From Burkholderia mayonis (GTDB taxonomy: Bacteria; Pseudomonadota; Gammaproteobacteria; Burkholderiales; Burkholderiaceae), in NCBI RefSeq assembly GCF_001523745.2, contig NZ_CP013386.1, positions 1,116,001 to 1,180,000 on the forward strand: 64,000 nt of DNA, given 5' to 3'. Below, one piece after another: positions 1 to 64,000 of this stretch. The stretch's first letter is position 1. Each line of letters starts with the position of its first letter. Below the pieces are notes generated by a model. The model did no database searches. It was not told the origin of the DNA and saw nothing but the letters and a program-made list of their open reading frames with translations. The translations under genes were made by a program, and so were the position numbers.

Positions 1-816
1 TCCGGATCGGCGCCGCGTGCCGCAGCACCTCGGCCGGATGGCGCGGAACCGTCATCAGCAGGTCGGAATCGGCGACGATGAAGGGCGCCGCGAGCACCGT
101 CGGCAATTGCACGGCGACCTGCCGTTCGAGACCGAGCTTGTCGAGCACGTAGTCGATCACGCCGCGCGTCTCGTGCCACGGCGTGACGACGACGTGCCGC
201 GCCGCGAGATATTGCGCGAGACTCGGGCGTCGCCGGATCGACGGATGGCGCTCGCTCGCGATCACGACGTAGTCGTCAGTGAGCCAGTCGAAGCTTTCGA
301 TGCCGGGCGCGACCGCGCCCGTTTCCTCGTGATAGCCGAGCGCGAAGTCGATCCGGCCGGCGGCCAGATCCTCGGTCGCGATCTTGCGGCCCGAATAGAC
401 GACGTGAAAACGCAATTGCGGCGCGACGCGCTGCATCCTGGAAATGAACGCGGGCAGCACCGCGAACGCCGTGTAGTCGGTCGCGGCGAATACGAACGTG
501 CGCGTGCTGCGTTCCGGCTCGAAGCGGCGCGCGTGCGTTGCATGCCCTTGGACAGCACGTCGAGCGCCTCGCCGACCCAGCCCGCCATGTCCTCGGCTCG
601 CACGGTCGGCTGCATCTCGTTGCCGAAGCGCACGAACAGCTCGTCGCCGAGCGCGTCGCTCAGCGCGGACGGACTGAGCGCGATCTCGTTCGCCGCAGCC
701 GTGACCGAGCGATGGCGAAAGAGCGCGTCGAAGACGAGCAGCAGATTCAGATCGAGGCGGCGCAATGCGGGATGCATGACGTTCAATCGGAGATGAAGAA
801 AATGCACTTCATTCAT
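1..816 (-). pseudogene. LysR-family transcriptional regulator, frameshifted and cut by the window edge
   Basis: The N-terminal winged helix-turn-helix of a LysR regulator is readable from an ATG at 816 or, more like family starts, at 777 (a LDLNLLLVFDAL core). The helix-turn-helix reads LSPSALSDALGDELFVR, which lacks the roughly seven residues (usually HALxRLR) found between SPSAxS and the next helix, so about 21 bp seem to be deleted in frame. Near position 540 the frame changes by one base: the effector domain (from FEPERSTRTFVFAATDY on) continues to the window start in another frame. Both lesions suggest a non-functional gene, unless one is a sequencing error. The 3' end lies outside the window, so target and ligand cannot be inferred. 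Confidence 0.75.
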
Positions 817-907
817 GGAATGACCTGAACGTAGCATGTCGACCTCGACAGCGCCAGCGGCCACGCGGCGCACATACTCGTCACGATCGGGCCGGGAGGG
901 CCGCTAC

Positions 908-1405
908 ATGGATATCCGGATTCGAGCAGCCGCGGCGGACGACGCCGCGCTGATCCTGCGCTTCATCAACGAGCTCGCGATCTATGAAAAAGCCGAGGAG
1001 CAGGTGGTCGCGACAGTCGAATCGATCGAAGCGAGCCTCTTTCGCGGGGCGTCGCCCGCGCGCGCGCTGATCTGCGAGGCGGACGGCGAGCCGGCGGGCT
1101 TCGCGGTCTACTTCTTCTCGTATTCGACGTGGCTCGGCCGGCAGGGGCTGTATCTCGAGGATCTGTACGTATCGCCGCGCTTTCGCGGCGCGGGGGCAGG
1201 CAAGCGCCTGCTGCACGCGCTGGCGCGAATCGCGCTCGAGAACGGCTGCGGGCGCTTCGAATGGAGCGTGCTCGACTGGAACGCGCCCGCGATCCGTTTC
1301 TACGAGAGAATCGGCGCGAGCGCGCAGAGCGAATGGGTGCGTTACCGGCTCGCGGGCGACGCGCTGTGCGCGTTCGCGAGCGAAGCGCCTTCGGATGCGG
1401 CGTGA
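908..1405 (+). CDS. GNAT-family N-acetyltransferase (SSAT-like)
   Basis: A 165-residue single-domain GNAT protein that transfers an acetyl group from acetyl-CoA to an amine. The acetyl-CoA pyrophosphate-binding segment RFRGAGAGKRLL follows the LYLEDLYVSP strand, and GRFEWSVLDWNAPAIRFYE is the C-terminal core typical of the spermidine/thialysine acetyltransferase (SSAT) subgroup. I chose the ATG at 908 because GGGAGG lies nine bases upstream; a longer in-frame start at 836 would add an Arg/Ser-rich stretch unlike the family. A clear paralogue lies at 58718-59221. The substrate is unknown; polyamines or thialysine are guesses from the subgroup. Confidence 0.88.
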   Translation: MDIRIRAAAADDAALILRFINELAIYEKAEEQVVATVESIEASLFRGASPARALICEADGEPAGFAVYFFSYSTWLGRQGLYLEDLYVSPRFRGAGAGKRLLHALARIALENGCGRFEWSVLDWNAPAIRFYERIGASAQSEWVRYRLAGDALCAFASEAPSDAA

Positions 1406-1452
1406 CGAGACGGTTGTGCGGGCGGGGACGTGCGCCGCGCCTGCTTGGCGGT

Positions 1453-2241
1453 TTACTTGAGGCTGCCGGACAGGAACTGCTTCAGGCGCTCGCTCTTCGT
1501 GCGGCCGAACACATCTGCGGGCGCGCCTTCTTCCTCGACCCGTCCCTGGTGCAGGAACATCACGTGGTTCGACACATTGCGCGCGAAGCCCATCTCGTGC
1601 GTGACGACGATCATCGTCCGACCTTCCTCCGCGAGCTTCTGCATCACCTTCAGCACTTCGCCGACGAGTTCCGGATCGAGCGCCGACGTCGGTTCGTCGA
1701 ACAGCATCACGTCCGGATGCATCGCCAGCGCCCGCGCGATCGCGACCCGCTGTTGCTGGCCGCCCGACAGGTGCGATGGATATTGCTTCTCGACGCGCGG
1801 CGCCAGCCCCACTTTCTCGAGGTATTCGCGCGCGCGCTCCTCGGCCTCGCGCTTCGGAATGCCGAGCACGTGCACGGGCGCTTCCATCACGTTCTCGAGC
1901 ACGTTCATGTGCGCCCACAGATTGAAGTGCTGAAACACCATCGCGAGCTTCGTGCGCACGCGCTGCAACTGCTTCGAATCGGCCGCCTTGAGCGCGCCCG
2001 TCTTGTCCTGCGCGGTGCGCACTTCTTCGCCGTCGACGAAGATGCGACCCGCGTTGGGTTGCTCGAGGAAGTTGATGCAGCGGAGCATCGTGCTCTTGCC
2101 CGAACCGGACGAGCCGATCACGCTGATCACGTCGCCCGCGTTCGCGCGCAGCGAGACGCCTTTCAAAACTTCGTTGTTGCCGTAACGCTTGTGGAGATCG
2201 TCGACGAAGAGCTTGTGCATCTGGGTGTTCATCTGAGGCAT
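1453..2241 (-). CDS. hisP: Polar amino-acid ABC transporter ATP-binding protein (HisP/ArtP type)
   Basis: ATPase of a basic or polar amino-acid importer at the inner membrane. Visible are Walker A GSSGSGKS (residues 43-50), the Q-loop MVFQHFN (101-107), signature LSGGQQQR (158-165) and Walker B VMLFDEP (178-184) with the D-loop SALDP. Length (262 aa) is normal for HisP/GlnQ proteins. It is the last gene of a four-gene minus-strand operon (binding protein, two permeases, ATPase), 13 bp after the hisM-type permease. The order and the HisP-like [17 protein letters not shown] region favour histidine/arginine/ornithine as substrates, but specificity cannot be read from the ATPase. Confidence 0.9.
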
Positions 2242-2254
2242 GTCCGGGCGAAAC

Positions 2255-2968
2255 TCATTTGCCTTGCGGGCGCAGATACGCGAGCCAGCGACGCTCGGCG
2301 CGGCGGAACAGCCACACGAGCGTAAACGAGATCGCGAGGTAGAGAAGGGCGGCGATGCCGAATGCGTGGAACGACATGTAGGTCGCTGAATTGACGTCGC
2401 GCGCGATCTTCAGGATGTCGGGCACGGTCGCCGTGAATGCGACCGTCGTCGCGTGCAGCATCAGGATCACTTCGTTGCTGTAGAGCGGCAGCGCGCGGCG
2501 CAGCGCCGACGGCAGCACGATCCGCCGATACAGCGTGAACGTCGACATCCCGTACGCGCGCGCGGCCTCGATCTCGCCGTACGTGGTCGCCTTGATCGCG
2601 CCCGCGAAGATCTCGGTCGTGTACGCGCAGGTGTTCAGCGTAAACGCGAGCAGCGTGCAGTTCATCCCGTCGCGGAAGAACGCGTCGAGCATCGGCGCGC
2701 CGCGCACGACCTGCAGGCTGTAGAGCCCGGTATAGCAGAGAAGCAGTTGCACGTAGAGCGGCGTGCCGCGGAACACGTACGTGTAGAGCCAGACGGCGCC
2801 CGCGAGCCACTTCTTCTTCGACACGCGCGCCACCGCGAGCGGCACGGACAGGCAGAAGCCGATCCCAATCGACACGACGAGCAGCCACAGCGTGATCGCG
2901 AGTCCCGTGAAGCGATACCCGTCGGTATACAGGTAGTTGCGCCAGTATTCTTGGATCAGCTCGATCAT
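2255..2968 (-). CDS. hisM: Polar amino-acid ABC transporter permease (HisM type)
   Basis: Inner-membrane permease of 237 residues with about five hydrophobic segments. The EAA-type cytoplasmic loop [30 protein letters not shown] contacts the ATPase. It begins with [22 protein letters not shown], very close to HisM proteins. Its ATG overlaps the stop of the hisQ-type gene by 4 bp (ATGA), indicating translational coupling and a hetero-dimeric permease. Confidence 0.9.
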
Positions 2969-3654
2969 AGGTCAGCCTTGCGTACGCCCGTCGAATAACG
3001 CTTTTCGAGCCACATCAGCACGAAGTTCGAGATCGTCGTGATCGCGAGATAGATCGCGCCGGCGAGCAGCGTGAAGAAGAAGAACCGCAGCGTGCCCTTG
3101 CCCGCGTCCTGCGACGCCTTCACGACGTCGGCGAGGCCGATGATCGACACGAGCGCCGTCGACTTCACGAGCACTTGCCAGTTGTTGCCGATGCCGGGCA
3201 GCGCGAAGCGCATCATCTGCGGGAACATGATCCGCGTGAACACCTGCCAGTGCGTCATCCCGTACGCGCTGCCCGCTTCGAGCTGGCCGCGCGGCACCGA
3301 CAGGAACGCGCCGCGAAATGTCTCGGTGAAGTACGCGCCGTAGATGAAGCCGAGCACGAGCACGCCGGCCGCGAACGGATCGATGTCGATCTGATCCCAG
3401 CTCATCAGATCGGTGAACTGGTTCAGCCAGATCTGCAGGCTGTAGAAGAGGAGCAGCATCAGCACGAGGTCCGGCACGCCGCGGATGAGCGTCGTGTAGA
3501 GCGTGCCGATCCCGCTCGACAAGCGGTTCTTCGACAGTTTCGCCGCCGCGCCGACGAGGCCGAGCAGAAACGACAGCGCGAGCGACAGCACCGCGAGCTT
3601 GACGGTCTGCCAGGTGCCGGAGAGTATCAGCGGGCCGTAGCCTTGAAGAAACAT
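2965..3654 (-). CDS. hisQ: Polar amino-acid ABC transporter permease (HisQ type)
   Basis: Second permease subunit (229 aa), starting MFLQGYGPLILSGTWQTVKLAV, a HisQ-like N-terminus. The EAA loop EAGSAYGMTHWQVFTRIMFPQMMRFALPG is intact. It overlaps the next permease by 4 bp. A gap of about 210 bp separates it from the binding-protein gene upstream, which is common in these operons and often holds a stem-loop that lowers expression of the membrane components; I see GC-rich dyads there but no clear terminator. Confidence 0.9.
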   Translation of the reverse strand: MFLQGYGPLILSGTWQTVKLAVLSLALSFLLGLVGAAAKLSKNRLSSGIGTLYTTLIRGVPDLVLMLLLFYSLQIWLNQFTDLMSWDQIDIDPFAAGVLVLGFIYGAYFTETFRGAFLSVPRGQLEAGSAYGMTHWQVFTRIMFPQMMRFALPGIGNNWQVLVKSTALVSIIGLADVVKASQDAGKGTLRFFFFTLLAGAIYLAITTISNFVLMWLEKRYSTGVRKADL

Positions 3655-3864
3655 ATGTAGTCCTTGACGGCGCGTCGTGCGCGCCGCGAAAGACGCGTCC
3701 CGCGTGTTGCGCGAGACGCCCCGTGCGTATCATTGCCGCTCCGCCTTCGCGGATCGCGCCGTCGCCTGCGTTCGGGCAGGGCGGCGGCGCTTCGCAGCGC
3801 GTGGTGTCGACCGCTGGTGCTGCACGGGCCGCGCGCCGGTCGCGACGCGCGGCCCGCTCGGCGG

Positions 3865-4641
3865 CTACTTCGCCGAATAGATGCGGTACGGGAAGTACTT
3901 GTGCGACAGCTTGTCGTACGTGCCGTCCTTGTGCATCGCCGCGAGCGCGCGGTCGATCGCGTCCTTCAGGTCCGCGTCTTCCTTGCGCAGCCCCATCGCG
4001 GTGCCATCGCCAAGCGTCTTCGGCTCCTTGACGGCCGGGCCCGCCCACGCGAAGCCCTTGCCGCGCGGCGTGCGCAGGAAGCCGTAATCGGCCTGCAACT
4101 CGTCTTGCAGCGTCGCATCGAGGCGGCCCGAGCCGAGATCGGCGTACACCTGATCCTGGTTCTGGTACGACACGATCGTCACGCCCTTCGGCTCCCAGTG
4201 CGCTTTCGCGAACGTCTCCTGGGTCGAGCCCTGCTCGACGCCGACGCGCTTGCCCTTCAGCGACTCGACGGTCGGCGCGAGCGGCGACCCCGCCTTCGCG
4301 ATCATCCGCGCGGGCGCGTCGTACAGCTTGTCGGAGAAATCGATTTGCTCGCGGCGCTTGTCGGTGACGGTCAGCGACGACACGATCACGTCGAACTTCT
4401 TCGCCTTCAGCGCGGGGATGATGCCGTCGAGATCCTGCGGCGTCCAGACGCACTTCACGTTGATCCGCTTGCAGACTTCCTTCGCGAGATCGACGTCGAA
4501 TCCGACGATCTCGCCGCTCGGCGCGGTCGATTCGAACGGCGGATAGCTGGCGTCGACGCCGATCCGCACGGTCTTCCACTCCTTCGCGAAGGCGCCGCCC
4601 GCCGCGATGGCGAGGGCCGCGCACAAGGCGAGCTTCTTCAT
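3865..4641 (-). CDS. Periplasmic lysine/arginine/ornithine- or histidine-binding protein (ArgT/HisJ type)
   Basis: Solute-binding protein of family 3 (258 aa). A signal peptide MKKLALCAALAIAAGGAFA precedes the mature start KEWKTVRIGVDASYPPFES. The PPFES, GFDVDLAKEVCKRINVKC and later LDATLQDELQADYGFL segments match ArgT/HisJ proteins. The ATG at 4641 is preferred because AGGA sits seven bases upstream; an alternative ATG at 4653 adds MRND. It is the first gene of the hisJ-hisQ-hisM-hisP operon. Arginine, lysine, ornithine and histidine are all plausible ligands. Confidence 0.9.
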   Translation of the reverse strand: MKKLALCAALAIAAGGAFAKEWKTVRIGVDASYPPFESTAPSGEIVGFDVDLAKEVCKRINVKCVWTPQDLDGIIPALKAKKFDVIVSSLTVTDKRREQIDFSDKLYDAPARMIAKAGSPLAPTVESLKGKRVGVEQGSTQETFAKAHWEPKGVTIVSYQNQDQVYADLGSGRLDATLQDELQADYGFLRTPRGKGFAWAGPAVKEPKTLGDGTAMGLRKEDADLKDAIDRALAAMHKDGTYDKLSHKYFPYRIYSAK

Positions 4642-5045
4642 GTCGTTCCTCATCCTGACTTCCCCGCCGCGCGGCCGGATGCACCGGGCATGCGCGCGCC
4701 GGGCGTATTCTAGGCGGCCAAAATTCGCGTTCGTCGATGCCGGTGCGGCCCGCTTTGGGGCGGAGCGCCGTCGACGGCGGCCAAAAGCGCGGTATTTTAC
4801 CCGAACGCCGGCCGCGGCTTCGAAGAAACGGCGAGTGCGTCTCGCCGGCCGCTCGGCCGCCCGGCGCACGAAGCCGCACGACACATCGGTCGGCTCTTTG
4901 GCGTTGCCGCATGCCTATGCGCGGCGCGCCGCTTGTGCAGACGATTGCGCGGATCGGCGCAACGATCCGGTGCGCGCGCGCAGGATTGTTGCGGATGCGT
5001 GCCGCCCCTACATTCGAGGATGTCGATTTTTCAGTGGGAGGCGCC

Positions 5046-5744
5046 ATGTTCCAGATCCGCCGCGCAGGTGACCGCGGTCATGCCAATCATGGCTGGCTCG
5101 ATACCCGGCACAGCTTTTCGTTCGCCGACTATCGCGATCCCGATCACGTGCATTTCGGCGCGCTGCGCGTGCTGAACGACGACCGCATCGCGCCGACGCG
5201 GGGCTTCGGCATGCATCCGCACCGCGACATGGAGATCATCACGTACGTGCTCGACGGCGCGCTCGCGCACCGCGACAGCATGGGCAACGGCTCGATCATC
5301 CGCGCGGGCGACGTGCAGCGGATGAGCGCGGGCACGGGAATCGTGCACAGCGAATACAACGCGTCGCGGGACGCGCCGCTGCATCTGCTGCAGATCTGGC
5401 TGTTGCCGATCGAGCGGGGCGGCAAGCCCGGCTATCAGGAAGTGCGCTTCACCGACGCCGACAAGCGCGGCCGGTTGCGGCTCATCGCGTCGCCGGACGG
5501 GCGCGATGGGTCGGTATCGATGCGGGCGGACGCGTCGATCTACGCGGGCCTCGTCGATGGCGTCGAGCGCGCCGAGTTCGCGGGGCCGGCCGGGCGGCGC
5601 GTGTACGTGCACGTCGCGCGCGGCAGCGTGACGGTGAATGGCGAGGCGCTGGCGGCGGGCGACGGCGCGCGCATCGCCGACGTCGAGACCGTTGCGTTCG
5701 AGCGCGGCGAGCGCGCGGAGGTGCTGTTGTTCGATCTCGCGTGA
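5046..5744 (+). CDS. Pirin family protein (YhhW-like quercetin dioxygenase fold)
   Basis: A bicupin of 232 residues. The metal ligands of the N-terminal cupin are visible as HPHRDME and IVHSEYN (two His, then His and Glu). Some bacterial pirins degrade quercetin; others act in redox sensing. The ATG at 5046 has GGGAGG about five bases upstream; a longer frame from 4737 is not supported. Transcribed divergently from the amino-acid importer. A strong hairpin follows at 5837. Confidence 0.88.
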   Translation: MFQIRRAGDRGHANHGWLDTRHSFSFADYRDPDHVHFGALRVLNDDRIAPTRGFGMHPHRDMEIITYVLDGALAHRDSMGNGSIIRAGDVQRMSAGTGIVHSEYNASRDAPLHLLQIWLLPIERGGKPGYQEVRFTDADKRGRLRLIASPDGRDGSVSMRADASIYAGLVDGVERAEFAGPAGRRVYVHVARGSVTVNGEALAAGDGARIADVETVAFERGERAEVLLFDLA

Positions 5745-6196
5745 CGCGATTCGCGGCGGGCGGGAGGTCGGGCGCTTGGCACCGGCACGGAGAGACGGCG
5801 CAAGGAGAGGACGCGGCAAGCCGTGTGCCGATGCGAAAACACCGCGAGCGGGCGTGCGCCCGTTCGCGGTGTTTGCTTCAACGGCGACCGGTTGCCCGGC
5901 CGATAGCCACGGACGAGATACGGCCGACGAGATGCGATCGGTCGGAGCGCGTCGTCGGCCCGATGAAGCCAATCGGGCGGCGGATGGTCATGCCAAGCCG
6001 AGCGAGCGGGGGCCGATCACGCGGAACCGATCAAGCGGATCGATCCCGCGCGATCGCCCGGCCCGGCAGCCGAGCGCGCCCATACCCGCCGAACGCCGTC
6101 CGACCGGTCGCCAAAGGCCGCATCATGCAGCCGCGACGTAATCCATGGACGGCGCGACCCGCCCGAACCCACCGGGCGAAGCCGAGCCGCCCGGCG
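5745..6196. other. Intergenic stretch without a recognised gene
   Basis: About 450 bp between the pirin gene and the converging Spy-like gene. The only clear element is the terminator hairpin at 5837-5874. The remaining open frames are arginine-rich shadows of GC-rich DNA. Confidence 0.6.
5837..5874 (+). terminator. Rho-independent-like hairpin after the pirin gene
   Basis: A 17-bp stem (AAACACCGCGAGCGGGC pairing with GCCCGTTCGCGGTGTTT, one G-U pair) around a 4-nt loop. A-rich and T-rich ends on both sides let it act in both directions. Confidence 0.7.
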
Positions 6197-6742
6197 TCAC
6201 TGCTGCGGCGCGGGCGCCGACGCGCCCTTCGCCGCGCGGCGCTGCTCCCAGCGCTCCTTCATCTTCGCGTGACGTTCCGCCATCTTCGCGAACTGCTGCT
6301 TGAGCGCCGTGCTGACCGTCGCCTTCTGCTGGTCGTTCAGGCCGTTGTAGAACGCGAGCCATGCGGACGCCGTCTGCTCGCGCAACTGCGCGTTCTGCTG
6401 CTCGGCCTGCTGGCGCGCCGCGTGCATCGCGTTCAGGTCGAGGATCGGCTGGTTCTGCTGCGCCTGGAACTGCTGGCGCAGCGCCTCATGGCTCTTGCGC
6501 ATCGCCTCGCGGTTCTGCTTCATCGTGCCGACGGCGGCCTGCCATTGCTGCTCCTGCGCGGCGCTCAGGTTCAGCTTGTCGTGCACGCGCTGCATCATCA
6601 TGAACGGGCCGCCGTCCATGTGGTGATGTTCGCCGTGGCCGCCCGGCGGCGGCATGTCGGGCGGCGCGGCGTGCGAGACGGCGCTGAACGAAAGGGCAAG
6701 CACGGCGGCGGCGATGGCCAGACGGGAAGTCTTCTTATACAT
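6197..6742 (-). CDS. Spy/CpxP-like LTXXQ-motif periplasmic protein
   Basis: A secreted helical protein of 181 residues. The signal peptide (about residues 1-27, ending SAVSHAAP) is followed by a His-rich patch GGHGEHHHMDGG and two LTXXQ-like helices (LNLSAAQEQQWQ and LNDQQKATVSTALKQQ). Spy and CpxP are ATP-independent periplasmic chaperones or stress sensors; the His cluster could bind metal. The start at 6742 has AGGAG eight bases upstream. It is divergent from an OmpR-type regulator, which suggests that two-component system controls it, as CpxR controls cpxP and spy in enterics. That link is inference. Confidence 0.82.
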   Translation of the reverse strand: MYKKTSRLAIAAAVLALSFSAVSHAAPPDMPPPGGHGEHHHMDGGPFMMMQRVHDKLNLSAAQEQQWQAAVGTMKQNREAMRKSHEALRQQFQAQQNQPILDLNAMHAARQQAEQQNAQLREQTASAWLAFYNGLNDQQKATVSTALKQQFAKMAERHAKMKERWEQRRAAKGASAPAPQQ

Positions 6743-6885
6743 TGAGCAACTCCTGTATTGAAAAGTCCGGTGCTGCGGCCGGCTCGGCGTTCGGGCGTTC
6801 GCGCCCCGCCGCCTGCCGGCATATCCGGTAAGGCGCAGCGTAGCCAAGCGGCGCCGCCGTCGTGTTACGCGCACTGCGGCCGCGT

Positions 6886-6928
6886 TTACCGCGCATTACA
6901 CTTTGCTTGCGCGGTAATCCGCAGTAAC
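6886..6928. promoter_or_regulatory. Candidate response-regulator operator in the divergent promoter
   Basis: Between the Spy-like gene and the response regulator lies an inverted repeat TTACCGCGCA (6886-6895) / TGCGCGGTAA (6908-6917), followed by a second GTAA (6925-6928). The spaced GTAA tandem resembles the GTAAA-N5-GTAAA sites of CpxR-type regulators. Position and shape are seen; binding is inferred. Confidence 0.45.
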
Positions 6929-6984
6929 CCTTTCGGGTATTTGTTTCGCTCAGCCCCGCCAACCTGCACGGTAAACTTCACGCC

Positions 6985-7710
6985 ATGACTACTCAGATCC
7001 TCATCGTCGACGACGACCAAGAACTGCGCGACCTGCTGCGCGACTACCTCGTGCGGCAAGGCATCGAGGTCTCGGTGCTGCACGACGCCGCTTCGCTCGA
7101 AAAGCGCCTCGAACGCGAGCGCCCCGATCTCATCGTGCTCGACCTGATGATGCCGGGCGTCGACGGCCTGACCGCGCTGCGCCAGCTGCGCGCGGCGGGC
7201 GACGACATTCCGGTGATCATGCTGACGGCGCGCGCGGACGATGTCGACCGCATCGTCGGCCTCGAGCTCGGCGCGGATGATTACCTCGGCAAGCCGTTCA
7301 ACCCGCGCGAGCTGCTCGCGCGCGCGCAGGCGGTGCTGCGCCGCCGTCGCGCGACGCCGTCGGCGGCCGCGCCCGAGCAGCGCGAGCCGTACGCGTTCGG
7401 CCGTTTCGTGCTCGATTTCCAGGCGCGCACGCTGTCGGTCGACGGCAAGCCGGCGACGCTGTCGAGCAGCGAATTCGCGCTCCTGAAGATCTTCGTCAAC
7501 CATGCGTTGCGCACGCTGACCCGCGAGCGCCTGCTCGAACTGCTGCACGGCCCCGAGTACGACGGCACCGACCGCGGGATCGACGTGCAGGTCTGGCGCC
7601 TGCGCCGGATCCTCGAAACCGATCCGTCGACGCCGCGCTTCATCCAGACGGTGCGCGGACGCGGCTACGTGTTCGTGCCGAACGGCGAGGCTCATGCGCA
7701 AGCCCATTGA
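6985..7710 (+). CDS. OmpR/PhoB-family response regulator
   Basis: A DNA-binding response regulator (241 aa). The receiver domain (about 1-120) has the acidic pair D9-D10, phospho-acceptor D53 in IVLDLMMPG, and LGADDYLGKPF with the conserved Lys. The C-terminal winged helix (about 135-232) carries SSEFALLKIFVNH and the recognition region RGIDVQVWRLRRILE, ending FIQTVRGRGYVF. It overlaps the kinase gene by 17 bp, so the pair is one operon. The divergent Spy-like gene is the likely target. Confidence 0.93.
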   Translation: MTTQILIVDDDQELRDLLRDYLVRQGIEVSVLHDAASLEKRLERERPDLIVLDLMMPGVDGLTALRQLRAAGDDIPVIMLTARADDVDRIVGLELGADDYLGKPFNPRELLARAQAVLRRRRATPSAAAPEQREPYAFGRFVLDFQARTLSVDGKPATLSSSEFALLKIFVNHALRTLTRERLLELLHGPEYDGTDRGIDVQVWRLRRILETDPSTPRFIQTVRGRGYVFVPNGEAHAQAH

Positions 7711-9004
7711 TTCGCTGTTCGGGCGGCTCGCGCTCCTCGTCGTCTGCGTGCTGCTGCTGTCGCACTTTGCGTGGTACTTCGCGATCCGGCTCGAGCGCAA
7801 TCAGTTCCAGGCGCGCTATGCGGTCGAGGAGGCCGCGTTCCTCGTCGACGCTGTGCGTCAACACGTCGAGCGCTCGCCCGACCAGCCGCTGCCGTCGCGC
7901 GTGCGGCTCGTCGCGCCGAGCAGCAGCGACGTGCCGGAGGCGAACCAGGATCTGCCGCCCTCGCTCAGGCGCTTCACCGACGACCTGCGCGACCGCCTGC
8001 CGTCCGGCACGCTGGTACGCATCGGCAAGCCGGGCCGGCCGCCCGTGCTGTGGGTGAAGCAGCCGACCGACCGCGACTGGATCGTCGTGCCGGCGCAGCC
8101 GCTGCGGCCGCCGCGCCCGCTCGACCGGATGGTGCTCTGGCTCGTGATGATCTTTTCTGCTGCGGTGATGGCGGCGCTCTTCGCCGCGTGGCAGTTGCAG
8201 CAGCCGCTCAGCTCGCTCGCGCGCGCGGTCGCGCGTTTCGGCCGCGGAATGGCGGTGCCGCCGCTGCCCGAGCGCGGGCCGCGCGAGCTGCGCCAGCTCA
8301 CGCATGGCTTCAATCAGATGGTTCAGCAGGTGTCGCGCGCAGAGAACGATCGAGCGGTGATGCTCGCGGGCGTCGCGCACGACCTGCGCACGCCGCTCGC
8401 ACGGATGCGGCTGCGCGCCGAGATGATGGAGGACGCGCGGCTGCGCGACGGCGTCGTGCGCGACGTCGACTCGATGACGCACATCGTCGACCAGTTCCTC
8501 GTGTTCGCGCACGGCGACGCCGATCGCAGCGAGGCCGTGCCCGTCGATCAGGCGTGCGAGCGGATCGCGCGCACCTATCGCGCGGTGTCGCCGAACGCGC
8601 CCACCGTGCAGACCGATCTCACGGCGGGGCCGGGCTTCCGCCTGCCGACGGCGACGCTCGACCGGGTGCTGTCGAACCTGCTCGACAACGCGCACGCGTA
8701 CGGCGCGCCGCCCGTCGTGATCGCGACCGTGCGCACCGCGACGGGCTACACGCTGACGGTCAGCGACCACGGCAAAGGCATTGCGCCGCGCGATCTGGCC
8801 GATGCGACGCGCCCGTTCGTGCGGCTCGATCCGGCGCGCGGCGGCAACGGGCATAGCGGCCTCGGGCTCGCGATCGTCGAACGGCTCGTGCAGCGCACGG
8901 GCGGCGCGTGCGAGATTGGCAACCGGGAAGAAGGGGGGCTGCGGGTCGCGATGTCGTTTCCGTTCGACGTCATGCCGAAGGCGGAACCGCAGGCTGCGTC
9001 CTGA
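7694..9004 (+). CDS. EnvZ-type sensor histidine kinase
   Basis: Membrane sensor kinase of 436 residues. TM1 is about 11-31 and TM2 about 146-165, bracketing a roughly 115-residue periplasmic sensor. HAMP follows (about 166-220). The H-box VAHDLRTPLARMRLR has phospho-acceptor His229; the catalytic domain has N-box LSNLLDNAHAYG, G1 DHGKGI and G2 GHSGLGLAIV. It overlaps the regulator gene by 17 bp. Sensor input is unknown; envelope stress fits the Spy-like neighbour. Confidence 0.92.
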   Translation: MRKPIDSLFGRLALLVVCVLLLSHFAWYFAIRLERNQFQARYAVEEAAFLVDAVRQHVERSPDQPLPSRVRLVAPSSSDVPEANQDLPPSLRRFTDDLRDRLPSGTLVRIGKPGRPPVLWVKQPTDRDWIVVPAQPLRPPRPLDRMVLWLVMIFSAAVMAALFAAWQLQQPLSSLARAVARFGRGMAVPPLPERGPRELRQLTHGFNQMVQQVSRAENDRAVMLAGVAHDLRTPLARMRLRAEMMEDARLRDGVVRDVDSMTHIVDQFLVFAHGDADRSEAVPVDQACERIARTYRAVSPNAPTVQTDLTAGPGFRLPTATLDRVLSNLLDNAHAYGAPPVVIATVRTATGYTLTVSDHGKGIAPRDLADATRPFVRLDPARGGNGHSGLGLAIVERLVQRTGGACEIGNREEGGLRVAMSFPFDVMPKAEPQAAS

Positions 9005-9077
9005 CGCGCCGCCGCCCGGGCGGCGCGGGATCCTCGTGCGTCCGGCGCGACCCCGCCGGGCGCCCGAGGGCGGCGGG

Positions 9078-9344
9078 TCACTCGCCGAAGAGCGTGCTGA
9101 GCGTCTCGGCGGCGTTGCTGTCGATCGTGTTGTAGGTGACGCTCGTCGCCTCGAAGATGTAGAGCGTGGTGTATTTGCCGAGACGGTCGAGGATGTCCTC
9201 CTGAAGCGTCTCCGGCACGATGTTCATGTTCAGATACCAGGCCGTCGACGACAGCCGCGTCTGGAACGAGCCGTATTCCTGCATCAGTTGATCGAACGCT
9301 TCGGCGTCCTGGTCCCGGCACACGATAACCAGATTTCCTGCCAT
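9078..9344 (-). CDS. Small conserved-looking protein of unknown function
   Basis: An 88-residue acidic protein, MAGNLVIVCRDQDAEAFDQL..., without signal peptide or membrane segment. The start has a GGAGGAGTGA stretch just upstream. The alternating pattern (N-terminal LVIV strand, helix with QLMQEYG, strand TAWYLNMNIV, helix, strand TLYIFEATS) resembles the ferredoxin-like fold of the small SinR/Cas2-like proteins, but this is a weak visual similarity. It stands alone, convergent with the sensor kinase. Confidence 0.7.
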   Translation of the reverse strand: MAGNLVIVCRDQDAEAFDQLMQEYGSFQTRLSSTAWYLNMNIVPETLQEDILDRLGKYTTLYIFEATSVTYNTIDSNAAETLSTLFGE

Positions 9345-9826
9345 TCACTCCTCCTGATTGACCATCGGCCCTTGATGGGGCAAACACCGATCATACCTGC
9401 TTCGCGGCATTCGTTTGCCGACGAGCGTCTCGGTTGTGCGCGTTCGCCCGCAGGGCGGGTTCACGGCAGGGCAGGATCGCGGCATAATCCGACGTTGCGG
9501 CGCAGCAGCGGCCAGCCGGCGCGCCGTCATCTCTCGCAGATTCGCCCGCCGCTCGCCCGTTCCGGGTCGGATGCGTTCGCGGCGGAGTCGAAATTCCACC
9601 GTTCGTCACTCAGAAGGTTGTGCCTGAAATATAGGATGTAGTAGTGTCGTGCCGTCGCGAGGATCGGGCGATCCCCGCGTCGCGTGTGGAAGCCGGTACC
9701 CTGGGGGCGGCTTCCGCGGCACCCGCAGTCAAAACGAATTACCGCATAAGCGCGCCTTGCCATGAGTCACATTCGCTTTCTGGCCTCATTTTTCGAGTCG
9801 CACGGCCTTGCCGGGGAGGGCGCCTG
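9345..9826. other. Long leader region before the fused-permease transporter
   Basis: About 480 bp without a convincing gene. Two small dyads lie in it: GGATC/GATCC (9661-9674) and an 8-bp stem GGAAGCCG/CGGCTTCC (9688-9695 and 9708-9715). They could belong to a structured leader, but I do not recognise a known riboswitch. An open frame from 9644 joins the permease gene in frame but has no ribosome-binding site. Confidence 0.45.
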
Positions 9827-11581
9827 ATGGATCTCGGATTCAATCCGAACCGGATCGCCAACGCATCCGCGTGGCGCGTCCTGCCTAACCGTTGGGACTT
9901 CATCGCGTTCCCGCTCATCATTTGCGTGATTGCGATGGCAGTGGTCGGCTTTCACGAGACGATGGCGCCCATCGCGACGCTCAACACGCAGAAGATCTCG
10001 CTCGATCCGGCGAACTTGCCCGAGTACGCGCTGCGCACGACGCTGCGGATGCTGGCCGCGATGGTCGCGTCGCTCGTCTTCACGCTCGTGTACGGCACGC
10101 TCGCAGCGAAAAGCCGCCGCGCGGGGATGGTGCTCGTGCCGATCCTCGACATCCTGCAGTCGGTGCCCGTCCTCGGCTACATCTCGTTTACGGTCACGTT
10201 CTTCCTCGCGCTTTTCCCTAGCCGCGTGCTGGGTGCCGAGCTCGCGGCGATCTTCGCGATCTTCACGAGCCAGGCGTGGAACATGACGTTCAGCTTCTAC
10301 CAGTCGCTGCGCACGGTGCCGCGCGATCTCGACGAGGTGTCGCGCGGCTTCCACCTGACGTCGTGGCAGCGCTTCTGGAAGCTGGAAGTGCCGTTCTCGA
10401 TGCCGGGCCTCATCTGGAACATGATGATGTCGATGTCGGGCGGCTGGTTCTTCGTCGTCGCGTCCGAGGCGATCACGGTCGGCAACAATACGATCACGCT
10501 GCCGGGCGTCGGCGCGTATCTCGCGCAGGCGATTTCCGACAAGAATCTGCACGCGGTCGGCTGGGTGATTCTTGCGATGACGATCGTGATCCTCGCATAC
10601 GACCAACTGCTGTTCCGTCCGCTCGTCGCGTGGGCGGACAAGTTCCGGATGGAAACGACGAGTTCGGGCAACGCGCCCGAATCGTGGCTCCTCGACCTCG
10701 TGCGCCGCACGCGCTTGATTCATCAATTGCTCGTGCCGGCCGGCTGGTTGTTGGCGAAGACGGCGCGGATTCCGCTGCGCGTGCCGTCGTTCGACACCGT
10801 GCGCTTCACGATGCCGCGCGTCGAAAAGAAGGCGTCGCGCGTTGCCGACATCGCCTGGGCGATTCTCGTGATCGTCGGCACGATCTACGTCGTCTGGCGC
10901 GTATTCGTCTACGTGAAGACGGGCGTGACGCTCGCCGAGGTTGGTCACGTGTTCGTGCTCGGGCTCATCACGCTCCTGCGCGTCATGCTGTTGATCGCGA
11001 TCGCGTCGGTGATCTGGGTGCCGATCGGCGTGTGGATCGGCCTGCGGCCCGCGATTGCCGAAAAGGTGCAGCCGATCGCGCAGTTTCTCGCGGCGTTTCC
11101 GGCGAACCTGCTGTTCCCGGTGTTCGTGATCGTGATCGCGCACTACCGGCTGAACGCCGACATCTGGCTGTCACCCCTCATCGTGCTCGGCACCCAGTGG
11201 TATATCCTGTTCAACGTGATCGCGGGCGCGACCGCCTATCCGAACGACTATCGCGAAGCGGCCACCAATTTCCGCATCCGCGGCTGGCAGTGGTGGCGGC
11301 AGGCGATCCTCCCCGGCATCTTCCCGTACTACGTGACGGGCGCGATTACCGCGTCGGGCGGCGCGTGGAACGCGAGCATCGTGTCGGAGCTCGTCCAGTG
11401 GGGCGACACGAAGATCCAGGCGCACGGCCTCGGCGCGTACATCGCGCAGACGACGGCTGCGGGCGACTACCCGAAGATCATCCTGGGCATCGCCGTGATG
11501 TCCCTGTTCGTCACCTTGTTCAACCGCCTGTTGTGGCGTCCGCTGTACGCGTACGCCGAAGCCAAGCTGCGGCTCGATTGA
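9827..11581 (+). CDS. Fused double-permease subunit of a NitT/TauT-type ABC transporter
   Basis: A 584-residue inner-membrane protein carrying two complete permease domains in tandem. Each has an EAA-type loop: EVSRGFHLTSWQRFWKLEVPFSMPG in the first half and EAATNFRIRGWQWWRQAILPGIFPYY in the second. The linker around residues 275-330 is hydrophilic. I set the start at ATG 9827, where GGGGAGGG lies about seven bases upstream. A cognate ATPase gene follows 41 bp downstream. No periplasmic binding protein is encoded nearby, so the substrate (nitrate, sulfonate, taurine, bicarbonate class) is unknown. Confidence 0.87.
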   Translation: MDLGFNPNRIANASAWRVLPNRWDFIAFPLIICVIAMAVVGFHETMAPIATLNTQKISLDPANLPEYALRTTLRMLAAMVASLVFTLVYGTLAAKSRRAGMVLVPILDILQSVPVLGYISFTVTFFLALFPSRVLGAELAAIFAIFTSQAWNMTFSFYQSLRTVPRDLDEVSRGFHLTSWQRFWKLEVPFSMPGLIWNMMMSMSGGWFFVVASEAITVGNNTITLPGVGAYLAQAISDKNLHAVGWVILAMTIVILAYDQLLFRPLVAWADKFRMETTSSGNAPESWLLDLVRRTRLIHQLLVPAGWLLAKTARIPLRVPSFDTVRFTMPRVEKKASRVADIAWAILVIVGTIYVVWRVFVYVKTGVTLAEVGHVFVLGLITLLRVMLLIAIASVIWVPIGVWIGLRPAIAEKVQPIAQFLAAFPANLLFPVFVIVIAHYRLNADIWLSPLIVLGTQWYILFNVIAGATAYPNDYREAATNFRIRGWQWWRQAILPGIFPYYVTGAITASGGAWNASIVSELVQWGDTKIQAHGLGAYIAQTTAAGDYPKIILGIAVMSLFVTLFNRLLWRPLYAYAEAKLRLD

Positions 11582-11622
11582 GACCATGTCAGCCGATTGA
11601 GACCGACCGAGAGCAAAACGCG

Positions 11623-12963
11623 ATGCAAAACCCGAATGATGTAAACGCACCCGTCCAGACGCCGGCCGCGCCGCCGCGCGCCGGCGAAGAAATCCTGCAC
11701 GTCGAGAACGTGAGCCGCGGCTTCAACAAGACACAAGGCGAGCTGCTCGTGCTCGACGGCGTGAACCTGTCGCTGCGCGAAGGAGAGATCGTCGGCTTGC
11801 TCGGCCGCTCGGGCTCCGGCAAGTCGACGCTCTTGCGCATCATCGCCGGCCTCATCGAGCCGACGGGCGGCGAGATTGGATATCTCGGCAAGCCGTTGCG
11901 CGGTCCCGCCGAAGGCGTCGCGATGGTGTTCCAGACCTTCGCGCTGTTTCCGTGGCTCACCGTGCTGCAGAACGTCGAAGCAGGCCTCGAGGCGCTCGGC
12001 GTCGGCGCGCGCGAGCGGCGCGAGCGCGCGCTCGCCGCGATCGACCTGATCGGCCTCGACGGCTTCGAGAATGCATATCCGCGCGAGCTGTCGGGCGGCA
12101 TGCGCCAGCGCGTCGGCTTCGCGCGCGCGCTCGTCGTCGATCCGACGCTGCTGCTGATGGACGAACCGTTCTCCGCGCTCGACGTGCTGACGGCCGAGAC
12201 GCTGCGTACCGATCTGCTCGATCTGTGGACGCAGGGCCGGATGCCGATCAAGTCGGTGCTGATCGTCACGCACAACATCGAGGAAGCGGTGTTCATGTGC
12301 GACCGGATCCTCGTGCTGTCGTCGAATCCGGGGCGCGTGATCGCCGAGATCAAGGTGCCGTTCAAGCATCCGCGCAACCGTCTCGACCCGGCGTTCCGCC
12401 GGCTCGTCGACGACATCTACGCGAAGATGACCGCGCGCCAGGTCGGCGAGGCGACGAAGAAGGGGCTCGAGCTCGGCAGCTGGCTGCCGCAGGTGTCGAC
12501 GAACCTGATGGCGGGTCTCATCGAAACGCTTGCCGCGCCGCCGTACCACGGCCGTGCGGACATGCCGGAAATCGCGCGCACGCTGCATCTCGAGGTCGAC
12601 GACCTGTTTCCGATCGCCGAAGTGCTGCAGTACCTCGGCTTCGCCGATGTGCGGGAGGGCGACGTGTTCCTGACGCCGCCTGGCCGCGTGTTCGCCGAGT
12701 TCGGCACGCAGGAGCGCAAGATGATGTTCGCCGAGCATCTGCTGCGCCACGTGCCGCTCGCCGCGCGGATCAAGAAGGTGCTGAACGAGCGTCCGGGCCA
12801 TCGCGCGCCGCGCGTGCGCTTCGAGCAGGAGCTCGAGGACTTCCTGTCGGACGGCGCGGCCGAGGAGACGCTCGACGCGGTGATCGACTGGGGCCGGTAC
12901 GGCGAGATCTTCTCGTACAACGACCAGACCGAGATCTTCAGTCTCGAGGACGTCGAGTCCTGA
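11623..12963 (+). CDS. NitT/TauT-type ABC ATPase with AAA-associated C-terminal domain
   Basis: ATPase of 446 residues, about 180 longer than a standard nitrate/taurine ATPase. The nucleotide-binding domain shows Walker A GRSGSGKS (61-68), signature LSGGMRQR (156-163) and Walker B LLLMDEP (176-182). The extra C-terminal part (about 290-446) matches in layout the AAA-associated C-terminal domain found on ATPases paired with fused permeases; it may sense ligand or replace a binding protein in control. It forms a two-gene operon with the preceding permease. Confidence 0.88.
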   Translation: MQNPNDVNAPVQTPAAPPRAGEEILHVENVSRGFNKTQGELLVLDGVNLSLREGEIVGLLGRSGSGKSTLLRIIAGLIEPTGGEIGYLGKPLRGPAEGVAMVFQTFALFPWLTVLQNVEAGLEALGVGARERRERALAAIDLIGLDGFENAYPRELSGGMRQRVGFARALVVDPTLLLMDEPFSALDVLTAETLRTDLLDLWTQGRMPIKSVLIVTHNIEEAVFMCDRILVLSSNPGRVIAEIKVPFKHPRNRLDPAFRRLVDDIYAKMTARQVGEATKKGLELGSWLPQVSTNLMAGLIETLAAPPYHGRADMPEIARTLHLEVDDLFPIAEVLQYLGFADVREGDVFLTPPGRVFAEFGTQERKMMFAEHLLRHVPLAARIKKVLNERPGHRAPRVRFEQELEDFLSDGAAEETLDAVIDWGRYGEIFSYNDQTEIFSLEDVES

Positions 12964-13287
12964 GCGAAGGCGGTCCGTTCGCGGCCCGCGGGCTGTCGAT
13001 CGGCGAGGAAGGAAAGAGGCTTGTGGTCGCCTCGTGCGCCGTCGCTGCGGCGCGCGGCCGCAAGCGCGTTCGGATTCGTTTGCGCGTCGAGCGGGAGAGG
13101 GCGAGGCGAGGACCATGGCCGCGGGGCGGCGGTGTTCGAGGCCGCGCCGCATGCCGCTGCCTAGTGTAGGGTTTCGCTCTCGATGGAACTTAAAATCGCC
13201 ATGAAAATCTTGTGCGCATTGGGCTTCGTACGTTTCAAATAGCGTAAAACACCACACTGAACGTGGCGGCCACCCGAAACGCCGGCG
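12964..13287. other. Intergenic stretch without a recognised gene
   Basis: About 320 bp between the transporter operon and the converging lipoprotein genes. GC falls towards 13180-13260. No terminator with a clear U-run was found. Confidence 0.5.
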
Positions 13288-13794
13288 TTATTGCAGATTG
13301 CCCCAGCGCTCGACGGCCGGCTCCGCCGACGCCCATTGCCAGCCGTGCGTATCCTGGCACGCGCTCGCCAAGTACCATTCCGCGCGCGTGCCGTCCTTCA
13401 TCGAAAACGCGAATTCCTTGCAGAGCGCGAGCGGCGTCTGGAACGCACGCGTCACGCGCACCTCGCCTTCGCCGTTTTCGAGCGGCACCCTGTTCTTCAC
13501 CTGCCACGCGCGGGCCTCGCCGACCGCGAGACCGCCCGCCGCCTGCGCGATCGCATCCTGCTGATTCTTATGCAGCTGCTTCATCGTCCGGTTGACGACT
13601 TCGTCGGTGGCCGCCTGCACCGCGATGCCGACGCCGACGCCGACAGCCGGATTCGCGGTGACGAGGCCCGTCGCCGCGCCCGCGAGCGCGCCGCTCGCCG
13701 CGCCGACCGAGCCGCAGCCGGAGAGGCCGATCGTCGCCGCGGCGAGCACGAGCGAGGTCGCGAGCGGCAGCGCCGCGCGCGCGCTCACGCTCAT
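13288..13794 (-). CDS. Putative lipoprotein, second of a tandem paralogous pair
   Basis: A 168-residue predicted outer-membrane or periplasmic lipoprotein. The signal ends in a lipobox-like LSGC, followed by a glycine/alanine-rich segment (GAASGALAGAATGLVTANPAVGV...). The C-terminal half contains GEVRVTRAF, CKEFAFS, ASACQD and the ending WQWASAEPAVERWGNLQ. It aligns along its C-terminal half with the upstream neighbour, including both cysteines after the lipobox. Its ATG overlaps the neighbour's stop by 4 bp. No function is known to me. Confidence 0.78.
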   Translation of the reverse strand: MSVSARAALPLATSLVLAAATIGLSGCGSVGAASGALAGAATGLVTANPAVGVGVGIAVQAATDEVVNRTMKQLHKNQQDAIAQAAGGLAVGEARAWQVKNRVPLENGEGEVRVTRAFQTPLALCKEFAFSMKDGTRAEWYLASACQDTHGWQWASAEPAVERWGNLQ

Positions 13795-14342
13795 TGCAGC
13801 GCGCCCCAGCGCGCGGTCGCGGGCTCCGCGGACGCCCACTGCCACGCCGGGCCGTCCCGGCAGATCGTCGCGACGTAGAAGCCCGATTGCGCGGGCGCGT
13901 TCTGCTTCGCGTCGGTATCGACCGAGAACACGATTTCCTTGCAGTCGAGCGGTCCGACGCTGATGAGCCGGCTCACGGTCACGCGGCCGTGCTCGTCGTC
14001 CTCGATCGGGAACGAGTGATGCGTCGACCAAGGCGCGACGCCGCCGATGTCGAGCGGCCCGGCCGCCGTCGCGATCTGCGCCTGCGAGTAGCGGTGCGCG
14101 ACGCGCTGCGTGTACTGGACGCCTGCCCGCGCGCCCGCGACGGCGCCGAGGCCGATGCCGGTCGCGACGGCGGCGTTGTTGGTGACTTTCGATGCGATGG
14201 CTGCGCCGGCGATACCGGCGCCTGCCGTCGCGCCTTCGCTATAGAGCGAATTGCAGCCGGACAGCAGCGTGGAGAGTGCGGCGGCGCCGAGCGTAGCCCA
14301 CGCGGCCCAACGGCGCGTGGGCCGTGCGATGCGATGGTTCAT
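13791..14342 (-). CDS. Putative lipoprotein, first of a tandem paralogous pair
   Basis: A 183-residue lipoprotein with lipobox LLSGC, then a glycine-zipper-like segment (GATAGAGIAGAAIASKV..., GIGLGAVAGARAGV) and a C-terminal domain with GRVTVSRL, CKEIVFS, ATICRD and WQWASAEPATARWGALQ. The ATG at 14342 gives a standard signal peptide; a longer frame to 14480 is unlikely. It is translationally coupled to its paralogue, so the two probably act together in the envelope. Confidence 0.78.
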   Translation of the reverse strand: MNHRIARPTRRWAAWATLGAAALSTLLSGCNSLYSEGATAGAGIAGAAIASKVTNNAAVATGIGLGAVAGARAGVQYTQRVAHRYSQAQIATAAGPLDIGGVAPWSTHHSFPIEDDEHGRVTVSRLISVGPLDCKEIVFSVDTDAKQNAPAQSGFYVATICRDGPAWQWASAEPATARWGALQ

Positions 14343-14614
14343 CCCTGAATGCGGTCCTGTCTTCGTGCGTTGCGCGTGTGCGCCGCGAGCGTAGAGCGCC
14401 ATTGTTTCGCAATTGTCCGACGAGAAATGCAAACAATTGACAAACGTTTGCCGCGCACATCGAGCGCGCGCGAGCGGCAATATTGTGGTGCAAAGCCACG
14501 CTGAGGGGTCGAATCGTTACAAATTGAATGTAATTGTTACCGTGAACCAAGCCCAGGGCACCTAGACTAAATAGCTATGGACTGTTTCACCGACGGCCTC
14601 GCGCCGCTCCGATC

Positions 14615-14827
14615 ATGAGACACCCTGCCAAGCGCCGCTCCAAGCGCCCCGAGCATCGCGGGCGCGACGCCGGCACCGGCCCGTCGCGGCCGGCCAACGT
14701 TCAGAACGCTCCCGCGCCTGCCGGCTCCGCGCCCGATACGCCGACGGACGGCGATCACAACCAGGGCGGCACCCGCCCGGAAGGGCTCGACTATCAACGC
14801 GACCTCGGCTCGGAGCAGGATGCATGA
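14615..14827 (+). CDS. Short hydrophilic hypothetical protein
   Basis: A 70-residue frame rich in Arg, Pro, Gly and Asp, ending EGLDYQRDLGSEQDA. Low-complexity and probably disordered. The Shine-Dalgarno match is poor, so it may not be translated. It lies upstream of otsA on the same strand. Confidence 0.4.
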   Translation: MRHPAKRRSKRPEHRGRDAGTGPSRPANVQNAPAPAGSAPDTPTDGDHNQGGTRPEGLDYQRDLGSEQDA

Positions 14828-14958
14828 GGACGCCCTTGTTACATGTACTTGCATTTTTAACATTTGAACCGTCGCGAGGTGGCATGCGACTTGCCTGATT
14901 CGACGGGAGCGCCGTTTCCTGTCCGCCGGGCAATCTGAATACAGGAGGGTAAGCCGTA

Positions 14959-16377
14959 ATGAGCAGATTGATCGTGGTATCGAATCGGGTGGCGGCCGGT
15001 CAGGATGCGCGTCCGACTGCGGGCGGACTGGCGGTCGGCGTGCTCGACGCACTGAAGGAAACGGGCGGCGTCTGGTTCGGCTGGAACGGCGAGATCGCCG
15101 GCGCGCCGGGCGAGCCCGTGATCGAGCGGGACGGCAAGGTCACCTACGCAACCGTCGGCCTCACGCGCCGCGACTACGACCAGTACTACCGCGGCTTCTC
15201 GAACGCGACGCTCTGGCCGGTATTCCACTATCGCGGCGACCTCGCGCGCTTCGATCGCCAGGAATACGCGGGCTATCTGCGCGTGAACTGCTCGCTCGCG
15301 AAGCAGTTGCGCGCGCTCGTTCAACCCGACGACATCATCTGGGTGCACGACTACCACCTGCTGCCGTTCGCGCATTGCCTGCGCGAGCTCGGCGTGAAGA
15401 ATCCGATCGGCTTCTTCCTGCACATCCCGTTTCCGACGCCTGAGATCCTGCGCATGGTGCCGCCGCACGAGGAGCTCGTGAAGTTCATGTGCGCGTACGA
15501 CGTCGTCGGCTTCCAGACGGAAAGCGACAAGCAGGGGTTCGTCGACTACATCGAGCGGCGCGGGCACGGCACGTCGAGCGACGACGGGATGCTCCATGCG
15601 CACGGCCGCGTCGTGAAGGTCGCCGCGTATCCGATCGGCATCTATCCGGACGCGATCGGCAAGGCGGCCGTCGAATACGGCTCGCGCAAGGCGGTGAAGG
15701 CGCTGCGCGACACGACGGGCGACCGCAAGCTCGTGATCAGCGTCGATCGTCTCGATTACTCGAAGGGGCTCGTCGAGCGCTTCCAGGCGTTCGAGCGGAT
15801 GCTCGCGAACGCGCCCGGCTGGCAAGGGCGCGTGTCGCTCGTGCAGATCGCGCCGCCGACCCGCTCCGACGTGCAGACCTACCAGCGCATCCGCCAGACG
15901 CTAGAAGGCGAGGCGGGGCGCATCAACGGCCGCTTCGCGCAGCTCGACTGGACGCCGATCCAGTACCTGAACCGCAAGTACGAGCGCAACCTGCTGATGG
16001 CGCTGTTCAGGCTGTCGCAGGTCGGCTACGTGACGCCGCTGCGCGACGGGATGAATCTCGTCGCGAAGGAGTACGTCGCATCGCAGGATCCGAACGATCC
16101 GGGCGTGCTCGTGCTGTCGGAATTCGCGGGCGCGGCGGCCGAGCTGCCGGGTGCGCTGCTCGTCAATCCGTTCGACTTGTCGCAGATGGCGGAATCGCTC
16201 GAGCGTGCGCTCGCGATGCCGCTCGAGGAACGGCAGGCGCGTCACGCGGACAACATCGCGCGGCTGCGCCGGAACGATCTGTCGGTGTGGCGCGATTCGT
16301 TCCTGACCGATCTGCGTAGCGTCGCGACGGCGGTGTCCGTCACGCAGCGCGCGGGGCGGCGCGTCGCGAATGCTTGA
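14959..16377 (+). CDS. otsA: Trehalose-6-phosphate synthase
   Basis: A GT20 retaining glycosyltransferase (472 aa) that joins UDP-glucose and glucose-6-phosphate to trehalose-6-phosphate, an osmo- and heat-stress protectant. Visible are the N-terminal VSNRVA...GGLAVG loop, the WVHDYHLLP substrate segment, the [11 protein letters not shown] nucleotide-sugar motif and [13 protein letters not shown] near the C-terminus. AGGAGGG lies upstream of the ATG. No otsB phosphatase is next to it. A P-loop gene starts inside its 3' end (8-bp overlap). Confidence 0.95.
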
Positions 16378-16978
16378 TACGGGCGTCGAAGCGCGCGCCG
16401 GCGAGCCCGGCGCCGATGCCGATGCGGACGCGGCAGTCGCGCGTTTCTTCGTGATCACGGGCGGGCCCGGCTCGGGCAAAAGCACGCTGATCGATGCGCT
16501 CGAAGCGCGCGGCTATGCACGCTCGCACGAAGCCGGGCGCGGCGTGATCCAGGATCAGATGGCGATCGGCGGCCACGCGCTGCCGTGGCGCGATCCCGCC
16601 GCGTTCGCCGAATTGATGCTCAGTTGGGAGATGCGCTCGCACCGTCTCGCGCGCGGTGCGCGCGGGCCCGTCTTCTTCGATCGCGGCGTGCCGGACGTGA
16701 TCGGCTATCTGCACCTGTCCGCGCTGCCCGTTCCCGCGCATCTCGCCGCGGCCGCCGATCGATTCCGCTATCGCCGCGACGTGTTCATCGCGCCGCCGTG
16801 GCCGGAGATCTATGCGAAGGACGTCGAACGAAAGCAGGATTACGCGGAGGCTGTGCGTACCTACGATGCGATGGTCGATACGTACGCGGCATGCGGCTAT
16901 CGGCTGATCGAATTGCCGCGCGCGAGCGTCGACGAGCGCTGCCGCTTCGTGCTCGACGTCGTCGCGGCGGCGGCGTGA
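16370..16978 (+). CDS. P-loop ATPase (AAA_28-like), overlapping otsA
   Basis: A 202-residue protein with Walker A GGPGSGKST near residues 31-39. The DRGVPDVIGYLHL region is typical of the predicted ATPases in the AAA_28 group, which resemble nucleotide or small-molecule kinases. It overlaps otsA by 8 bp, so the two are likely co-translated. The substrate is unknown; the link to trehalose metabolism is positional only. Confidence 0.82.
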   Translation: MLDTGVEARAGEPGADADADAAVARFFVITGGPGSGKSTLIDALEARGYARSHEAGRGVIQDQMAIGGHALPWRDPAAFAELMLSWEMRSHRLARGARGPVFFDRGVPDVIGYLHLSALPVPAHLAAAADRFRYRRDVFIAPPWPEIYAKDVERKQDYAEAVRTYDAMVDTYAACGYRLIELPRASVDERCRFVLDVVAAAA

Positions 16979-17098
16979 CCGCCGCCGCGCGTTCCGTCTC
17001 TTCCTCTGCGCGGTGAGGGCGCCGATCGGCATCGCACCGGCCCGGCGCCTTTGCCGTCGTCGTTTCGATTTTTCGTTCGATGCACGCGGTCGCGTCGC

Positions 17099-17716
17099 TC
17101 AAGCGTGGCGATGCGTCGGCTGCTGCTGCGCGCCGGTGAAAGGCTCGGGCGTGCGGGTCGGATCGAAGTCCGCCCAGCGGCCCGACTGCCAGCGTCCCGT
17201 CGCGCGTTCGATGTCGCCGCCGCCTGCCTCGGCGAGCACGCGTGCGGCTTCGCCTTGCGAATCGGTCGTCACGTGCACGGCGACGAGCATTCCCGACGCG
17301 CGCATTTCGTGATGGATCGCTTCGTGCGTGATTTCGCGCACATGCGCGCGAGAGAAGTCTTCCTTGTGCATCATTCTGCCGAGCCATCCGCCGAGATACG
17401 CGCCGACGCCCGCGGCACAGATCGCGACGACGAGCGACGGGGTGGCGAGCGAAAACAGCGCGACGCCGAAGATGGCGCCGACGACGGCGCCGATCGTCGC
17501 GCCGTGCCTCGCATGCTGCATCGCGCCGATGGGAGGCGGCGCGGCCGGGGGGGCGGCGTGGGACGGGTATTCCGACGATTGCCGCGCGTGCTGGCCGCGC
17601 GGATTGACGAAGAACAGACTGACGTCCTCGGCGACGAAGCCGCTGTCGAGAAGCCGCTTGGCGGCGGCCTCGGCGGCGCGCTGCGTCGTGAAGCGTGCTG
17701 CGACGATCAATGACAT
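17099..17716 (-). CDS. Glycine-zipper membrane protein, 5' end reshaped by an IS element
   Basis: A 205-residue protein: an N-terminal soluble part (MSLIVAARFTTQRAAEAAAKRLLDSGF, a pattern seen in GsiB/YflT-like stress proteins), a Gly/Ala membrane stretch (about 68-118) and a C-terminal half with VHVTTDSQGEAARVLAEAGG. The start codon is the very edge of the 633-bp element at 17714-18346, which separates the gene from its former ribosome-binding site (GGAGAATGAA, now near 18347-18357). Only a weak AGGCG remains upstream, so expression may be reduced. Function unknown. Confidence 0.72.
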   Translation of the reverse strand: MSLIVAARFTTQRAAEAAAKRLLDSGFVAEDVSLFFVNPRGQHARQSSEYPSHAAPPAAPPPIGAMQHARHGATIGAVVGAIFGVALFSLATPSLVVAICAAGVGAYLGGWLGRMMHKEDFSRAHVREITHEAIHHEMRASGMLVAVHVTTDSQGEAARVLAEAGGGDIERATGRWQSGRWADFDPTRTPEPFTGAQQQPTHRHA

Positions 17717-18346
17717 GACGCCTATATGAACGCGTCCCGTTTGCCACAGTTTTCGTGTGTTTCTGACTGACAGGATGGGCAGCGGCTCTATATCCGGCCT
17801 TGTTGCAGCCGGTTCTGCCGCTGCGGGCCCCGATGAAATATGCTGACTCGCACCTCATTCTGCTGGCGAGCTGGAAGCTCTAGGCGCCATACAGGTTTAG
17901 CGAGTCCCGGTCCTACCTGGCTTGTCATCACACTCGATTGCTGCGCAATCTTTCGACGTTCACCCTGTGTTAAAGATTGACCTTCTACTTCGTGTGAGCC
18001 GGTCAAATCGGCTTCACGCTCACGTAGGCTTTGCAGTACGGCCGGTCATGAGCGGGCACCGCCGCACGCTTCCATCCCGATCAGACATGGCGCTCTGTTC
18101 GCAAAATGCTCCAGAAACTTCGCCCGCTTGATCGGCTTGTTCACGATCTCTCCGCTTGTCTGATCGACGTAATGCACCCGGAAAACCTGCTTGGCGATAT
18201 CTATGCCCACGGCCATACTGTTCATCGTGGATCCTCCGGTTGCCGGGAAATGCGTGCATTTTCCACCTGGGCACTTCGATGCCTTTGGCCCGTGAGGATC
18301 CTCCTTCTTCCTTCGCTCACTCGGTCACGGGGTGGGACGCGGTCAT
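17714..18346 (-). mobile_element. Internally deleted IS110-family (IS1111 group) element, copy 1
   Basis: A 633-bp element that matches 27637-28269 with three mismatches by eye. Reading the minus strand it begins ATGACCGCGTCCC and ends GGGACGCGTTCATATAGGCGTCATG. CGCGTCCC/GGGACGCG is a sub-terminal inverted repeat, as in IS1111-group elements, and an ATG is present at both edges. It keeps a noncoding left end of about 120 bp, the first 59 transposase codons, then after a deletion the last codons and a noncoding right end of about 280 bp where IS1111-type elements encode their bridge RNA. The autonomous transposase is lost. Confidence 0.82.
18046..18225 (-). pseudogene. IS1111-type transposase N-terminal fragment (copy 1)
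   Basis: Fifty-nine codons from MNSMAVGIDIAKQVF to MEACGGARS, preceded by GGAGG. The RuvC-like DEDD domain keeps its first Asp (GIDIAK) and Glu (MEACGG). A deletion then joins this, out of frame, to the last codons of the gene (RPYCKAYVSVKPI, stop). Confidence 0.85.
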
Positions 18347-18757
18347 TTCATTCTCCTGACGATGGCGTAAAGGCCATCCGAAGCCCGTCGCCCGAACGGC
18401 GGATGCGCTCGACTTGCGGCGCGGGCATGTGTTGGACAGACGAAGCGGGAAGGAGTGCTGGCGCGGATGGGGCGGGTGTGCGGATTTGGGGGAGGTTTGT
18501 CGCGGTGACCGGCGGGGAATAACGGGGCGGAAATGGGGTGTCGGTGGCCGGCGAGGGGCGGCTGGATCGTCGATGCGTTCGATCGGCTGGATTGTCCGAA
18601 TGGCCGAATCGACGGAACTGCGGCGTGCTGCGAAAGTGACGGGGTGCTGCGGCGGGATGCGTACGGTGGAGGATCGGCGAAATCGACCGGCCGGCGAAGC
18701 GATGCGCCACCGATCGCTCGCCAACCCGCGCGCGCTACTTCGGCGAGCGGCTTCGCG
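18347..18757. other. Former upstream region of the displaced gene
   Basis: About 410 bp between the IS copy and the MFS gene. On the minus strand it ends GTCAGGAGAATGAA directly at the IS edge, so it probably holds the original promoter of the gene at 17099-17716. No gene seen. Confidence 0.5.
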
Positions 18758-20131
18758 TCACCCCGCAGCGGCGGCTGTGTCGCGCTGCGCCTTGATTCGC
18801 ATCAGGCTGACGGCCGCCGCGACGGCGGCGAACGCGGTTGCGGCATAGAGTGCGATCGTCGGTCCATGTTGTGGCGCGACGCCGAAGATCAATGCGACGA
18901 GCGCGGCGCCGAGCGTCTGTCCGGTGAGCCGCGCGGTGCCGAGCATCCCGCTCGCGCCGCCCGTGCGCTCGCGCGGCGCGGACGACAGGATCGCGCGATT
19001 GTTCGGCGACTGGAAGAGTCCGAAGCCTGCGCCGCAGAGCGCCATCCGCCAGACGATGTCGACGGGCGTCGGATGTGCGCCGATCGTCGCAAGCGCGAGC
19101 AGGCCCGATGCGAAGAGCGCGAGGCCGATGCCGCCCAGCGCGCCCGCCGAATAGCGGTCCGATAGCACGCCCGCGAGCGGCGCGGCGATCACGATGACGA
19201 GCGGCCATGGCGTCATGTAGAGCCCGGTCTGCACCTGCGAGAAGTCGAGCGTGTTCTGCAGCCAGAATGGCAGCGCGACGAACGCGAGCATCTGCGACGT
19301 GAACGACGCGACCGATGTGCCGATCGACAGCGCGAAGATCGGGATGCGCAGCAGATCGACGGGCAGGAGCGGCGCAGGCTGCGTCAGTTGACGTTTGACG
19401 AAAAAGTAGCCGATGACGATGGCTGTGAGCGCGGTGGCCGCGGCGCTCGCGTGGTTTTCGCCATGCCCGAGTTCGTCGACGGAGACGATCAGCAGCCCGA
19501 ACACGCATGCGTTCATCACGGCGCCGATGAAGTCGTACGGCGCGTTGCGGCCCGGATTCACGGGCAGTGCGCGCAGGCCGCCGTACACGGCGGCGACGCC
19601 GATCGGCACGTTGATCGCGAAAAGCCACGGCCACGGCGCGACGGCGAGCACGGCGGACGCGACGGTCGGTCCGATTGCCGACGAAAGCGCGACGACCATC
19701 GCGTTGATCGCGACGCCGCGCCCGAGTTGCGACGACGGATAGATCATGCGGACGAGCGCGGTGTTGACGCTCATGATGCCGGCGGCGCCGAAGCCCTGAA
19801 TCACGCGCAGTGTCGTGAGCGTGGGCAACGTGCTCGACAGCGCGCAGCCGAACGACGCCGCTGTGAAGAGCGCGAGCCCCGCGATGTAGACGCGCCGATA
19901 GCCGATCCGGTCGCCGAGCGACGCGAGCGGCAGCAGCGAAATCGTGACGGCGAGCTGATACGCGTTGACGATCCAGATCGACGCGGCGTCGGATGCGCGC
20001 AGATCGCGGGCGATCGTGGGCAGCGCGACGTTCGCGATCGCGCCGTCGAGCACGGCGAGCGTGATGCCTAGCGCGACGCAGACGATCGCCCAGTAGCGTT
20101 GCGGGAGCGGCAGTCCGGAGTCGGCGTTCAT
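18758..20131 (-). CDS. MFS drug:proton antiporter, DHA2 (EmrB/QacA) family
   Basis: A 457-residue inner-membrane exporter with about 14 hydrophobic segments. Motif C-like and DHA2 features include LDGAIANVALPTIARDL (TM1, residues 28-44), WIVNAYQLAVTISLLPLASLGDRIGYRR (motif A) and RVIQGFGAAGIM. Likely exports toxic organic compounds; substrate unknown. Monocistronic, without an adjacent regulator. Confidence 0.9.
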   Translation of the reverse strand: MNADSGLPLPQRYWAIVCVALGITLAVLDGAIANVALPTIARDLRASDAASIWIVNAYQLAVTISLLPLASLGDRIGYRRVYIAGLALFTAASFGCALSSTLPTLTTLRVIQGFGAAGIMSVNTALVRMIYPSSQLGRGVAINAMVVALSSAIGPTVASAVLAVAPWPWLFAINVPIGVAAVYGGLRALPVNPGRNAPYDFIGAVMNACVFGLLIVSVDELGHGENHASAAATALTAIVIGYFFVKRQLTQPAPLLPVDLLRIPIFALSIGTSVASFTSQMLAFVALPFWLQNTLDFSQVQTGLYMTPWPLVIVIAAPLAGVLSDRYSAGALGGIGLALFASGLLALATIGAHPTPVDIVWRMALCGAGFGLFQSPNNRAILSSAPRERTGGASGMLGTARLTGQTLGAALVALIFGVAPQHGPTIALYAATAFAAVAAAVSLMRIKAQRDTAAAAG

Positions 20132-20251
20132 GGCGGAAGCGATGGCGAGGCGGCGAGGGTGCGGCGATTCGTTGCGAATGTAACCGCCGGCTTGCGCGCT
20201 GACGCGCCCGGCCGGCGGCGAAGGACCGGGCGGGCGCCCGGCCCGGACGGC

Positions 20252-20755
20252 TTACTTCAGTTCGTAGAGGCCGGTGTAAGTCGTCGAATCGAGTTCGTTC
20301 AGATGGATCATGAAGCGGGCGACAGCATTGGTTGTGTCCTTCGTGACGGGCACGGCGTCGACCTTCAGCGCGTGCAGGCGAAAGATGTAGCGGTGCGGCT
20401 TGTCGCCGCGCGGCGGCGCGGCGCCGCCGAAGCCTTCGTCGCCGTAGTCGTTGCGCACCTGCACGGCGCCCGCGGGCAGCGCGGCGCTGCCTGCTGCGCC
20501 CGCGTCTTGAGGCAGGGCCGCCGCGTCGACCGGGATGTTGACGACGGTCCAGTGCCAGAAGCCGCTGCCCGTCGGCGCGTCGGGATCGTAGACCGTCAGC
20601 GCGAGGCTCTTCGCATCGGCGGGCACGCCTTCCCAGTGGAGCGCGGGCGACCGGTTGCCGCCGTCGACGCCGAAGCCTTCGTGTTTGTATTCCTGCGCCT
20701 TCGGCATGAAGCCGTTGGCCGGAAACTCGTCAGTCCAAAGCCGGAAATCAGCCAC
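20252..20755 (-). CDS. YbhB/YbcL-type phosphatidylethanolamine-binding (PEBP/RKIP) protein
   Basis: A cytoplasmic 167-residue PEBP-fold protein. The signature DPDAPTGSGFWHWTVVNIP forms the ligand pocket, and GGAAPPRGDKPHRYIFRLHAL is the second conserved block. Bacterial members bind small anions or phospholipid heads; a role as a kinase inhibitor is only carried over from the eukaryotic name. The start has GGAGG just upstream. Confidence 0.9.
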   Translation of the reverse strand: MADFRLWTDEFPANGFMPKAQEYKHEGFGVDGGNRSPALHWEGVPADAKSLALTVYDPDAPTGSGFWHWTVVNIPVDAAALPQDAGAAGSAALPAGAVQVRNDYGDEGFGGAAPPRGDKPHRYIFRLHALKVDAVPVTKDTTNAVARFMIHLNELDSTTYTGLYELK

Positions 20756-21172
20756 GGGGGCCTCCTCGTGAAGTTCGACAGAAAGACGCCTGCGTCGCGG
20801 CGACGAATGCTCGCGAGCATCGGCGTGAGCCGGTCGAGTGTATCACCGGCGCTTGAATCATGAAGTCGGGCGGAACGAGGGGATAACAGCGCATTGCGGG
20901 CAGCGCCGTGCGTTGTGCAGGGGGGCGGCGAAGCGGTGCGGAATCGGCGAAGGCGTGGCCTCTCGAACTCGTGCGGGGGGCGGGCGTGCGCTTGGGATCA
21001 GACAATCAGGTGATCGGGACTCGGGAGACCATCGGTGAGGTGATCAAGCGTGATGTGATGTCGATCGGCCGCGACGGCCACTCGACAGGCCGATCGACAG
21101 GCCAGTCGACGCTTCGAGACGCGGCGAATCCGTTCGCCAATCGAGCGGAGGCGACACGCTCCGCCGTCGCCG
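20756..21172. other. Intergenic stretch without a recognised gene
   Basis: About 415 bp between two minus-strand genes. It contains the short direct repeats CGACAGGCC near 21084-21110 but no convincing gene or terminator. Confidence 0.5.
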
Positions 21173-21553
21173 TCATACCTCGAAATCGAGCCCGCCGATC
21201 AGCACGAGCGCATCGGCTTGCGTGCGCGAGCCGAAGTCGATGCCGCGCGCGTTTTCCCAGGCCGGCAGCTTGCGCCCCAACGCCGCGAGATAGCGCTCGA
21301 AGCGCGCGGGCCCGTCCGCCGCCATCAGATGCTCGATCTCGTCGGTGTCCCACGTGAGCGCGATGTCGAGCGGATGCGCGTAGCCGCGCGCGTGCTCGGC
21401 GGGCGGCGCGACGATCCGCACTTGTGTCGGATGTCCGTGCCCGCCGTAGCCGATGACCTCGGCGCTCGCCCTGTGACCCAGCAAGTCGGCGATTGCGCGC
21501 GCGATGCGCGGCGCGAACTCGGTATCGAATCGGCGGGCGGTGTCTGGGCTCAT
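21173..21553 (-). CDS. Hypothetical protein (DUF5594-like)
   Basis: A 126-residue soluble protein starting MSPDTARRFDTEFAPRIARAIADLLGHRASAEVIGYGGHGHPTQV and ending ALVLIGGLDFEV. GGAGA precedes the ATG at 21553. It looks like the small Burkholderia-restricted DUF5594 family from memory; I cannot confirm that. No function can be read from it. Confidence 0.75.
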   Translation of the reverse strand: MSPDTARRFDTEFAPRIARAIADLLGHRASAEVIGYGGHGHPTQVRIVAPPAEHARGYAHPLDIALTWDTDEIEHLMAADGPARFERYLAALGRKLPAWENARGIDFGSRTQADALVLIGGLDFEV

Positions 21554-21715
21554 CGAGGGCGTCTCCTTGGTGGTGCCGAAAATCGTAGCACGGCCCATGC
21601 GGCGCGCGAGCACGGATGTGACACGCGTAATTGCGCGTTACCGCTTGCTGCATCTATTACGGTCGACGGCGCCCACAATGGATTTCGTCATGCACCACGT
21701 TTGGCGGAGTCCAAC

Positions 21716-22084
21716 ATGAAGAAGATCGCGGCAGTTCTGGTGACGGCGGGCAGCCTCGCGCTTGCCGGCCCGGCCAGCGCACACGATCGCGGCGGCGATA
21801 TCGTCGGCGCGCTGATCGGCGGTGCGGTGCTGGGCGCGATCGTCACGTCCGCGCTGAACCCCGCGCCGGCCGTTGCGTATTCGGCGCCCGCATATCGGGC
21901 TCCCGCGTATCAGGTGCCTGCCTATCAGCCGGCGCAGTACCAACCCGCGCCTGCGTACGGCGGTCCGCCCGCGGGCTATTGCTACGACCAGTATCGACGC
22001 GCATACGTCGGTTGCGGCGCGCAAGCGTACGACGACGGCTACGGCGCGTACGGCTACGCGCAGCCGCAGCCTGCCGGGTGGTAA
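21716..22084 (+). CDS. Secreted Ala/Pro/Tyr-repeat protein
   Basis: A 122-residue exported protein. The signal peptide (residues 1-22, ending GPASAHD) leads to a glycine-rich hydrophobic segment (IVGALIGGAVLGAIVTSAL), then repeats of the type APAYxxPAYQ and a C-terminal YCYDQYRRAYVGCG part with two Cys. Ribosome-binding site GGAG. Similar Gly-zipper plus PAY-repeat proteins are common in Burkholderia; role unknown, probably envelope-associated. Confidence 0.8.
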   Translation: MKKIAAVLVTAGSLALAGPASAHDRGGDIVGALIGGAVLGAIVTSALNPAPAVAYSAPAYRAPAYQVPAYQPAQYQPAPAYGGPPAGYCYDQYRRAYVGCGAQAYDDGYGAYGYAQPQPAGW

Positions 22085-22480
22085 CGGGAACGACGTGCTG
22101 GGAGTGGGCGCGATGTGCGGCCCGGCGCACGCGATCCGGCGGCCGCATCCATGCGGTGTGGGTCGGATCGCACTGGTTCGATCGAGCGGATTTTGCGGCT
22201 GTCGGGACGCCTTGAATGCCGATGCCGATGCCGATCGAGCAGCGACGCGCTATCGAAGCGCGTGAAGTGCGTGAAGCGTTCCGCCTGAACGTTCTTCGAG
22301 AGGAGCGAGCAGGGCGGATGCCGCGATCGGCGGCGTCGGACGACGATGTCGCCGACGCACCGAGCCCTCTTCTTCAGGCAGGTCGATCGTCAGCGCGTCC
22401 GCTGCGATCGTCGCGGCGGTCCGCGACCGTAACCGCCGTGCGTTTCTTCGATACAACTCGTTGCAAATCGACGGCGAACC
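22085..22480. other. Intergenic stretch without a recognised gene
   Basis: About 395 bp between converging genes. A GATGCC/GCCGAT hexamer is repeated three times near 22215-22236. No gene seen. Confidence 0.5.
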
Positions 22481-22846
22481 TCAGTGCCGTCCGCCGTGGC
22501 CGCCGCCATTGCCGCCTCCGCCCGGCCAATCGTTGCCGCCGCGGTCGTTGCGGCCGCCTTGCCAGCCGTGGCCGCGCTCGCCACGCGATTGATCGCCGTG
22601 CCAATTGCCGCCGCCGCGCCCGCTGCCTCGCCAGCGGTCGCCGCCGCCCCGCCAATGGTCGCGGTCCCGCCATCCGCCGCCGCCCCAGATGTTCACCGTC
22701 CCGTACACGGGCGAATAACCCGGTCCGTACACATAACCGCCCGGATAGTACGGCTGCGCGTAGCCATAGCCGTAACCGTCGTCCGGCACGGCGACGCAGC
22801 CGGCAAGGAGCGCCGCGGCTCCGAGCGAAGCGACAAGTTTCAGCAT
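22481..22846 (-). CDS. Gly/Arg/His-rich putative lipoprotein
   Basis: A 121-residue lipoprotein. The lipobox LLAGC is at residues 13-17, followed by a Tyr/Gly segment (DDGYGYGYAQPYYPGGYVYGPG) and a low-complexity tail rich in Gly, Arg, Trp, Asp and His ending GGGNGGGHGGRH. The start at 22846 gives a standard lipoprotein signal. Function unknown; likely surface or periplasmic. Confidence 0.75.
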   Translation of the reverse strand: MLKLVASLGAAALLAGCVAVPDDGYGYGYAQPYYPGGYVYGPGYSPVYGTVNIWGGGGWRDRDHWRGGGDRWRGSGRGGGNWHGDQSRGERGHGWQGGRNDRGGNDWPGGGGNGGGHGGRH

Positions 22847-23018
22847 GGCATGCTCCCTTCTCCCTGTTTTCACTGCCGTTTCCATTGTGAAGCGCACAGA
22901 CCCGCTTAGTTCGAAGCGAATTGTGTCTGCACATTACAATCACGAAAGCAGTCGAAATGCGGAAGTTGGCTGTGCGTGGCGCTTCCGTCCATATTCAATC
23001 ACTCTTCAGGAGCACCGT

Positions 23019-23558
23019 ATGAAATCAGCCTCTCGCTTGGCCGCCTGGGCGGCATGCGCCGCATTCGTCGGCTTCTCCGGCGTCGCGGCGGCGGCGAGCG
23101 CGTCGACGCCCGCCGCGGGCGTCGACGCCGCGTCCGCGCCCAAGCCGTCAGCGGAAGACATCAAGATGTTCCCAGCCGCGCAGGCGGGGCAGAAGCGCAC
23201 GGTGATCGTGCTGCCCACCGAAAAGCTGGAGGACGACATTCGCGTCGAGCTGATCGTCGGCAAGGCGATCAAGGTCGACTGCAACCAGCACTGGTTCGGC
23301 GGCGATCTCAAGCATGAGACGGTGCAGGGCTGGGGCTATTCGTATTACGTGCTCGCCGATGCGAAGGGGCCGGCCGGCACGCTGATGGCGTGCCCGGGGC
23401 AGGGCGCGCAGGAGGCGTTCGTGCCCGTCCGCGGCAGCGGCTATCTGCTGCGCTACAACAGCCGCCTGCCGATCGTCGTGTACGTGCCGAACGGATTCGA
23501 TGTCCGCTACCGGTTGTGGTACGGGTCGAACGAAGTGGCGCGCGCGGTCGAGAAGTAA
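23019..23558 (+). CDS. eco: Ecotin, periplasmic serine-protease inhibitor
   Basis: A 179-residue exported ecotin. The signal peptide ends near AAAASA, then a Pro/Ala linker leads to the ecotin domain from about residue 45. The paired cysteines (C88 in VDCNQHW, C125 in LMACPG) match the ecotin disulfide that braces the reactive loop. Aligned from memory to E. coli ecotin (STMMACP), the P1 residue is Leu122 here rather than Met. LLRYNSRLPIVVYVPNGFDVRYRLW is the dimer-forming C-terminal strand. Ecotins inhibit trypsin-, chymotrypsin- and elastase-like proteases and protect bacteria from neutrophil elastase. Confidence 0.93.
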   Translation: MKSASRLAAWAACAAFVGFSGVAAAASASTPAAGVDAASAPKPSAEDIKMFPAAQAGQKRTVIVLPTEKLEDDIRVELIVGKAIKVDCNQHWFGGDLKHETVQGWGYSYYVLADAKGPAGTLMACPGQGAQEAFVPVRGSGYLLRYNSRLPIVVYVPNGFDVRYRLWYGSNEVARAVEK

Positions 23559-23653
23559 GCGGCGCTGCGCCTATCCGAAGCGATCCGGCTTGGCCACGCG
23601 GCGCAATGTGCGGGCGGCGTGCGGTGCCCCGGCGGCGGCCGCACGCCGGGGCG

Positions 23654-24802
23654 TCATGGCATCGAGCACGTGAGCCAGCGACGGATCTTCATCGCATCGG
23701 CGATATGGTCGCGCGGCCCCGGTGCGCCGAGCAGCACGATGTCGACGGGGCGCCCGCGCACCGCGTAGCGGAGCACCACGCAATGGCCGGCTTCGTTGAT
23801 GAAGCCGGTCTTCTGCAACATGATGCTCGAGTCGCCCGCGCGCACGAGCGCGTCCGAATTCACATACTGGAGCTGGCCGCGGCCGGGGAAGACGGTTTTC
23901 GACGTATCGGTCGAGAACGTCTTGATGCGCGGATAGCGGCTCGCCGCGGCGACGAGCCGCGACAGATCGTGCGCCGTCGACACGTTGCGAGGCGACAACC
24001 CGGTCGCGTTGACGAAATGCGTGTGCTTCATCCCGAGCGTGCGCGCCTTGCGGTTCATCGCGGCGACGAATGCCGGGCGGCCGCCCGCATAGTCGCGCGA
24101 CAGCGCCGCCGCCGCCCGGTTTTCCGACGACATCAGCGCGATGTGCAGCATGTCGCGGCGCGACAGCACCGAGCCGACCTTCAGGCGCGATCCCGTGAAT
24201 TTCTCGTAGTCGCGGTCCTGTGCGCTTACGCGCAGCTGCCGCGACAGCGGTGCGCGCGTGTCGAGCGCGACCATCGACGTCATCAGTTTCGTGACCGACG
24301 CGATCGGCACGACGCGATTCGCATTTTTCTCGATCAATACCGTGCCCGTTCTTTCGTCGACGACGTAGATCGCGCGTGAGCGCAGCAGGCTGCGCGACGC
24401 GCCGGTGTAGCCGCAGCTTGCGAGCAGTTGCGGCTTCGCGGCCGCAGTCGCGGCGACGACGTTGCGCGACGCGCGGTGGCGCTTGCGCGTCGGTTGATGC
24501 GGACGCGCGATCGAGCGCGTGCGATGTCTGATTTTTTTGTGGATCGCCGGGGACTTTTTCTTCACGTGCGGCCGATGATGTCGCACGCGCGCTGTGCGCT
24601 TGACGTGCTTCGCATGAACGCTGCGCGCGACGCGGCAGGCGTTGCCGTGCGCAGCCGACGTGCGTGCGCAGGTCTTTCCCGCCGCGTGCGCGGGTGGCGC
24701 GAACGCGACGCACAGAATGGACGCGATCCAGACGAGGCAAACGGCGGACAGCAGACGGACGACAAAGCGGCGGGAGCGTGGACGATGCGGCGTGGATGAC
24801 AT
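23654..24802 (-). CDS. D-Ala-D-Ala carboxypeptidase/endopeptidase, peptidase S11 (PbpG-like)
   Basis: A 382-residue periplasmic low-molecular-weight penicillin-binding protein. A signal anchor (about 14-41) is followed by an unusual, strongly basic His/Arg/Lys region (about 41-125), then the catalytic domain with SVTK (169-172, nucleophile Ser169), SEN (226-228) and KTG (331-333). It should cleave D-Ala cross-links of peptidoglycan, as PbpG (PBP7) does. It is transcribed towards ecotin; the two genes converge. Confidence 0.88.
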   Translation of the reverse strand: MSSTPHRPRSRRFVVRLLSAVCLVWIASILCVAFAPPAHAAGKTCARTSAAHGNACRVARSVHAKHVKRTARVRHHRPHVKKKSPAIHKKIRHRTRSIARPHQPTRKRHRASRNVVAATAAAKPQLLASCGYTGASRSLLRSRAIYVVDERTGTVLIEKNANRVVPIASVTKLMTSMVALDTRAPLSRQLRVSAQDRDYEKFTGSRLKVGSVLSRRDMLHIALMSSENRAAAALSRDYAGGRPAFVAAMNRKARTLGMKHTHFVNATGLSPRNVSTAHDLSRLVAAASRYPRIKTFSTDTSKTVFPGRGQLQYVNSDALVRAGDSSIMLQKTGFINEAGHCVVLRYAVRGRPVDIVLLGAPGPRDHIADAMKIRRWLTCSMP

Positions 24803-24974
24803 GGCGATCGAGCAAGGAACGGAATTCGGGCGAACGTATCGCGCGGTAGGACAGCGGACCGGCCGGGAAATTCGCGGCGGCGGCGATTTCGGTTGCTTCG
24901 GCGAGGGGCGTCGTGCGAGCGGGCGTCAAGGACGGCGAGTGCGCGGCGACGCCGTCGCGAGCGAAGCCGCGGCG

Positions 24975-25199
24975 TCACTCCCAGATGCTGCGCACGGCGA
25001 CCGCGACGATCACCGGCACCGAAAAGACGAGCGGGATCGCGAAGTACGGCGCTTCGCGATCGACGAGCCACGAGTAGATCACCCACGCTGCGCCGAGGCC
25101 GAACGTCACGAGGCCGACCAGCACGGCGAATAGGTTGAGCGCGAGGATCGACGGGCGGCTGCGTTTCTTGGCGGCGGGATCGGGAGGGCTGTCTTTCAT
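24975..25199 (-). CDS. Small two-TM membrane protein
   Basis: A 74-residue protein with two hydrophobic helices (NLFAVLVGLVTFGLGAAWVIY and FAIPLVFSVPVIVAVAV) after a short basic N-terminus. The start at 25199 is preferred over an in-frame ATG at 25271. Function unknown. Confidence 0.65.
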   Translation of the reverse strand: MKDSPPDPAAKKRSRPSILALNLFAVLVGLVTFGLGAAWVIYSWLVDREAPYFAIPLVFSVPVIVAVAVRSIWE

Positions 25200-25977
25200 C
25201 GCGATTCGGAAGGCTTCGTGGCTAGCCGCGCGCAGGCTGCTGGCGGCGGTCGGGCGGCGGACCGGCGGCAAACGCGGCGCGGGTCGCAGCAGACGGCGGC
25301 GTGCGGTTGTGCTCGTCGCCTCGCCGACGGTGTCCGGAACGGTGGATCGACATCAATCATCGCAGTAAAGCTTGCGGCCTTGCAAGGCATGCATCGCGCG
25401 TGCCAGGCGAAAGGAGATGTCCATGGCGATTCGGGCGATGTGCGATGCGGGCTCGCTCGCGGCATCGTCCGAAGGCCGCATTGCCGATGCAGTCTCGTCG
25501 GCTGCAATCGACGGCGCGGCATGACGCGCGTTCGACGTGCGCTCGTCATGCCGCCACGCGAATCGAACGCGCATCGCGCGCGTTCGGTCGCGAGTATGGC
25601 GATCGGCGCCGTGGTTTCCGTCAACTGTTCCACTTGGATTCGAGCTTCTGGACGCGTTCATATAGAGCGGCATGGCTTTCCGTTTGGCTCACGACTTTGT
25701 CGTTCACTTGATGTCGTCCTGGTAATGGCTTTAATTGTGCGACTGCCGGGTAATGTCGATTGGAGCAGCGATGGTCATGGCGCAAAAATATACGAATACC
25801 GGGCTTTCTGCGGGAGTCGAAGGGGGCGTGGAAACGGGCGTCGGCGGCGATACGGTGCGGGTGCTTATTGCGCGTTTTCGCATCGGAAGCGAATGGCCGG
25901 CCGCATCCGGGCAACGCGATCGGAACTTGCCGACGGGGCTTACGTCTCATTCGGAACGAATAGTTCCGGGGGAATTC
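25200..25977. other. Long stretch upstream of the Ivy-type gene with two marginal small frames
   Basis: About 780 bp without an established gene. Two very small frames deserve mention: 25423-25524 (+, 33 aa, AAGGAGA upstream) and 25621-25707 (-, 28 aa, GTG start, MNDKVVSQTESHAALYERVQ...). GC drops around 25600-25800. The 3' part likely holds the promoter for the lysozyme inhibitor. Confidence 0.4.
25621..25707 (-). CDS. Possible 28-residue small protein
   Basis: GTG-started frame preceded by CAGGA, reading NDKVVSQTESHAALYERVQKL and ending SKWNS. The composition looks like a real amphipathic helix rather than a GC-rich shadow, but length and start make it uncertain; it could be the tail of a decayed gene. 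Confidence 0.25.
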   Translation of the reverse strand: MNDKVVSQTESHAALYERVQKLESKWNS

Positions 25978-26454
25978 ATGATCTTTCATCTCTTTCGTTC
26001 GTTCGCATGGGCCACAGCGATGGCCGTATTGATCGCCGGCGTGGCGGGGCCGGCGGTCGCCGCCGACGAGCCCGCGCCGACTTTCTTCGAGGCCATTGCG
26101 CAAAGCGCGAACCGCATCGCTTGGAAGCGGATGCTCGCGAAGGAAACGCGCGTGCCGGGATGGCTCGCGAGCGAGAACCGGGTCAGTTCGCCGTACAAGC
26201 GCGAGCGGATCGACGGCGCGTCGTATCTGGTGGGGTGGATGTGCAAGCCGCACGATTGCGCGGCCAACCAGTTCTACGGCGTGATCGACGAAGACGCACA
26301 CCGGATGTGGGGGATGCTCGTGACGCTGCCCGAGATGCCGGGCGCCTACGACGCGCCGAGCAAGTATGCGAGTTTCCGCTGGTTCGGCAAGCCGGACGGA
26401 CGGATGAAGGCGTATCTGCAGGAGCAGTTGAAGCAGGATCCGAACTGGAAGTGA
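25978..26454 (+). CDS. Ivy-type inhibitor of vertebrate lysozyme
   Basis: A 158-residue exported protein. The signal peptide (about 1-29, ending GPAVAADE) is followed by a domain with the diagnostic CKPHDC loop (residues 89-94), which in Ivy plugs the lysozyme active site, plus LLVTLPEM-like and PSKYASFRWFGKPDGRMKAYLQ blocks typical of the family. GGGGG precedes the ATG at 25978. It should block C-type lysozyme and perhaps lytic transglycosylases in the periplasm. Ecotin and a PBP lie within 3 kb. Confidence 0.9.
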   Translation: MIFHLFRSFAWATAMAVLIAGVAGPAVAADEPAPTFFEAIAQSANRIAWKRMLAKETRVPGWLASENRVSSPYKRERIDGASYLVGWMCKPHDCAANQFYGVIDEDAHRMWGMLVTLPEMPGAYDAPSKYASFRWFGKPDGRMKAYLQEQLKQDPNWK

Positions 26455-26874
26455 CGTGCGCAATGCGGTTCAGACGTGCGTTCGCAGGTACTGCACACAT
26501 TTCGCGCGGAGCATCGGCGCTTCGATCGTCGTATTGTCGATGTCATGGCAGCAACGCTGAAATAGCGGAGAGGCCGAAAGGAGCACTCGTTCGTCGACGG
26601 CGTACATCGAGTGTGCAATTTCGCCGGACGCGCGTGCGAGTCAAATCCGGTCGCGCCAGTCGCATTGGGTCTGCAGCGACGACAGCCACGCGCCGGCCAC
26701 GCACGCATCGATTCGACCGGATAATCGGGGCGCAACCACCCGCGGGTCAGCGTCCGGGTGACAAGCTGGTTGATCACGAGAAAGCACAGTAAGTCGACGT
26801 ATCGGGTATGAATTGACGGGTGCGCGTCGTGTCCGGGTTACGCATCCGGCGCCCGGCCGGACGCCGCGGCGTCG
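26455..26874. other. Intergenic stretch without a recognised gene
   Basis: About 420 bp between the Ivy-type gene and rpsU. A stretch at 26560-26660 has a tRNA D-arm-like run (GGAGAGGCCGAAAGGAGC) but no cloverleaf that I could complete. Confidence 0.45.
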
Positions 26875-27087
26875 CTAGTACGGCTTCTTGGGCGGCATCG
26901 ACCGCTTGAGACGTGCTCGCTGGCGCGCGACCGCGCTGGCCTTCTTGCGTTTTCGCAGCGCAGTCGGTTTTTCATAGCTGCGGCGGTCGCGCAATTCGCG
27001 AATCAGGCCAATGCGTTCGATTTCTCTTCGAAAGCGCCTGAGCGTGATGTCGATGGGTTCGTTGAGCCTGGGCGTGATGGTCGTCAC
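26875..27087 (-). CDS. rpsU: Ribosomal protein S21 (bS21) paralogue
   Basis: A 70-residue bS21. From a GTG at 27087 it reads [28 protein letters not shown], with [22 protein letters not shown] and a basic end [10 protein letters not shown]. The GTG is chosen because AAGGAAA lies just upstream and it gives the exact family length; the upstream ATG at 27144 adds 19 residues unlike S21. bS21 sits at the mRNA exit of the 30S subunit and influences initiation. Its divergence ([11 protein letters not shown] for the usual NEPFEVALRRF) suggests one of several paralogues rather than the main copy. Confidence 0.9.
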
Positions 27088-27354
27088 AAGTTTCCTTGGC
27101 GTAAGTAGGAAGACGGGGCGAAGTGCGTTCATCGGGGGCGGCACATGATCTTGCCGGCCATGCCTCCGATTCGAGCTCCGAATGTCCGACGCCTAGCGAC
27201 AGCACCCGGACGGTGGCTTGCGATCGACCTGCGCGATTTCATTCCGCGGCACGAGACACGGAACTTTGTCGACGACCATTTCACCGGACGGGAATCGTCT
27301 AAGGTGCTCTCGTCGAATCGAGGTTTTCTGCGGAATGCGAAGAAGCGACGCCGG

Positions 27355-27639
27355 TCAGCCGGCTTCGGAAAACACCCAGTGCTCGCCTTCGTTCCGGTCG
27401 ATGATCTCCTCCGCGTACAGCAGCGATGCCCGTCGCGCGTCGCCGGCGTTGGAGAACGGCGAGCGGTCGGCGAGCTTGAAGATGCGGCCTTGGGAGGCGG
27501 CCGTTTGCTGCGAGCGCGGGCAGATTCGCACGGCGGCGTCGAAGCCCGCTTCGTAGTTGTGGCCGCGACCCTCTCCAGCGGGCACATGGGGATAGATGAG
27601 CGGATGAATTTCGAATCCGCGATACACATGCATGCTCAT
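27355..27639 (-). CDS. Small hypothetical protein, 5' end reshaped by an IS element
   Basis: A 94-residue soluble protein, MSMHVYRGFEIHPLIYPHVPAGEGRGHNYEAGFDAAVRIC..., ending EIIDRNEGEHWVFSEAG. No signal or membrane segment. As with the gene at 17099, its ATG is the edge of an IS1111 derivative, so the native GGAGAATTGAA ribosome-binding stretch now lies 630 bp away. Function unknown. Confidence 0.7.
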   Translation of the reverse strand: MSMHVYRGFEIHPLIYPHVPAGEGRGHNYEAGFDAAVRICPRSQQTAASQGRIFKLADRSPFSNAGDARRASLLYAEEIIDRNEGEHWVFSEAG

Positions 27640-28269
27640 GACGCCTATATGAACGCGTCCCGTTTGCCACAGTTTTCGTGTGTTTCTGACTGACAGGATG
27701 GGCAGCGGCTCTATATCCGGCCTTGTTGCAGCCGGTTCTGCCGCTGCGGGCCCCGATGAAATATGCTGACTCGCACCTCATTCTGCTGGCGAGCTGGAAG
27801 CTCTAGGCGCCATACAGGTTTAGCGAGTCCCGGTCCTACCTGGCTTGTCATCACACTCGATTGCTGCGCAACCTTTCGACGTTCACCCTGTGTTAAAGAT
27901 TGACCTTCTACTTCGTGTGAGCCGGTCAAATCGGCTTCACGCTCACGTAGGCTTTGCAGTACGGCCGGTCATGAGCGAGCACCGCCGCACGCTTCCATCC
28001 CGATCAGACATGGCGCTCTGTTCGCAAAATGCTCCAGAAACTTCGCCCGCTTGATCGGCTTGTTCACGATCTTTCCGCTTGTCTGATCGACGTAATGCAC
28101 CCGGAAAACCTGCTTGGCGATATCTATGCCCACGGCCATACTGTTCATCGTGGATCCTCCGGTTGCCGGGAAATGCGTGCATTTTCCACCTGGGCACTTC
28201 GATGCCTTTGGCCCGTGAGGATCCTCCTTCTTCCTTCGCTCACTCGGTCACGGGGTGGGACGCGGTCAT
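27637..28269 (-). mobile_element. Internally deleted IS110-family (IS1111 group) element, copy 2
   Basis: 633 bp, same length, orientation, ends and deletion junction as copy 1, with three substitutions seen by eye (in the right-end noncoding part and the transposase fragment). The minus-strand upstream flank is ATCGCAAGGAGAATTGAA, close to ATCGTCAGGAGAATGAA at copy 1. Identical deletion junctions show that both come from one already defective element. Confidence 0.82.
27969..28148 (-). pseudogene. IS1111-type transposase N-terminal fragment (copy 2)
   Basis: The same 59-codon fragment as in copy 1, again ending at a TGA created by the deletion junction. Confidence 0.85.
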
Positions 28270-28834
28270 TTCAATTCTCCTTGCGATCGTGAGCAGCGGA
28301 TCGCGATGATGGGATGGCTTCGGCTTCGGCTTCGGCTTCGCGCGCGTGCGAAGCATCGAGCGTCCAGTGCAGCGCCGCTGAGGGCGTCGAATGCGTGAAG
28401 AGGCAGCGACGCACGAGGGGAAGGGTGCGATGGACAATCTGAGCGTTTGTGCAAGGAACGCAAGCAGATTGATTCATCATACGCGCGCTGGGTGAGTTGT
28501 CCAGAAAAAACGAGCGGCGGCGGGCGTGTCGTCGGCTCGCAGCGTTTTGTTCCGGCTGTCTCTTTTCGAAAACGAATTGGATCGAAGGCACACTGTCTCG
28601 TTACGCCTCTCGCTATGACGATCACGGACGACGTTCGGTCGTCGGCCTTCGTGTTTCATGAGCAGACACGTCGATATGACGTGATCGCCATCGTCCGCAA
28701 CCGATCGGATATCTTAGCTTTCCCGACAGAATTCACGAATCAAGGTGGGGGGGTGATTTCGGTTTGGCTCTCGAGTATTGTGCCGCCAACAATGCCCTCA
28801 TAGATGGGGGGCTTGAATGCTGTCGGTGCCATTC
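28270..28834. other. Lower-GC stretch between the IS1111 derivative and the IS3 element
   Basis: About 565 bp. It contains a GGCTTC hexamer repeat (28316-28339) and a marginal plus-strand frame from ATG 28615 (MTITDDVRSSAFVFHEQTRRYDVIAIV..., 62 codons) without a ribosome-binding site that runs into the IS3 left end. Possibly the remains of a gene interrupted by the IS. Confidence 0.45.
28316..28339. repeat. Simple sequence repeat, four GGCTTC units
   Basis: Four exact tandem copies of GGCTTC. Such short hexamer repeats are typical variable loci in the B. pseudomallei group and may differ between strains. Confidence 0.8.
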
Positions 28835-28873
28835 TGAGGTTCACTCGTTTTTTCGCCTTCCAACGGTCCCGAG

Positions 28874-29754
28874 TTATGCAGCGGCGTCCTTGGTCTGCTG
28901 AGCTTTGATCCAGTCTCGAAGGAACTGCTCCGGAGAAACAAAGCCGAGCGACGAATGACGACGACTGCGGTTGTAAAACACTTCGATGTATTCGAACAGA
29001 TCGGCCTTCGCGTCCTGATGCGCGTGGCGTGAACCCGTTCGTTCTTCAGGCTGTTGAAGAAGCTTTCCGTCGGCGCGTTGTCCCAACAATTTCCCTTGCG
29101 GCTCGTCGAGCAACGCATGCCGTAGGCGGCCAGTTTGCGCTGGAACTCGTGACTCGCATACTGGTTGCCGCGGTCGGAGTGGCACAGTGCGCCCGGCGCG
29201 GGTCGGCGGCGAAACCAAGCCATCGTCAGCGCGTCCGTCACGAGATCCGCCGTCATGCGCGGCTTGATCGACCAGCCCACCACCTCCCGGTTGAACAGAT
29301 CGAGCACCGCGGCCACGTACAGCCAGCCCTCGTCGGTCCAGATGTACGTGATGTCCGAACTGAACACCTGATTCGGCTCGGCGGACATGAACTCGCGATT
29401 CAACAGATTCGGCGCTACCGGCAGTTTGTGCTTCGAATCGGTCGTCATCCGTTAGCGGCGTTTGTGTCGGGCTCGGATACCGTTCTCACGCATCAGCCAT
29501 TCCACACGCTCCTTGCTGGCCGGAAAGCCGCGCTCGCGGATTTCCTCGGTCATGCGCGGCGAACCGTATGCACCCTTGAACTCGGCGTGCACCGTCCGGA
29601 TCATCGTCAGCAGTTGCGTGTCCGTCAGTCGCGTTCGTCCCGGCGTACCGCCGCGTTTCCACGCGCGATAGCTGCTCACGCTGACCGATAGCACGCAGCA
29701 CAGCGACCGCAGCGGATATTGCCCGACCTGCCGGTCGACCCAGGCATACCTCAC
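28874..29754 (-). pseudogene. IS3-family transposase OrfB (DDE), nonsense and frameshift mutations
   Basis: Read from a GTG at 29754. The HTH_21 region (TVHAEFKGAYGSPRMTEEIRERGF) ends at an in-frame TAA (29452-29454) after ARHKRR. The frame then continues with the integrase core: SSDITYIW (Asp), [11 protein letters not shown] (Asp) and [16 protein letters not shown] (Glu), so the DDE triad is present. Near 29030 a frameshift moves the C-terminus ([26 protein letters not shown]) to another frame. Two lesions make it inactive. Confidence 0.85.
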
Positions 29755-30040
29755 AGCAGGTCCTTCGCGAAGGATGCTGCTTTTTTGTGATCTCAAGCTC
29801 CATCTGCAGGCGCTTGTTCTCCGCTCGCAGTCAAGACAGTTCCATCTGCTCCGGCGTGACCGGCTTCGCTCCGGCACCGCTGAGCTTGCCCGACGCCTCA
29901 GCCTTCACCCAGTTGCGAAGCGTCTGTTCAGAAATGCCCAGCTCGCGGGCCACCACGGTCACTCCTTGGCCATCCTCGCCCCGCTGTACGGCGGCCAGCT
30001 TGAACTCCGCCGTGTACACCTGTTTCGGTACCTTGAACAT
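29751..30040 (-). pseudogene. IS3-family OrfA, nonsense mutation
   Basis: Starts MFKVPKQVYTAEFKLAAVQRGEDG with a helix-turn-helix GVTVVARELGISEQTLRNW. A TGA at 29831-29833 replaces the expected Arg codon before the leucine-zipper region (LRAENKRLQMELEI). An A-run (AAAAAAG) at the end is where IS3 elements slip to make OrfAB. Confidence 0.85.
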
Positions 30041-30202
30041 GCCTGATTTCCTTCCTTTCCGTCGAGTTTATACACGACCTCTTGGAAGGCGAAATTTCAG
30101 GGGAAGCTCACCGGCCCCGATCCTGCGATTGAGCACGCCATCAATTTCATGGGGGTACAAATATTCCTTGTGTTTCCAATTTTTTGGGGGACATTTATTG
30201 TC

Positions 30203-30478
30203 ATGGACATTACCTACGACCCAAATAAGAGCGAAAGGAACATTGTCGAGCGTGGACTTTCGTTTGAGCTGGCGCGTGAATTTGAGATGGCGGGCGCGCT
30301 GATCGTGGAAGATGTTCGGATGATGTACCCGGAACGCCGCTTTCAGGCGCTCGTCCACATCGGCGATCGCCTTCGTATGCTGGTGTTCACGCCGCGCGAC
30401 GGCATGGTTCACGTTATCAGCCTGCGCAAGGCTAACTCCCGCGAGGTGAAAGGATATGAGCAAGCGAAAAGTACGTAA
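30203..30478 (+). CDS. brnT: BrnT-family toxin (type II toxin-antitoxin)
   Basis: A 91-residue RelE-fold ribonuclease toxin. The family start MDITYDPNKSERNIVERGLSFE, the central EDVRMMYPERRFQALVHIGDRLRMLVFT and the end VHVISLRKANSREVKGYEQ contain the usual BrnT blocks, including the catalytic-type RxE/Arg cluster near the C-terminus. The ATG at 30203 is chosen over 30149 because the family begins there. It overlaps the antitoxin gene by 23 bp. The toxin inhibits translation by RNA cleavage; expression is normally autorepressed by the BrnA-BrnT complex. Confidence 0.9.
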   Translation: MDITYDPNKSERNIVERGLSFELAREFEMAGALIVEDVRMMYPERRFQALVHIGDRLRMLVFTPRDGMVHVISLRKANSREVKGYEQAKST

Positions 30479-30746
30479 TCCAGTTGACGAGAATCCGGAA
30501 TGGACCGACGCCGACTTCGTGCGTGCGCGTCCGGCCGAGGAGGTGTTGACTGAACTGCTCGGCAAGGATGTTGCAGCCAAACTGACGAAACCGTGTGGTC
30601 GGCCGAAGTCGGCCAATCCCAAGACCCCGCTTAAGCTGCGGATCGATCCTGACATTGTGAGCGCCTACAAAGCGCAGGGCGAAGGATGGCAAACGCGCAT
30701 GAACGATGCGCTACGGGACTACGCGAAGTCACACAGCATGATGTGA
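30456..30746 (+). CDS. brnA: BrnA-family antitoxin
   Basis: A 96-residue antitoxin with a flexible N-terminus (toxin binding) and a C-terminal ribbon-helix-helix-like DNA-binding part, LKLRIDPDIVSAYKAQGEGWQTRMNDALRDYAKSH. It overlaps brnT. Both frames are intact, so the pair is probably functional although it lies among decayed mobile DNA. Confidence 0.9.
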   Translation: MSKRKVRNPVDENPEWTDADFVRARPAEEVLTELLGKDVAAKLTKPCGRPKSANPKTPLKLRIDPDIVSAYKAQGEGWQTRMNDALRDYAKSHSMM

Positions 30747-30799
30747 TTGGGCGGCGGTTGCCCATGCATCCGCACGCTTGGACGATTCGGGCTCGCAGC

Positions 30800-31080
30800 G
30801 CGTCCCTATGAGCCGACAGACGGGACGCGTCCACACTTCGTCGGTAGGTGCACGCTGTAAAACACAAAGCGATGGTGGCCGTTGATCGCGCGTAGCTCGG
30901 CGAGCACGTCGAGCGCCTGACGTGATAGAGGCACGATATGCGGGTCACGCATCTTCATGCGTTCCGCCGGTACGCGCCATTCGGCGGCGTCTTCGTTAAA
31001 CTCCTGCCATTCCGCACGAATCATTTCTGCCGTGCGTACGAAGGTCCGACAGAATTCACATTTCGCCGTGAGAGGCTTGT
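30800..31080 (-). pseudogene. P4-type tyrosine recombinase (integrase) remnant
   Basis: An internal piece of an integrase catalytic domain: LTFVR-like CRTFVRTAEMIRAEWQEFNEDAAEWRVPAERMKMRDPHIVPLSRQALDVLAELRAINGHHRFVF, which holds the first catalytic Arg block and the conserved HIVPLS strand. Both ends are missing: the HxxR and Tyr motifs are absent and the frame breaks after FVF. It lies 0.5 kb from tRNA-Arg, consistent with a prophage or island that used this tRNA. Confidence 0.75.
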
Positions 31081-31164
31081 GTATAAGTGGTCAGGGGTTG
31101 TGCGCTTGTTGAATATACCCCCAAAAATACCCCCGAACGACGCTCGCTACCCCTGTTCGGTGCT

Positions 31165-31449
31165 CTAGCGTCGAGCGCTCGCAAGCTGTTCACACTCCTT
31201 TTGCGCGGCTTCGCGACGCGCATCGAGATAGTCGGCGAGGTCTTGCAGGTGTACGCCCTTGGCACACTTCTGCGACGGCTCGACACGAATCAACGGAAGT
31301 CGGATTTCGCCGAGCGACACCTTGCGAATCGTCTTGTCGGTCGACAGGTGCGGAAAGAAGTCCCGGCATACTTCGTCGATCGGGATCACCGTCCGCGTGT
31401 TGTACTGCGCCATAAGCAAAAATGCCGTGTTCAAGTTCGTTTTCTCCAT
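31165..31449 (-). CDS. PrtN-like pyocin activator protein
   Basis: A 94-residue protein, LNTAFLLMAQYNTRTVIPIDEVCRDFFPHLSTDKTIRKVSLGEIRLPLIRVEPSQKCAKGVHLQDLADYLDARREAAQ. This is the PrtN pattern, an activator of R/F-type pyocin genes in Pseudomonas and frequent next to integrases in Burkholderia prophages. Start is uncertain: ATG at 31449 (MEKTNL...) or TTG at 31434, which has GGAG at better spacing and gives the usual N-terminus. Its targets seem to be lost from this island. Confidence 0.8.
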   Translation of the reverse strand: MEKTNLNTAFLLMAQYNTRTVIPIDEVCRDFFPHLSTDKTIRKVSLGEIRLPLIRVEPSQKCAKGVHLQDLADYLDARREAAQKECEQLASARR

Positions 31450-31487
31450 CGTCTCAGGCTCAAATGTCGGTGGAGGAAGAAAAAAGC

Positions 31488-31515
31488 CCCACGTAGCATA
31501 ACTAGGCGGGGTTTT
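31488..31515 (-). terminator. Terminator of tRNA-Arg
   Basis: On the minus strand AAAACCCC pairs with GGGGCTTTT around a small inner hairpin, followed by a T-run. It lies 45 bp beyond the tRNA 3' end. Confidence 0.65.
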
Positions 31516-31560
31516 CTGAAACTTTGGGGGATTTCGCCGGACTACTTCGGAATCATCGGA

Positions 31561-31635
31561 TGGTCCCCCCGACAGGAATCGAACCTGTATCTAGCGCTTA
31601 GGAGGCGCTTGTTCTATCCATTGAACTACGGGGGG
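31561..31635 (-). tRNA. tRNA-Arg (CCT anticodon)
   Basis: 75 nt including an encoded CCA end. Acceptor CCCCCCG/CGGGGGG, D-stem GTTC/GAAC, anticodon stem AGCGC/GCGCT with loop CTCCTAA (anticodon CCT), T-arm ACAGG-TTCGATT-CCTGT. It borders the island with the integrase remnant and PrtN-like gene, so it probably served as attachment site. Confidence 0.93.
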
Positions 31636-32109
31636 CGGATAGGAATCGCCGGGATCGTCGGAAGCATCGCGTATCGACTGCTGACCGCTTCCAAACCTTG
31701 TCCCGCCGAGCTTTGCGATTTTAACGAATTCGCGTGAGATGCGGTGCCACTGAGCACGAAGTGCGTACGTCCCGCTTCGACCGGTCGATTGCCGTTCCCG
31801 GTCGTGCGATTCGGATGACTCAGCAACCTTCGCCGGCTCGATCACGCTCGAATCCGGCCTCGAGTCCGCCGATCGGAGAGGGCAGCGAGGGCAGAGTATA
31901 GCAAAGACGTTCCGAGCGAAGATCGTCATCGATAACGTTGCTGCGTGGCCGCCGCGTGAGGCGACGCGCAAGTCGTCCGCGTCGCGCGTGCCGCCGCAGT
32001 CTCCGGCATATCGCTCGGCTCATGCCGTTGCCGTTGCCGACGCCGCACAAGCCCGTTGCCGGGCGCATTGGCGGTAGGCCGGCCGCCGCGCACCGCCTTG
32101 CCGCGTGAA
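31636..32109. other. Intergenic stretch without a recognised gene
   Basis: About 470 bp between tRNA-Arg and the rubredoxin gene. It must contain the tRNA promoter near 31640-31740. No gene seen. Confidence 0.5.
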
Positions 32110-32292
32110 TCAGAACTCCACGACGACGAAATCTTCCTTGCCGACGTCGCACAGCGGGCAGCGCCAGTTGTCCGGAATGTCGGCGAAGCGGGTGCCGGCC
32201 GCGATGCCTTCATCCGGCAAACCGTCCTCTTCGTTATAGATCCAGCCGCAAATCAGACAGACCCAGCTCTTGTATTCGACCACTTCGCTCAT
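32110..32292 (-). CDS. rubA: Rubredoxin
   Basis: A 60-residue one-iron redox protein. Two Cys knuckles, WVCLICGWIYNEEDGLPDEGIAAGTRFADIP and NWRCPLCDVGKEDF, supply the Fe(SCys)4 site. Length is that of the minimal family. It carries single electrons, in related bacteria to alkane hydroxylases or in oxidative-stress relief. Monocistronic and divergent from the next gene. Confidence 0.95.
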   Translation of the reverse strand: MSEVVEYKSWVCLICGWIYNEEDGLPDEGIAAGTRFADIPDNWRCPLCDVGKEDFVVVEF

Positions 32293-32584
32293 GTTGCACT
32301 CTTGAAGAACCGTTGCATTCGACGTCGCCTGATCGCGCGAACGCGGCGCATCGGGCGGCGAAAGGCGCAATGGTACCGGATTTGTCGCGCGCGGCCGTCG
32401 GAGCGCGGCGCGGACCGGGCGCGCCCGCTTCCCGTTCGCGCGCGGCGCGAGCCCGGCCGCAGACCATGCGGCGCGCGTCGCCCGCGCGCCCGAGCCGGCC
32501 CCAAACAGCCGGCCCCAAACCCGCGACGCGCCCGCCGGTCGCGGTGTATCCTTCGATGGCCTTTCAACCCAAAAGGAGAGAGCG

Positions 32585-32992
32585 ATGCTCAACAACAAAT
32601 GGCTGGCCGGCGCGTTCACCGCGGCCGCGCTGTTCGCGTCCGCCTCGGCGCACGCGGAAGCGAGGGTGTTTTTCGTCGAGCCGACCGACGGTGCGGCCGT
32701 CACGAATCCCGTCCACGTGAAATTCGGTCTCGAAGGCGACATCGTGCTTCGGCCCGCGGGCGACATGACGCCTCACACCGGCCACCATCATCTGCTGATC
32801 GACGGCAAGCCGGTACCGAGAGGCGAGGTGATCCCGGTCAGCGATCACTCGTTGCACTTCGGCAAGCCCCAGACCGAGACCGACGTGCGGCTGCCGCCCG
32901 GCCAGCACACGCTGACGATGCAGTTCGGCGACGGCGCGCACCGCTCGTACGGTCCCGAAATGAGCCAGACGATCACGGTCAACGTCAAGTAA
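32585..32992 (+). CDS. Secreted DUF4399 protein
   Basis: A 135-residue exported protein. The signal peptide (1-24, ending SASAHAEA) is followed by one DUF4399 domain: RVFFVEPTDGAAVTNPVHVKFGLEG and the His-rich TPHTGHHHLLIDG, then SLHFGKPQTETDVRLPPGQHTLTMQFGDG. The His cluster could bind a metal. AAGGAGAGA precedes the ATG. Function unknown. Confidence 0.87.
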   Translation: MLNNKWLAGAFTAAALFASASAHAEARVFFVEPTDGAAVTNPVHVKFGLEGDIVLRPAGDMTPHTGHHHLLIDGKPVPRGEVIPVSDHSLHFGKPQTETDVRLPPGQHTLTMQFGDGAHRSYGPEMSQTITVNVK

Positions 32993-33161
32993 GATAAGCC
33001 GTTCGGCCGTCCGGGATGCGAGGGCCGCGCCCGGTCCTCGCAGCCACCGGCGCCGACGGTCGCGTCGCGCGGCCCACAGCGCTAGGCCGTTGTGCCATGT
33101 CGGCGCGGCGCGCCGCCCCCGGTACAATGTGCGCTTCCGATTCTTCTCCGCCGTCTTCCCC

Positions 33162-35108
33162 ATGTCGCTTTATTCCATTACCGGCGCGCAACTCGCGTTC
33201 GGTCACGTTGCGCTGCTCGATCACGCGGACTTCTCGCTCGAAGCCGGCGAACGCGTCGGGCTCATCGGCCGCAACGGCGCCGGCAAGTCGTCGCTGCTCA
33301 AGATCGTCGCCGACCTCGCGAGGCCCGACGACGGGCTCGTCACGCGACAGCAGAGCCTCGTGACGGTCTACGTGCCGCAGGAGCCCGAATTCGAAGCCGG
33401 GCAGACGGTGTTCGACGCGGTTGCGTCGGGGCTGACCGAGACGCGCACGCTCCTCGCCGAGTACGACGAGATCGCGCATCGGCTCGCGGACACGCCCGAA
33501 GGCGCGGAGCACGACGCATTGCTTGCGCGGATGAACGCGCTGCAATCGTCACTCGATGCGACGGATGCATGGAGCTGGCGCACGCGGGTCGCGACGACGC
33601 TCGCGCAAATCGGGCTCGACGGCGACACGCGGGTCGATGCGCTGTCGGGCGGGATGCAGAAGCGCGCGGCGCTCGCGCGCGCGCTCGTCGTGCAGCCAGA
33701 CGTGCTGCTCCTCGACGAGCCGACCAACCACCTCGACTTCGACGGCATCCGCTGGCTGGAGGAACTGCTCGTCACGCAGCGCGCGGGCCTGTTGTTCATC
33801 ACGCACGACCGTGCGTTCCTCGATCGCGTCGCGACGCGCATCGTCGAGCTCGACCGTGGCCGCCTGCTGTCGTATCCGGGCAACTTCTCCGCGTATCAGA
33901 CTCGCAAGGCGCAGCAGCTCGAAGTCGAGCGCGTCGAGAACGAGAAGTTCGACAAACTGCTCGCGCAGGAAGAAGTCTGGATCCGCAAGGGCGTCGAGGC
34001 GCGGCGCACCCGCAGCGTCGGCCGCGTCGCGCGGCTCGAGCAGATGCGCCGCGAGCGCGCGGAGCGCCGCAACGCGCAGGGCAACGTGAAGCTCGACGTC
34101 GCGCAGGGCGAGAAGTCGGGCAAGATCGTCGCGGAGCTGACCGACGTGACGAAGCGCTACGGCGACCGCACGGTCGTCGACCGCTTCTCGACGACCGTGA
34201 TGCGCGGCGACAAGATCGGTTTCGTCGGCCCGAACGGCGCCGGCAAGACGACGCTGCTCAAGCTGATCCTGGGCGAGCTTTCGCCCGACGCGGGCACGGT
34301 GCGCATCGGCACGAACCTGCAGGTCGCGTACTTCGACCAGATGCGCGCGCAGCTCGACCAGGAAAAGAGCCTGTCGGACACGATCAGCCCCGGCAGCGAG
34401 TGGGTCGAGATTGGCGGCGTGCGCAAGCACGTGATGAGCTATCTCGGCGATTTCCTGTTCGCGCCGGAACGCGCGCGTTCGCCCGTCAAGTCGCTGTCGG
34501 GCGGCGAGCGCAATCGTCTCCTGCTCGCGCGTCTCTTTGCGCGCCCGGCGAACGTGCTCGTGCTCGACGAGCCGACCAACGACCTCGACATCCCGACGCT
34601 CGAGCTGCTCGAAGAGCTGCTGACCGACTACGACGGCACGGTGCTGCTCGTCAGCCACGACCGCGCGTTCCTCGACAACGTCGTCACGTCGGTGATCGCG
34701 TCGGAAGGCAACGGGCAGTGGCGCGAATACGTCGGCGGCTTCACCGACTGGCAGATCCAGCGCGACCGCGCGCAGCGGATCGCCGACGAGGACGCGGCGA
34801 AGCGCGCTGCGAAGGAGCCTGCGAGCGCGAAGGACGACGCGCCGAAGAGCGCGGCGGGCCGCAACGCGCAGCGCACGGTCAAGCTGTCGTTCAACGAGCA
34901 GCGCGAGCTCGACGCGCTGCCGGAACAGATCGCCGGGCTCGAGGCCGAGCAGAAGGCGATCGGCGCGCAGCTCGAAGACGGCTCGATCTTCTCGAAGGAC
35001 CCGCAGGAGGGCGCGCGCCTCACCGAGCGCTTCGCCGCGCTCGACGACGAACTGCTCGCGGCGCTCGAGCGCTGGGAGGCGCTCGAAGCGAAACGTAAGC
35101 CTTCATGA
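33162..35108 (+). CDS. uup: ABC-F ATPase Uup
   Basis: A 648-residue soluble protein with two ABC domains and no membrane segments. First Walker A GRNGAGKSS, signature LSGGMQKR and LLLDEPTNHLD; second Walker A GPNGAGKTT, signature LSGGERNR and LVLDEPTNDLD. The linker (PtIM) and a C-terminal coiled coil (LSFNEQRELDALPEQIAGLEAEQKAIGAQL) identify Uup rather than EttA. It binds ribosomes and branched DNA and limits RecA-independent excision of repeats. Start at ATG 33162. Confidence 0.92.
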   Translation: MSLYSITGAQLAFGHVALLDHADFSLEAGERVGLIGRNGAGKSSLLKIVADLARPDDGLVTRQQSLVTVYVPQEPEFEAGQTVFDAVASGLTETRTLLAEYDEIAHRLADTPEGAEHDALLARMNALQSSLDATDAWSWRTRVATTLAQIGLDGDTRVDALSGGMQKRAALARALVVQPDVLLLDEPTNHLDFDGIRWLEELLVTQRAGLLFITHDRAFLDRVATRIVELDRGRLLSYPGNFSAYQTRKAQQLEVERVENEKFDKLLAQEEVWIRKGVEARRTRSVGRVARLEQMRRERAERRNAQGNVKLDVAQGEKSGKIVAELTDVTKRYGDRTVVDRFSTTVMRGDKIGFVGPNGAGKTTLLKLILGELSPDAGTVRIGTNLQVAYFDQMRAQLDQEKSLSDTISPGSEWVEIGGVRKHVMSYLGDFLFAPERARSPVKSLSGGERNRLLLARLFARPANVLVLDEPTNDLDIPTLELLEELLTDYDGTVLLVSHDRAFLDNVVTSVIASEGNGQWREYVGGFTDWQIQRDRAQRIADEDAAKRAAKEPASAKDDAPKSAAGRNAQRTVKLSFNEQRELDALPEQIAGLEAEQKAIGAQLEDGSIFSKDPQEGARLTERFAALDDELLAALERWEALEAKRKPS

Positions 35109-35259
35109 GTTCGCCGTTGCGGAACCAGTAAAATACGCCGCGTTCCGGGTGGGGCTCGCGCCGCCGTCGCGCGCGGCGCGCCGCCCGCTTTCGAAGCAAT
35201 CCAAGCACGCTATTGTTTCGATTCGGATTTTTATCGAATTCAACGTTTTGTCCACGATG

Positions 35260-35282
35260 TTATCCACACGAGTTGGGGATAA
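35260..35282. promoter_or_regulatory. Inverted pair of DnaA-box-like sites before parE
   Basis: A perfect DnaA box TTATCCACA (35260-35268) faces TGGGGATAA (35274-35282, reverse TTATCCCCA, one mismatch). The pair lies 31-53 bp before the parE start, so DnaA could control topoisomerase IV synthesis. Binding is inferred. Confidence 0.5.
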
Positions 35283-35312
35283 CGTCAAGGTGAATGACGA
35301 ACCTGAGCTTCT

Positions 35313-37295
35313 ATGTCTACGAAAAAGCCCGCAGCGGCGTATAGCGAAGCATCGATCAAGGTGCTGAAGGGCCTCGAGCCCGTCAAGCAGCGGCCCGGCA
35401 TGTACACGCGCACCGAGAATCCGCTGCACATCATCCAGGAAGTGATCGACAATGCGTCCGACGAGGCGCTGGGCGGTTACGGCAAGCAGATCACGGTCAC
35501 GCTGCATCCCGACCAGTCGGTGTCCGTCGAGGACGACGGGCGGGGCATCCCGTTCGGGCTGCATCCGGAAGAAAAGGTGCCCGTCGTCGAGATCGTGTTC
35601 ACGCGGCTGCACGCGGGCGGCAAGTTCGACAAGGCCAAGGGCGGCGCGTATACGTTCTCGGGCGGTCTGCACGGCGTCGGCGTGTCGGTGACGAACGCGC
35701 TCGCGACGCGGCTCGACGTGACCGTCTGGCGCGACGGCAGGATCGCGCAACTCGGCTTTGCCGATGGCGACGTCGTCAAGCCGCTCGCGACGCAAGCGGC
35801 CGGCCGCGGCGAGAAGAAATCCGGCACACGCGTGACCGTGTGGCCGAATCCGAAATACTTCGATTCGCCGAACCTGCCGCTCGGCGAGTTGCAGCGGCTG
35901 TTGCGCTCGAAGGCGGTGCTGCTGCCGGGCGTCGAAGTCGTGCTCGCCAACGAGAAGACGGGCGAGCGCCAGAGCTGGCGGTACGAAGACGGCCTGCGCG
36001 GCTATCTGCTCGAAGGGATGAACGGCAGCGAGCTGCTGATTCCGCTCTTCGAGGGCGAGCGCTTCGCCGATTCGCGTTCCGGCGACGATACGTTCGCCGA
36101 GGGCGAGGGCGCGTCGTGGGTCGTCGCGTGGAGCGAGGAAGGCTCGCTCGTGCGCGAGTCGTACGTGAACCTGATTCCGACGCCCGCGGGCGGCACGCAC
36201 GAATCCGGTTTGCGCGACGGTCTCTATCAGGCGGTGAAGAGCTTCGTCGAACTGCACAACCTGCAGCCGAAGGGCGTGAAGCTGCTCGCCGAGGACGTGT
36301 TCGCGCGTGTGTCGTTCGTGCTGTCGGCGAAGGTGCTCGATCCGCAGTTCCAGGGGCAGATCAAGGAGCGCCTGAACAGCCGCGACGCGGTGAAGCTCGT
36401 GTCGTCGTTCACGCGTCCCGCGCTCGAGCTGTGGCTCAACCAGCACGTCGAGCACGGCAAGAAGCTCGCCGAGCTCGTGATCAAGCAGGCGCAGGCGCGC
36501 ACGCGCGCGGGCCAGAAGGTCGAGAAGAAGAAGAGCTCCGGCGTCGCGGTGCTGCCCGGCAAGCTGACCGATTGCGAAACCGAGGACATCGCGCGCAACG
36601 AGCTTTTTCTCGTCGAGGGTGATTCGGCGGGCGGCTCCGCGAAGATGGGCCGCGACAAGGAATACCAGGCGATCCTGCCGCTGCGCGGCAAGGTGCTCAA
36701 CACGTGGGAGACCGAGCGCGATCGCCTGTTCGCGAACAACGAGGTGCACGACATCTCGGTCGCGATCGGCGTCGATCCGCACAGCCCGGACGAAAGCGTC
36801 GATCTGTCGAATCTGCGCTACGGCAAGATCTGCATCCTGTCGGACGCGGACGTCGACGGCGCGCACATCCAGGTGCTCCTGCTCACGCTCTTCTTCAAGC
36901 ATTTTCCGCAGTTGATCGAGCGCGGCCATGTGTTCGTCGCGCGGCCGCCGCTCTTTCGCGTCGACGCGCCCGCGCGTGGCAAGAAGCCCGCGCAGAAGCT
37001 CTATGCGCTCGACGAAGGCGAGCTCGAGGCGATCCTCGACAAGCTGCGCAAGGACGGCGTGCGCGAAACGCAATGGAGCATCAGCCGCTTCAAGGGCTTG
37101 GGCGAAATGAGCGCCGAGCAGCTGTGGGACACGACGATGAATCCCGACACGCGGCGTCTGATGCCGATCGCGCTCGGCGACCTCGATTTCGAGGCGACCG
37201 TCGAGCGGATGACGATGCTGATGGGCAAGGGCGAGGCCGCCGCGCGCCGCAACTGGCTCGAGGAAAAGGGCAACGAAGTCGAAGCGGATATCTGA
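35313..37295 (+). CDS. parE: DNA topoisomerase IV subunit B
   Basis: A 660-residue GHKL ATPase subunit. N-terminal ATP lid and GHKL motifs: EVIDNASDEAL, DDGRGIPFG, GGLHGVGVSVTNAL. The transducer and TOPRIM domain follow, with LVEGDSAGGSAK and DADVDGAHI binding Mg. With ParC it decatenates daughter chromosomes. RPGMYTRTENPLHI near the start is ParE-like rather than GyrB-like. 58 bp before parC, one operon. Confidence 0.95.
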   Translation: MSTKKPAAAYSEASIKVLKGLEPVKQRPGMYTRTENPLHIIQEVIDNASDEALGGYGKQITVTLHPDQSVSVEDDGRGIPFGLHPEEKVPVVEIVFTRLHAGGKFDKAKGGAYTFSGGLHGVGVSVTNALATRLDVTVWRDGRIAQLGFADGDVVKPLATQAAGRGEKKSGTRVTVWPNPKYFDSPNLPLGELQRLLRSKAVLLPGVEVVLANEKTGERQSWRYEDGLRGYLLEGMNGSELLIPLFEGERFADSRSGDDTFAEGEGASWVVAWSEEGSLVRESYVNLIPTPAGGTHESGLRDGLYQAVKSFVELHNLQPKGVKLLAEDVFARVSFVLSAKVLDPQFQGQIKERLNSRDAVKLVSSFTRPALELWLNQHVEHGKKLAELVIKQAQARTRAGQKVEKKKSSGVAVLPGKLTDCETEDIARNELFLVEGDSAGGSAKMGRDKEYQAILPLRGKVLNTWETERDRLFANNEVHDISVAIGVDPHSPDESVDLSNLRYGKICILSDADVDGAHIQVLLLTLFFKHFPQLIERGHVFVARPPLFRVDAPARGKKPAQKLYALDEGELEAILDKLRKDGVRETQWSISRFKGLGEMSAEQLWDTTMNPDTRRLMPIALGDLDFEATVERMTMLMGKGEAAARRNWLEEKGNEVEADI

Positions 37296-37353
37296 GCGAG
37301 GCTGGGCGCGCGCCCGGCTTCGCACGCATCGCATATACGGACACGAAATCTAG

Positions 37354-39684
37354 ATGGACGACAACACTCCCGATCTTTTTGCCGAGCCGGCCGCGCCCGA
37401 GGGCGATTCGCTGACGCTCGGCCGCTATGCGGAGAGCGCGTATCTCAGCTATGCAGTGAGCGTCGTGAAGGGGCGCGCGCTGCCCGACGTCTGCGACGGC
37501 CAGAAGCCCGTGCAGCGGCGGATCCTCTTCGCGATGAACGAGATGGGCCTCGGCAACAATGCGAAGCCCGTGAAGTCCGCGCGCGTCGTCGGCGACGTGC
37601 TCGGCAAGTACCATCCGCACGGCGACCAGTCCGCGTACGACGCGCTCGTGCGTCTCGCGCAGGACTTCTCGATGCGCTATCCGCTGATCGACGGCCAGGG
37701 CAACTTCGGCTCGCGCGACGGCGACGGCGCGGCGGCGATGCGCTACACCGAAGCGCGCCTGACGCCGATCGCGCAGCTCCTCCTCGACGAGATCGGCGAG
37801 GGCACGGTCGATTTCATGCCGAACTACGACGGCTCGTTCGACGAGCCGAAGCTGTTGCCGGGGCGGCTGCCGTTCGTGCTACTGAACGGCGCGTCGGGGA
37901 TCGCGGTCGGTCTCGCGACCGAGATCCCGTCGCACAACCTGCGTGAAGTCGCGGCGGCCGCGGTCGCGCTGATCCGCAATCCGAAGCTGCCGCACGCGGA
38001 ACTGATGCAGTTCGTGCCGGGGCCGGATTTCCCGGGCGGCGGCCAGATCATCTCGAGCGATGCGGAGATTTCGGCCGCGTACGAAACCGGCCGCGGCAGC
38101 CTGAAGGTGCGCGCGCGCTGGAAGATCGAGGATCTCGCGCGCGGCCAGTGGCAGCTCGTCGTCACCGAGCTGCCGCCGAACACGTCGGGCCAGAAGGTGC
38201 TCGAGGAAATCGAGGAGCTGACGAACCCGAAGCTCAAGGCGGGCAAGAAGACGCTCACGCAGGAGCAGATCAACACGAAGAAGACGATGCTCGACCTGCT
38301 CGACGCGGTGCGCGACGAGTCGGGCAAGGACGCGCCCGTGCGGCTCGTGTTCGAGCCGAAGACGCGCGCGATCGACCAGAACGATTTCGTCAATTCGCTG
38401 CTTGCGCACACGAGCCTCGAATCGAATGCGCCGCTCAACCTCGTGATGATCGGCGAGGACGGCCGGCCCGCGCAGAAGGGGCTCGCGTCGATCCTCGGCG
38501 AGTGGGTGCGGTTTCGCCAGGGCACGGTCACGCGGCGCTGTCGCCACCGGCTCGGCAAGGTGAACGACCGGATCCACATCCTCGAAGGGCGGATGATCGT
38601 TTTCCTGAACATCGACGAGGTGATCCGCATCATCCGCGAGTCCGACGAGCCGAAGCAGGCGCTCATCGGCGCGTTCGGCCTGACCGAGCGGCAGGCCGAG
38701 GACATTCTCGAGATTCGTCTGCGCCAGTTGGCGCGGCTCGAAAAGATCAAGATCGAGAAGGAGCTCGAGGAACTGCGTGCGGAGAAGGCGAAGCTCGAAG
38801 AGCTGCTCGCGAACGAAAGCGCGATGAAGCGGCTGATGATCAAGGAGATCGAAGCCGACGCGAAGCAGTTCGGCGACGAGCGCCGCACGCTGATCCAACA
38901 GGAGAAGCGCGCGACGTTCGAGGCGAAGGTCGTCGACGAGCCGGTGACGGTCGTCGTGTCGCAGAAGGGCTGGGTGCGCGCGCTGAAGGGCCACGGCCTC
39001 GACCCGGCGAGCTTCTCGTTCAAGGCGGGCGATGGCCTGTACGCAGCGTTCCAGTGCCGCACGCCCGACATGCTGATCGCGTGGGGCAGCACGGGCCGCG
39101 TGTATTCGGTGTCCGTCCAGGTGCTGCCGGGCGGACGCGGCGACGGCGTGCCCGTCACGTCGCTGATCGAGCTCGAGTCGGGCTCGCATCTGCTGCATTA
39201 CTTCGCGGCGCCGGCCGAGCAGCCGCTGTTGCTTGCGTCGAGCAACGGCTTCGGCTTCGTCGCGAAGGTGGGCGACATGGTGAGCCGCGTGAAGGCGGGC
39301 AAGTCGTTCATGACGATCGATACGGGCGTAGCGGGCGGCGCGGCGCCGCTCGCGCCGATGCCGGTGCTGCCGGATGCGTCGCAGGTCGCGTGCCTGTCGA
39401 GCGGCGGGCGTCTGCTCGTGTTCGGCATCGACGAGATGAAGACGCTCGGCGGCGGCGGGCGCGGCGTGATCCTGATGGCGCTCGATCCGAAGGAGACGCT
39501 CGTGCAGGCGCTCGCGATCGACGCGGCGGGCGTCGTGCTGACGGGCACGGGCCGCGGCGGCAAGGCGCAGGAAGAAACGCTCGCGGGGCGCGCGCTCGAG
39601 CCGCACGTCGGCAAGCGGGCGCGCAAGGGGCGCGCGCCGGATACGAAGCTGAAGGTGAGCGGGCTGCGTCCGGTGCTCGGCTGA
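37354..39684 (+). CDS. parC: DNA topoisomerase IV subunit A
   Basis: A 776-residue breakage-reunion subunit. The quinolone-resistance region reads [50 protein letters not shown], with the catalytic Tyr in RYTEAR; Ser at QSAYD is the wild-type residue of the family. A C-terminal pinwheel (about 510-776) follows a long coiled coil. The C-terminal domain is shorter than in GyrA and lacks a GyrA box, supporting ParC. Confidence 0.95.
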
Positions 39685-40101
39685 CGGGGCGCGTCGTCGT
39701 CGGTCCGGCTGGGGCCTCACGCGTGCCGACGCGCGGGGCCTCGGCGGCGAGGCCGCACGAAAGCGGCGCGTGGGATGCACGGTCGTGCCGATCACCGACT
39801 TGCGTCGTTCGTAATCCTTCGCTGACGAAACGCTCCGCGATGCGTCACGCGGCCGACAGGCAAACGCGCCGCCGGCACACGGATCGCGCGCGGCATCGCA
39901 ACGCCGGTAGACAAACAGACAAACAATCGACAAACAAAACGCCGGCGCGCAGCCCGACTAGAGCGGGACGCCCAAAAAAGCACAACCCGCGCACATTCCG
40001 CTGAACCGCCGCGCGCCGCGGCTGTCGAATGCGCTCATCGTCTCGCGCGCCGTGCGTCCGCGCTGCGCGCCGGTCATCTGAAAACTAGAAAGGATCCCCG
40101 C
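39685..40101. other. Intergenic stretch with short tandem repeats
   Basis: About 415 bp. Three copies of GACAAACA lie at 39910-39917, 39918-39925 and 39929-39936, in an otherwise GC-rich area; this could be an operator for the next gene. No gene seen. Confidence 0.5.
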
Positions 40102-40560
40102 ATGTCTCACGCTATCACCGTCGCCTTGTTTCTCCATCTTCTGGCGGTTGCGGTGTGGGTCGGCGGCATGGTGTTCGCGAACTTCTGTCTGCGTCCCGCG
40201 CTGTCCGATCTGTCGCCGCAGTTGCGCCTGCCGCTCGTCGAAGCCGTGTTTGGCCGCTTTTTCAACTGGGTCGCGGGCGCGGTGATCGTGATCCTGCTCA
40301 CGGGCGGCTTCCTGCTCACGCAATTCGGCGGCGCGCACGCGACGTGGCCGCTGCACGCGATGGCGGGGCTCGGCGTCGTGATGATGCTGATCTTCGGCCA
40401 TATCCGCTTCGCGCTGTTCCCGCGCATCCGTCGCGCGGTGCAAGCGCAGAACTGGCCGGACGGCGCGCGCGCCGTCAATGCGGTGCGCCTTCTCGTGGTC
40501 GTCAATCTCGTGCTCGGCGTCGTGACGATCGGCGCCTCCGTGCTGTCGCGCGGTTTCTGA
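40102..40560 (+). CDS. CopD-family integral membrane protein
   Basis: A 152-residue membrane protein with four hydrophobic helices. His12 in LFLHLLAVAVWVGGMVFANF and the later GHIRFALFPRIRRAV are conserved features of the CopD superfamily, whose His residues may bind copper or haem. No copC is adjacent. AAGGAT precedes the ATG. Confidence 0.8.
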   Translation: MSHAITVALFLHLLAVAVWVGGMVFANFCLRPALSDLSPQLRLPLVEAVFGRFFNWVAGAVIVILLTGGFLLTQFGGAHATWPLHAMAGLGVVMMLIFGHIRFALFPRIRRAVQAQNWPDGARAVNAVRLLVVVNLVLGVVTIGASVLSRGF

Positions 40561-40610
40561 TGTTTCCGTCGGCGCACACGCCGTGCGCCGACTTCTCCGA
40601 TGCGCGCGCG

Positions 40611-41495
40611 TCACGCCGCGAGCATCGTCTCCAGCAGCCATGAGCCGGCCGGCCCGAGCGGCCGGTCGCGCGACCACACCGCATCCACCGGCACGCGCCG
40701 CGGCCAGCCGCGCGCATTGAGCTCGACGAGCCGCTCGCGCGCGAAGTGCTCGACCATCCAGCGCGGCAGCTCCGCCCAGCCGAAGCCCGCCACCGCCATT
40801 TCCAACAGCAGCAGATAGCTCGGCGCCGACCAGCAGCGCCGCCCGGCGACGAGCCCCGTTTCGATCCGCTCGCCGTGCGGCGCGACGTAGGTATTGAGGC
40901 GCAGCTCGCGCGCGTCGTGCAGCGCGGCGAGCGGCACTTCGGCATCGCCGTATGCGGCGAACGGATGCCGCAGGCCGACGTAGAGCCCGATCTCCGAACG
41001 TTCGGCGATGGTCGCCGCGCCGATGTCGGGCGGGTAGGTGCTGCGCGCCGCCATCAGCCCGAGTTGCGCGCGGCCTTGCTGGATCAGGTCGAGTACATCG
41101 TCGTGCTCGGCGATCTGGCATTCGAACTCGAGCGTCGGAAAGCGGCGGTCGAGCTCCGCGAGCGCCTCCTCGTATCGGCTCGATTGATAGGTGTCCGACA
41201 CGACGAGCGTGAGCCGCGCCTCCTCGCCGCCCGCCAGACGCGCGGCGACCTGATCGATCGCCTCGCTCGCCTCGAGCACGCGCTGGACTTCGGGCAAGAG
41301 CGCGCGGGCGGCATCGGTCAGCGTCGGCTGGCGCGTCGAGCGGTCGAACAGCGCGACGCCCAGGTCGATCTCGAGGTTCGCGATCGCCTCGCTGATCGTC
41401 GACTGCCGCTTGCCGAGCTTGCGCGCGGCAGCCGAGAACGAGCCGAGGTTGGCCGCCTCGGCGAACGCGAGCAGTGCTTCGGGAGAATGGCGCAT
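40611..41495 (-). CDS. LysR-family regulator, divergent from a PACE exporter
   Basis: A 294-residue LysR protein. The winged helix-turn-helix (ALLAFAEAANLGSFSAAARKLGKRQSTISEAIANLEIDLGVALFDRS) is intact and the effector domain (about 90-290) is complete. It is divergent from the PACE exporter across 105 bp that contain a LysR-type palindrome, so it probably controls that exporter and itself. The ligand is unknown. Confidence 0.92.
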   Translation of the reverse strand: MRHSPEALLAFAEAANLGSFSAAARKLGKRQSTISEAIANLEIDLGVALFDRSTRQPTLTDAARALLPEVQRVLEASEAIDQVAARLAGGEEARLTLVVSDTYQSSRYEEALAELDRRFPTLEFECQIAEHDDVLDLIQQGRAQLGLMAARSTYPPDIGAATIAERSEIGLYVGLRHPFAAYGDAEVPLAALHDARELRLNTYVAPHGERIETGLVAGRRCWSAPSYLLLLEMAVAGFGWAELPRWMVEHFARERLVELNARGWPRRVPVDAVWSRDRPLGPAGSWLLETMLAA

Positions 41496-41514
41496 CGCGG
41501 GCGCTCCTTCTTTA

Positions 41515-41531
41515 TATCGGAAAAACCGATA
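41515..41531. promoter_or_regulatory. LysR-type operator candidate
   Basis: A perfect 6-bp dyad TATCGG-AAAAA-CCGATA in the shared promoter of the LysR and PACE genes. It has the T...A dyad form of LysR boxes and lies in a low-GC patch. Confidence 0.6.
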
Positions 41532-41600
41532 ATAACAAACTGGATGATTACGGTTAATCCGATGAGAATGGCGTTATCTCATTCACTGATGGAGCTTTTC

Positions 41601-42056
41601 ATGCAGATGCAAATGGCTAAGCACGTTCCGAGGAAGACGCTGACCGAGCGCCTCGTGCACGCGCTTACGTTCGAAGTGACCGCGATCGCGATCTGCGCGC
41701 CGTTCGTCAGCTGGCTGCTCGGCCTGTCGCTCGTCCACGTCGGCGCATTGACGGCCGCGGTGTCGGTGATCGCGATGGTGTGGAACATCACGTTCAACGC
41801 GCTCTTCGAGCGGATCGAGCGTCGCTATCGGTTGAAGCGTACGCTCGCGGTGCGCGCGGCTCACGCGATCGTGTTCGAACTTGGCCTCGTCGCGATGGCG
41901 CTGCCGCTCGCCGCGTGGTGGCTCGAAATCAGCCTGCTCGAGGCGCTGTTGCTCGACTTCGGCATCCTGCTGTTCTTTTTGCCGTACACGTTCCTGTTCA
42001 ACCTCGGCTACGACCGTCTGCGTGCGCGCTGGATCGCGCAAAGGGTGGCGGCCTGA
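41601..42056 (+). CDS. PACE-family multidrug/biocide efflux protein
   Basis: A 151-residue protein with four transmembrane helices forming two tandem bacterial-transmembrane-pair units: TLTERLVHALTFEVTAIAICAPFVSWLLG and TLAVRAAHAIVFELGLVAMALPLAAWWL. The conserved Glu in each first helix (FE) is the proton-coupling site in AceI. PACE proteins export chlorhexidine, acriflavine or short diamines. ATG 41601 has GGAG seven bases upstream; ATG 41589 is an alternative. A LysR regulator is divergent, the usual arrangement for PACE genes. Confidence 0.9.
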   Translation: MQMQMAKHVPRKTLTERLVHALTFEVTAIAICAPFVSWLLGLSLVHVGALTAAVSVIAMVWNITFNALFERIERRYRLKRTLAVRAAHAIVFELGLVAMALPLAAWWLEISLLEALLLDFGILLFFLPYTFLFNLGYDRLRARWIAQRVAA

Positions 42057-42096
42057 CGATGAGCGCAATCCGAATCTCTCTCGACGATCCTTTTCG

Positions 42097-42123
42097 AAAG
42101 CCGGCATGACGCCGGCTTTTTCT
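42097..42123 (+). terminator. Terminator after the PACE gene
   Basis: A 9-bp stem AAAGCCGGC/GCCGGCTTT with a 5-nt loop, followed by TTTT. Confidence 0.8.
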
Positions 42124-42149
42124 TGGGTGCGCACGGCAGGGCGCACCTA

Positions 42150-42380
42150 CTCGGAGGTGAAAATCCTCTATTGATGGTACACGGGGGGCGCGCGGTCGTT
42201 CGCTACCTTGCCGATAAAGATGATCCGTTCTCGGGCTGGCTTCGCCGTCTCCTGATGCGGCGGCACAAGAATATCGCCGTCGTGGCAGTCGCGAACCCCA
42301 ATGCCCGGATCGTCTGGGCATTGCTGACACGAGGCAGTGCGTTCCGATCGGATTACGCGTCGTCTGGCGTCGCCGTGTAA
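42150..42380 (+). pseudogene. IS110/IS1111-type transposase C-terminal fragment
   Basis: Reads GENPLLMVHGGRAVVRYLADKDDPFSGWLRRLLMRRHKNIAVVAVANPNARIVWALLTRG, the conserved C-terminal (transposase_20-like) end of IS1111-group enzymes. The N-terminal RuvC-like domain is absent. Confidence 0.82.
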
Positions 42381-42642
42381 TCCGATCGGTTTGATAAGAA
42401 CAGTTCTCCCCAGAGGTTGCTCAGGCAGTCACGACGTGATGACAAGATAGGTTGGACCGGGATCGAAAAACTCTGCCCTCCCACAGGCGCTTCGAGCGCG
42501 AGGTGGTGATTAGAGTCCGATCAGCAGATTCCATCAGGGGCAGAGGCAGCGTAACGCGCCTCGCAACAGTCCGGATGTATGGCCGCAATCTCGATCATCG
42601 AGCCGTCATCAACGAAGGCCTGGCAAAACGGGGGCGTCCATG
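42150..42642 (+). mobile_element. IS1111-type fragment: transposase 3' end plus noncoding right end
   Basis: About 490 bp. It keeps the last 75 or so transposase codons and a right-end noncoding part whose start, ATGACAAGATAGGTTGGACC, matches ATGACAAGCCAGGTAGGACC in the two 633-bp elements. Its far end GGGGGCGTCCATG resembles their GGCGTCATG. The left part of the element is missing; it starts just after the PACE terminator. This is a different element from the 633-bp pair. The left border is approximate. Confidence 0.7.
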
Positions 42643-42957
42643 TATGTCGGAGGGGGCGGGCCGCGAGGCTTGCCCCTAGCCAAATCGGCGACGGCGAGGC
42701 GCGATGCGATGGGCGATGCTGCGTGCGAAGCCTGCCGCGCATGTGCTGCTTGTCGTCCGACGGCGCTTGATTACGTGTCACGAGCGGGAGCGAGATCGCA
42801 GTGTCGATCCAAGCAGCGTTCGAGCGGCGACGATCAATCAGCGACGATCGAACCCGGCATCCGCATTCGCCTCCGACCTGCCGCCGCCACGCTCGAATAT
42901 CGCAAGCACGCGCGACATCGGCCACGTCGACCGCCGGCCGTGCGTCGCGCGCCGTCG
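42643..42957. other. Intergenic stretch after the IS1111 fragment
   Basis: About 315 bp before the 3' end of fumC. No gene or clear terminator seen. Confidence 0.5.
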
Positions 42958-44352
42958 TCAGTCCTTGCCGACCATCTTCTCCGGCCGCACCCATTCGTCG
43001 AACTGCGCTTCGGTCACGTAGCCGAGCGCGAGCGCGGCGGCCTTGAGCGTCGTGCCTTCCTTGTGAGCCTTCTTCGCGATCTGTGCGGCCTTGTCGTAGC
43101 CGATGTGCGGATTGAGCGCCGTCACGAGCATCAGCGATTCGTTCAGAAGCGCGTCGATGCGCGGGCGATTCGGCTCGATGCCGACCGCGCAGTGATCGTT
43201 GAAGCTCTGCGCGCCGTCCGCCAGCAGCCGCACCGATTGCAGCACGTTGTGCGCGATCATCGGCCGGAACACGTTCAGCTCGAAATTGCCGCTCGCGCCG
43301 CCGAAGTTCACCGCGACATCGTTGCCGAACACCTGGCAGCACAGCATCGTCACCGCTTCGGACTGGGTCGGATTGACCTTGCCCGGCATGATCGAGCTGC
43401 CCGGCTCGTTCTCCGGGATCGACAGCTCGCCGAGCCCGCAGCGCGGGCCGCTCGCGAGCCAGCGGATGTCGTTGGCGATCTTCATCAGGCTCGCGGCGAC
43501 GGTCTTCAACGCGCCGTGCGCGAACACGAGCGCGTCGGCCGCGGCCATCACTTCGAACTTGTTCGGCGCGCTGACGAACGGCAGCCCGGTGAGCCGGCCG
43601 ATCTCGGCCGCGACGCCCGCGGCGAACCGCGGATGCGCGTTGAGCCCCGTGCCGACTGCCGTGCCGCCTTGCGCGAGCTCGTACAGATGCGGCAGCGCCG
43701 CTTCGGCGTGGCGGATCGCCTGATCGAGCTGCGCGACGTAGCCGGAGAACTCCTGGCCGAGCGTGAGCGGCGTCGCGTCCTGCAGGTGCGTTCGGCCGAT
43801 CTTCACGATGTCCGCGAACGCGGTCGCCTTCGCGTCGAGCGTCGTGCGCAGCGTGCGCAGCGCGGGCAGCAGATGCGAAACGATCGCGCGCGCGGCGGCG
43901 ATGTGCATCGCGGTCGGGAATACGTCGTTCGACGACTGGCCGCGATTGACGTCGTCGTTCGGATGCACCTTGCGGCTCTCGCCGCGTTCGCCGCCGAGCA
44001 GCTCGCTCGCGCGATTCGCGATCACTTCGTTCAGGTTCATGTTCGTCTGCGTGCCCGAACCCGTTTGCCAGACCGCGAGCGGAAATTCGTCGGGATGCCG
44101 GCCCGCGATGATTTCGTCGGCGGCGGCGATGATCGCGCTCGCCTTGTCTTGCGCGAGCACGCCGAGCTCGAGATTGACGGCGGCCGCCGCGCGCTTGATC
44201 AGCGCGAGCGCGTGAATCAGCTCGGGCGATTGCTTCTCGGTCGAGATCTTGAAGTTCTGCAGCGAGCGCTGCGTTTGCGCGCCCCATAGCCGGGCCGCCG
44301 GTACTGCGATTTCACCGAACGTGTCGCGTTCCATCCGTACTGCTTCGCTCAT
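42958..44352 (-). CDS. fumC: Fumarate hydratase, class II
   Basis: A 464-residue homotetrameric, iron-independent fumarase that interconverts fumarate and L-malate in the TCA cycle. The signature [16 protein letters not shown] carries the catalytic Ser loop, and [19 protein letters not shown] plus [17 protein letters not shown] form the other active-site walls. AAGGAG precedes the ATG at 44352. Stable class II enzymes support the cycle under oxidative stress or iron limitation. Confidence 0.95.
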
Positions 44353-44884
44353 GATTGCTCCTTCGGAAGAGGGGGCGCCGCGTGGGCGCGACGCAATGCG
44401 CATGCGGGGACGGGGCCGTTCTCGCGACGGCGTCCTTAGATCGCAAAGCATAGCGCTGCGCGCGATTTCGTGCCGCGTCGCGCGTCATCGGCGGTCGATG
44501 CGTGGGGAAATCCGGGGAGCGCGGGGCGGTGCGCACGAGCGTCGCGACGTTCGCCATTGCGTGACGGACGCAAGCCGCGGCGCGTGCGGCGGAGGGTAGG
44601 CACGGTCGCGCCGCATGGCGCGGCACCAAGGGACGAACTTGACGCCCGGTGACGTCCACCGACTTTTCGACGCATACGCAATCCATCGTCACGACTCGAT
44701 TCGATGGCGACGACGGGCGCGGGGCGCGCGTCGGTTTATCCGCGACGCGATGGCGTGCGATCGTCCCGCAACGTCCGACGAAACCGGCACACGACGGGAC
44801 GGCTCGCCGCTTCGAACGACCGCTTGCGCGGTCCGTTGTCGTCGTGTTCGCCCACGCCGACGCCGAAGCGCGAACTTCAGACGC
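44353..44884. other. Intergenic stretch without a recognised gene
   Basis: About 530 bp between fumC and the MATE gene, both on the minus strand. It should hold the fumC promoter near 44380-44460. No gene seen. Confidence 0.5.
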
Positions 44885-46279
44885 TCAAGCGCCCGCACGC
44901 GCGCCGAGTGCCGCGCTCTTCCGATGGAACCGCCACGTCATCAGCGCCGCGACGCTCGCAAGCCCGGCCGCGAGCCCCCACCACAGCCCGCGCGCGCCGA
45001 GGCCCGCGTGGAACGCGAACCAGTAGCCGGTCGGAAAGCCGATGCCCCAATAGCCGAGCGTCGCGGCGAGCATCGGCACGCGCGTGTCTTTCAGGCCGCG
45101 CAGGCAGCCGGAGCCGACCGTCTGCATCCCGTCGACGATCTGGAACACGGCGGCGATCCCGAGCAGCGACGTCGCGAGCGCGACCGTGTGCGCGTTCGCG
45201 GGATCGTCGAGCTTCAGATAGAGACCGACGATCGCATGCGGCGCGACGATCAGCGCGAGCCCCGACAGCGACATGAACGCGATGCCGAGCCCGAGCGCGA
45301 CGAAGCCCGCGTGCCGCGCGGCGACGGGCGCGCCGGCACCCGCCCAGTAGCCGACGCGCACGTTCGCCGCCTGACCGATCGCGAGCGGCACCATGAACGC
45401 GACCGACGCGACGTTGAGCGCGATCTGGTGCGCGGCGAGCGACGACTCGCCGAGCACGCCGACCGTCAAGCCGGTCGCGAGGAAGAGCGTCGACTCGACG
45501 CCGTACGTGATCGCGACCGGCCAGCCGATGCCGAACAGCTCGCCCATCAGCGGCAGCCGCGGCCGCGTGGCGGCGACGAAGTGCTTGAACGTCGGCCGTC
45601 CGTGCAGCAGCGCGACGAGCGTGAGCGCGGTGAGCCAGATCGTGATCGACGTCGCGGTCGCGGAGCCGAGGAAGCCGAGCCGCGGCAGCCCAAATGCGCC
45701 GTGAATGAGGCCGTAGTTGAGGAACGCGTTGATGCCGACGCCCGCGAGCGACACCCACAGCAGCCGCTTTGCGGCGCCGATCGCGGGCAGGAACGAGCGC
45801 ATCAGCCCGACGCCGATCAGGCTGCCGGGCGCCGCGAAGCGCAGCACGGCCGCGTATTCGCCGACGTTGCGCGCGAGCGTCGCAGGCTCGCCGAACGCGC
45901 GCAGTAGCGGTTCCGCGAACGACAGCAGCACGAACGCCGGAAGCGCGAGCAGCAGCGACAGTGCGAAGCCCGTCCAGTAGATGTGCGGCACGCGATGCTC
46001 GGCCTTCGCGCCGCGCGCGTGCGCGACGCTCACGCTGACCGACGTCAGCACGCCTTGCAGCAGCGTGACGACGACGAAGAACAGATTCGCGCCGAGGCCG
46101 CCCGCCGCGAGCGCGTCGGGGCCGAGCGAGCCGAGCAGTACGGTGTCGGTGACGCTCATCGCCATTTGCGAGAGTTGCGCGATCGCGAGCGGCGCGGCGA
46201 GGCGCGCCGTATCGGCGGCATGACGGGACAGGGTGGGAGACGGCGCGGCGGCCGCTCGCGTGAAACCGGTAGGCGACAT
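44885..46279 (-). CDS. MATE-family multidrug efflux protein (NorM-like)
   Basis: A 464-residue 12-helix antiporter with two homologous halves. The first helix region PLAIAQLSQMAMSVTDTVLLGSLGPDALAAGGLGANLFF is the MATE signature, mirrored by the second half from GELFGIGWPVAITYGVESTLF. It exports cationic drugs in exchange for H+ or Na+. ATG 46279 is preferred; 46294 adds MRTRP. Confidence 0.9.
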   Translation of the reverse strand: MSPTGFTRAAAAPSPTLSRHAADTARLAAPLAIAQLSQMAMSVTDTVLLGSLGPDALAAGGLGANLFFVVVTLLQGVLTSVSVSVAHARGAKAEHRVPHIYWTGFALSLLLALPAFVLLSFAEPLLRAFGEPATLARNVGEYAAVLRFAAPGSLIGVGLMRSFLPAIGAAKRLLWVSLAGVGINAFLNYGLIHGAFGLPRLGFLGSATATSITIWLTALTLVALLHGRPTFKHFVAATRPRLPLMGELFGIGWPVAITYGVESTLFLATGLTVGVLGESSLAAHQIALNVASVAFMVPLAIGQAANVRVGYWAGAGAPVAARHAGFVALGLGIAFMSLSGLALIVAPHAIVGLYLKLDDPANAHTVALATSLLGIAAVFQIVDGMQTVGSGCLRGLKDTRVPMLAATLGYWGIGFPTGYWFAFHAGLGARGLWWGLAAGLASVAALMTWRFHRKSAALGARAGA

Positions 46280-46402
46280 GGGACGCGTTCGCACGGGCGG
46301 CCTGCCCGCGCATTGCTTATTTTTGTAAAACGATCAGCTTACGAGTTTCCGTGCGCGTTGTCGATGAGGCTCGCCGATGGCCTTACGGCCGACAGGGGCT
46401 CG

Positions 46403-46624
46403 CTACGGCGCGTCGTGCACGGCGATGCGCGTGTCGCCGAACAGTACGACCTGGCCCGCGCGGATCTTGCAGGTCTTGCGCAGCTCGACCGCGCCGTCGA
46501 CCGTCACGGCGCCCGATGCGACGAGCATCTTCGCCGAGCCGCCGCTGTCCGCGAGTCCGGTGAGCTTGAGCAGATTATGCAGTTCGACGAATTCGCCGGT
46601 CAGCGTGAAATCCAGATTGGGCAT
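46403..46624 (-). CDS. S4-domain RNA-binding protein (YbcJ-like)
   Basis: A 73-residue protein that is almost only an S4 domain: FVELHNLLKLTGLADSGGSAKMLVASGAVTVDGAVELRKTCKIRAGQVV. YbcJ-like proteins bind structured RNA. No fused catalytic domain. Confidence 0.88.
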   Translation of the reverse strand: MPNLDFTLTGEFVELHNLLKLTGLADSGGSAKMLVASGAVTVDGAVELRKTCKIRAGQVVLFGDTRIAVHDAP

Positions 46625-46930
46625 GGCAATGAAAACGGGAAAAGAGAGCGCGCCGCTCGACGGCGGCATCGCATCATAAGCGAAGCGCGGCGCCCGCGGT
46701 GTAAGGTCGGCGTCAAATGTTTTCGGGGTTTCGCGCGTGCGAAGCCGTCGCATGTAAGCGAGTGTGTCGAACTCGTCAGCAATTGAAACGGTGGGTAACA
46801 GTTGTCGAGAACGGCGAACCGCGAACGAAATCGGCCGGTCTGTACACGGACTCGCTGCATGTTGCGGCGGGCCCATAGCGGCGACCTTCGAAGGTGAGCC
46901 GTTCCAACGACTTTGTTGAGGAGAATTGCG

Positions 46931-47446
46931 ATGTCCAAGATTCGTGCAATGCTGATCGGTGCCGCGGTGGCGGCGATGGCGACGACCGCTTTCGCGCAGA
47001 CGGCCGGCGTGGAGACGCAAGGTTCGGTCGGCGGCTCGGCCGGCGTGCTCGGCCAGCAGGCAGGCGCAAGCGCACAGCTGAACGCGGGCGGCAACGTGGC
47101 TGCATCGCCGGAAGCGGCGGCGAACGCCGCCAAGCATTCGGCGAAGAAGCACGTGAAGCACGCGAAAGCCAAGGCCAAGGCGAAGGCTGACGAAGCGGCC
47201 GAAGTCGGCGCAGACGCGAAGACGAAGGCGAGCGGCATGGTCGACGATGCGACGGGCACGGCGGGCAATGTCGTCAATGGCACGACGAGCGCAGCGGGCA
47301 ATGTCGTGAACGGCGCGACGAGCGCGGCCGGCAATGCGGTCGGCGGCGTTACGGGTGCGGCGGGCGGTCTCGCCAAGGGCGTCGCGGGCGGTGCGAACGG
47401 CTCGCTGTCCGTCAACGGCGGCGTGAAGGCCGGCGCGAGCCAGTAA
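46931..47446 (+). CDS. Secreted Ala/Gly-rich repeat protein
   Basis: A 171-residue exported protein. Signal peptide MSKIRAMLIGAAVAAMATTAFA, then a Gly/Ala part, a lysine-rich helix (AAKHSAKKHVKHAKAKAKAKAD) and imperfect repeats of AGNVVNGTTSA / AGNVVNGATSA / AGNAVGGVTGA. GAGGAGA precedes the ATG. Low complexity suggests an envelope-interacting or DNA/polyanion-binding helix. Function unknown. Confidence 0.78.
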   Translation: MSKIRAMLIGAAVAAMATTAFAQTAGVETQGSVGGSAGVLGQQAGASAQLNAGGNVAASPEAAANAAKHSAKKHVKHAKAKAKAKADEAAEVGADAKTKASGMVDDATGTAGNVVNGTTSAAGNVVNGATSAAGNAVGGVTGAAGGLAKGVAGGANGSLSVNGGVKAGASQ

Positions 47447-47521
47447 GCAAGCGCCGTCGGCTGGCGTGCGGGCGGTTCGCCCCGGAAGGCCCGCCTGACC
47501 GCCAAGCATTGACCGATGGAC

Positions 47522-47563
47522 GACGGCCCGGACCGCATGATGCGGTCCGGGCCGTTTCCTTTG
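47522..47563 (+). terminator. Strong terminator hairpin
   Basis: ACGGCCCGGACCGCA pairs with TGCGGTCCGGGCCGT, a 15-bp stem followed by TTCCTTT. It ends the secreted repeat protein gene and may also serve the converging gene. Confidence 0.75.
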
Positions 47564-47622
47564 TCCGGTTCGTTTTCGTTGCGCGCACGCGAATCTGCGC
47601 GACTCGGCGAGCGCGCCGCGCG

Positions 47623-48408
47623 CTATGGGCGGCGCCGGCCCGGTGGCTGCGACGCACTCTGTGCGCCGCGCGCGGGCGCCGCGACCATGAACACGCTGCG
47701 CAGCCATGCGGCGATCCGCGTGAAAACGTCGTACGGCTCCTCGACGAAGATCTCGGGCTTCAGCAGCCGCAGGTATTCCATGATCTGCTGCGCTTCCTGC
47801 TTCTGGAACGAGCCGTGCGCGATGCCGAGCCTGAGCAGTCCGCGCAGTTCGCCGAGCTTTTCGCGCGCGACGCTGCCGACGCTCATCTCGCACGCGAGCT
47901 TCGCTTCGTACACGCGTTGCCGCAGCGATTCGGCGAGCCGCCACGCGGGCGTCTGCATCCGCTCCTCGAGCGTCTGAATGTCGGTGACGGCCGCCTTGAT
48001 CTGTGCGGCGAGCGGATCGACGAGCGCCGCGTCGCCCTGCGCGCCGGACACGACGGCGGCCGCCCAGTCGCGGCATGCTTTCGCGAGCTCGTCAGGTGTC
48101 CATTCGGAACGCGACGCGACGCCGAAGCCGAATTCGCCCGCCTGCCGGATCAGGATCGCGAGGACGTCCGGAAATTCCTTGTCGAGGGTGCGCTTCGCCC
48201 ACGCATATTGACCGCCTTGCAGCAGCCGCTGCACCGCGTGCTCGGTAAGCGGCACCATGCTGTCGAGCAGCTTCGCGCGCAGGAAATCCTCGAACGAAGG
48301 CGTGACGAATTGCGGATCGAGCTTGAGCGACACGCGCACGAACGCGTCGAAGTCTTTGCGCAAGGAAGCGACGGTGTCGTCTTTCAGGGTGAGAGTGATC
48401 TGGCCCAT
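47623..48408 (-). CDS. Conserved-looking soluble protein of unknown function
   Basis: A 261-residue, mainly helical protein without signal peptide or membrane helix. It starts MGQITLTLKDDTVASLRKDFDAFVRVSLKLDPQFVTPSFEDFLRAK and includes EWTPDELAKACRDWAAAV and a LKPEIFVEEPYDVFTRIAAWLRSVF segment. I do not recognise the family. The C-terminal 25 residues are Ala/Arg/Pro-rich. It stands alone between converging and unrelated genes. Confidence 0.7.
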   Translation of the reverse strand: MGQITLTLKDDTVASLRKDFDAFVRVSLKLDPQFVTPSFEDFLRAKLLDSMVPLTEHAVQRLLQGGQYAWAKRTLDKEFPDVLAILIRQAGEFGFGVASRSEWTPDELAKACRDWAAAVVSGAQGDAALVDPLAAQIKAAVTDIQTLEERMQTPAWRLAESLRQRVYEAKLACEMSVGSVAREKLGELRGLLRLGIAHGSFQKQEAQQIMEYLRLLKPEIFVEEPYDVFTRIAAWLRSVFMVAAPARGAQSASQPPGRRRP

Positions 48409-48645
48409 GTCTATCTCGATGCTCGATGCCGGTCGGTTTGACCGGCGCTTTCGCCCGCGCACCGCCGACGTGGGCAGGCCGCGTGTCGGCGCTGCGGATC
48501 GGCCGGCGGGCGGGCCGTCGGTCGTCGCGCCGCATCGGTGGACCGGATCGCGTCGCCGGGCGCAGGGCTTCATCCTCTTAACGGCTGCCCGCGCGAGAAC
48601 TTGAGGCCTGTGTGCGCGATGTCGCGCCCGGCGATGGAGAGGGGC

Positions 48646-48987
48646 TCAGCCGGGCAGCCAGCCGTGCGGCAGCACGATTTCCTGCCAGAAGAAGAACACC
48701 GCGAGACCGGCAGCGATCGTGACGAGCGGCCGGCGCGTCGCGGCGGACACGAGCGCCGCGCCGACGCCGCCGACGAGTTGGGGATTGCGCCAGGTCAGCT
48801 CCGCGTCGCCGCCGTGCGGCGCGATCGTCATCGGCACGACGATCGCGGTCAGCACCGTCACCGGCACGAAGCGCAGCGCGGCGAGCAAAAGCGGCGGGAA
48901 GACGAGGCGGTCGCCGAACAGGAACAGCGTCGTGCGGATCGCGTACGTGAGCGCCGCCATGCCGACGATCAGCAGCGCGTAGCTCAT
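48646..48987 (-). CDS. azlD: AzlD-type branched-chain amino-acid export subunit
   Basis: A 113-residue protein with four hydrophobic helices, starting MSYALLIVGMAALTYAIRTTLFLFGDRLVFPP. It pairs with AzlC; the ATG overlaps the azlC stop by 4 bp. Together they export branched-chain amino acids or analogues. Confidence 0.88.
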   Translation of the reverse strand: MSYALLIVGMAALTYAIRTTLFLFGDRLVFPPLLLAALRFVPVTVLTAIVVPMTIAPHGGDAELTWRNPQLVGGVGAALVSAATRRPLVTIAAGLAVFFFWQEIVLPHGWLPG

Positions 48988-49733
48988 GCGGCCTCCGCGC
49001 GCCGGCGAGCACGCTGGCCGTTCAGCCAGGTCAGCGCGACGCCGATCGCGACACCCGCCGCGACGGCCGCGAGCAGCCCGAGTTTGTAAGGCCACGCGCG
49101 GCAGAAGAACGCGACGGCGCCGGCCGTCGCGGCGGCGGCGAGGTAGCGTAGCGCGGCAAGTTGCGGCACGACGATCGCGATGAACGTCGCCGCCATCGCG
49201 AAGTCGAGACCGAGCGACTGCAGGCGCGGGAACGCGGCGCCGAACAGCAGGCCCGCGATCGTCCAGATCTGCCAGTTCACGTACATCGCGACGCCCGAAC
49301 CGAAGAAGTGATACGGCCCCGTCGCGCCGGGCTCGGCATGGCGGTAATGCGCGTACGCGACGGCGAACACCTCGTCCGTCATCAGCGCGCCGAGCGCCGC
49401 CCGCCAGCGCAGCGGCAGGTGCGCGACGTATGGCGCGAGCGTCGCGCTATAGAGCAGATGACGCAGGTTGACGACGAACGTCGTCGCGAGCACGACGGCG
49501 TAGCTCGCGCCGCCCGCGATCAGGCCGAGCGCGATGAACTGCGCGGAGCCGGCGAACAGCGCGAGCGACATCAGCTCGCCGTGCCACTGCGCGAGCGGGC
49601 CGGTCGTGACGAGCGTGCCGAAGATCACGCCGAAGGGGGCGGCGCCCATCATCATCGGGATAGTGTCGCGCACGCCGGCGGCGAATTCGCCGAGCCGGCC
49701 AGGCGGGGAATGGGTGGGGCGGGACTGGGACAA
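48984..49733 (-). CDS. azlC: AzlC-type branched-chain amino-acid export subunit
   Basis: A 249-residue inner-membrane protein. GVRDTIPMMMGAAPFGVIFGTLV and LFAGSAQFIALGLIAGGASY are the family's N-terminal blocks. It is followed directly by azlD. An AraC-family gene lies 100 bp upstream on the same strand and may control it. Confidence 0.9.
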   Translation of the reverse strand: MSQSRPTHSPPGRLGEFAAGVRDTIPMMMGAAPFGVIFGTLVTTGPLAQWHGELMSLALFAGSAQFIALGLIAGGASYAVVLATTFVVNLRHLLYSATLAPYVAHLPLRWRAALGALMTDEVFAVAYAHYRHAEPGATGPYHFFGSGVAMYVNWQIWTIAGLLFGAAFPRLQSLGLDFAMAATFIAIVVPQLAALRYLAAAATAGAVAFFCRAWPYKLGLLAAVAAGVAIGVALTWLNGQRARRRAEAA

Positions 49734-49835
49734 GACGGCTACCTCCTATACGGGGGAGGATAGTCGGGCCGGCCGCGCGCCCGCTTGTACGTTCTTGCTT
49801 CGCCGCTGCGTGCCTGCCGTTACCGCGCGATGGCG

Positions 49836-50798
49836 CTACGACGGCTGCCAGCGGCCGGGCGGCACGCCGAACATCCGTTTGAAATGGCGGGTGAAGTGGC
49901 TTTGATCGGTGAAGCCGCACGCGGCGGCGACGTCGGCGACGCTCGCGCCGGCGCGCAGCGGCGCGAGCGAGCGCTGCAGGCGTAACTGGTTGCGCCACGC
50001 GTGCGGCGGCATGCCGGTCGCGCGCGAGAACAGGCGCGCTGCATGAAACGGCGACAGTCCGGCCGCTCGTGCGACGTCCGACAGCGTCACGGTTTCGGAC
50101 AGATCGGCGGCGAGCCGCTCGCGCATCGCATCGACGCACCGATGGTCGGCCGCCACGTCGCGCGGCGTGCTGCGATTGCCCGCATGGCGGGCGATCAGCG
50201 TCGAGTAGGCGTCGAGCATCGCGGTTTCGGCCGACAGCGGATCGCCGTCCGGCGAGATCGCGCCCCACGGCGGACCGCCCGCGACGTGCGAAGCCGAAGC
50301 GCCGCCGCCGGCCGGCGCAAGGTCTGCTCCAAGCCACGCGCGATTCGCACGATCGGCCGCCGCGTGCGGCGCCGTCGTGCCGCTTGCCTCCATCAGCCGG
50401 TGCGCGACGACGAGCCGCGCGGCAAGATCCGCGTCGTGGATGACGTCGAGCCTGAACCAAGGCGCGGACTGCGGCTTGCCGGCGATTTCGTCGGCGAGCG
50501 CGCGGATGAAGTCGACGGGCACGTAGCTCACGCGATAGCGCCAACCGTCTTCGGCTGCGCGCGAGCCGGTATGGATTTCGCCCGGATTGATGACGGGGAT
50601 CGAGCCCGTGTCGGCGACGTAGGCGCCGCCGCGGCACGTGTAGCGCTCGGCGCCCGCCTCGATGACAGGAATCGTGTAGGCGTCGTGCCAGTGCGGCGCG
50701 AACGCGTGGTCGCGATAGGTCGCCGTGACGAAATCCGCATCCGCCAGCAGCGGCGTGCGCCAGTAGCGGACATGCTCGCGCGGGTATTCGGGGCGCAT
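49836..50798 (-). CDS. AraC-family transcriptional regulator
   Basis: A 320-residue regulator. The N-terminal cupin (AraC_binding, about 25-110; HWHDAYTIPVIEAG) should sense a ligand. The C-terminal double helix-turn-helix is intact: VTLSDVARAAGLSPFHAARLFSRATGMPPHAWRNQLRLQRSLA and VADVAAACGFTDQSHFTRHFKRMFGVPPGRW. Position upstream of azlCD suggests it is their activator, as seen with many AraC-azlCD pairs. Confidence 0.92.
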   Translation of the reverse strand: MRPEYPREHVRYWRTPLLADADFVTATYRDHAFAPHWHDAYTIPVIEAGAERYTCRGGAYVADTGSIPVINPGEIHTGSRAAEDGWRYRVSYVPVDFIRALADEIAGKPQSAPWFRLDVIHDADLAARLVVAHRLMEASGTTAPHAAADRANRAWLGADLAPAGGGASASHVAGGPPWGAISPDGDPLSAETAMLDAYSTLIARHAGNRSTPRDVAADHRCVDAMRERLAADLSETVTLSDVARAAGLSPFHAARLFSRATGMPPHAWRNQLRLQRSLAPLRAGASVADVAAACGFTDQSHFTRHFKRMFGVPPGRWQPS

Positions 50799-50835
50799 GA
50801 CGGCGGCGGACGGTCGGCCGAAGCGGGCGCGCCCG

Positions 50836-51318
50836 TTATCTGACCGGAATCGGCGTGTCGGCCGGCACGGGCACTGCGGTCACGCTGTTCTTCGGGCTGC
50901 CCGTCGCGATCCGGTCGCTGTAGGTCAGATAGACGAGCGTGTTGCGCTTCTTATCGACGACGCGCACGACGTGCAGCGTCTTGAAGACGAACGACATCCG
51001 CTCGCTGAACACGTCGGTTTGCTGCCTGAGCGGCTCGGTGAAGCGGATCGGGCCGACCTGCCGGCACGCGATCGACGCCTCGGTCGGATCTTCGGCGAGG
51101 CCGAGGGTGCCCTTGATGCCGCCCGTGCGGGCGCGCGACACGTAGCAGGTGACGCCGTTGACGAGCGGGTCGTCGTACGCCTCGACGACGACGCGGTCGG
51201 AACCCGTCAGGCGGAAATTGGTGTTGACGCTCGCGATTTCCTCGCCGCGCGCGGCCGACGAGGCGATCGAGAAGAGGGCGGCGCAGGTCGCGAGGACAGC
51301 GAAGTCACGGTTTTTCAT
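50836..51318 (-). CDS. creA: CreA-family periplasmic protein
   Basis: A 160-residue exported protein. Signal peptide (1-25, ending SSAARGEE), then VNTNFRLTGSDRVVVEAYDDPLVNGVTCYVSRARTGGIKGTLGLAEDPTEASIACRQVGPI, the CreA family core with two Cys. Function of CreA is not established. Confidence 0.9.
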   Translation of the reverse strand: MKNRDFAVLATCAALFSIASSAARGEEIASVNTNFRLTGSDRVVVEAYDDPLVNGVTCYVSRARTGGIKGTLGLAEDPTEASIACRQVGPIRFTEPLRQQTDVFSERMSFVFKTLHVVRVVDKKRNTLVYLTYSDRIATGSPKNSVTAVPVPADTPIPVR

Positions 51319-51424
51319 CGGCGGCGAATCTGGGGACGTGGCGAGAAGCAGAGCACGACTCTAGCATGCCGGGGCCGGCGCGACGGTGCGCGGCGCGACG
51401 AAAAACCCGGAAGAGAAAAGCAAA

Positions 51425-51450
51425 AAGGCCCGTCGCGAACGACGGGCCTT
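51425..51450 (-). terminator. Terminator of tRNA-Asn copy 1
   Basis: A perfect 11-bp stem AAGGCCCGTCG/CGACGGGCCTT with a 4-nt loop; on the minus strand it is followed by TTTTTG. Confidence 0.85.
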
Positions 51451-51456
51451 CGAAGC

Positions 51457-51532
51457 TGGCTCCCCGACCTGGGCTCGAACCAGGGACCTACGGATTAACA
51501 GTCCGGCGCTCTACCGACTGAGCTATCGGGGA
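51457..51532 (-). tRNA. tRNA-Asn (GTT anticodon), copy 1
   Basis: 76 nt with encoded CCA: acceptor TCCCCGA/TCGGGGA, anticodon loop CTGTTAA, T-arm CCTGG-TTCGAGC-CCAGG. Identical to the copy at 51621-51696. Confidence 0.96.
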
Positions 51533-51587
51533 ATAAGACGATTCGGCATGCTTGACGCCCGGGACAGCAAAATGATGGCGGCCATGA

Positions 51588-51612
51588 AAAAGCCCGTATG
51601 CAACGGGCCTTT
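51588..51612 (-). terminator. Terminator of tRNA-Asn copy 2
   Basis: AAAGCCCGT/ACGGGCCTTT-type stem with loop ATGCA; on the minus strand it ends in CTTTTTC. It separates the two tRNA genes into individual units. Confidence 0.75.
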
Positions 51613-51620
51613 GCAATTCT

Positions 51621-51696
51621 TGGCTCCCCGACCTGGGCTCGAACCAGGGACCTACGGATTAACAGTCCGGCGCTCTACCGACTGAGCTATCGGGGA
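51621..51696 (-). tRNA. tRNA-Asn (GTT anticodon), copy 2
   Basis: Exact repeat of copy 1 (76 nt, CCA encoded). The promoter must lie in the AT-richer stretch 51697-51760. Confidence 0.96.
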
Positions 51697-51818
51697 ACAA
51701 ACAGCAGAGAAATGGAATTCTATGAGGCGCTTGCCGATCTGTCAATACCTTTGAGACATACCTTCGAGCATCGGCGTGCGTCGTGCGGTGCCGGGCCGCG
51801 TCCCGGTAGCGCTTGCGA

Positions 51819-52142
51819 TCAGCGCTCGAGCAGGTGCAGCTTGTCCTGCACGTCCTTCCACTCGTCGGCGTCGGCGGGCGCGGGCTTCGTCTTCGTGATC
51901 GACGGCCAGACCTTCGCGAGGTCGGCGTTCAGTTCGGTGAACTGCTGCTGGTCGCCCGGCACGTCTTCTTCCGCGTAGATTGCGTTGGTCGGGCATTCAG
52001 CGACGCACACCGCGCAGTCGATGCACTCGTCCGGATCGATCGCGAGGAAGTTCGGGCCTTCACGGAAGCAGTCCACAGGGCATACATCGACGCAATCCGT
52101 GTATTTGCACTTGATGCACGCTTCAGTCACAACGTGGGTCAT
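51819..52142 (-). CDS. fdxA: 7Fe ferredoxin (FdxA type)
   Basis: A 107-residue ferredoxin with one [3Fe-4S] and one [4Fe-4S] cluster: [19 protein letters not shown] and [12 protein letters not shown]. The C-terminal extension ([29 protein letters not shown]) is the FdxA/Azotobacter FdI form. It is an electron carrier. Monocistronic, minus strand, divergent from pncB. Confidence 0.95.
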
Positions 52143-52410
52143 TCAAAACGCTCCTGCGGCGGTATCTAGGTATGTATGGGGCGGCGAGTGGCGCCAAAAG
52201 CGGCATTGTAACTGATGCGTCAAACCCGCATCGCGCGCTCGACTTTCCCGCTTATACCGTTTCGTGATTAGTTTATGGCGGATCGCGCGGTGTGCCGGGC
52301 GTTTCGGCACGGATTCGCGCCGCATTCGGGTAACATGCGTCAACCCGGCGGGCGGGCGCGCAGGGCGCGCAAACGCTCGGGCTCCGTCTCGATTTTGGCA
52401 GTCTGGAATC

Positions 52411-53610
52411 ATGATCATCACTTCGCTGCTCGATACCGATCTGTACAAATTCACGATGATGCAGGTCGTCCTGCATCATTTTCCCGCCGCAAGCGTCGAA
52501 TACCGGTTCAAGTGCCGGACGTCCGGCGTCGACCTCGTTCCGTACATCGACGAGATCCGCGCCGAGGTCCGCTCGCTGTGCGAGCTGCGCTTCACCGACC
52601 CCGAGCTCGACTACCTGCGCCGGCTGCGCTTCATCAAGAGCGATTTCGTCGATTTCCTCGCGCTCTTTCATCTGAACGAGAAGTACATCTCGATCGCGCC
52701 GTCGCCGAAGGGCGGCGGCGAAATCGACATCGAGATCAAGGGGCCGTGGCTGCATACGATCCTCTTCGAGATCCCGGTGCTCGCGATCGTCAACGAGGTG
52801 TACTTCCGCAACACACAGCGCAGCCCGGACTACCGCGAAGGGCGCGATCGGCTGCGTGAGAAGATCCAGCGGCTCGGCGCGAAACCCGAATTTGCCGACT
52901 GCAAGATCGCCGACTACGGCACGCGCCGCCGCTTCTCGAAGGTCTGGCACGAGGAAGTGCTGCGCACGCTGCGGGACGGGCTCGGTGCGCAATTCGCCGG
53001 CACGAGCAACGTCTATTACGCGATGACGCACGAGATCACGCCGCTTGGCACGATGGCGCACGAGTATCTGCAGGCGTGCCAGGCGCTCGGCCCGCGGCTG
53101 CGCGATTCGCAGACATACGGTTTGGAGATGTGGGCGAAGGAATACCGCGGCGACCTCGGGATCGCGCTGTCCGACGTCTACGGGATGGACGCGTTCCTGA
53201 ACGACTTCGACATGTACTTCTGCAAGCTCTTCGACGGCGCGCGCCACGACTCGGGCGATCCGTTCGAGTGGGGCGAGCGGCTCGTCAAGCATTACGAGGC
53301 GAACCGCTGCGATCCGCGCACGAAGGTGCTCGTGTTCTCCGACGCGCTCGACGTCCCGAAGGTCATGCAGCTGTACGAACGATTTCGCGGCCGCTGCAAG
53401 CTCGCGTTCGGCGTCGGCACGAACCTGACCAACGATCTCGGCTACCAGCCGCTGCAGATCGTCATCAAGATGGTGCGCTGCAACGGTCAGCCGGTCGCGA
53501 AGCTGTCCGATTCGCCGGGCAAGAGCATGTGCGACGACAAGGCGTATCTCGCGTATCTGCGCCAGGTGTTCGGGATTACGCAGCCGCCCGACGACGACGC
53601 GGGCAAGTGA
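52411..53610 (+). CDS. pncB: Nicotinate phosphoribosyltransferase
   Basis: A 399-residue enzyme that makes nicotinate mononucleotide from nicotinate and PRPP in NAD salvage. Visible blocks: [37 protein letters not shown], the phosphorylated-His region [19 protein letters not shown] and [17 protein letters not shown] for PRPP. ATG 52411 is the family start. Confidence 0.95.
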
Positions 53611-53782
53611 CGCCGCCGCGCGGCGGCGCGCGAGCGCGGCCGCATCGACATCGGGACGGAACGCACGCAGGCCGCGCGGGCCGTCCCCGGCCCGCATTTT
53701 TCGTATCCGCCGCCACGGGCGCGCGCCGCATCGGCCGGTATAATCGGGCCGGTATCGAAGGCCATCGTCACGAGGACCGTCC

Positions 53783-54448
53783 ATGGACACATCGGCTGCC
53801 CGCCGCAACATCCTCGCGCGCGTCCGCGCGGCGCAGGGCCGTCCGGCCGAGCTGGCCGAGGTGGAGCGCGAGCATGCGGCCGATTACGTCGCGCGCCATC
53901 CGGCGGGGCCGCGCCCGCCGCCGCTCGAGGGCGATCTCGTCGCCCGCTTCGTCGACGAGGCGCTGCGGCTCGCGACGACTGCCGACACCGTCGCGTCGAT
54001 GCATGACGCGCCCGCCGCGGCGGCCGCTTATCTGCGCCGGATGGGGCTCGGCACGCAAGCGATCGCGTGGCCGGCGCTCGACGGGCTCGACTGGGCGGGC
54101 GCGGGGCTCGCGGTCGAATTCCGCAAGCCGGTCGACGGCGATCGCGTCGGCATCACCGGCTGTTTTTGCGCGACGGCGGAAACCGGTTCGCTGGTTCTGC
54201 TGTCTAGTCCGAAGACGTGTTCGTCCGCCGCGCTGCTGCCGGAAACCCATATTGCGCTCGTGCCCGCGTCGCGGATCGTCGCGGGGCACGAGGATGCGTT
54301 CGCGCTGATCCGCGCAGAGCGCGGCGTATTGCCGCGCGCGGTGAACTTCGTGTCGGGGCCGTCGCGCACCGGCGACATCGAGCAGACGATCGTGCTCGGC
54401 GCGCACGGCCCGTATCGCGTGCACGCGATCGTCGTGCGCGACGCGTGA
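53783..54448 (+). CDS. LutC/YkgG-type LUD-domain protein
   Basis: A 221-residue LUD-domain protein: AGLAVEFRKPVDGDRVGITGCFCATAETGSLVLLSSPKTCSSAALLPETHIALVPASRIV and the end FVSGPSRTGDIEQTIVLGAHGPYRVH. LutC works with LutA and LutB in L-lactate oxidation, but no lutA or lutB is here, so either they lie elsewhere or this stands alone. An ion antiporter gene follows after 68 bp. Confidence 0.88.
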   Translation: MDTSAARRNILARVRAAQGRPAELAEVEREHAADYVARHPAGPRPPPLEGDLVARFVDEALRLATTADTVASMHDAPAAAAAYLRRMGLGTQAIAWPALDGLDWAGAGLAVEFRKPVDGDRVGITGCFCATAETGSLVLLSSPKTCSSAALLPETHIALVPASRIVAGHEDAFALIRAERGVLPRAVNFVSGPSRTGDIEQTIVLGAHGPYRVHAIVVRDA

Positions 54449-54516
54449 CGCCGTCGCCGCCTTTGCCGCCGTTGCGTCACGCGCCGTATTCCACCCGTAT
54501 TTCAAGAGGAAATCAC

Positions 54517-55956
54517 ATGAAACGACATGCCGCCTGGGCGGGCATGGCGCTGGGAGGCGCGTTAGGCGCCGCTCCCGCGCTCGCATCGGCCGCAACGCTC
54601 GACGGTGCCGCGCTTTCCGCGTTCTGGGCGATCCCGTTCGCGGGCATCCTGTTGTCGATCGCGCTCTTCCCGCTGATCGCGCCGGTGTTCTGGCATCACC
54701 ATTTCGGCAAGATCGCCGCGGCCTGGGCGGTCGCGTTCCTGATCCCGTTCGCCGCGACGTTCGGCTTCGGCACCGCGTTCGGCACATTGATGCACGCGCT
54801 CTTCGAGGAGTACATCCCGTTCATCGTGCTGCTGACGTCGCTCTATACGGTCGCGGGGGGCATCTGCGTGCGCGGCAACCTGCACGGCACGCCGAAGCTC
54901 AACACCGGCATCCTCGCGCTCGGCACCGTGCTCGCGAGCGTGATGGGCACGACGGGCGCCGCGATGCTGCTGATTCGGCCGCTCCTGCGTGCGAACGACA
55001 ACCGCAAGCACGTCGTGCATGTGGTCGTGTTCTTCATCTTTCTCGTCGCGAACGCGGGCGGCTCGCTGTCGCCGCTCGGCGATCCGCCGCTCTTCCTCGG
55101 CTTCCTGAACGGCGTCGATTTCTTCTGGACGACGACCCATCTCGCGCTGCCGATGCTCTTCATCTGCGGAATCCTGCTCACGCTCTTCTTCGTGGTCGAT
55201 ACGTACTTCTATCGAAAGGGCGGCGAGGAGAGGAAGCCGTTCCTCGATCCGACACCTGATTCGCACGGCGTGTCGATCGAGGGCAAGATCAACTTCGTGC
55301 TGCTCGGCGCAGTGATCGCGCTCGTGCTGATGAGCGGCCTCTGGAAGCCCGGCGTCACGTTCGACTTGTTCGGCACGCACGTGGCGCTGCAAAACGCGGT
55401 GCGCGACGTCGCGCTCGCCGTCGTCGCGCTTGTATCGCTCGCGATCACGCCGCGCTCGGCGCGCGAGGGCAACGCGTTCAACTGGGCGCCGATCGAGGAG
55501 GTCGCGAAGCTGTTCGCGGGCATCTTCGTGACGATCGCGCCGGTGATCGTGATCCTGCGCGCGGGCGGCGACGGCGTGTTCGCGCCGATCGTCCATCTCG
55601 TCACGGATGCCGACGGCAAGCCGATCGACGCGATGTATTTCTGGGCGACGGGCGTGCTGTCGTCGTTCCTCGACAATGCGCCGACCTATCTCGTGTTCTT
55701 CAATCTCGCGGGCGGCGACGCGCAGGCGCTGATGACGACCGGCGCGACGACGCTCGCGGCGATCTCGGCGGGCGCCGTGTTCATGGGCGCGAACAGCTAC
55801 ATCGGCAACGCGCCGAATTTCATGGTGAAGGCGATCGCCGAGTCGCGCGGCGTGAGGATGCCGAGCTTCTTCGCGTACCTCGGTTGGGCGCTCGCGATCC
55901 TCGTGCCGGTGTTCTTGCTGACGACGTGGGTGTTCTTCAGCGGTCAGGCAGGGTGA
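54517..55956 (+). CDS. Sodium:proton antiporter of the NhaD/CitMHS-like ion transporter superfamily
   Basis: A 479-residue membrane protein with about 12 helices. LTSLYTVAGGICVRGNLHG, MGTTGAAMLLIRPLLRAN and ANAGGSLSPLGDPPLFLGFLNG, then SSFLDNAPTYLVFFNLAGG are the paired hairpin motifs of the ArsB/NhaD clan. GAGGA precedes the ATG at 54517. Na+/H+ exchange is most likely; a carboxylate substrate cannot be excluded. Confidence 0.85.
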   Translation: MKRHAAWAGMALGGALGAAPALASAATLDGAALSAFWAIPFAGILLSIALFPLIAPVFWHHHFGKIAAAWAVAFLIPFAATFGFGTAFGTLMHALFEEYIPFIVLLTSLYTVAGGICVRGNLHGTPKLNTGILALGTVLASVMGTTGAAMLLIRPLLRANDNRKHVVHVVVFFIFLVANAGGSLSPLGDPPLFLGFLNGVDFFWTTTHLALPMLFICGILLTLFFVVDTYFYRKGGEERKPFLDPTPDSHGVSIEGKINFVLLGAVIALVLMSGLWKPGVTFDLFGTHVALQNAVRDVALAVVALVSLAITPRSAREGNAFNWAPIEEVAKLFAGIFVTIAPVIVILRAGGDGVFAPIVHLVTDADGKPIDAMYFWATGVLSSFLDNAPTYLVFFNLAGGDAQALMTTGATTLAAISAGAVFMGANSYIGNAPNFMVKAIAESRGVRMPSFFAYLGWALAILVPVFLLTTWVFFSGQAG

Positions 55957-56029
55957 CGATAACGGCCGCGAGGGCGGCGGGCGGCGCGATGCGCGCGTTC
56001 GCCGCCCGCGCGGCATGACGGAGACGGCA

Positions 56030-57019
56030 ATGCAGAAAATCCTGGTCGCGCGCTCGATCTTTCCGGACGTGATCGAGCGGCTCAAGCAGTATTTCGACGT
56101 CGACTGGAACGACGTCGACGCGCTCCCACCCGACGCGCTCAAGGCGCGTCTTTCGGACAAGGACGGCGCGCTGACGGCGGGCGACGTGATCGACGCGTCG
56201 GTGCTCGCGGCCGCGCCGCGGCTGCGCGTCGTGTCGAACATGGCGGTCGGCTATAACAATTTCGACATCGGCGCGTTCAACGCCGCGCACGTGCTCGGCA
56301 CCAACACGCCCGACGTGCTGAACGAGACGACGGCCGACTTCGGCTGGGCGCTGATGATGGCGGCCGCGCGGCGGATCGCCGAATCCGAGCACTGGCTGCG
56401 CGCGGGCCAATGGCGCAAGTGGTCGTACGACGGCTTCCTCGGCGCGGACATCCACGGCGCGACGCTCGGCGTGATCGGCATGGGCCGCATCGGCCAGGCA
56501 ATCGCACGCCGCGCGCGCGGCTTCGACATGCGCGTGATCTACCACAACCGCTCGCGCGTCGCGCCCGAGATCGAGGCGGAGCTGAACGCCGAGTACGTGT
56601 CGAAGGCGGCGCTCCTCGCGCAGGCCGATCACGTCGTGCTCGTGCTGCCGTACTCGGCCGAGAGCCGCCATACGATCGGCGCGGCCGAGCTCGCGCTGAT
56701 GAAGCCGACCGCGACGCTCACGAACATCGCGCGCGGCGGCATCGTCGACGACGCGGCGCTCGCCGACGCGCTGCGCGACAAGCGGATCGCCGCAGCCGGC
56801 CTCGACGTGTTCGAAGGCGAGCCGGGCGTGCATCCGGCGTTGCTCGAGGTGCCGAACGTCGTGCTGACGCCGCACATTGCGAGCGCGAGCGAAGGCACGC
56901 GGCGCGCGATGGCGAATCTCGCCGCGGACAACCTGATCGCGGCGTTGGGCGAAGGGCCGCGTGCGGGCCTTCCGCCGAATCCGATCAATCCCGGCGTGTT
57001 GGGAAAGGCTCGCATATGA
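56030..57019 (+). CDS. 2-hydroxyacid dehydrogenase (glyoxylate/hydroxypyruvate/2-ketogluconate reductase type)
   Basis: A 329-residue NAD(P)-dependent D-isomer-specific dehydrogenase. The Rossmann motif GVIGMGRIGQAIARRARGF, the catalytic Arg in NIARGGIVDDAAL, the Glu in LDVFEGEP and the His in HIASASEGTRRAM are present. ATG 56030 has GGAGA at good spacing; 56015 adds MTETA. The stop overlaps the rmuC start by 4 bp. GhrB/TkrA-like activity fits best. Confidence 0.9.
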   Translation: MQKILVARSIFPDVIERLKQYFDVDWNDVDALPPDALKARLSDKDGALTAGDVIDASVLAAAPRLRVVSNMAVGYNNFDIGAFNAAHVLGTNTPDVLNETTADFGWALMMAAARRIAESEHWLRAGQWRKWSYDGFLGADIHGATLGVIGMGRIGQAIARRARGFDMRVIYHNRSRVAPEIEAELNAEYVSKAALLAQADHVVLVLPYSAESRHTIGAAELALMKPTATLTNIARGGIVDDAALADALRDKRIAAAGLDVFEGEPGVHPALLEVPNVVLTPHIASASEGTRRAMANLAADNLIAALGEGPRAGLPPNPINPGVLGKARI

Positions 57020-58491
57020 CCGAAACGCTGTGGTTGGCCGCCGTCGTCGCGCTGGCGGTGGCGCTCGTCGTCGCGCTCGTCGTGCTGTTGCGCGGCGGCT
57101 CGCGCGGCGACGGCGTCGAGCGGCTCGCCGAGCAGATCGACGACGCGAACGACGCGCATGCGCACGCGGCCGAGCGCCTCGAGCGCGAACTGCGCGCGGA
57201 GATCGTCGACGGCGCGCGCCACTCGCGCACCGAGCTCGCCGGCAACTTCGCACAATTGCAGCAGACGCTCGCCGCGCAGCTCTCGAGTGTCGCGACCGTG
57301 CAGAACAACCAGATCGACGGCTTCGCACAGCAGCTCGTGAAGCTCGTCGCGGGCAACACGCAGCAGTTCGACGCGATGCGCGAGACGCTGCAGCGGCAGT
57401 CGCAGCTCGCGCGCGATGAGCAGGGCGCGGCGCTGCGGCATTTCGGCGACACGCTCAACCAGCAGTTGACGCAACTGACGGAAGCGAACGATCGACGGAT
57501 CGGCGAGGTGCGCGCGACGCTCGAGACGCGGCTGAAGGAGATCGAGGCGAACAACGCGGCGAAGCTCGAGGAGATGCGGCGCACCGTCGACGAGAAGCTG
57601 CACGCGACGCTCGAGCAGCGTCTCGGCGAATCGTTCAAGCTCGTGTCGGATCGCCTCGAGCAGGTGCATCGCGGGCTCGGCGAGATGCAGACGCTCGCGG
57701 CGGGCGTCGGCGACCTGAAGAAGGTGCTGACGAACGTGAAGACGCGCGGCACCTGGGGCGAAGTGCAGCTCGAGGCGCTGCTCGAGCAGATGCTGACGCC
57801 GGATCAATACGCGAAGAACGTCGCAACGGTGCCGAAGAGCAGCGAGCGCGTCGAGTTCGCGATCCGCCTGCCGGGGCGGCACGGCGCGAACGAGACGGGC
57901 GGCGCGCAGCCGGTTTGGCTGCCGATCGATGCCAAATTCCCGCGCGAGGACTACGAGCGCCTGATCGACGCGCAGGAGCGCGCGGACGTGGCGGCCGTCG
58001 AGGAAGCGGCGCGCGCGCTCGAGGCGCGGATTCGCGCGGAGGCGCGCACGATCGCCGAGAAATACGTCGCGCCGCCGCATACGACCGATTTCGCGCTGCT
58101 GTTCCTGCCGACCGAAGGGCTCTATGCGGAGATCCTGCGCCGCCCGGGCCTGACCGATCTTTTGCAGCGCGACTATCGCGTGACGATCGCCGGTCCGACG
58201 ACGCTGACCGCGCTCCTGAACAGCCTGCAGATGGGCTTTCGCACGCTCGCGATCGAGAAGCGATCGAGCGAGGTGTGGCAGGTGCTCGGTGCGGTGAAGA
58301 CCGAGTTCGGCAAGTTCGGCGACGTGCTCGCGCGGACGAAGTCGCAGCTCGAGACGGTCACGCGCTCGATCGAAGCGGCCGAGCAGCGCACGCGCGTGAT
58401 GAACCGCAAGCTGAAGGAGGTCGAGGCGCTGCCGGGCGAGGCCGCGAGCGGTCTGTTGGGCGCCGATGGAGCGGAGGCGGACGAGCGCTGA
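57016..58491 (+). CDS. rmuC: DNA recombination protein RmuC homologue
   Basis: A 491-residue protein: an N-terminal transmembrane anchor (about 5-26), a long coiled coil (about 35-225) and the RmuC nuclease-like domain (GTWGEVQLEALLEQMLTPDQYAKN, VWLPIDAKFPREDYERL, FLPTEGLYAEILRRPGL). The PIDAKFP segment supplies the PD-(D/E)XK-type core. RmuC limits inversions at short repeats and has been linked to anti-phage defence. Translationally coupled to the dehydrogenase. Confidence 0.92.
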   Translation: MTETLWLAAVVALAVALVVALVVLLRGGSRGDGVERLAEQIDDANDAHAHAAERLERELRAEIVDGARHSRTELAGNFAQLQQTLAAQLSSVATVQNNQIDGFAQQLVKLVAGNTQQFDAMRETLQRQSQLARDEQGAALRHFGDTLNQQLTQLTEANDRRIGEVRATLETRLKEIEANNAAKLEEMRRTVDEKLHATLEQRLGESFKLVSDRLEQVHRGLGEMQTLAAGVGDLKKVLTNVKTRGTWGEVQLEALLEQMLTPDQYAKNVATVPKSSERVEFAIRLPGRHGANETGGAQPVWLPIDAKFPREDYERLIDAQERADVAAVEEAARALEARIRAEARTIAEKYVAPPHTTDFALLFLPTEGLYAEILRRPGLTDLLQRDYRVTIAGPTTLTALLNSLQMGFRTLAIEKRSSEVWQVLGAVKTEFGKFGDVLARTKSQLETVTRSIEAAEQRTRVMNRKLKEVEALPGEAASGLLGADGAEADER

Positions 58492-58544
58492 GGTGCGCGT
58501 CGCGCGAAAGGCGGACGGATTGCCGAGCGCGCATGCAAAATGAA

Positions 58545-58571
58545 AAACGGGGCGCCGCGTGCGCCCCGTTT
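58545..58571 (+). terminator. Terminator after rmuC
   Basis: An 11-bp stem AAACGGGGCGC/GCGCCCCGTTT with a 5-nt loop, A-rich before and T-rich after. Confidence 0.8.
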
Positions 58572-58717
58572 GCTTGGCCGGTTCGATCGAGTGTCGGCGG
58601 TTTTGTCCGGCCTCGACCGAGCGGCCCGTCGTTCATCGCCTCGCGCGACGATTGGGCGTCAATGCCAGCCGCCAGCCACGTTACCGTGTGCCGTCCGGCA
58701 GCCGCGCCGCGCCTGCG

Positions 58718-59221
58718 CTAAGCGGCGCCGTTCGCGAGCTGCGCGAGCGCGTCGCCCGTCACGCGCACGACGCGCCAGTCGGACAGCACGTCCGCGCCCA
58801 TCTTCCGATAGAAGTCGATCGCCGGCTGGTTCCAGTCGAGCACGGTCCACTCGAAGCGCCCGCAGCGGCGCTCGACCGCGATCGCCGCGAGCCGCCGCAG
58901 CAGTCGCGTGCCGAGCCCCGTGCCGCGTTGCGACGGCTGCACGTACAGGTCTTCGAGATACAGGCCCCGGCGGCCGATGAACGTCGAATAGTTGTGAAAG
59001 TAGAGCGCATAGCCAACGATCGCGCCGCCGTGCACCGCGACGAGCGCCTCGGCCGACGGCCGTGCGCCGAAAAGGGCGTCGGCGAGATCGGTTTCGGTTG
59101 CGACGAACAGATGCGTGAGCTTCTCGAACGCCGCGAGCTCGCGCATCAGCGAGAGCATCGCGGAGACGTCGGCGGGCGCTGCCGCGCGGATCGAGATCGT
59201 CTCGTTCGCCGTGGCGCTCAT
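58718..59221 (-). CDS. GNAT-family N-acetyltransferase (SSAT-like), paralogue
   Basis: A 167-residue GNAT with the same core as the gene at 908: YSTFIGRRGLYLEDLYVQPSQRGTGLGTRLL and CGRFEWTVLDWNQPAIDFYRKMGA. The acetyl-CoA loop QRGTGLG is intact. The ATG at 59221 has GGAGG upstream and overlaps the preceding membrane-protein gene by 4 bp. Polyamine-type substrate is inferred from the subgroup. Confidence 0.9.
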   Translation of the reverse strand: MSATANETISIRAAAPADVSAMLSLMRELAAFEKLTHLFVATETDLADALFGARPSAEALVAVHGGAIVGYALYFHNYSTFIGRRGLYLEDLYVQPSQRGTGLGTRLLRRLAAIAVERRCGRFEWTVLDWNQPAIDFYRKMGADVLSDWRVVRVTGDALAQLANGAA

Positions 59222-59493
59222 GCTTCCTCCGGCGCGTCCGACAGCACGATCTCGATGCCGCCGAAGCGCGATGCGACCCAGTTGTACGCGTGGCACGCAA
59301 TCCACAGCAGCACGAAGCCGAGGATCGCGTTCAAGAGCAGCGCGCTGAAGATCGTGCTCAGCTCGACGCGCCCGTAGCGCACGAACGCGACGAGAATGCC
59401 AAGCAGCACGATCGGCACGCTGAACGTCAGATAGACGAGGATCAGCGCTTTCGCGGTCTGCCCCGGCGCGATCGAAGAGATTTGTTTTTTCAT
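59218..59493 (-). CDS. Small two-TM membrane protein
   Basis: A 91-residue protein with two helices (ALILVYLTFSVPIVLLGILVAFV and IFSALLLNAILGFVLLWIACHAYNWV). It is translationally coupled to the GNAT gene. Function unknown. Confidence 0.8.
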   Translation of the reverse strand: MKKQISSIAPGQTAKALILVYLTFSVPIVLLGILVAFVRYGRVELSTIFSALLLNAILGFVLLWIACHAYNWVASRFGGIEIVLSDAPEEA

Positions 59494-59528
59494 ATGCGAG
59501 TTGCCCCGTGGAAGTGCTGAGAACGGAT

Positions 59529-60827
59529 TCAGATGGCGCCGTCGAACGGCAGGATGTCGACCGTCGCGCCGGCGTCGACGCGCGCGGCGTCGTGCGCGAG
59601 CACGATGAAGCAGTTTGCGTCGCTCAGGCTCTTGAGCGACGCCGAGCTTTGCGAGCCGGCGGGCGTTACGTGCCAGACGCCGCCCGCGTCGCGCGCCGCG
59701 TGGCCGCGCAGGTATTCGGTGCGGCCCGCGCGCTTCTTGAGCGGCGCGCTGCAGACGGCCGGATAGCAGGGAAGCGGCTTCGCGTCGGCGCCCATCATCG
59801 CGAAGAGCGCGTCTCGCACGATCACGAGGAACGTCGCCGCGACCGCGACCGGATTGCCCGGCAGGCCGAAGAAGAGCGCAGGCCGTCCGTCGCGCCCGCT
59901 CGCCCAAATGCGGCCGCAAGCGAGCGGCCGGCCCGGGCGCATCGCGACGCTCGCGAACGTGACGTCGCCGAGCTTGTCGAGCAGCGCGCGCGTGAAATCC
60001 GCGTCGCCGACCGACACCCCGCCCGACGTGATCACCGCGTCCGCCTGCGCGGCCGCAGTCTGCAGCACTTGCTCGAGTGCGACGGGATCGTCGCGGACGA
60101 TGCCGAGATCGATCGTGTCGACGCCGATACGCGCGAGCATCCCGGCTAGCGTCGCGCGGTTGCTGTCGTAGAGACCGCCGTCGCGCAGCGGCTCGCCCGG
60201 CACGCGCAGCTCGTCGCCCGTCGAGAAGAACGCGACGCGCACGCGGCGGCGCACCGCGACGTCGGCGATGCCGAGCGATGCGAGCAGGCCGAGATCGGTC
60301 GCGCGCACGACGCGGCCGGCGGCGAGCGCGCTCGCGCCGCGTGCGAGGTCTTCGCCCGCGCGCCGGCAGTGGTCGCCGCGCGCGACGGCCGATGCCGGAA
60401 AGCGCACGACATCGCCCATCGTTTCGACTTTTTCCTGCGGGATCACGGTGTCGCAGCCCGTGGGCACCTGCGCGCCCGTCATGATCCGCACGCATGCGCG
60501 TGGTGCGACGCGCGGGCCGTCGAACGGATGGCCCGCGAGCGCGCGGCCGGCGATCGCGAGCTCGAGCGTGCCGCCGGCGGCCGGCGCGGCGAGCGCCGCA
60601 CCGTCGAACGCATAGCCGTCCATCGCGGCGTTGTCGTAGGCGGGGATGTCGAACGGCGATGCGACCTCATCGGCGAGCACGCGGCCGAGCGCATCGCGCA
60701 GCGCGACGCGCTCGACTTGCGTCACTGGCTCGGCGAAGCGCAACGCGAGCGCGCGCGCTTCGTCGACGGTCAGCGCGACGGCGTTCTCGGACGTGGAGGA
60801 TGGCGTAGGCGTGGTGTGCGTGGTCAT
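59529..60827 (-). CDS. moeA: Molybdopterin molybdenumtransferase MoeA
   Basis: A 432-residue enzyme that inserts molybdate into adenylated molybdopterin. Visible: SPFDIPAYDNAAMDGYA, RIMTGAQVPTGCDTVIPQE, the MoCF_biosynth motif FFSTGDELRVPGEPLRDGGLYDSNRATL and ITSGGVSVGDADF, and GLPGNPVAVAATFLV. ATG at 60827. Part of the minus-strand moaA-mobA-moeA group. Confidence 0.94.
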   Translation of the reverse strand: MTTHTTPTPSSTSENAVALTVDEARALALRFAEPVTQVERVALRDALGRVLADEVASPFDIPAYDNAAMDGYAFDGAALAAPAAGGTLELAIAGRALAGHPFDGPRVAPRACVRIMTGAQVPTGCDTVIPQEKVETMGDVVRFPASAVARGDHCRRAGEDLARGASALAAGRVVRATDLGLLASLGIADVAVRRRVRVAFFSTGDELRVPGEPLRDGGLYDSNRATLAGMLARIGVDTIDLGIVRDDPVALEQVLQTAAAQADAVITSGGVSVGDADFTRALLDKLGDVTFASVAMRPGRPLACGRIWASGRDGRPALFFGLPGNPVAVAATFLVIVRDALFAMMGADAKPLPCYPAVCSAPLKKRAGRTEYLRGHAARDAGGVWHVTPAGSQSSASLKSLSDANCFIVLAHDAARVDAGATVDILPFDGAI

Positions 60828-60940
60828 CGATGACGAGGCGCCGCTAGGCGGATTGTATTCGGGGCCGGCGTCCCGGCCGCCGCGCTGTGAAACGCACGCG
60901 TCGTGAGCGGCGGGCGGCGCGCGGAACGACGTGCGGCCCG

Positions 60941-61564
60941 TCATGGACGTTCGAGGCCGGCTAAGTCCCGCAAAGAGTTTGCATTGTAAAACGCCCGCTC
61001 GTTGTCAAACGGCACTTCGACCGTCTTGTGGCGTGCGTACCACGCGCGCATCTTGCGCTCGCCGGACGCGAGATATGCGGCGAGATCGTCGGCGAGCGCG
61101 GTGTTCACGAGCGCGAAGACCGGCTGCGGAGAGACGTCGCCATGCGCGTCGACGGTCGTCGCGAACGCGATTTCCGCGTGCTGCGCGTCGAGCGCGGCGG
61201 CAAGACGCGCGGCGAGATCGGCGGGCAGGAACGGCGAGTCGCACGGCGTGCACAGGACGAGCGGCGTGTCGGCCGCGCGCATGCCGGCGGCGAGCCCGGC
61301 GAGCGGGCCGGCGAAGTCCGCATGCGTATCCGCGACGACACGCGCATCAAACGGCGCGCCGAGCGACGCGTACTTATCGAGATGACGATTCGCGCTGATG
61401 ACGAGCGCGTCCACCTGCGGCGCGAGCCGGCGCAGCACGTGCAGCGCGAGCGGTTTGCCGTGGAGCGGCTGCAGCCCCTTGTCGACGCCGCCCATCCGCG
61501 CGCCGCGTCCGCCCGCGAGCAGCAGGCCGGTGATCGTGGAAGAGGGGGCGGCGTGCGGCGGCAT
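60941..61564 (-). CDS. mobA: Molybdenum cofactor guanylyltransferase MobA
   Basis: A 207-residue nucleotidyltransferase that joins GMP to Mo-molybdopterin. The GTP loop LLAGGRGARMGGVDKGLQPLHGKPL is at residues 15-39, and VLCTPCDSPFLPADLAARL is the metal-binding segment. It sits 36 bp after moaA and 113 bp before moeA. Confidence 0.93.
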   Translation of the reverse strand: MPPHAAPSSTITGLLLAGGRGARMGGVDKGLQPLHGKPLALHVLRRLAPQVDALVISANRHLDKYASLGAPFDARVVADTHADFAGPLAGLAAGMRAADTPLVLCTPCDSPFLPADLAARLAAALDAQHAEIAFATTVDAHGDVSPQPVFALVNTALADDLAAYLASGERKMRAWYARHKTVEVPFDNERAFYNANSLRDLAGLERP

Positions 61565-61600
61565 CGCGAAAGCGGCGAGCGCGTGAAGCGGGCGGCGCGC

Positions 61601-62713
61601 CTAGCCGCCGATGTAGGACATTTCGACGCGCTTCGCTTCGCCCGCCGCTTCTTCTCCCGCTTGCGCGCTGCCGCGCAGTTGCGAGTAGCGGTCGGTGCGC
61701 GCCTGCCAGACGTGGCCGATCACGGTGGCGATCTGCTCGTCGGTCGCGCCGCCGCGCACGAGACTGCGCAGGTCGTGGCCGGACGATGCGAAGAGGCACA
61801 GGTACAGCTTGCCTTCCGTCGACAGCCGCGCGCGCGTGCAGTCGCCGCAGAACGCGCGCGTGACGCTCGAGATCACGCCGATCTCGCCGCTGCCGTCCGC
61901 GTAGCCCCAGCGCTGCGCGGTTTCGGACGGTGTGTGCCGTTCGAGCGGCACGAGCGGGAAGTGCTCGGCGACGCGCGCGATCACGTCTGCGGACGGCAGC
62001 ACCTCGGCCATGTTCCAGCCGTTCGACGTGCCGACGTCCATGTATTCGATGAAGCGAAGTACGACGCCCGTGCCTTTGAAGCGGCGCGCCATCTGCACGA
62101 TCTCGGCGTCGTTCGTGCCGCGCTTGACGACCATGTTGACCTTCACGGGCGTGAGGCCCGCCGCCCGGGCGGCGAAGATGCCGTCGAGCACGTCGGCGCT
62201 TGCGAAGTCGGCGTCGTTCATCCGCTTGAAGAGCGCATCGTCGAGCGCGTCGAGGCTGACCGTCACGCGCGACAGCCCCGCATCCCGCAGGCTTTTCGCC
62301 TTGCGCGCGAGGAGCGAGCCGTTGGTCGTGAGCGTAAGGTCGAGCGGCCGGCCCGCGACGGTCGTCATTTGCGCGAGGCGCTCGATCAGGAATTCGATGT
62401 TCTTGCGCAAGAGCGGCTCGCCGCCCGTAATGCGGATTTTCTCGACGCCGTGTGCGACGAAAAGCCGCGCGAGACGCTCGATTTCCTCGAGTGTCAGGAG
62501 CGCGCTGTGCGGCAGGAACGGATAGTCCTTGCCGAACACGGTGCGCGGCATGCAGTACACGCATCGGAAGTTGCAGCGGTCCGTGACCGAGATGCGCAGG
62601 TCGCGCAACGGGCGCGCCAAGGCGTCGCGCAGTGTGCCGCTCGGCGCGAGCAGGGCGCCGGACAGATCGGGCGCTGCGCTGACCGGGGTCACGGGAATGA
62701 TGCGTCGGGACAT
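61601..62713 (-). CDS. moaA: GTP 3',8-cyclase MoaA
   Basis: A 370-residue radical SAM enzyme, first step of molybdenum cofactor synthesis. The N-terminal [4Fe-4S] motif CNFRCVYC, the C-terminal cluster cysteines ([11 protein letters not shown]... and LCLF) and the C-terminal Gly-Gly (SYIGG) needed for activity are all present. The N-terminus is about 35 residues longer than the core. Confidence 0.95.
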
Positions 62714-62801
62714 GAGCGTTGCAAGATGAGCTAGACCTCCATTCTAGCTGGAAGCGGCAGGCGGGGCCGGGCATGGAAACCCGCAGAATCCGAGCACAGA
62801 C

Positions 62802-62833
62802 AAAAAAGCCCGCCTTTTCGGGGCGGGCTTTTT
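62802..62833 (-). terminator. Terminator of rne
   Basis: AAAAGCCCGCC pairs with GGCGGGCTTTT around a short loop; on the minus strand it ends with six T residues. Confidence 0.88.
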
Positions 62834-62852
62834 CGTGCGATGGACGACCGAA

Positions 62853-64000
62853 TCAGCGGTGCGTCGTCTCGACTTGCTGCATCGGCGCCGTTTCGACGGG
62901 CGGCAGCGGCTTGCGTTCGCGCGGCGCACGGACGGGCGGCGCGATCTGCGCGGCGGCGGCTTGCGCCGCGCGCAGCTTGTCCGTGTCCGTGTTGACCCAG
63001 ACGAGTCCGGCGGATTCGAGCACCGTTTCGAGGCTCGCGCTCGGGGCTGCTACCGCAGCCGGTGCGACGGCCTCGGCGACGGCCGCCGACGGTGCTTGTG
63101 TCTCGGCGACGGTGGCCGGCTCGTGCGCGACGCTTGCCTCGGCAGGGGCGACTGCGGCGGGCGCGGGCTGCGGCTCGACGACTGCCGGGGCCGGCTTGGC
63201 GATCGGGGTCGGAGCAACCGCCGGGGCGGTGGCTTCGGACGCTTCCGCGGCAGGCGCTTCGGCCGGCGTGGCTTCAGCGGGAGCAGCGTTGGCCGGAGCG
63301 GCTTGCTCGTGCGTGCTTTCGACCGGAGCCGGTTCGGCATGCGTCGCAGCCGGCGCGGCTTCCGCAGGTGCTTCGACGGCACGAGCCGGCGCTGCGGCGA
63401 TCGGCTCGGCCGAAACGGCAGGCGCTTCGGCGGCCGCTTGCGCCTCGACCTTCACGCCGCGCTCGACGTGAGCGATCGCTTCCGTGGCGACTGCCGCGGC
63501 CGCAACCGCCGCCACGCCTGCACCCGCTTGTCCGGCGTGCTGCGGCTCGTGGTCGGCGATTGGCGCGAAGCCTTGCGGCGCTTCGGCTGCGTATGCGGCC
63601 GTTTCGGCCGTCGCGCCTTCGCTGGCTTCCGCCGCTTGTGCTGCGCCTGCGGTTTCGTCTTCACGCTCGCGGCGGCCACCGCGGCGACCGCGGCGGCGAC
63701 GGCGGCGTTCCTCGCCGTCGCGGGCGTTCGAATCCGCTTCGACGCCGGCTTCCGCGCCGGGCGCATGAGCCGGCTGCTCGATCGGCTCCGCGTGGGCGCT
63801 TTCGCCGCGGTTCACGGTTTCGAGCGTTGCGACGTGCGGGACCGGCTTGCGGCGCTCGCCGCGTTCACGGCGCTCGCTGCGCGGCGCTTCAGCGGCATCG
63901 GCTGTCTCCGCGCGCTCACGCGGCTCACGCGGCTCACGTTGCTCGCGCGGCTCACGGGTTTCGCGTGCTTCGCGGCCTTCGCGGCCTTCGCGATTGTCCC
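62853..64000 (-). CDS. rne: Ribonuclease E, C-terminal part (5' end beyond the window)
   Basis: The open frame runs to the window edge, so only about 380 C-terminal residues are seen. They form the disordered scaffold: an Arg/Glu-rich block (REGREGREARETREPREQ), an Arg-rich RNA-binding patch (EERRRRRRGRRGGRRERED), a long Ala/Pro/Glu stretch and a conserved end LESAGLVWVNTDTDKLRAAQ ... RKPLPPVETAPMQQVETTHR. This end and the neighbouring moaA are typical for rne in Burkholderia. The catalytic half is outside the window. Confidence 0.88.
   Translation of the reverse strand, partial: DNREGREGREARETREPREQREPREPRERAETADAAEAPRSERRERGERRKPVPHVATLETVNRGESAHAEPIEQPAHAPGAEAGVEADSNARDGEERRRRRRGRRGGRREREDETAGAAQAAEASEGATAETAAYAAEAPQGFAPIADHEPQHAGQAGAGVAAVAAAAVATEAIAHVERGVKVEAQAAAEAPAVSAEPIAAAPARAVEAPAEAAPAATHAEPAPVESTHEQAAPANAAPAEATPAEAPAAEASEATAPAVAPTPIAKPAPAVVEPQPAPAAVAPAEASVAHEPATVAETQAPSAAVAEAVAPAAVAAPSASLETVLESAGLVWVNTDTDKLRAAQAAAAQIAPPVRAPRERKPLPPVETAPMQQVETTHR

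What the first reader, a model, noticed from the sequence alone, without database searches (positions are those of the whole stretch)
17714..28269. Two copies of one defective IS1111-type element, inserted at the same kind of target
The elements at 17714-18346 and 27637-28269 have identical length and the same internal deletion (transposase codons 1-59 joined out of frame to the last codons). A second jump after the deletion means the element moved without its own transposase, or was copied as a block. The flanks do not support a block copy because they differ beyond about 18 bp. The minus-strand left flanks are ATCGTCAGGAGAATGAA and ATCGCAAGGAGAATTGAA, followed by ATG at both element ends. 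So a non-autonomous element appears to seek a Shine-Dalgarno-plus-ATG sequence.
Basis: partly seen in the sequence, partly recalled or inferred. Interest (0 to 1): 0.75.

Follow-up and report, generated by a model that had tools for sequence, protein, structure and literature searches.

The report
Guide-RNA transposon aimed at gene starts
Two shortened copies of a bacterial jumping gene sit exactly between the ribosome-binding site and the start codon of two host genes, as many relatives do in other species, and they were likely sent there by a predicted guide RNA that spells out both signals, which would make the start of a gene the element's address.

Summary
They are deletion derivatives of an IS1111-type element whose ends are AAT(T)GAA…ATA, with one target base repeated (34 of 36 sites).

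In relatives an ATG lies 6-10 nt beyond the right end at 68 of 81 unique sites (random mean 9.6); the left flank ends in GGAG at 22 of 36 sites. Empty sites read AGGAG-spacer-ATG, so the element separates a Shine-Dalgarno from its start codon.

The likely cause is a predicted seekRNA downstream of the transposase gene. Its two variable loops, inside covarying stems, match the flanks: right flank, run of 6.83 bp versus 3.44 with swapped guides (0 of 10,000); left flank, 4.30 of 5 versus 2.36 (0 of 20,000). Lineages with other left guides sit at other sites.

That the short form itself jumped is plausible, not shown; gene conversion remains possible. New variant of a known kind.

The parts
17723..18352 (-). 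Short IS1111-type element, copy 1 (630 bp), with 6-bp left extension AATGAA and 3-bp right extension ATA
   Evidence: Ends set by comparison with 36 sites that have both flanks and with the related empty site L078
27646..28276 (-). Short IS1111-type element, copy 2 (631 bp), with 7-bp left extension AATTGAA and ATA
18353..18357 (-). Left half of the target of copy 1: Shine-Dalgarno AGGAG
28277..28281 (-). Left half of the target of copy 2: AGGAG
17714..17722 (-). Right half of the target of copy 1: repeated G, spacer GCGTC, start codon ATG
27637..27645 (-). Right half of the target of copy 2: repeated G, spacer GCGTC, start codon ATG
17845..17906 (-). Predicted seekRNA core, copy 1 (outer stem, CCT/AGG stem, inner hairpin, two guide loops)
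   Evidence: Alignment A1 with covariation; coordinates
27768..27829 (-). Predicted seekRNA core, copy 2 (same, offset 9923)
17880..17891 (-). 5' guide loop of copy 1, TATGGCGCCTAG; its first nine bases can pair with GGCGTCATG (7 Watson-Crick and 2 wobble pairs)
27803..27814 (-). 5' guide loop of copy 2, same sequence
17860..17864 (-). 3' guide loop of copy 1, AGCAG (one mismatch to AGGAG)
27783..27787 (-). 3' guide loop of copy 2, AGCAG
18046..18225 (-). Transposase remnant, 59 codons and stop, copy 1 (copy 2 at 27969-28148 by offset)
18317..18346 (-). Nine-codon reading frame of the element's left end, now behind the host AGGAG, copy 1 (copy 2 at 28240-28269 by offset)
17099..17716 (-). Host gene behind copy 1 (205 aa, glycine-zipper family PF13488)
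27355..27639 (-). Host gene behind copy 2 (94 aa, conserved in the genus, no Pfam family found for the frame submitted)
   Evidence: the Pfam scan used another frame (27129-27629)

Best explanation
The two copies are transposase-deleted members of an IS1111-type lineage, and they likely reached their sites through a predicted seekRNA whose one loop spells the Shine-Dalgarno AGGAG and whose other loop pairs with the bases up to and including the start codon. Shown by sequence: position between AGGAG and ATG, empty sites in relatives, one repeated target base, and a guide-like RNA region whose two variable loops change together with the flanks across lineages. Inferred: that this RNA is made and bound by the transposase, that it picks the site as seekRNAs do in the tested IS1111 elements, and that the short form was moved by a transposase supplied from elsewhere while carrying its own guide. 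After insertion the host AGGAG stays at the left end, 6 or 7 bases before an ATG carried by the element, so host initiation would likely be diverted to a 6-9 codon reading frame and the host gene would lose its own Shine-Dalgarno. Landing behind host promoters in the sense direction would also likely give transcription through the transposase gene and the guide region.
For: Empty sites: a gene-1 relative in another genome reads GCCAGGAG-GGTGCC-ATG where the window has AGGAG-element-GGCGTC-ATG; 19 of 19 unoccupied gene-2 relatives read AGGAG-6 nt-ATG; six relatives (L218-L223) read CATCGAACAGGAG-ATCACG-ATG where L048 has CATCGAACAGGAG-element-GATCACG-ATG; L163 and L165 read CCCGTGGAG-GTGACCC-ATG where L043 has CCCGTGGAG-element-GGTGACCC-ATG. 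ATG 6-10 nt beyond the element at 68 of 81 sites against a random mean of 9.6 (largest of 2000 draws 20), and a frame open for 60 codons or more from it at 53 of 68 against 42 of 140 out-of-frame ATGs. Two plasmid copies end just before independently annotated starts, parB and a CsbD gene. Guide tests. In the class typed as SD, 21 sites have a frame of 60 codons or more, 4 a short one, 2 no ATG; in the non-SD class 4, 8 and 4. RNA: 98.6% of 435 cells paired, 6 of 15 pairs with changes on both sides, 0 of 500 shuffles as high. The window's 5' loop is the only one of 30 loops compared that can pair at all nine bases of GGCGTCATG, the right flank of both copies. Full-length relatives carry PF01548 and PF02371.
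Against: All guide matching is computed; no RNA data were available. The window's 3' loop reads AGCAG, one mismatch to AGGAG, in both copies, and its 5' loop needs two wobble pairs (Watson-Crick run only 4). Some copies fit their own guide poorly (L044, L047, L053, L148: runs of 3-4), and the own guide was strictly the best for 20 of 27. Folded alone, the window and L040 sequences did not give the consensus fold, and z-scores were -0.30 to -1.17. One covariation measure was not above shuffles (further pair types 12 against 11.2, 141 of 500). No uninterrupted same-subfamily transposase was found in the window's genome. The two copies differ in the length of the left extension (6 and 7 bp), which a simple second jump does not explain.
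Confidence: 0.85

Rival explanations
1. Gene conversion made the second short copy: two full-length elements of one guide lineage sat at the two sites, one lost its middle, and recombination between the 9.9-kb-spaced direct repeats copied the deletion to the other.
For: The copies are 99.5% identical; the left extensions differ (6 and 7 bp), as if the outermost bases came from two older insertions; no uninterrupted same-subfamily transposase was found in the genome now.
Against: Each copy has private changes (positions 292 and 398 in copy 1, 197 in copy 2, judged against L037), and the junction was found at no third place in 65 genomes, which neither favours nor excludes it. Movement of a short IS1111 element with transposase and RNA given from elsewhere has been shown experimentally for ISEc11 (PMC11187229, parts read).
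Confidence: 0.35
2. The motif is not a target but part of the element's own end (GGAGAATTGAA belongs to the IS).
For: The motif is very constant within the AGGAG lineages.
Against: Empty sites hold AGGAG with the flanks joined; lineages with other 3' loops have other bases there (12 non-GGAG loops, own identity 4.25 of 5 against 1.69 swapped, 0 of 20,000; one of the 12 is the window's own AGCAG).
Confidence: 0.02
3. No targeting: insertions elsewhere were removed by selection, and those before start codons survived.
For: Insertions inside genes are often lost in general (general knowledge).
Against: Insertion before a start codon is itself harmful, orientation was the same at the sites aligned, and the loops change together with the flanks, which selection on survival would not produce.
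Confidence: 0.03
4. A block copy (segmental duplication) carried the element.
For: Same orientation, 9,923 bp apart.
Against: Flanks are unrelated beyond the motif and the two host genes differ.
Confidence: 0.01

Closest known systems
IS1111 family with seekRNA (ISEc11, ISKpn4, ISPa11, ISPst6; Siddiquee et al. 2024, PMC11187229; parts 1-5 of 9 and a term search read)
   Same: DEDD transposase of about 339 aa, long non-coding region downstream of it, 13-bp subterminal inverted repeats, left extension of 7 or 6 bp and right of 3 bp, RNA with the top-strand match 5' of the bottom-strand match, natural re-targeting by change of the loops.
   Different: Targets in that paper are a short linear site, attC sites, REP sequences and a site in IS3 genes; a Shine-Dalgarno or start codon is not mentioned in it (term search). 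Its top and bottom matches overlap in the target; here they are separated and the distance to the ATG varies (6, 7, 6 and 8 nt for one guide at four sites).
Bridge-RNA IS110 elements such as IS621 (PMC11208160, passages seen)
   Same: RNA-guided DEDD recombinase; the related protein has solved structures of IS621 and ISCro4; IS1111 members carry the RNA in the right end.
   Different: Only the C-terminal half aligns with those chains; no donor-loop assignment was attempted here.
Non-autonomous derivatives moved in trans (general class, recalled)
   Same: Transposase gene mostly deleted, both ends kept.
   Different: This one keeps a predicted guide of its own that fits both of its sites.

Membership tests
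IS1111 family | DEDD transposase with PF01548 and PF02371 | tested here: met
   Met in the full-length relatives L040 and L043; the window copies keep 59 codons only and match no family alone
IS1111 family | Subterminal inverted repeats of 11-13 bp | tested here: met
   ATGAACGCGTCCC at both ends in relatives; 12 of 13 in the window copies
IS1111 family | Terminal extensions of 7 (or 6) and 3 bp | tested here: met
   18 sites with 7, 18 with 6 on the left; ATA on the right as the end was defined
IS1111 family | Long non-coding region downstream of the transposase gene | tested here: met
   L040: gene ends at 1678, element about 280 bases further on
IS1111 family | seekRNA with top-strand match 5' of bottom-strand match | tested here: met
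   By sequence and covariation only; the RNA itself was not observed
IS1111 family | No target duplication | tested here: inconclusive
   One base equal on both sides at 34 of 36 sites, two bases at 0; fits a shared core base, and strictly is a one-base repeat
IS1111 family | Circular intermediate and transposition | not testable with these tools
   Needs experiment
Mobile (recently moved) non-autonomous element | Same deletion at two or more independent sites with empty sites known | tested here: inconclusive
   Two sites, related empty sites known, but no near strain was available to exclude gene conversion

The most novel reading that the evidence does not exclude
A class of RNA-guided transposons has taken the translation start as its address: one loop copies the ribosome-binding site, the other pairs with the bases that end in the start codon, the spacing between the two half-sites is flexible enough to follow natural Shine-Dalgarno spacing, the element takes the host ribosome-binding site for a short frame of its own, and transposase-less forms that keep only ends and guide travel as guide-carrying passengers.
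Probability: 0.4. Interest if true: 0.85.

Novelty: new variant of a known kind. Interest (0 to 1): 0.75.

Why it matters
Known IS1111 targets are rare special sequences. A guide that reads Shine-Dalgarno plus start codon would open many sites per genome (AGGAG-5 to 9 nt-ATG occurs 16 times in this 64-kb window against 3.9 expected, two of them made by the insertions), always in the sense direction behind a host promoter, and would switch off or retune the gene at its start. It gives a natural case of a two-part, spacing-tolerant RNA-guided target, and the swapped-guide comparison across lineages makes the guide rule directly testable. The lineage occurs in Burkholderia, Paraburkholderia, Caballeronia, Pandoraea and Cupriavidus, with relatives in Xenorhabdus.

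Tried and rejected
Block copy: rejected, flanks unrelated. Motif as part of the element end: rejected by empty sites. ATG at both ends as target duplication: rejected, the left ATG is in the subterminal repeat. First thought that the base after ATA belonged to the element: changed, because that base follows the left target base (7 of 9 sites where it is not G on both sides; the two misses are L139 and L148). Phage origin: no match in the phage collection. Rfam: no family hit on the element, only tRNAs in the window. Promoters inside L040 300-2100: none found by the simple scan. A third place for the same deletion: none in 65 genomes. Other shortened copies exist (L055, 734 bp between marks; L139, 498; L056, 893, without the guide region), but no second copy of any of them was established. 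Literature: nine searches that ran gave no paper listing that joins IS110/IS1111 or seekRNA with Shine-Dalgarno targeting; full text was opened only for the papers named. ISfinder and the supplement of PMC11187229 could not be consulted, so an entry with this target may exist there.

Limits of the counts. The 81 sites come from 100 end matches; 17 duplicates and 2 with short right flanks were dropped. Guides were read for 42 of the 81 (27 distinct 5' loops), three of them (L052-L054) set by hand from the printout; the others lie at contig ends or were not parsed. In one search five plasmid copies were added by hand (L280-L282 not used); six. In one search, 30 loops were compared, with those of L140 and L280 left out. 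Several sites come from one genome, so sites are not fully independent; the guide tests average per distinct guide for that reason.
Full report
What is there. The window lies in a 6.59-Mb, two-contig genome. The genus is Burkholderia by inference: copies in its genus-mates share flanks with named Burkholderia records. Judged by eye against the related full-length copy L037, copy 1 carries the changed base at positions 292 and 398 and copy 2 at 197, so each has changed on its own since they separated. The closest full-length relatives are about 1,430 bp, 88-89% identical over the shared parts, and encode a 339-aa transposase with PF01548 and PF02371. The short copies keep the left end with 59 codons and the whole right part with the non-coding region.

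Ends. All sites were aligned on the subterminal repeat ATGAACGCGTCCC. With a left extension AAT(T)GAA and a right extension ATA, as described for IS1111 elements in PMC11187229, one base of the target stands on both sides at 34 of 36 sites. At nine sites this base is not G on both sides, and at seven of these nine it is still the same on both sides. The exceptions are L139 and L148. The base therefore follows the target, not the element.

Target. At 68 of 81 unique sites an ATG begins 6-10 bases beyond ATA (31, 19, 12, 5 and 1 sites); random flanks of the same composition give a mean of 9.6 and at most 20 in 2,000 draws. From that ATG the frame stays open for 60 codons or more at 53 of 68 sites, against 42 of 140 out-of-frame ATGs in the same regions. 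Thirteen sites have no such ATG and 15 only a short frame. Where the left flank can be read, it ends in GGAG at 22 of 36 sites, 17 of them AGGAG (counted from the list). Annotated plasmid records agree: elements end directly before the annotated starts of parB in Pandoraea oxalativorans and of a CsbD gene in P. faecigallinarum. In B. ubonensis, however, no gene is annotated at the ATG.

Empty sites. For window gene 1 the one near relative (L078, 62-65% protein identity) reads GCCATCGCCAGGAG GGTGCC ATGTCGTTGATC, against GCCATCGTCAGGAG-element-GGCGTC ATGTCATTGATC; all 14 relatives listed have AGGAG before the start. For gene 2, 19 of 19 unoccupied relatives read AGGAG, six bases, ATG. The clearest pairs are L048 against L218-L223 and L043 against L163 and L165, where the flanks next to the junction agree base for base. 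For ohr (L037) and catC (L040) relatives also carry the motif at that place; for catC 18 of 19 have AAGGAG, and L235 differs. In the window's genome the spacing implied by the one-base rule is five, while the relatives of genes 1, 2 and ohr have six; I cannot tell whether this is a real difference between species.

Guide. Downstream of the transposase gene, 29 aligned sequences share an outer stem, a CCT/AGG stem and an inner hairpin, with two hypervariable loops. For this structure 98.6% of 435 cells pair, 6 of 15 pairs show changes on both sides against 2.2 in shuffles (0 of 500 as high), and sliding the partner destroys it; the number of further pair types is not above shuffles (141 of 500). 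RNAalifold finds nearly the same structure unaided, 14 pairs, 7 with changes on both sides. Single-sequence folding is less kind: L037 and L057 give the stems, the window copy and L040 do not. The 5' loop is complementary to the right flank: over 27 distinct loops the mean longest Watson-Crick run is 6.83 with the own loop and 3.44 after swapping, never reached in 10,000 permutations, the own loop being strictly best for 20 of 27. The 3' loop equals the left flank: 4.30 of 5 bases against 2.36 over 22 distinct loops, and 4.25 against 1.69 for the 12 loops not ending in GGAG, neither reached in 20,000 permutations. Examples of re-targeting are TCGGGGC with left flank TTAGGGC (L058), CTAAGTA with CATAGTA (L057), CTAACAG with CAAACAG (L283). 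Sites of the SD class lead into frames of 60 codons or more in 21 of 27 cases, those of the other class in 4 of 16. So the 3' loop decides whether the element lands at gene starts. The order, top-strand match before bottom-strand match, is that of IS1111 seekRNAs (PMC11187229).

Spacing. One guide can serve sites of different spacing: in B. ambifaria the loop AATTGCGTAACG goes with ACGCAATG, CGCAATG and TGCAATG sites whose ATG lies 6, 7, 6 and 8 bases from the junction; in the window's genome the L037 type sits 6, 8 and 10 bases from the ATG, though there only GCATG pairs. In ISEc11 the two matches overlap in the target. This points to two half-sites with a flexible spacer, which I regard as the most novel part; it rests on few sites.

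The short copies. Their 5' loop can pair with all nine bases of GGCGTCATG, the right flank of both copies, with two wobbles, and no other of 30 loops does. Their 3' loop AGCAG has one mismatch to AGGAG. So they carry a guide that fits, or recently fitted, both sites. The nearest transposase genes in the genome are interrupted; three uninterrupted ones are only 40% identical. Two further L037-type copies are right-end remnants, 98-99% identical to L037. Transposase must therefore have come from a copy now lost or damaged, or from another element, if the short form jumped. PMC11187229 shows that a short ISEc11 moves with transposase and RNA given in trans, so this is mechanistically possible. 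Gene conversion remains open, and the different left extensions speak for it a little.

Consequence. The host AGGAG now stands 6 or 7 bases before the element's ATG, opening a frame of 6-9 codons in 15 of the 16 AGGAG-type copies listed (L037 is the exception); the transposase start with its own GGAGG lies about 120 bases further. Loss of translation of the host gene, use of the short frame and transcription from the host promoter are inferences.

Novelty. The nine searches that ran found no paper on Shine-Dalgarno targeting by IS110/IS1111 elements. In PMC11187229 the terms Shine, Burkholderia and MITE do not occur, and 'ribosome' and 'start codon' occur in other senses; in PMC11208160 Shine, ribosome, start codon and Burkholderia do not occur in the main text. 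PMC9208149 and PMC5101355 were seen as passages only and do not treat it. The library holds open-licence papers only, and ISfinder was not available. I file it as a new variant of a known kind: an IS1111 lineage with a new class of target.

Noticed in passing
window 28798-29448: A 216-aa frame with an integrase core domain (PF00665) near copy 2, likely an IS remnant.
   Followed up: no
L111, L124, L136: Elements with 5' loop AAGGCTCATACG in Pararobbsia, Caballeronia and Paraburkholderia sit before the same sequence GATGAGCCT, a different register in which ATG follows the junction directly; it looks like one conserved gene.
   Followed up: partly
L092, L093, L100, L104, L281: A lineage in Cupriavidus and Paraburkholderia with right flank GATTACCCC or a near form and, where readable, left flank GGACG, without a start codon: another target.
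   Followed up: partly
L280 and L282: Copies on Burkholderia glumae and Cupriavidus pinatubonensis plasmids lie directly behind IS5-family transposase genes, perhaps targeting that IS.
   Followed up: no
L055, L056, L139: Other shortened relatives (734, 893 and 498 bp between marks) with unlike deletions; L056 has lost the guide region.
   Followed up: partly
L043 and L062: Two species (G024, G009) have the element before the same gene, a likely alanine dehydrogenase by its start MLIGVPKEIKNHE (name recalled), at the same base.
   Followed up: partly
window copies 1 and 2: Left extension is 6 bp in one copy and 7 bp in the other although the elements are otherwise nearly identical; over 36 sites both lengths occur 18 times. 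Unexplained.
   Followed up: partly
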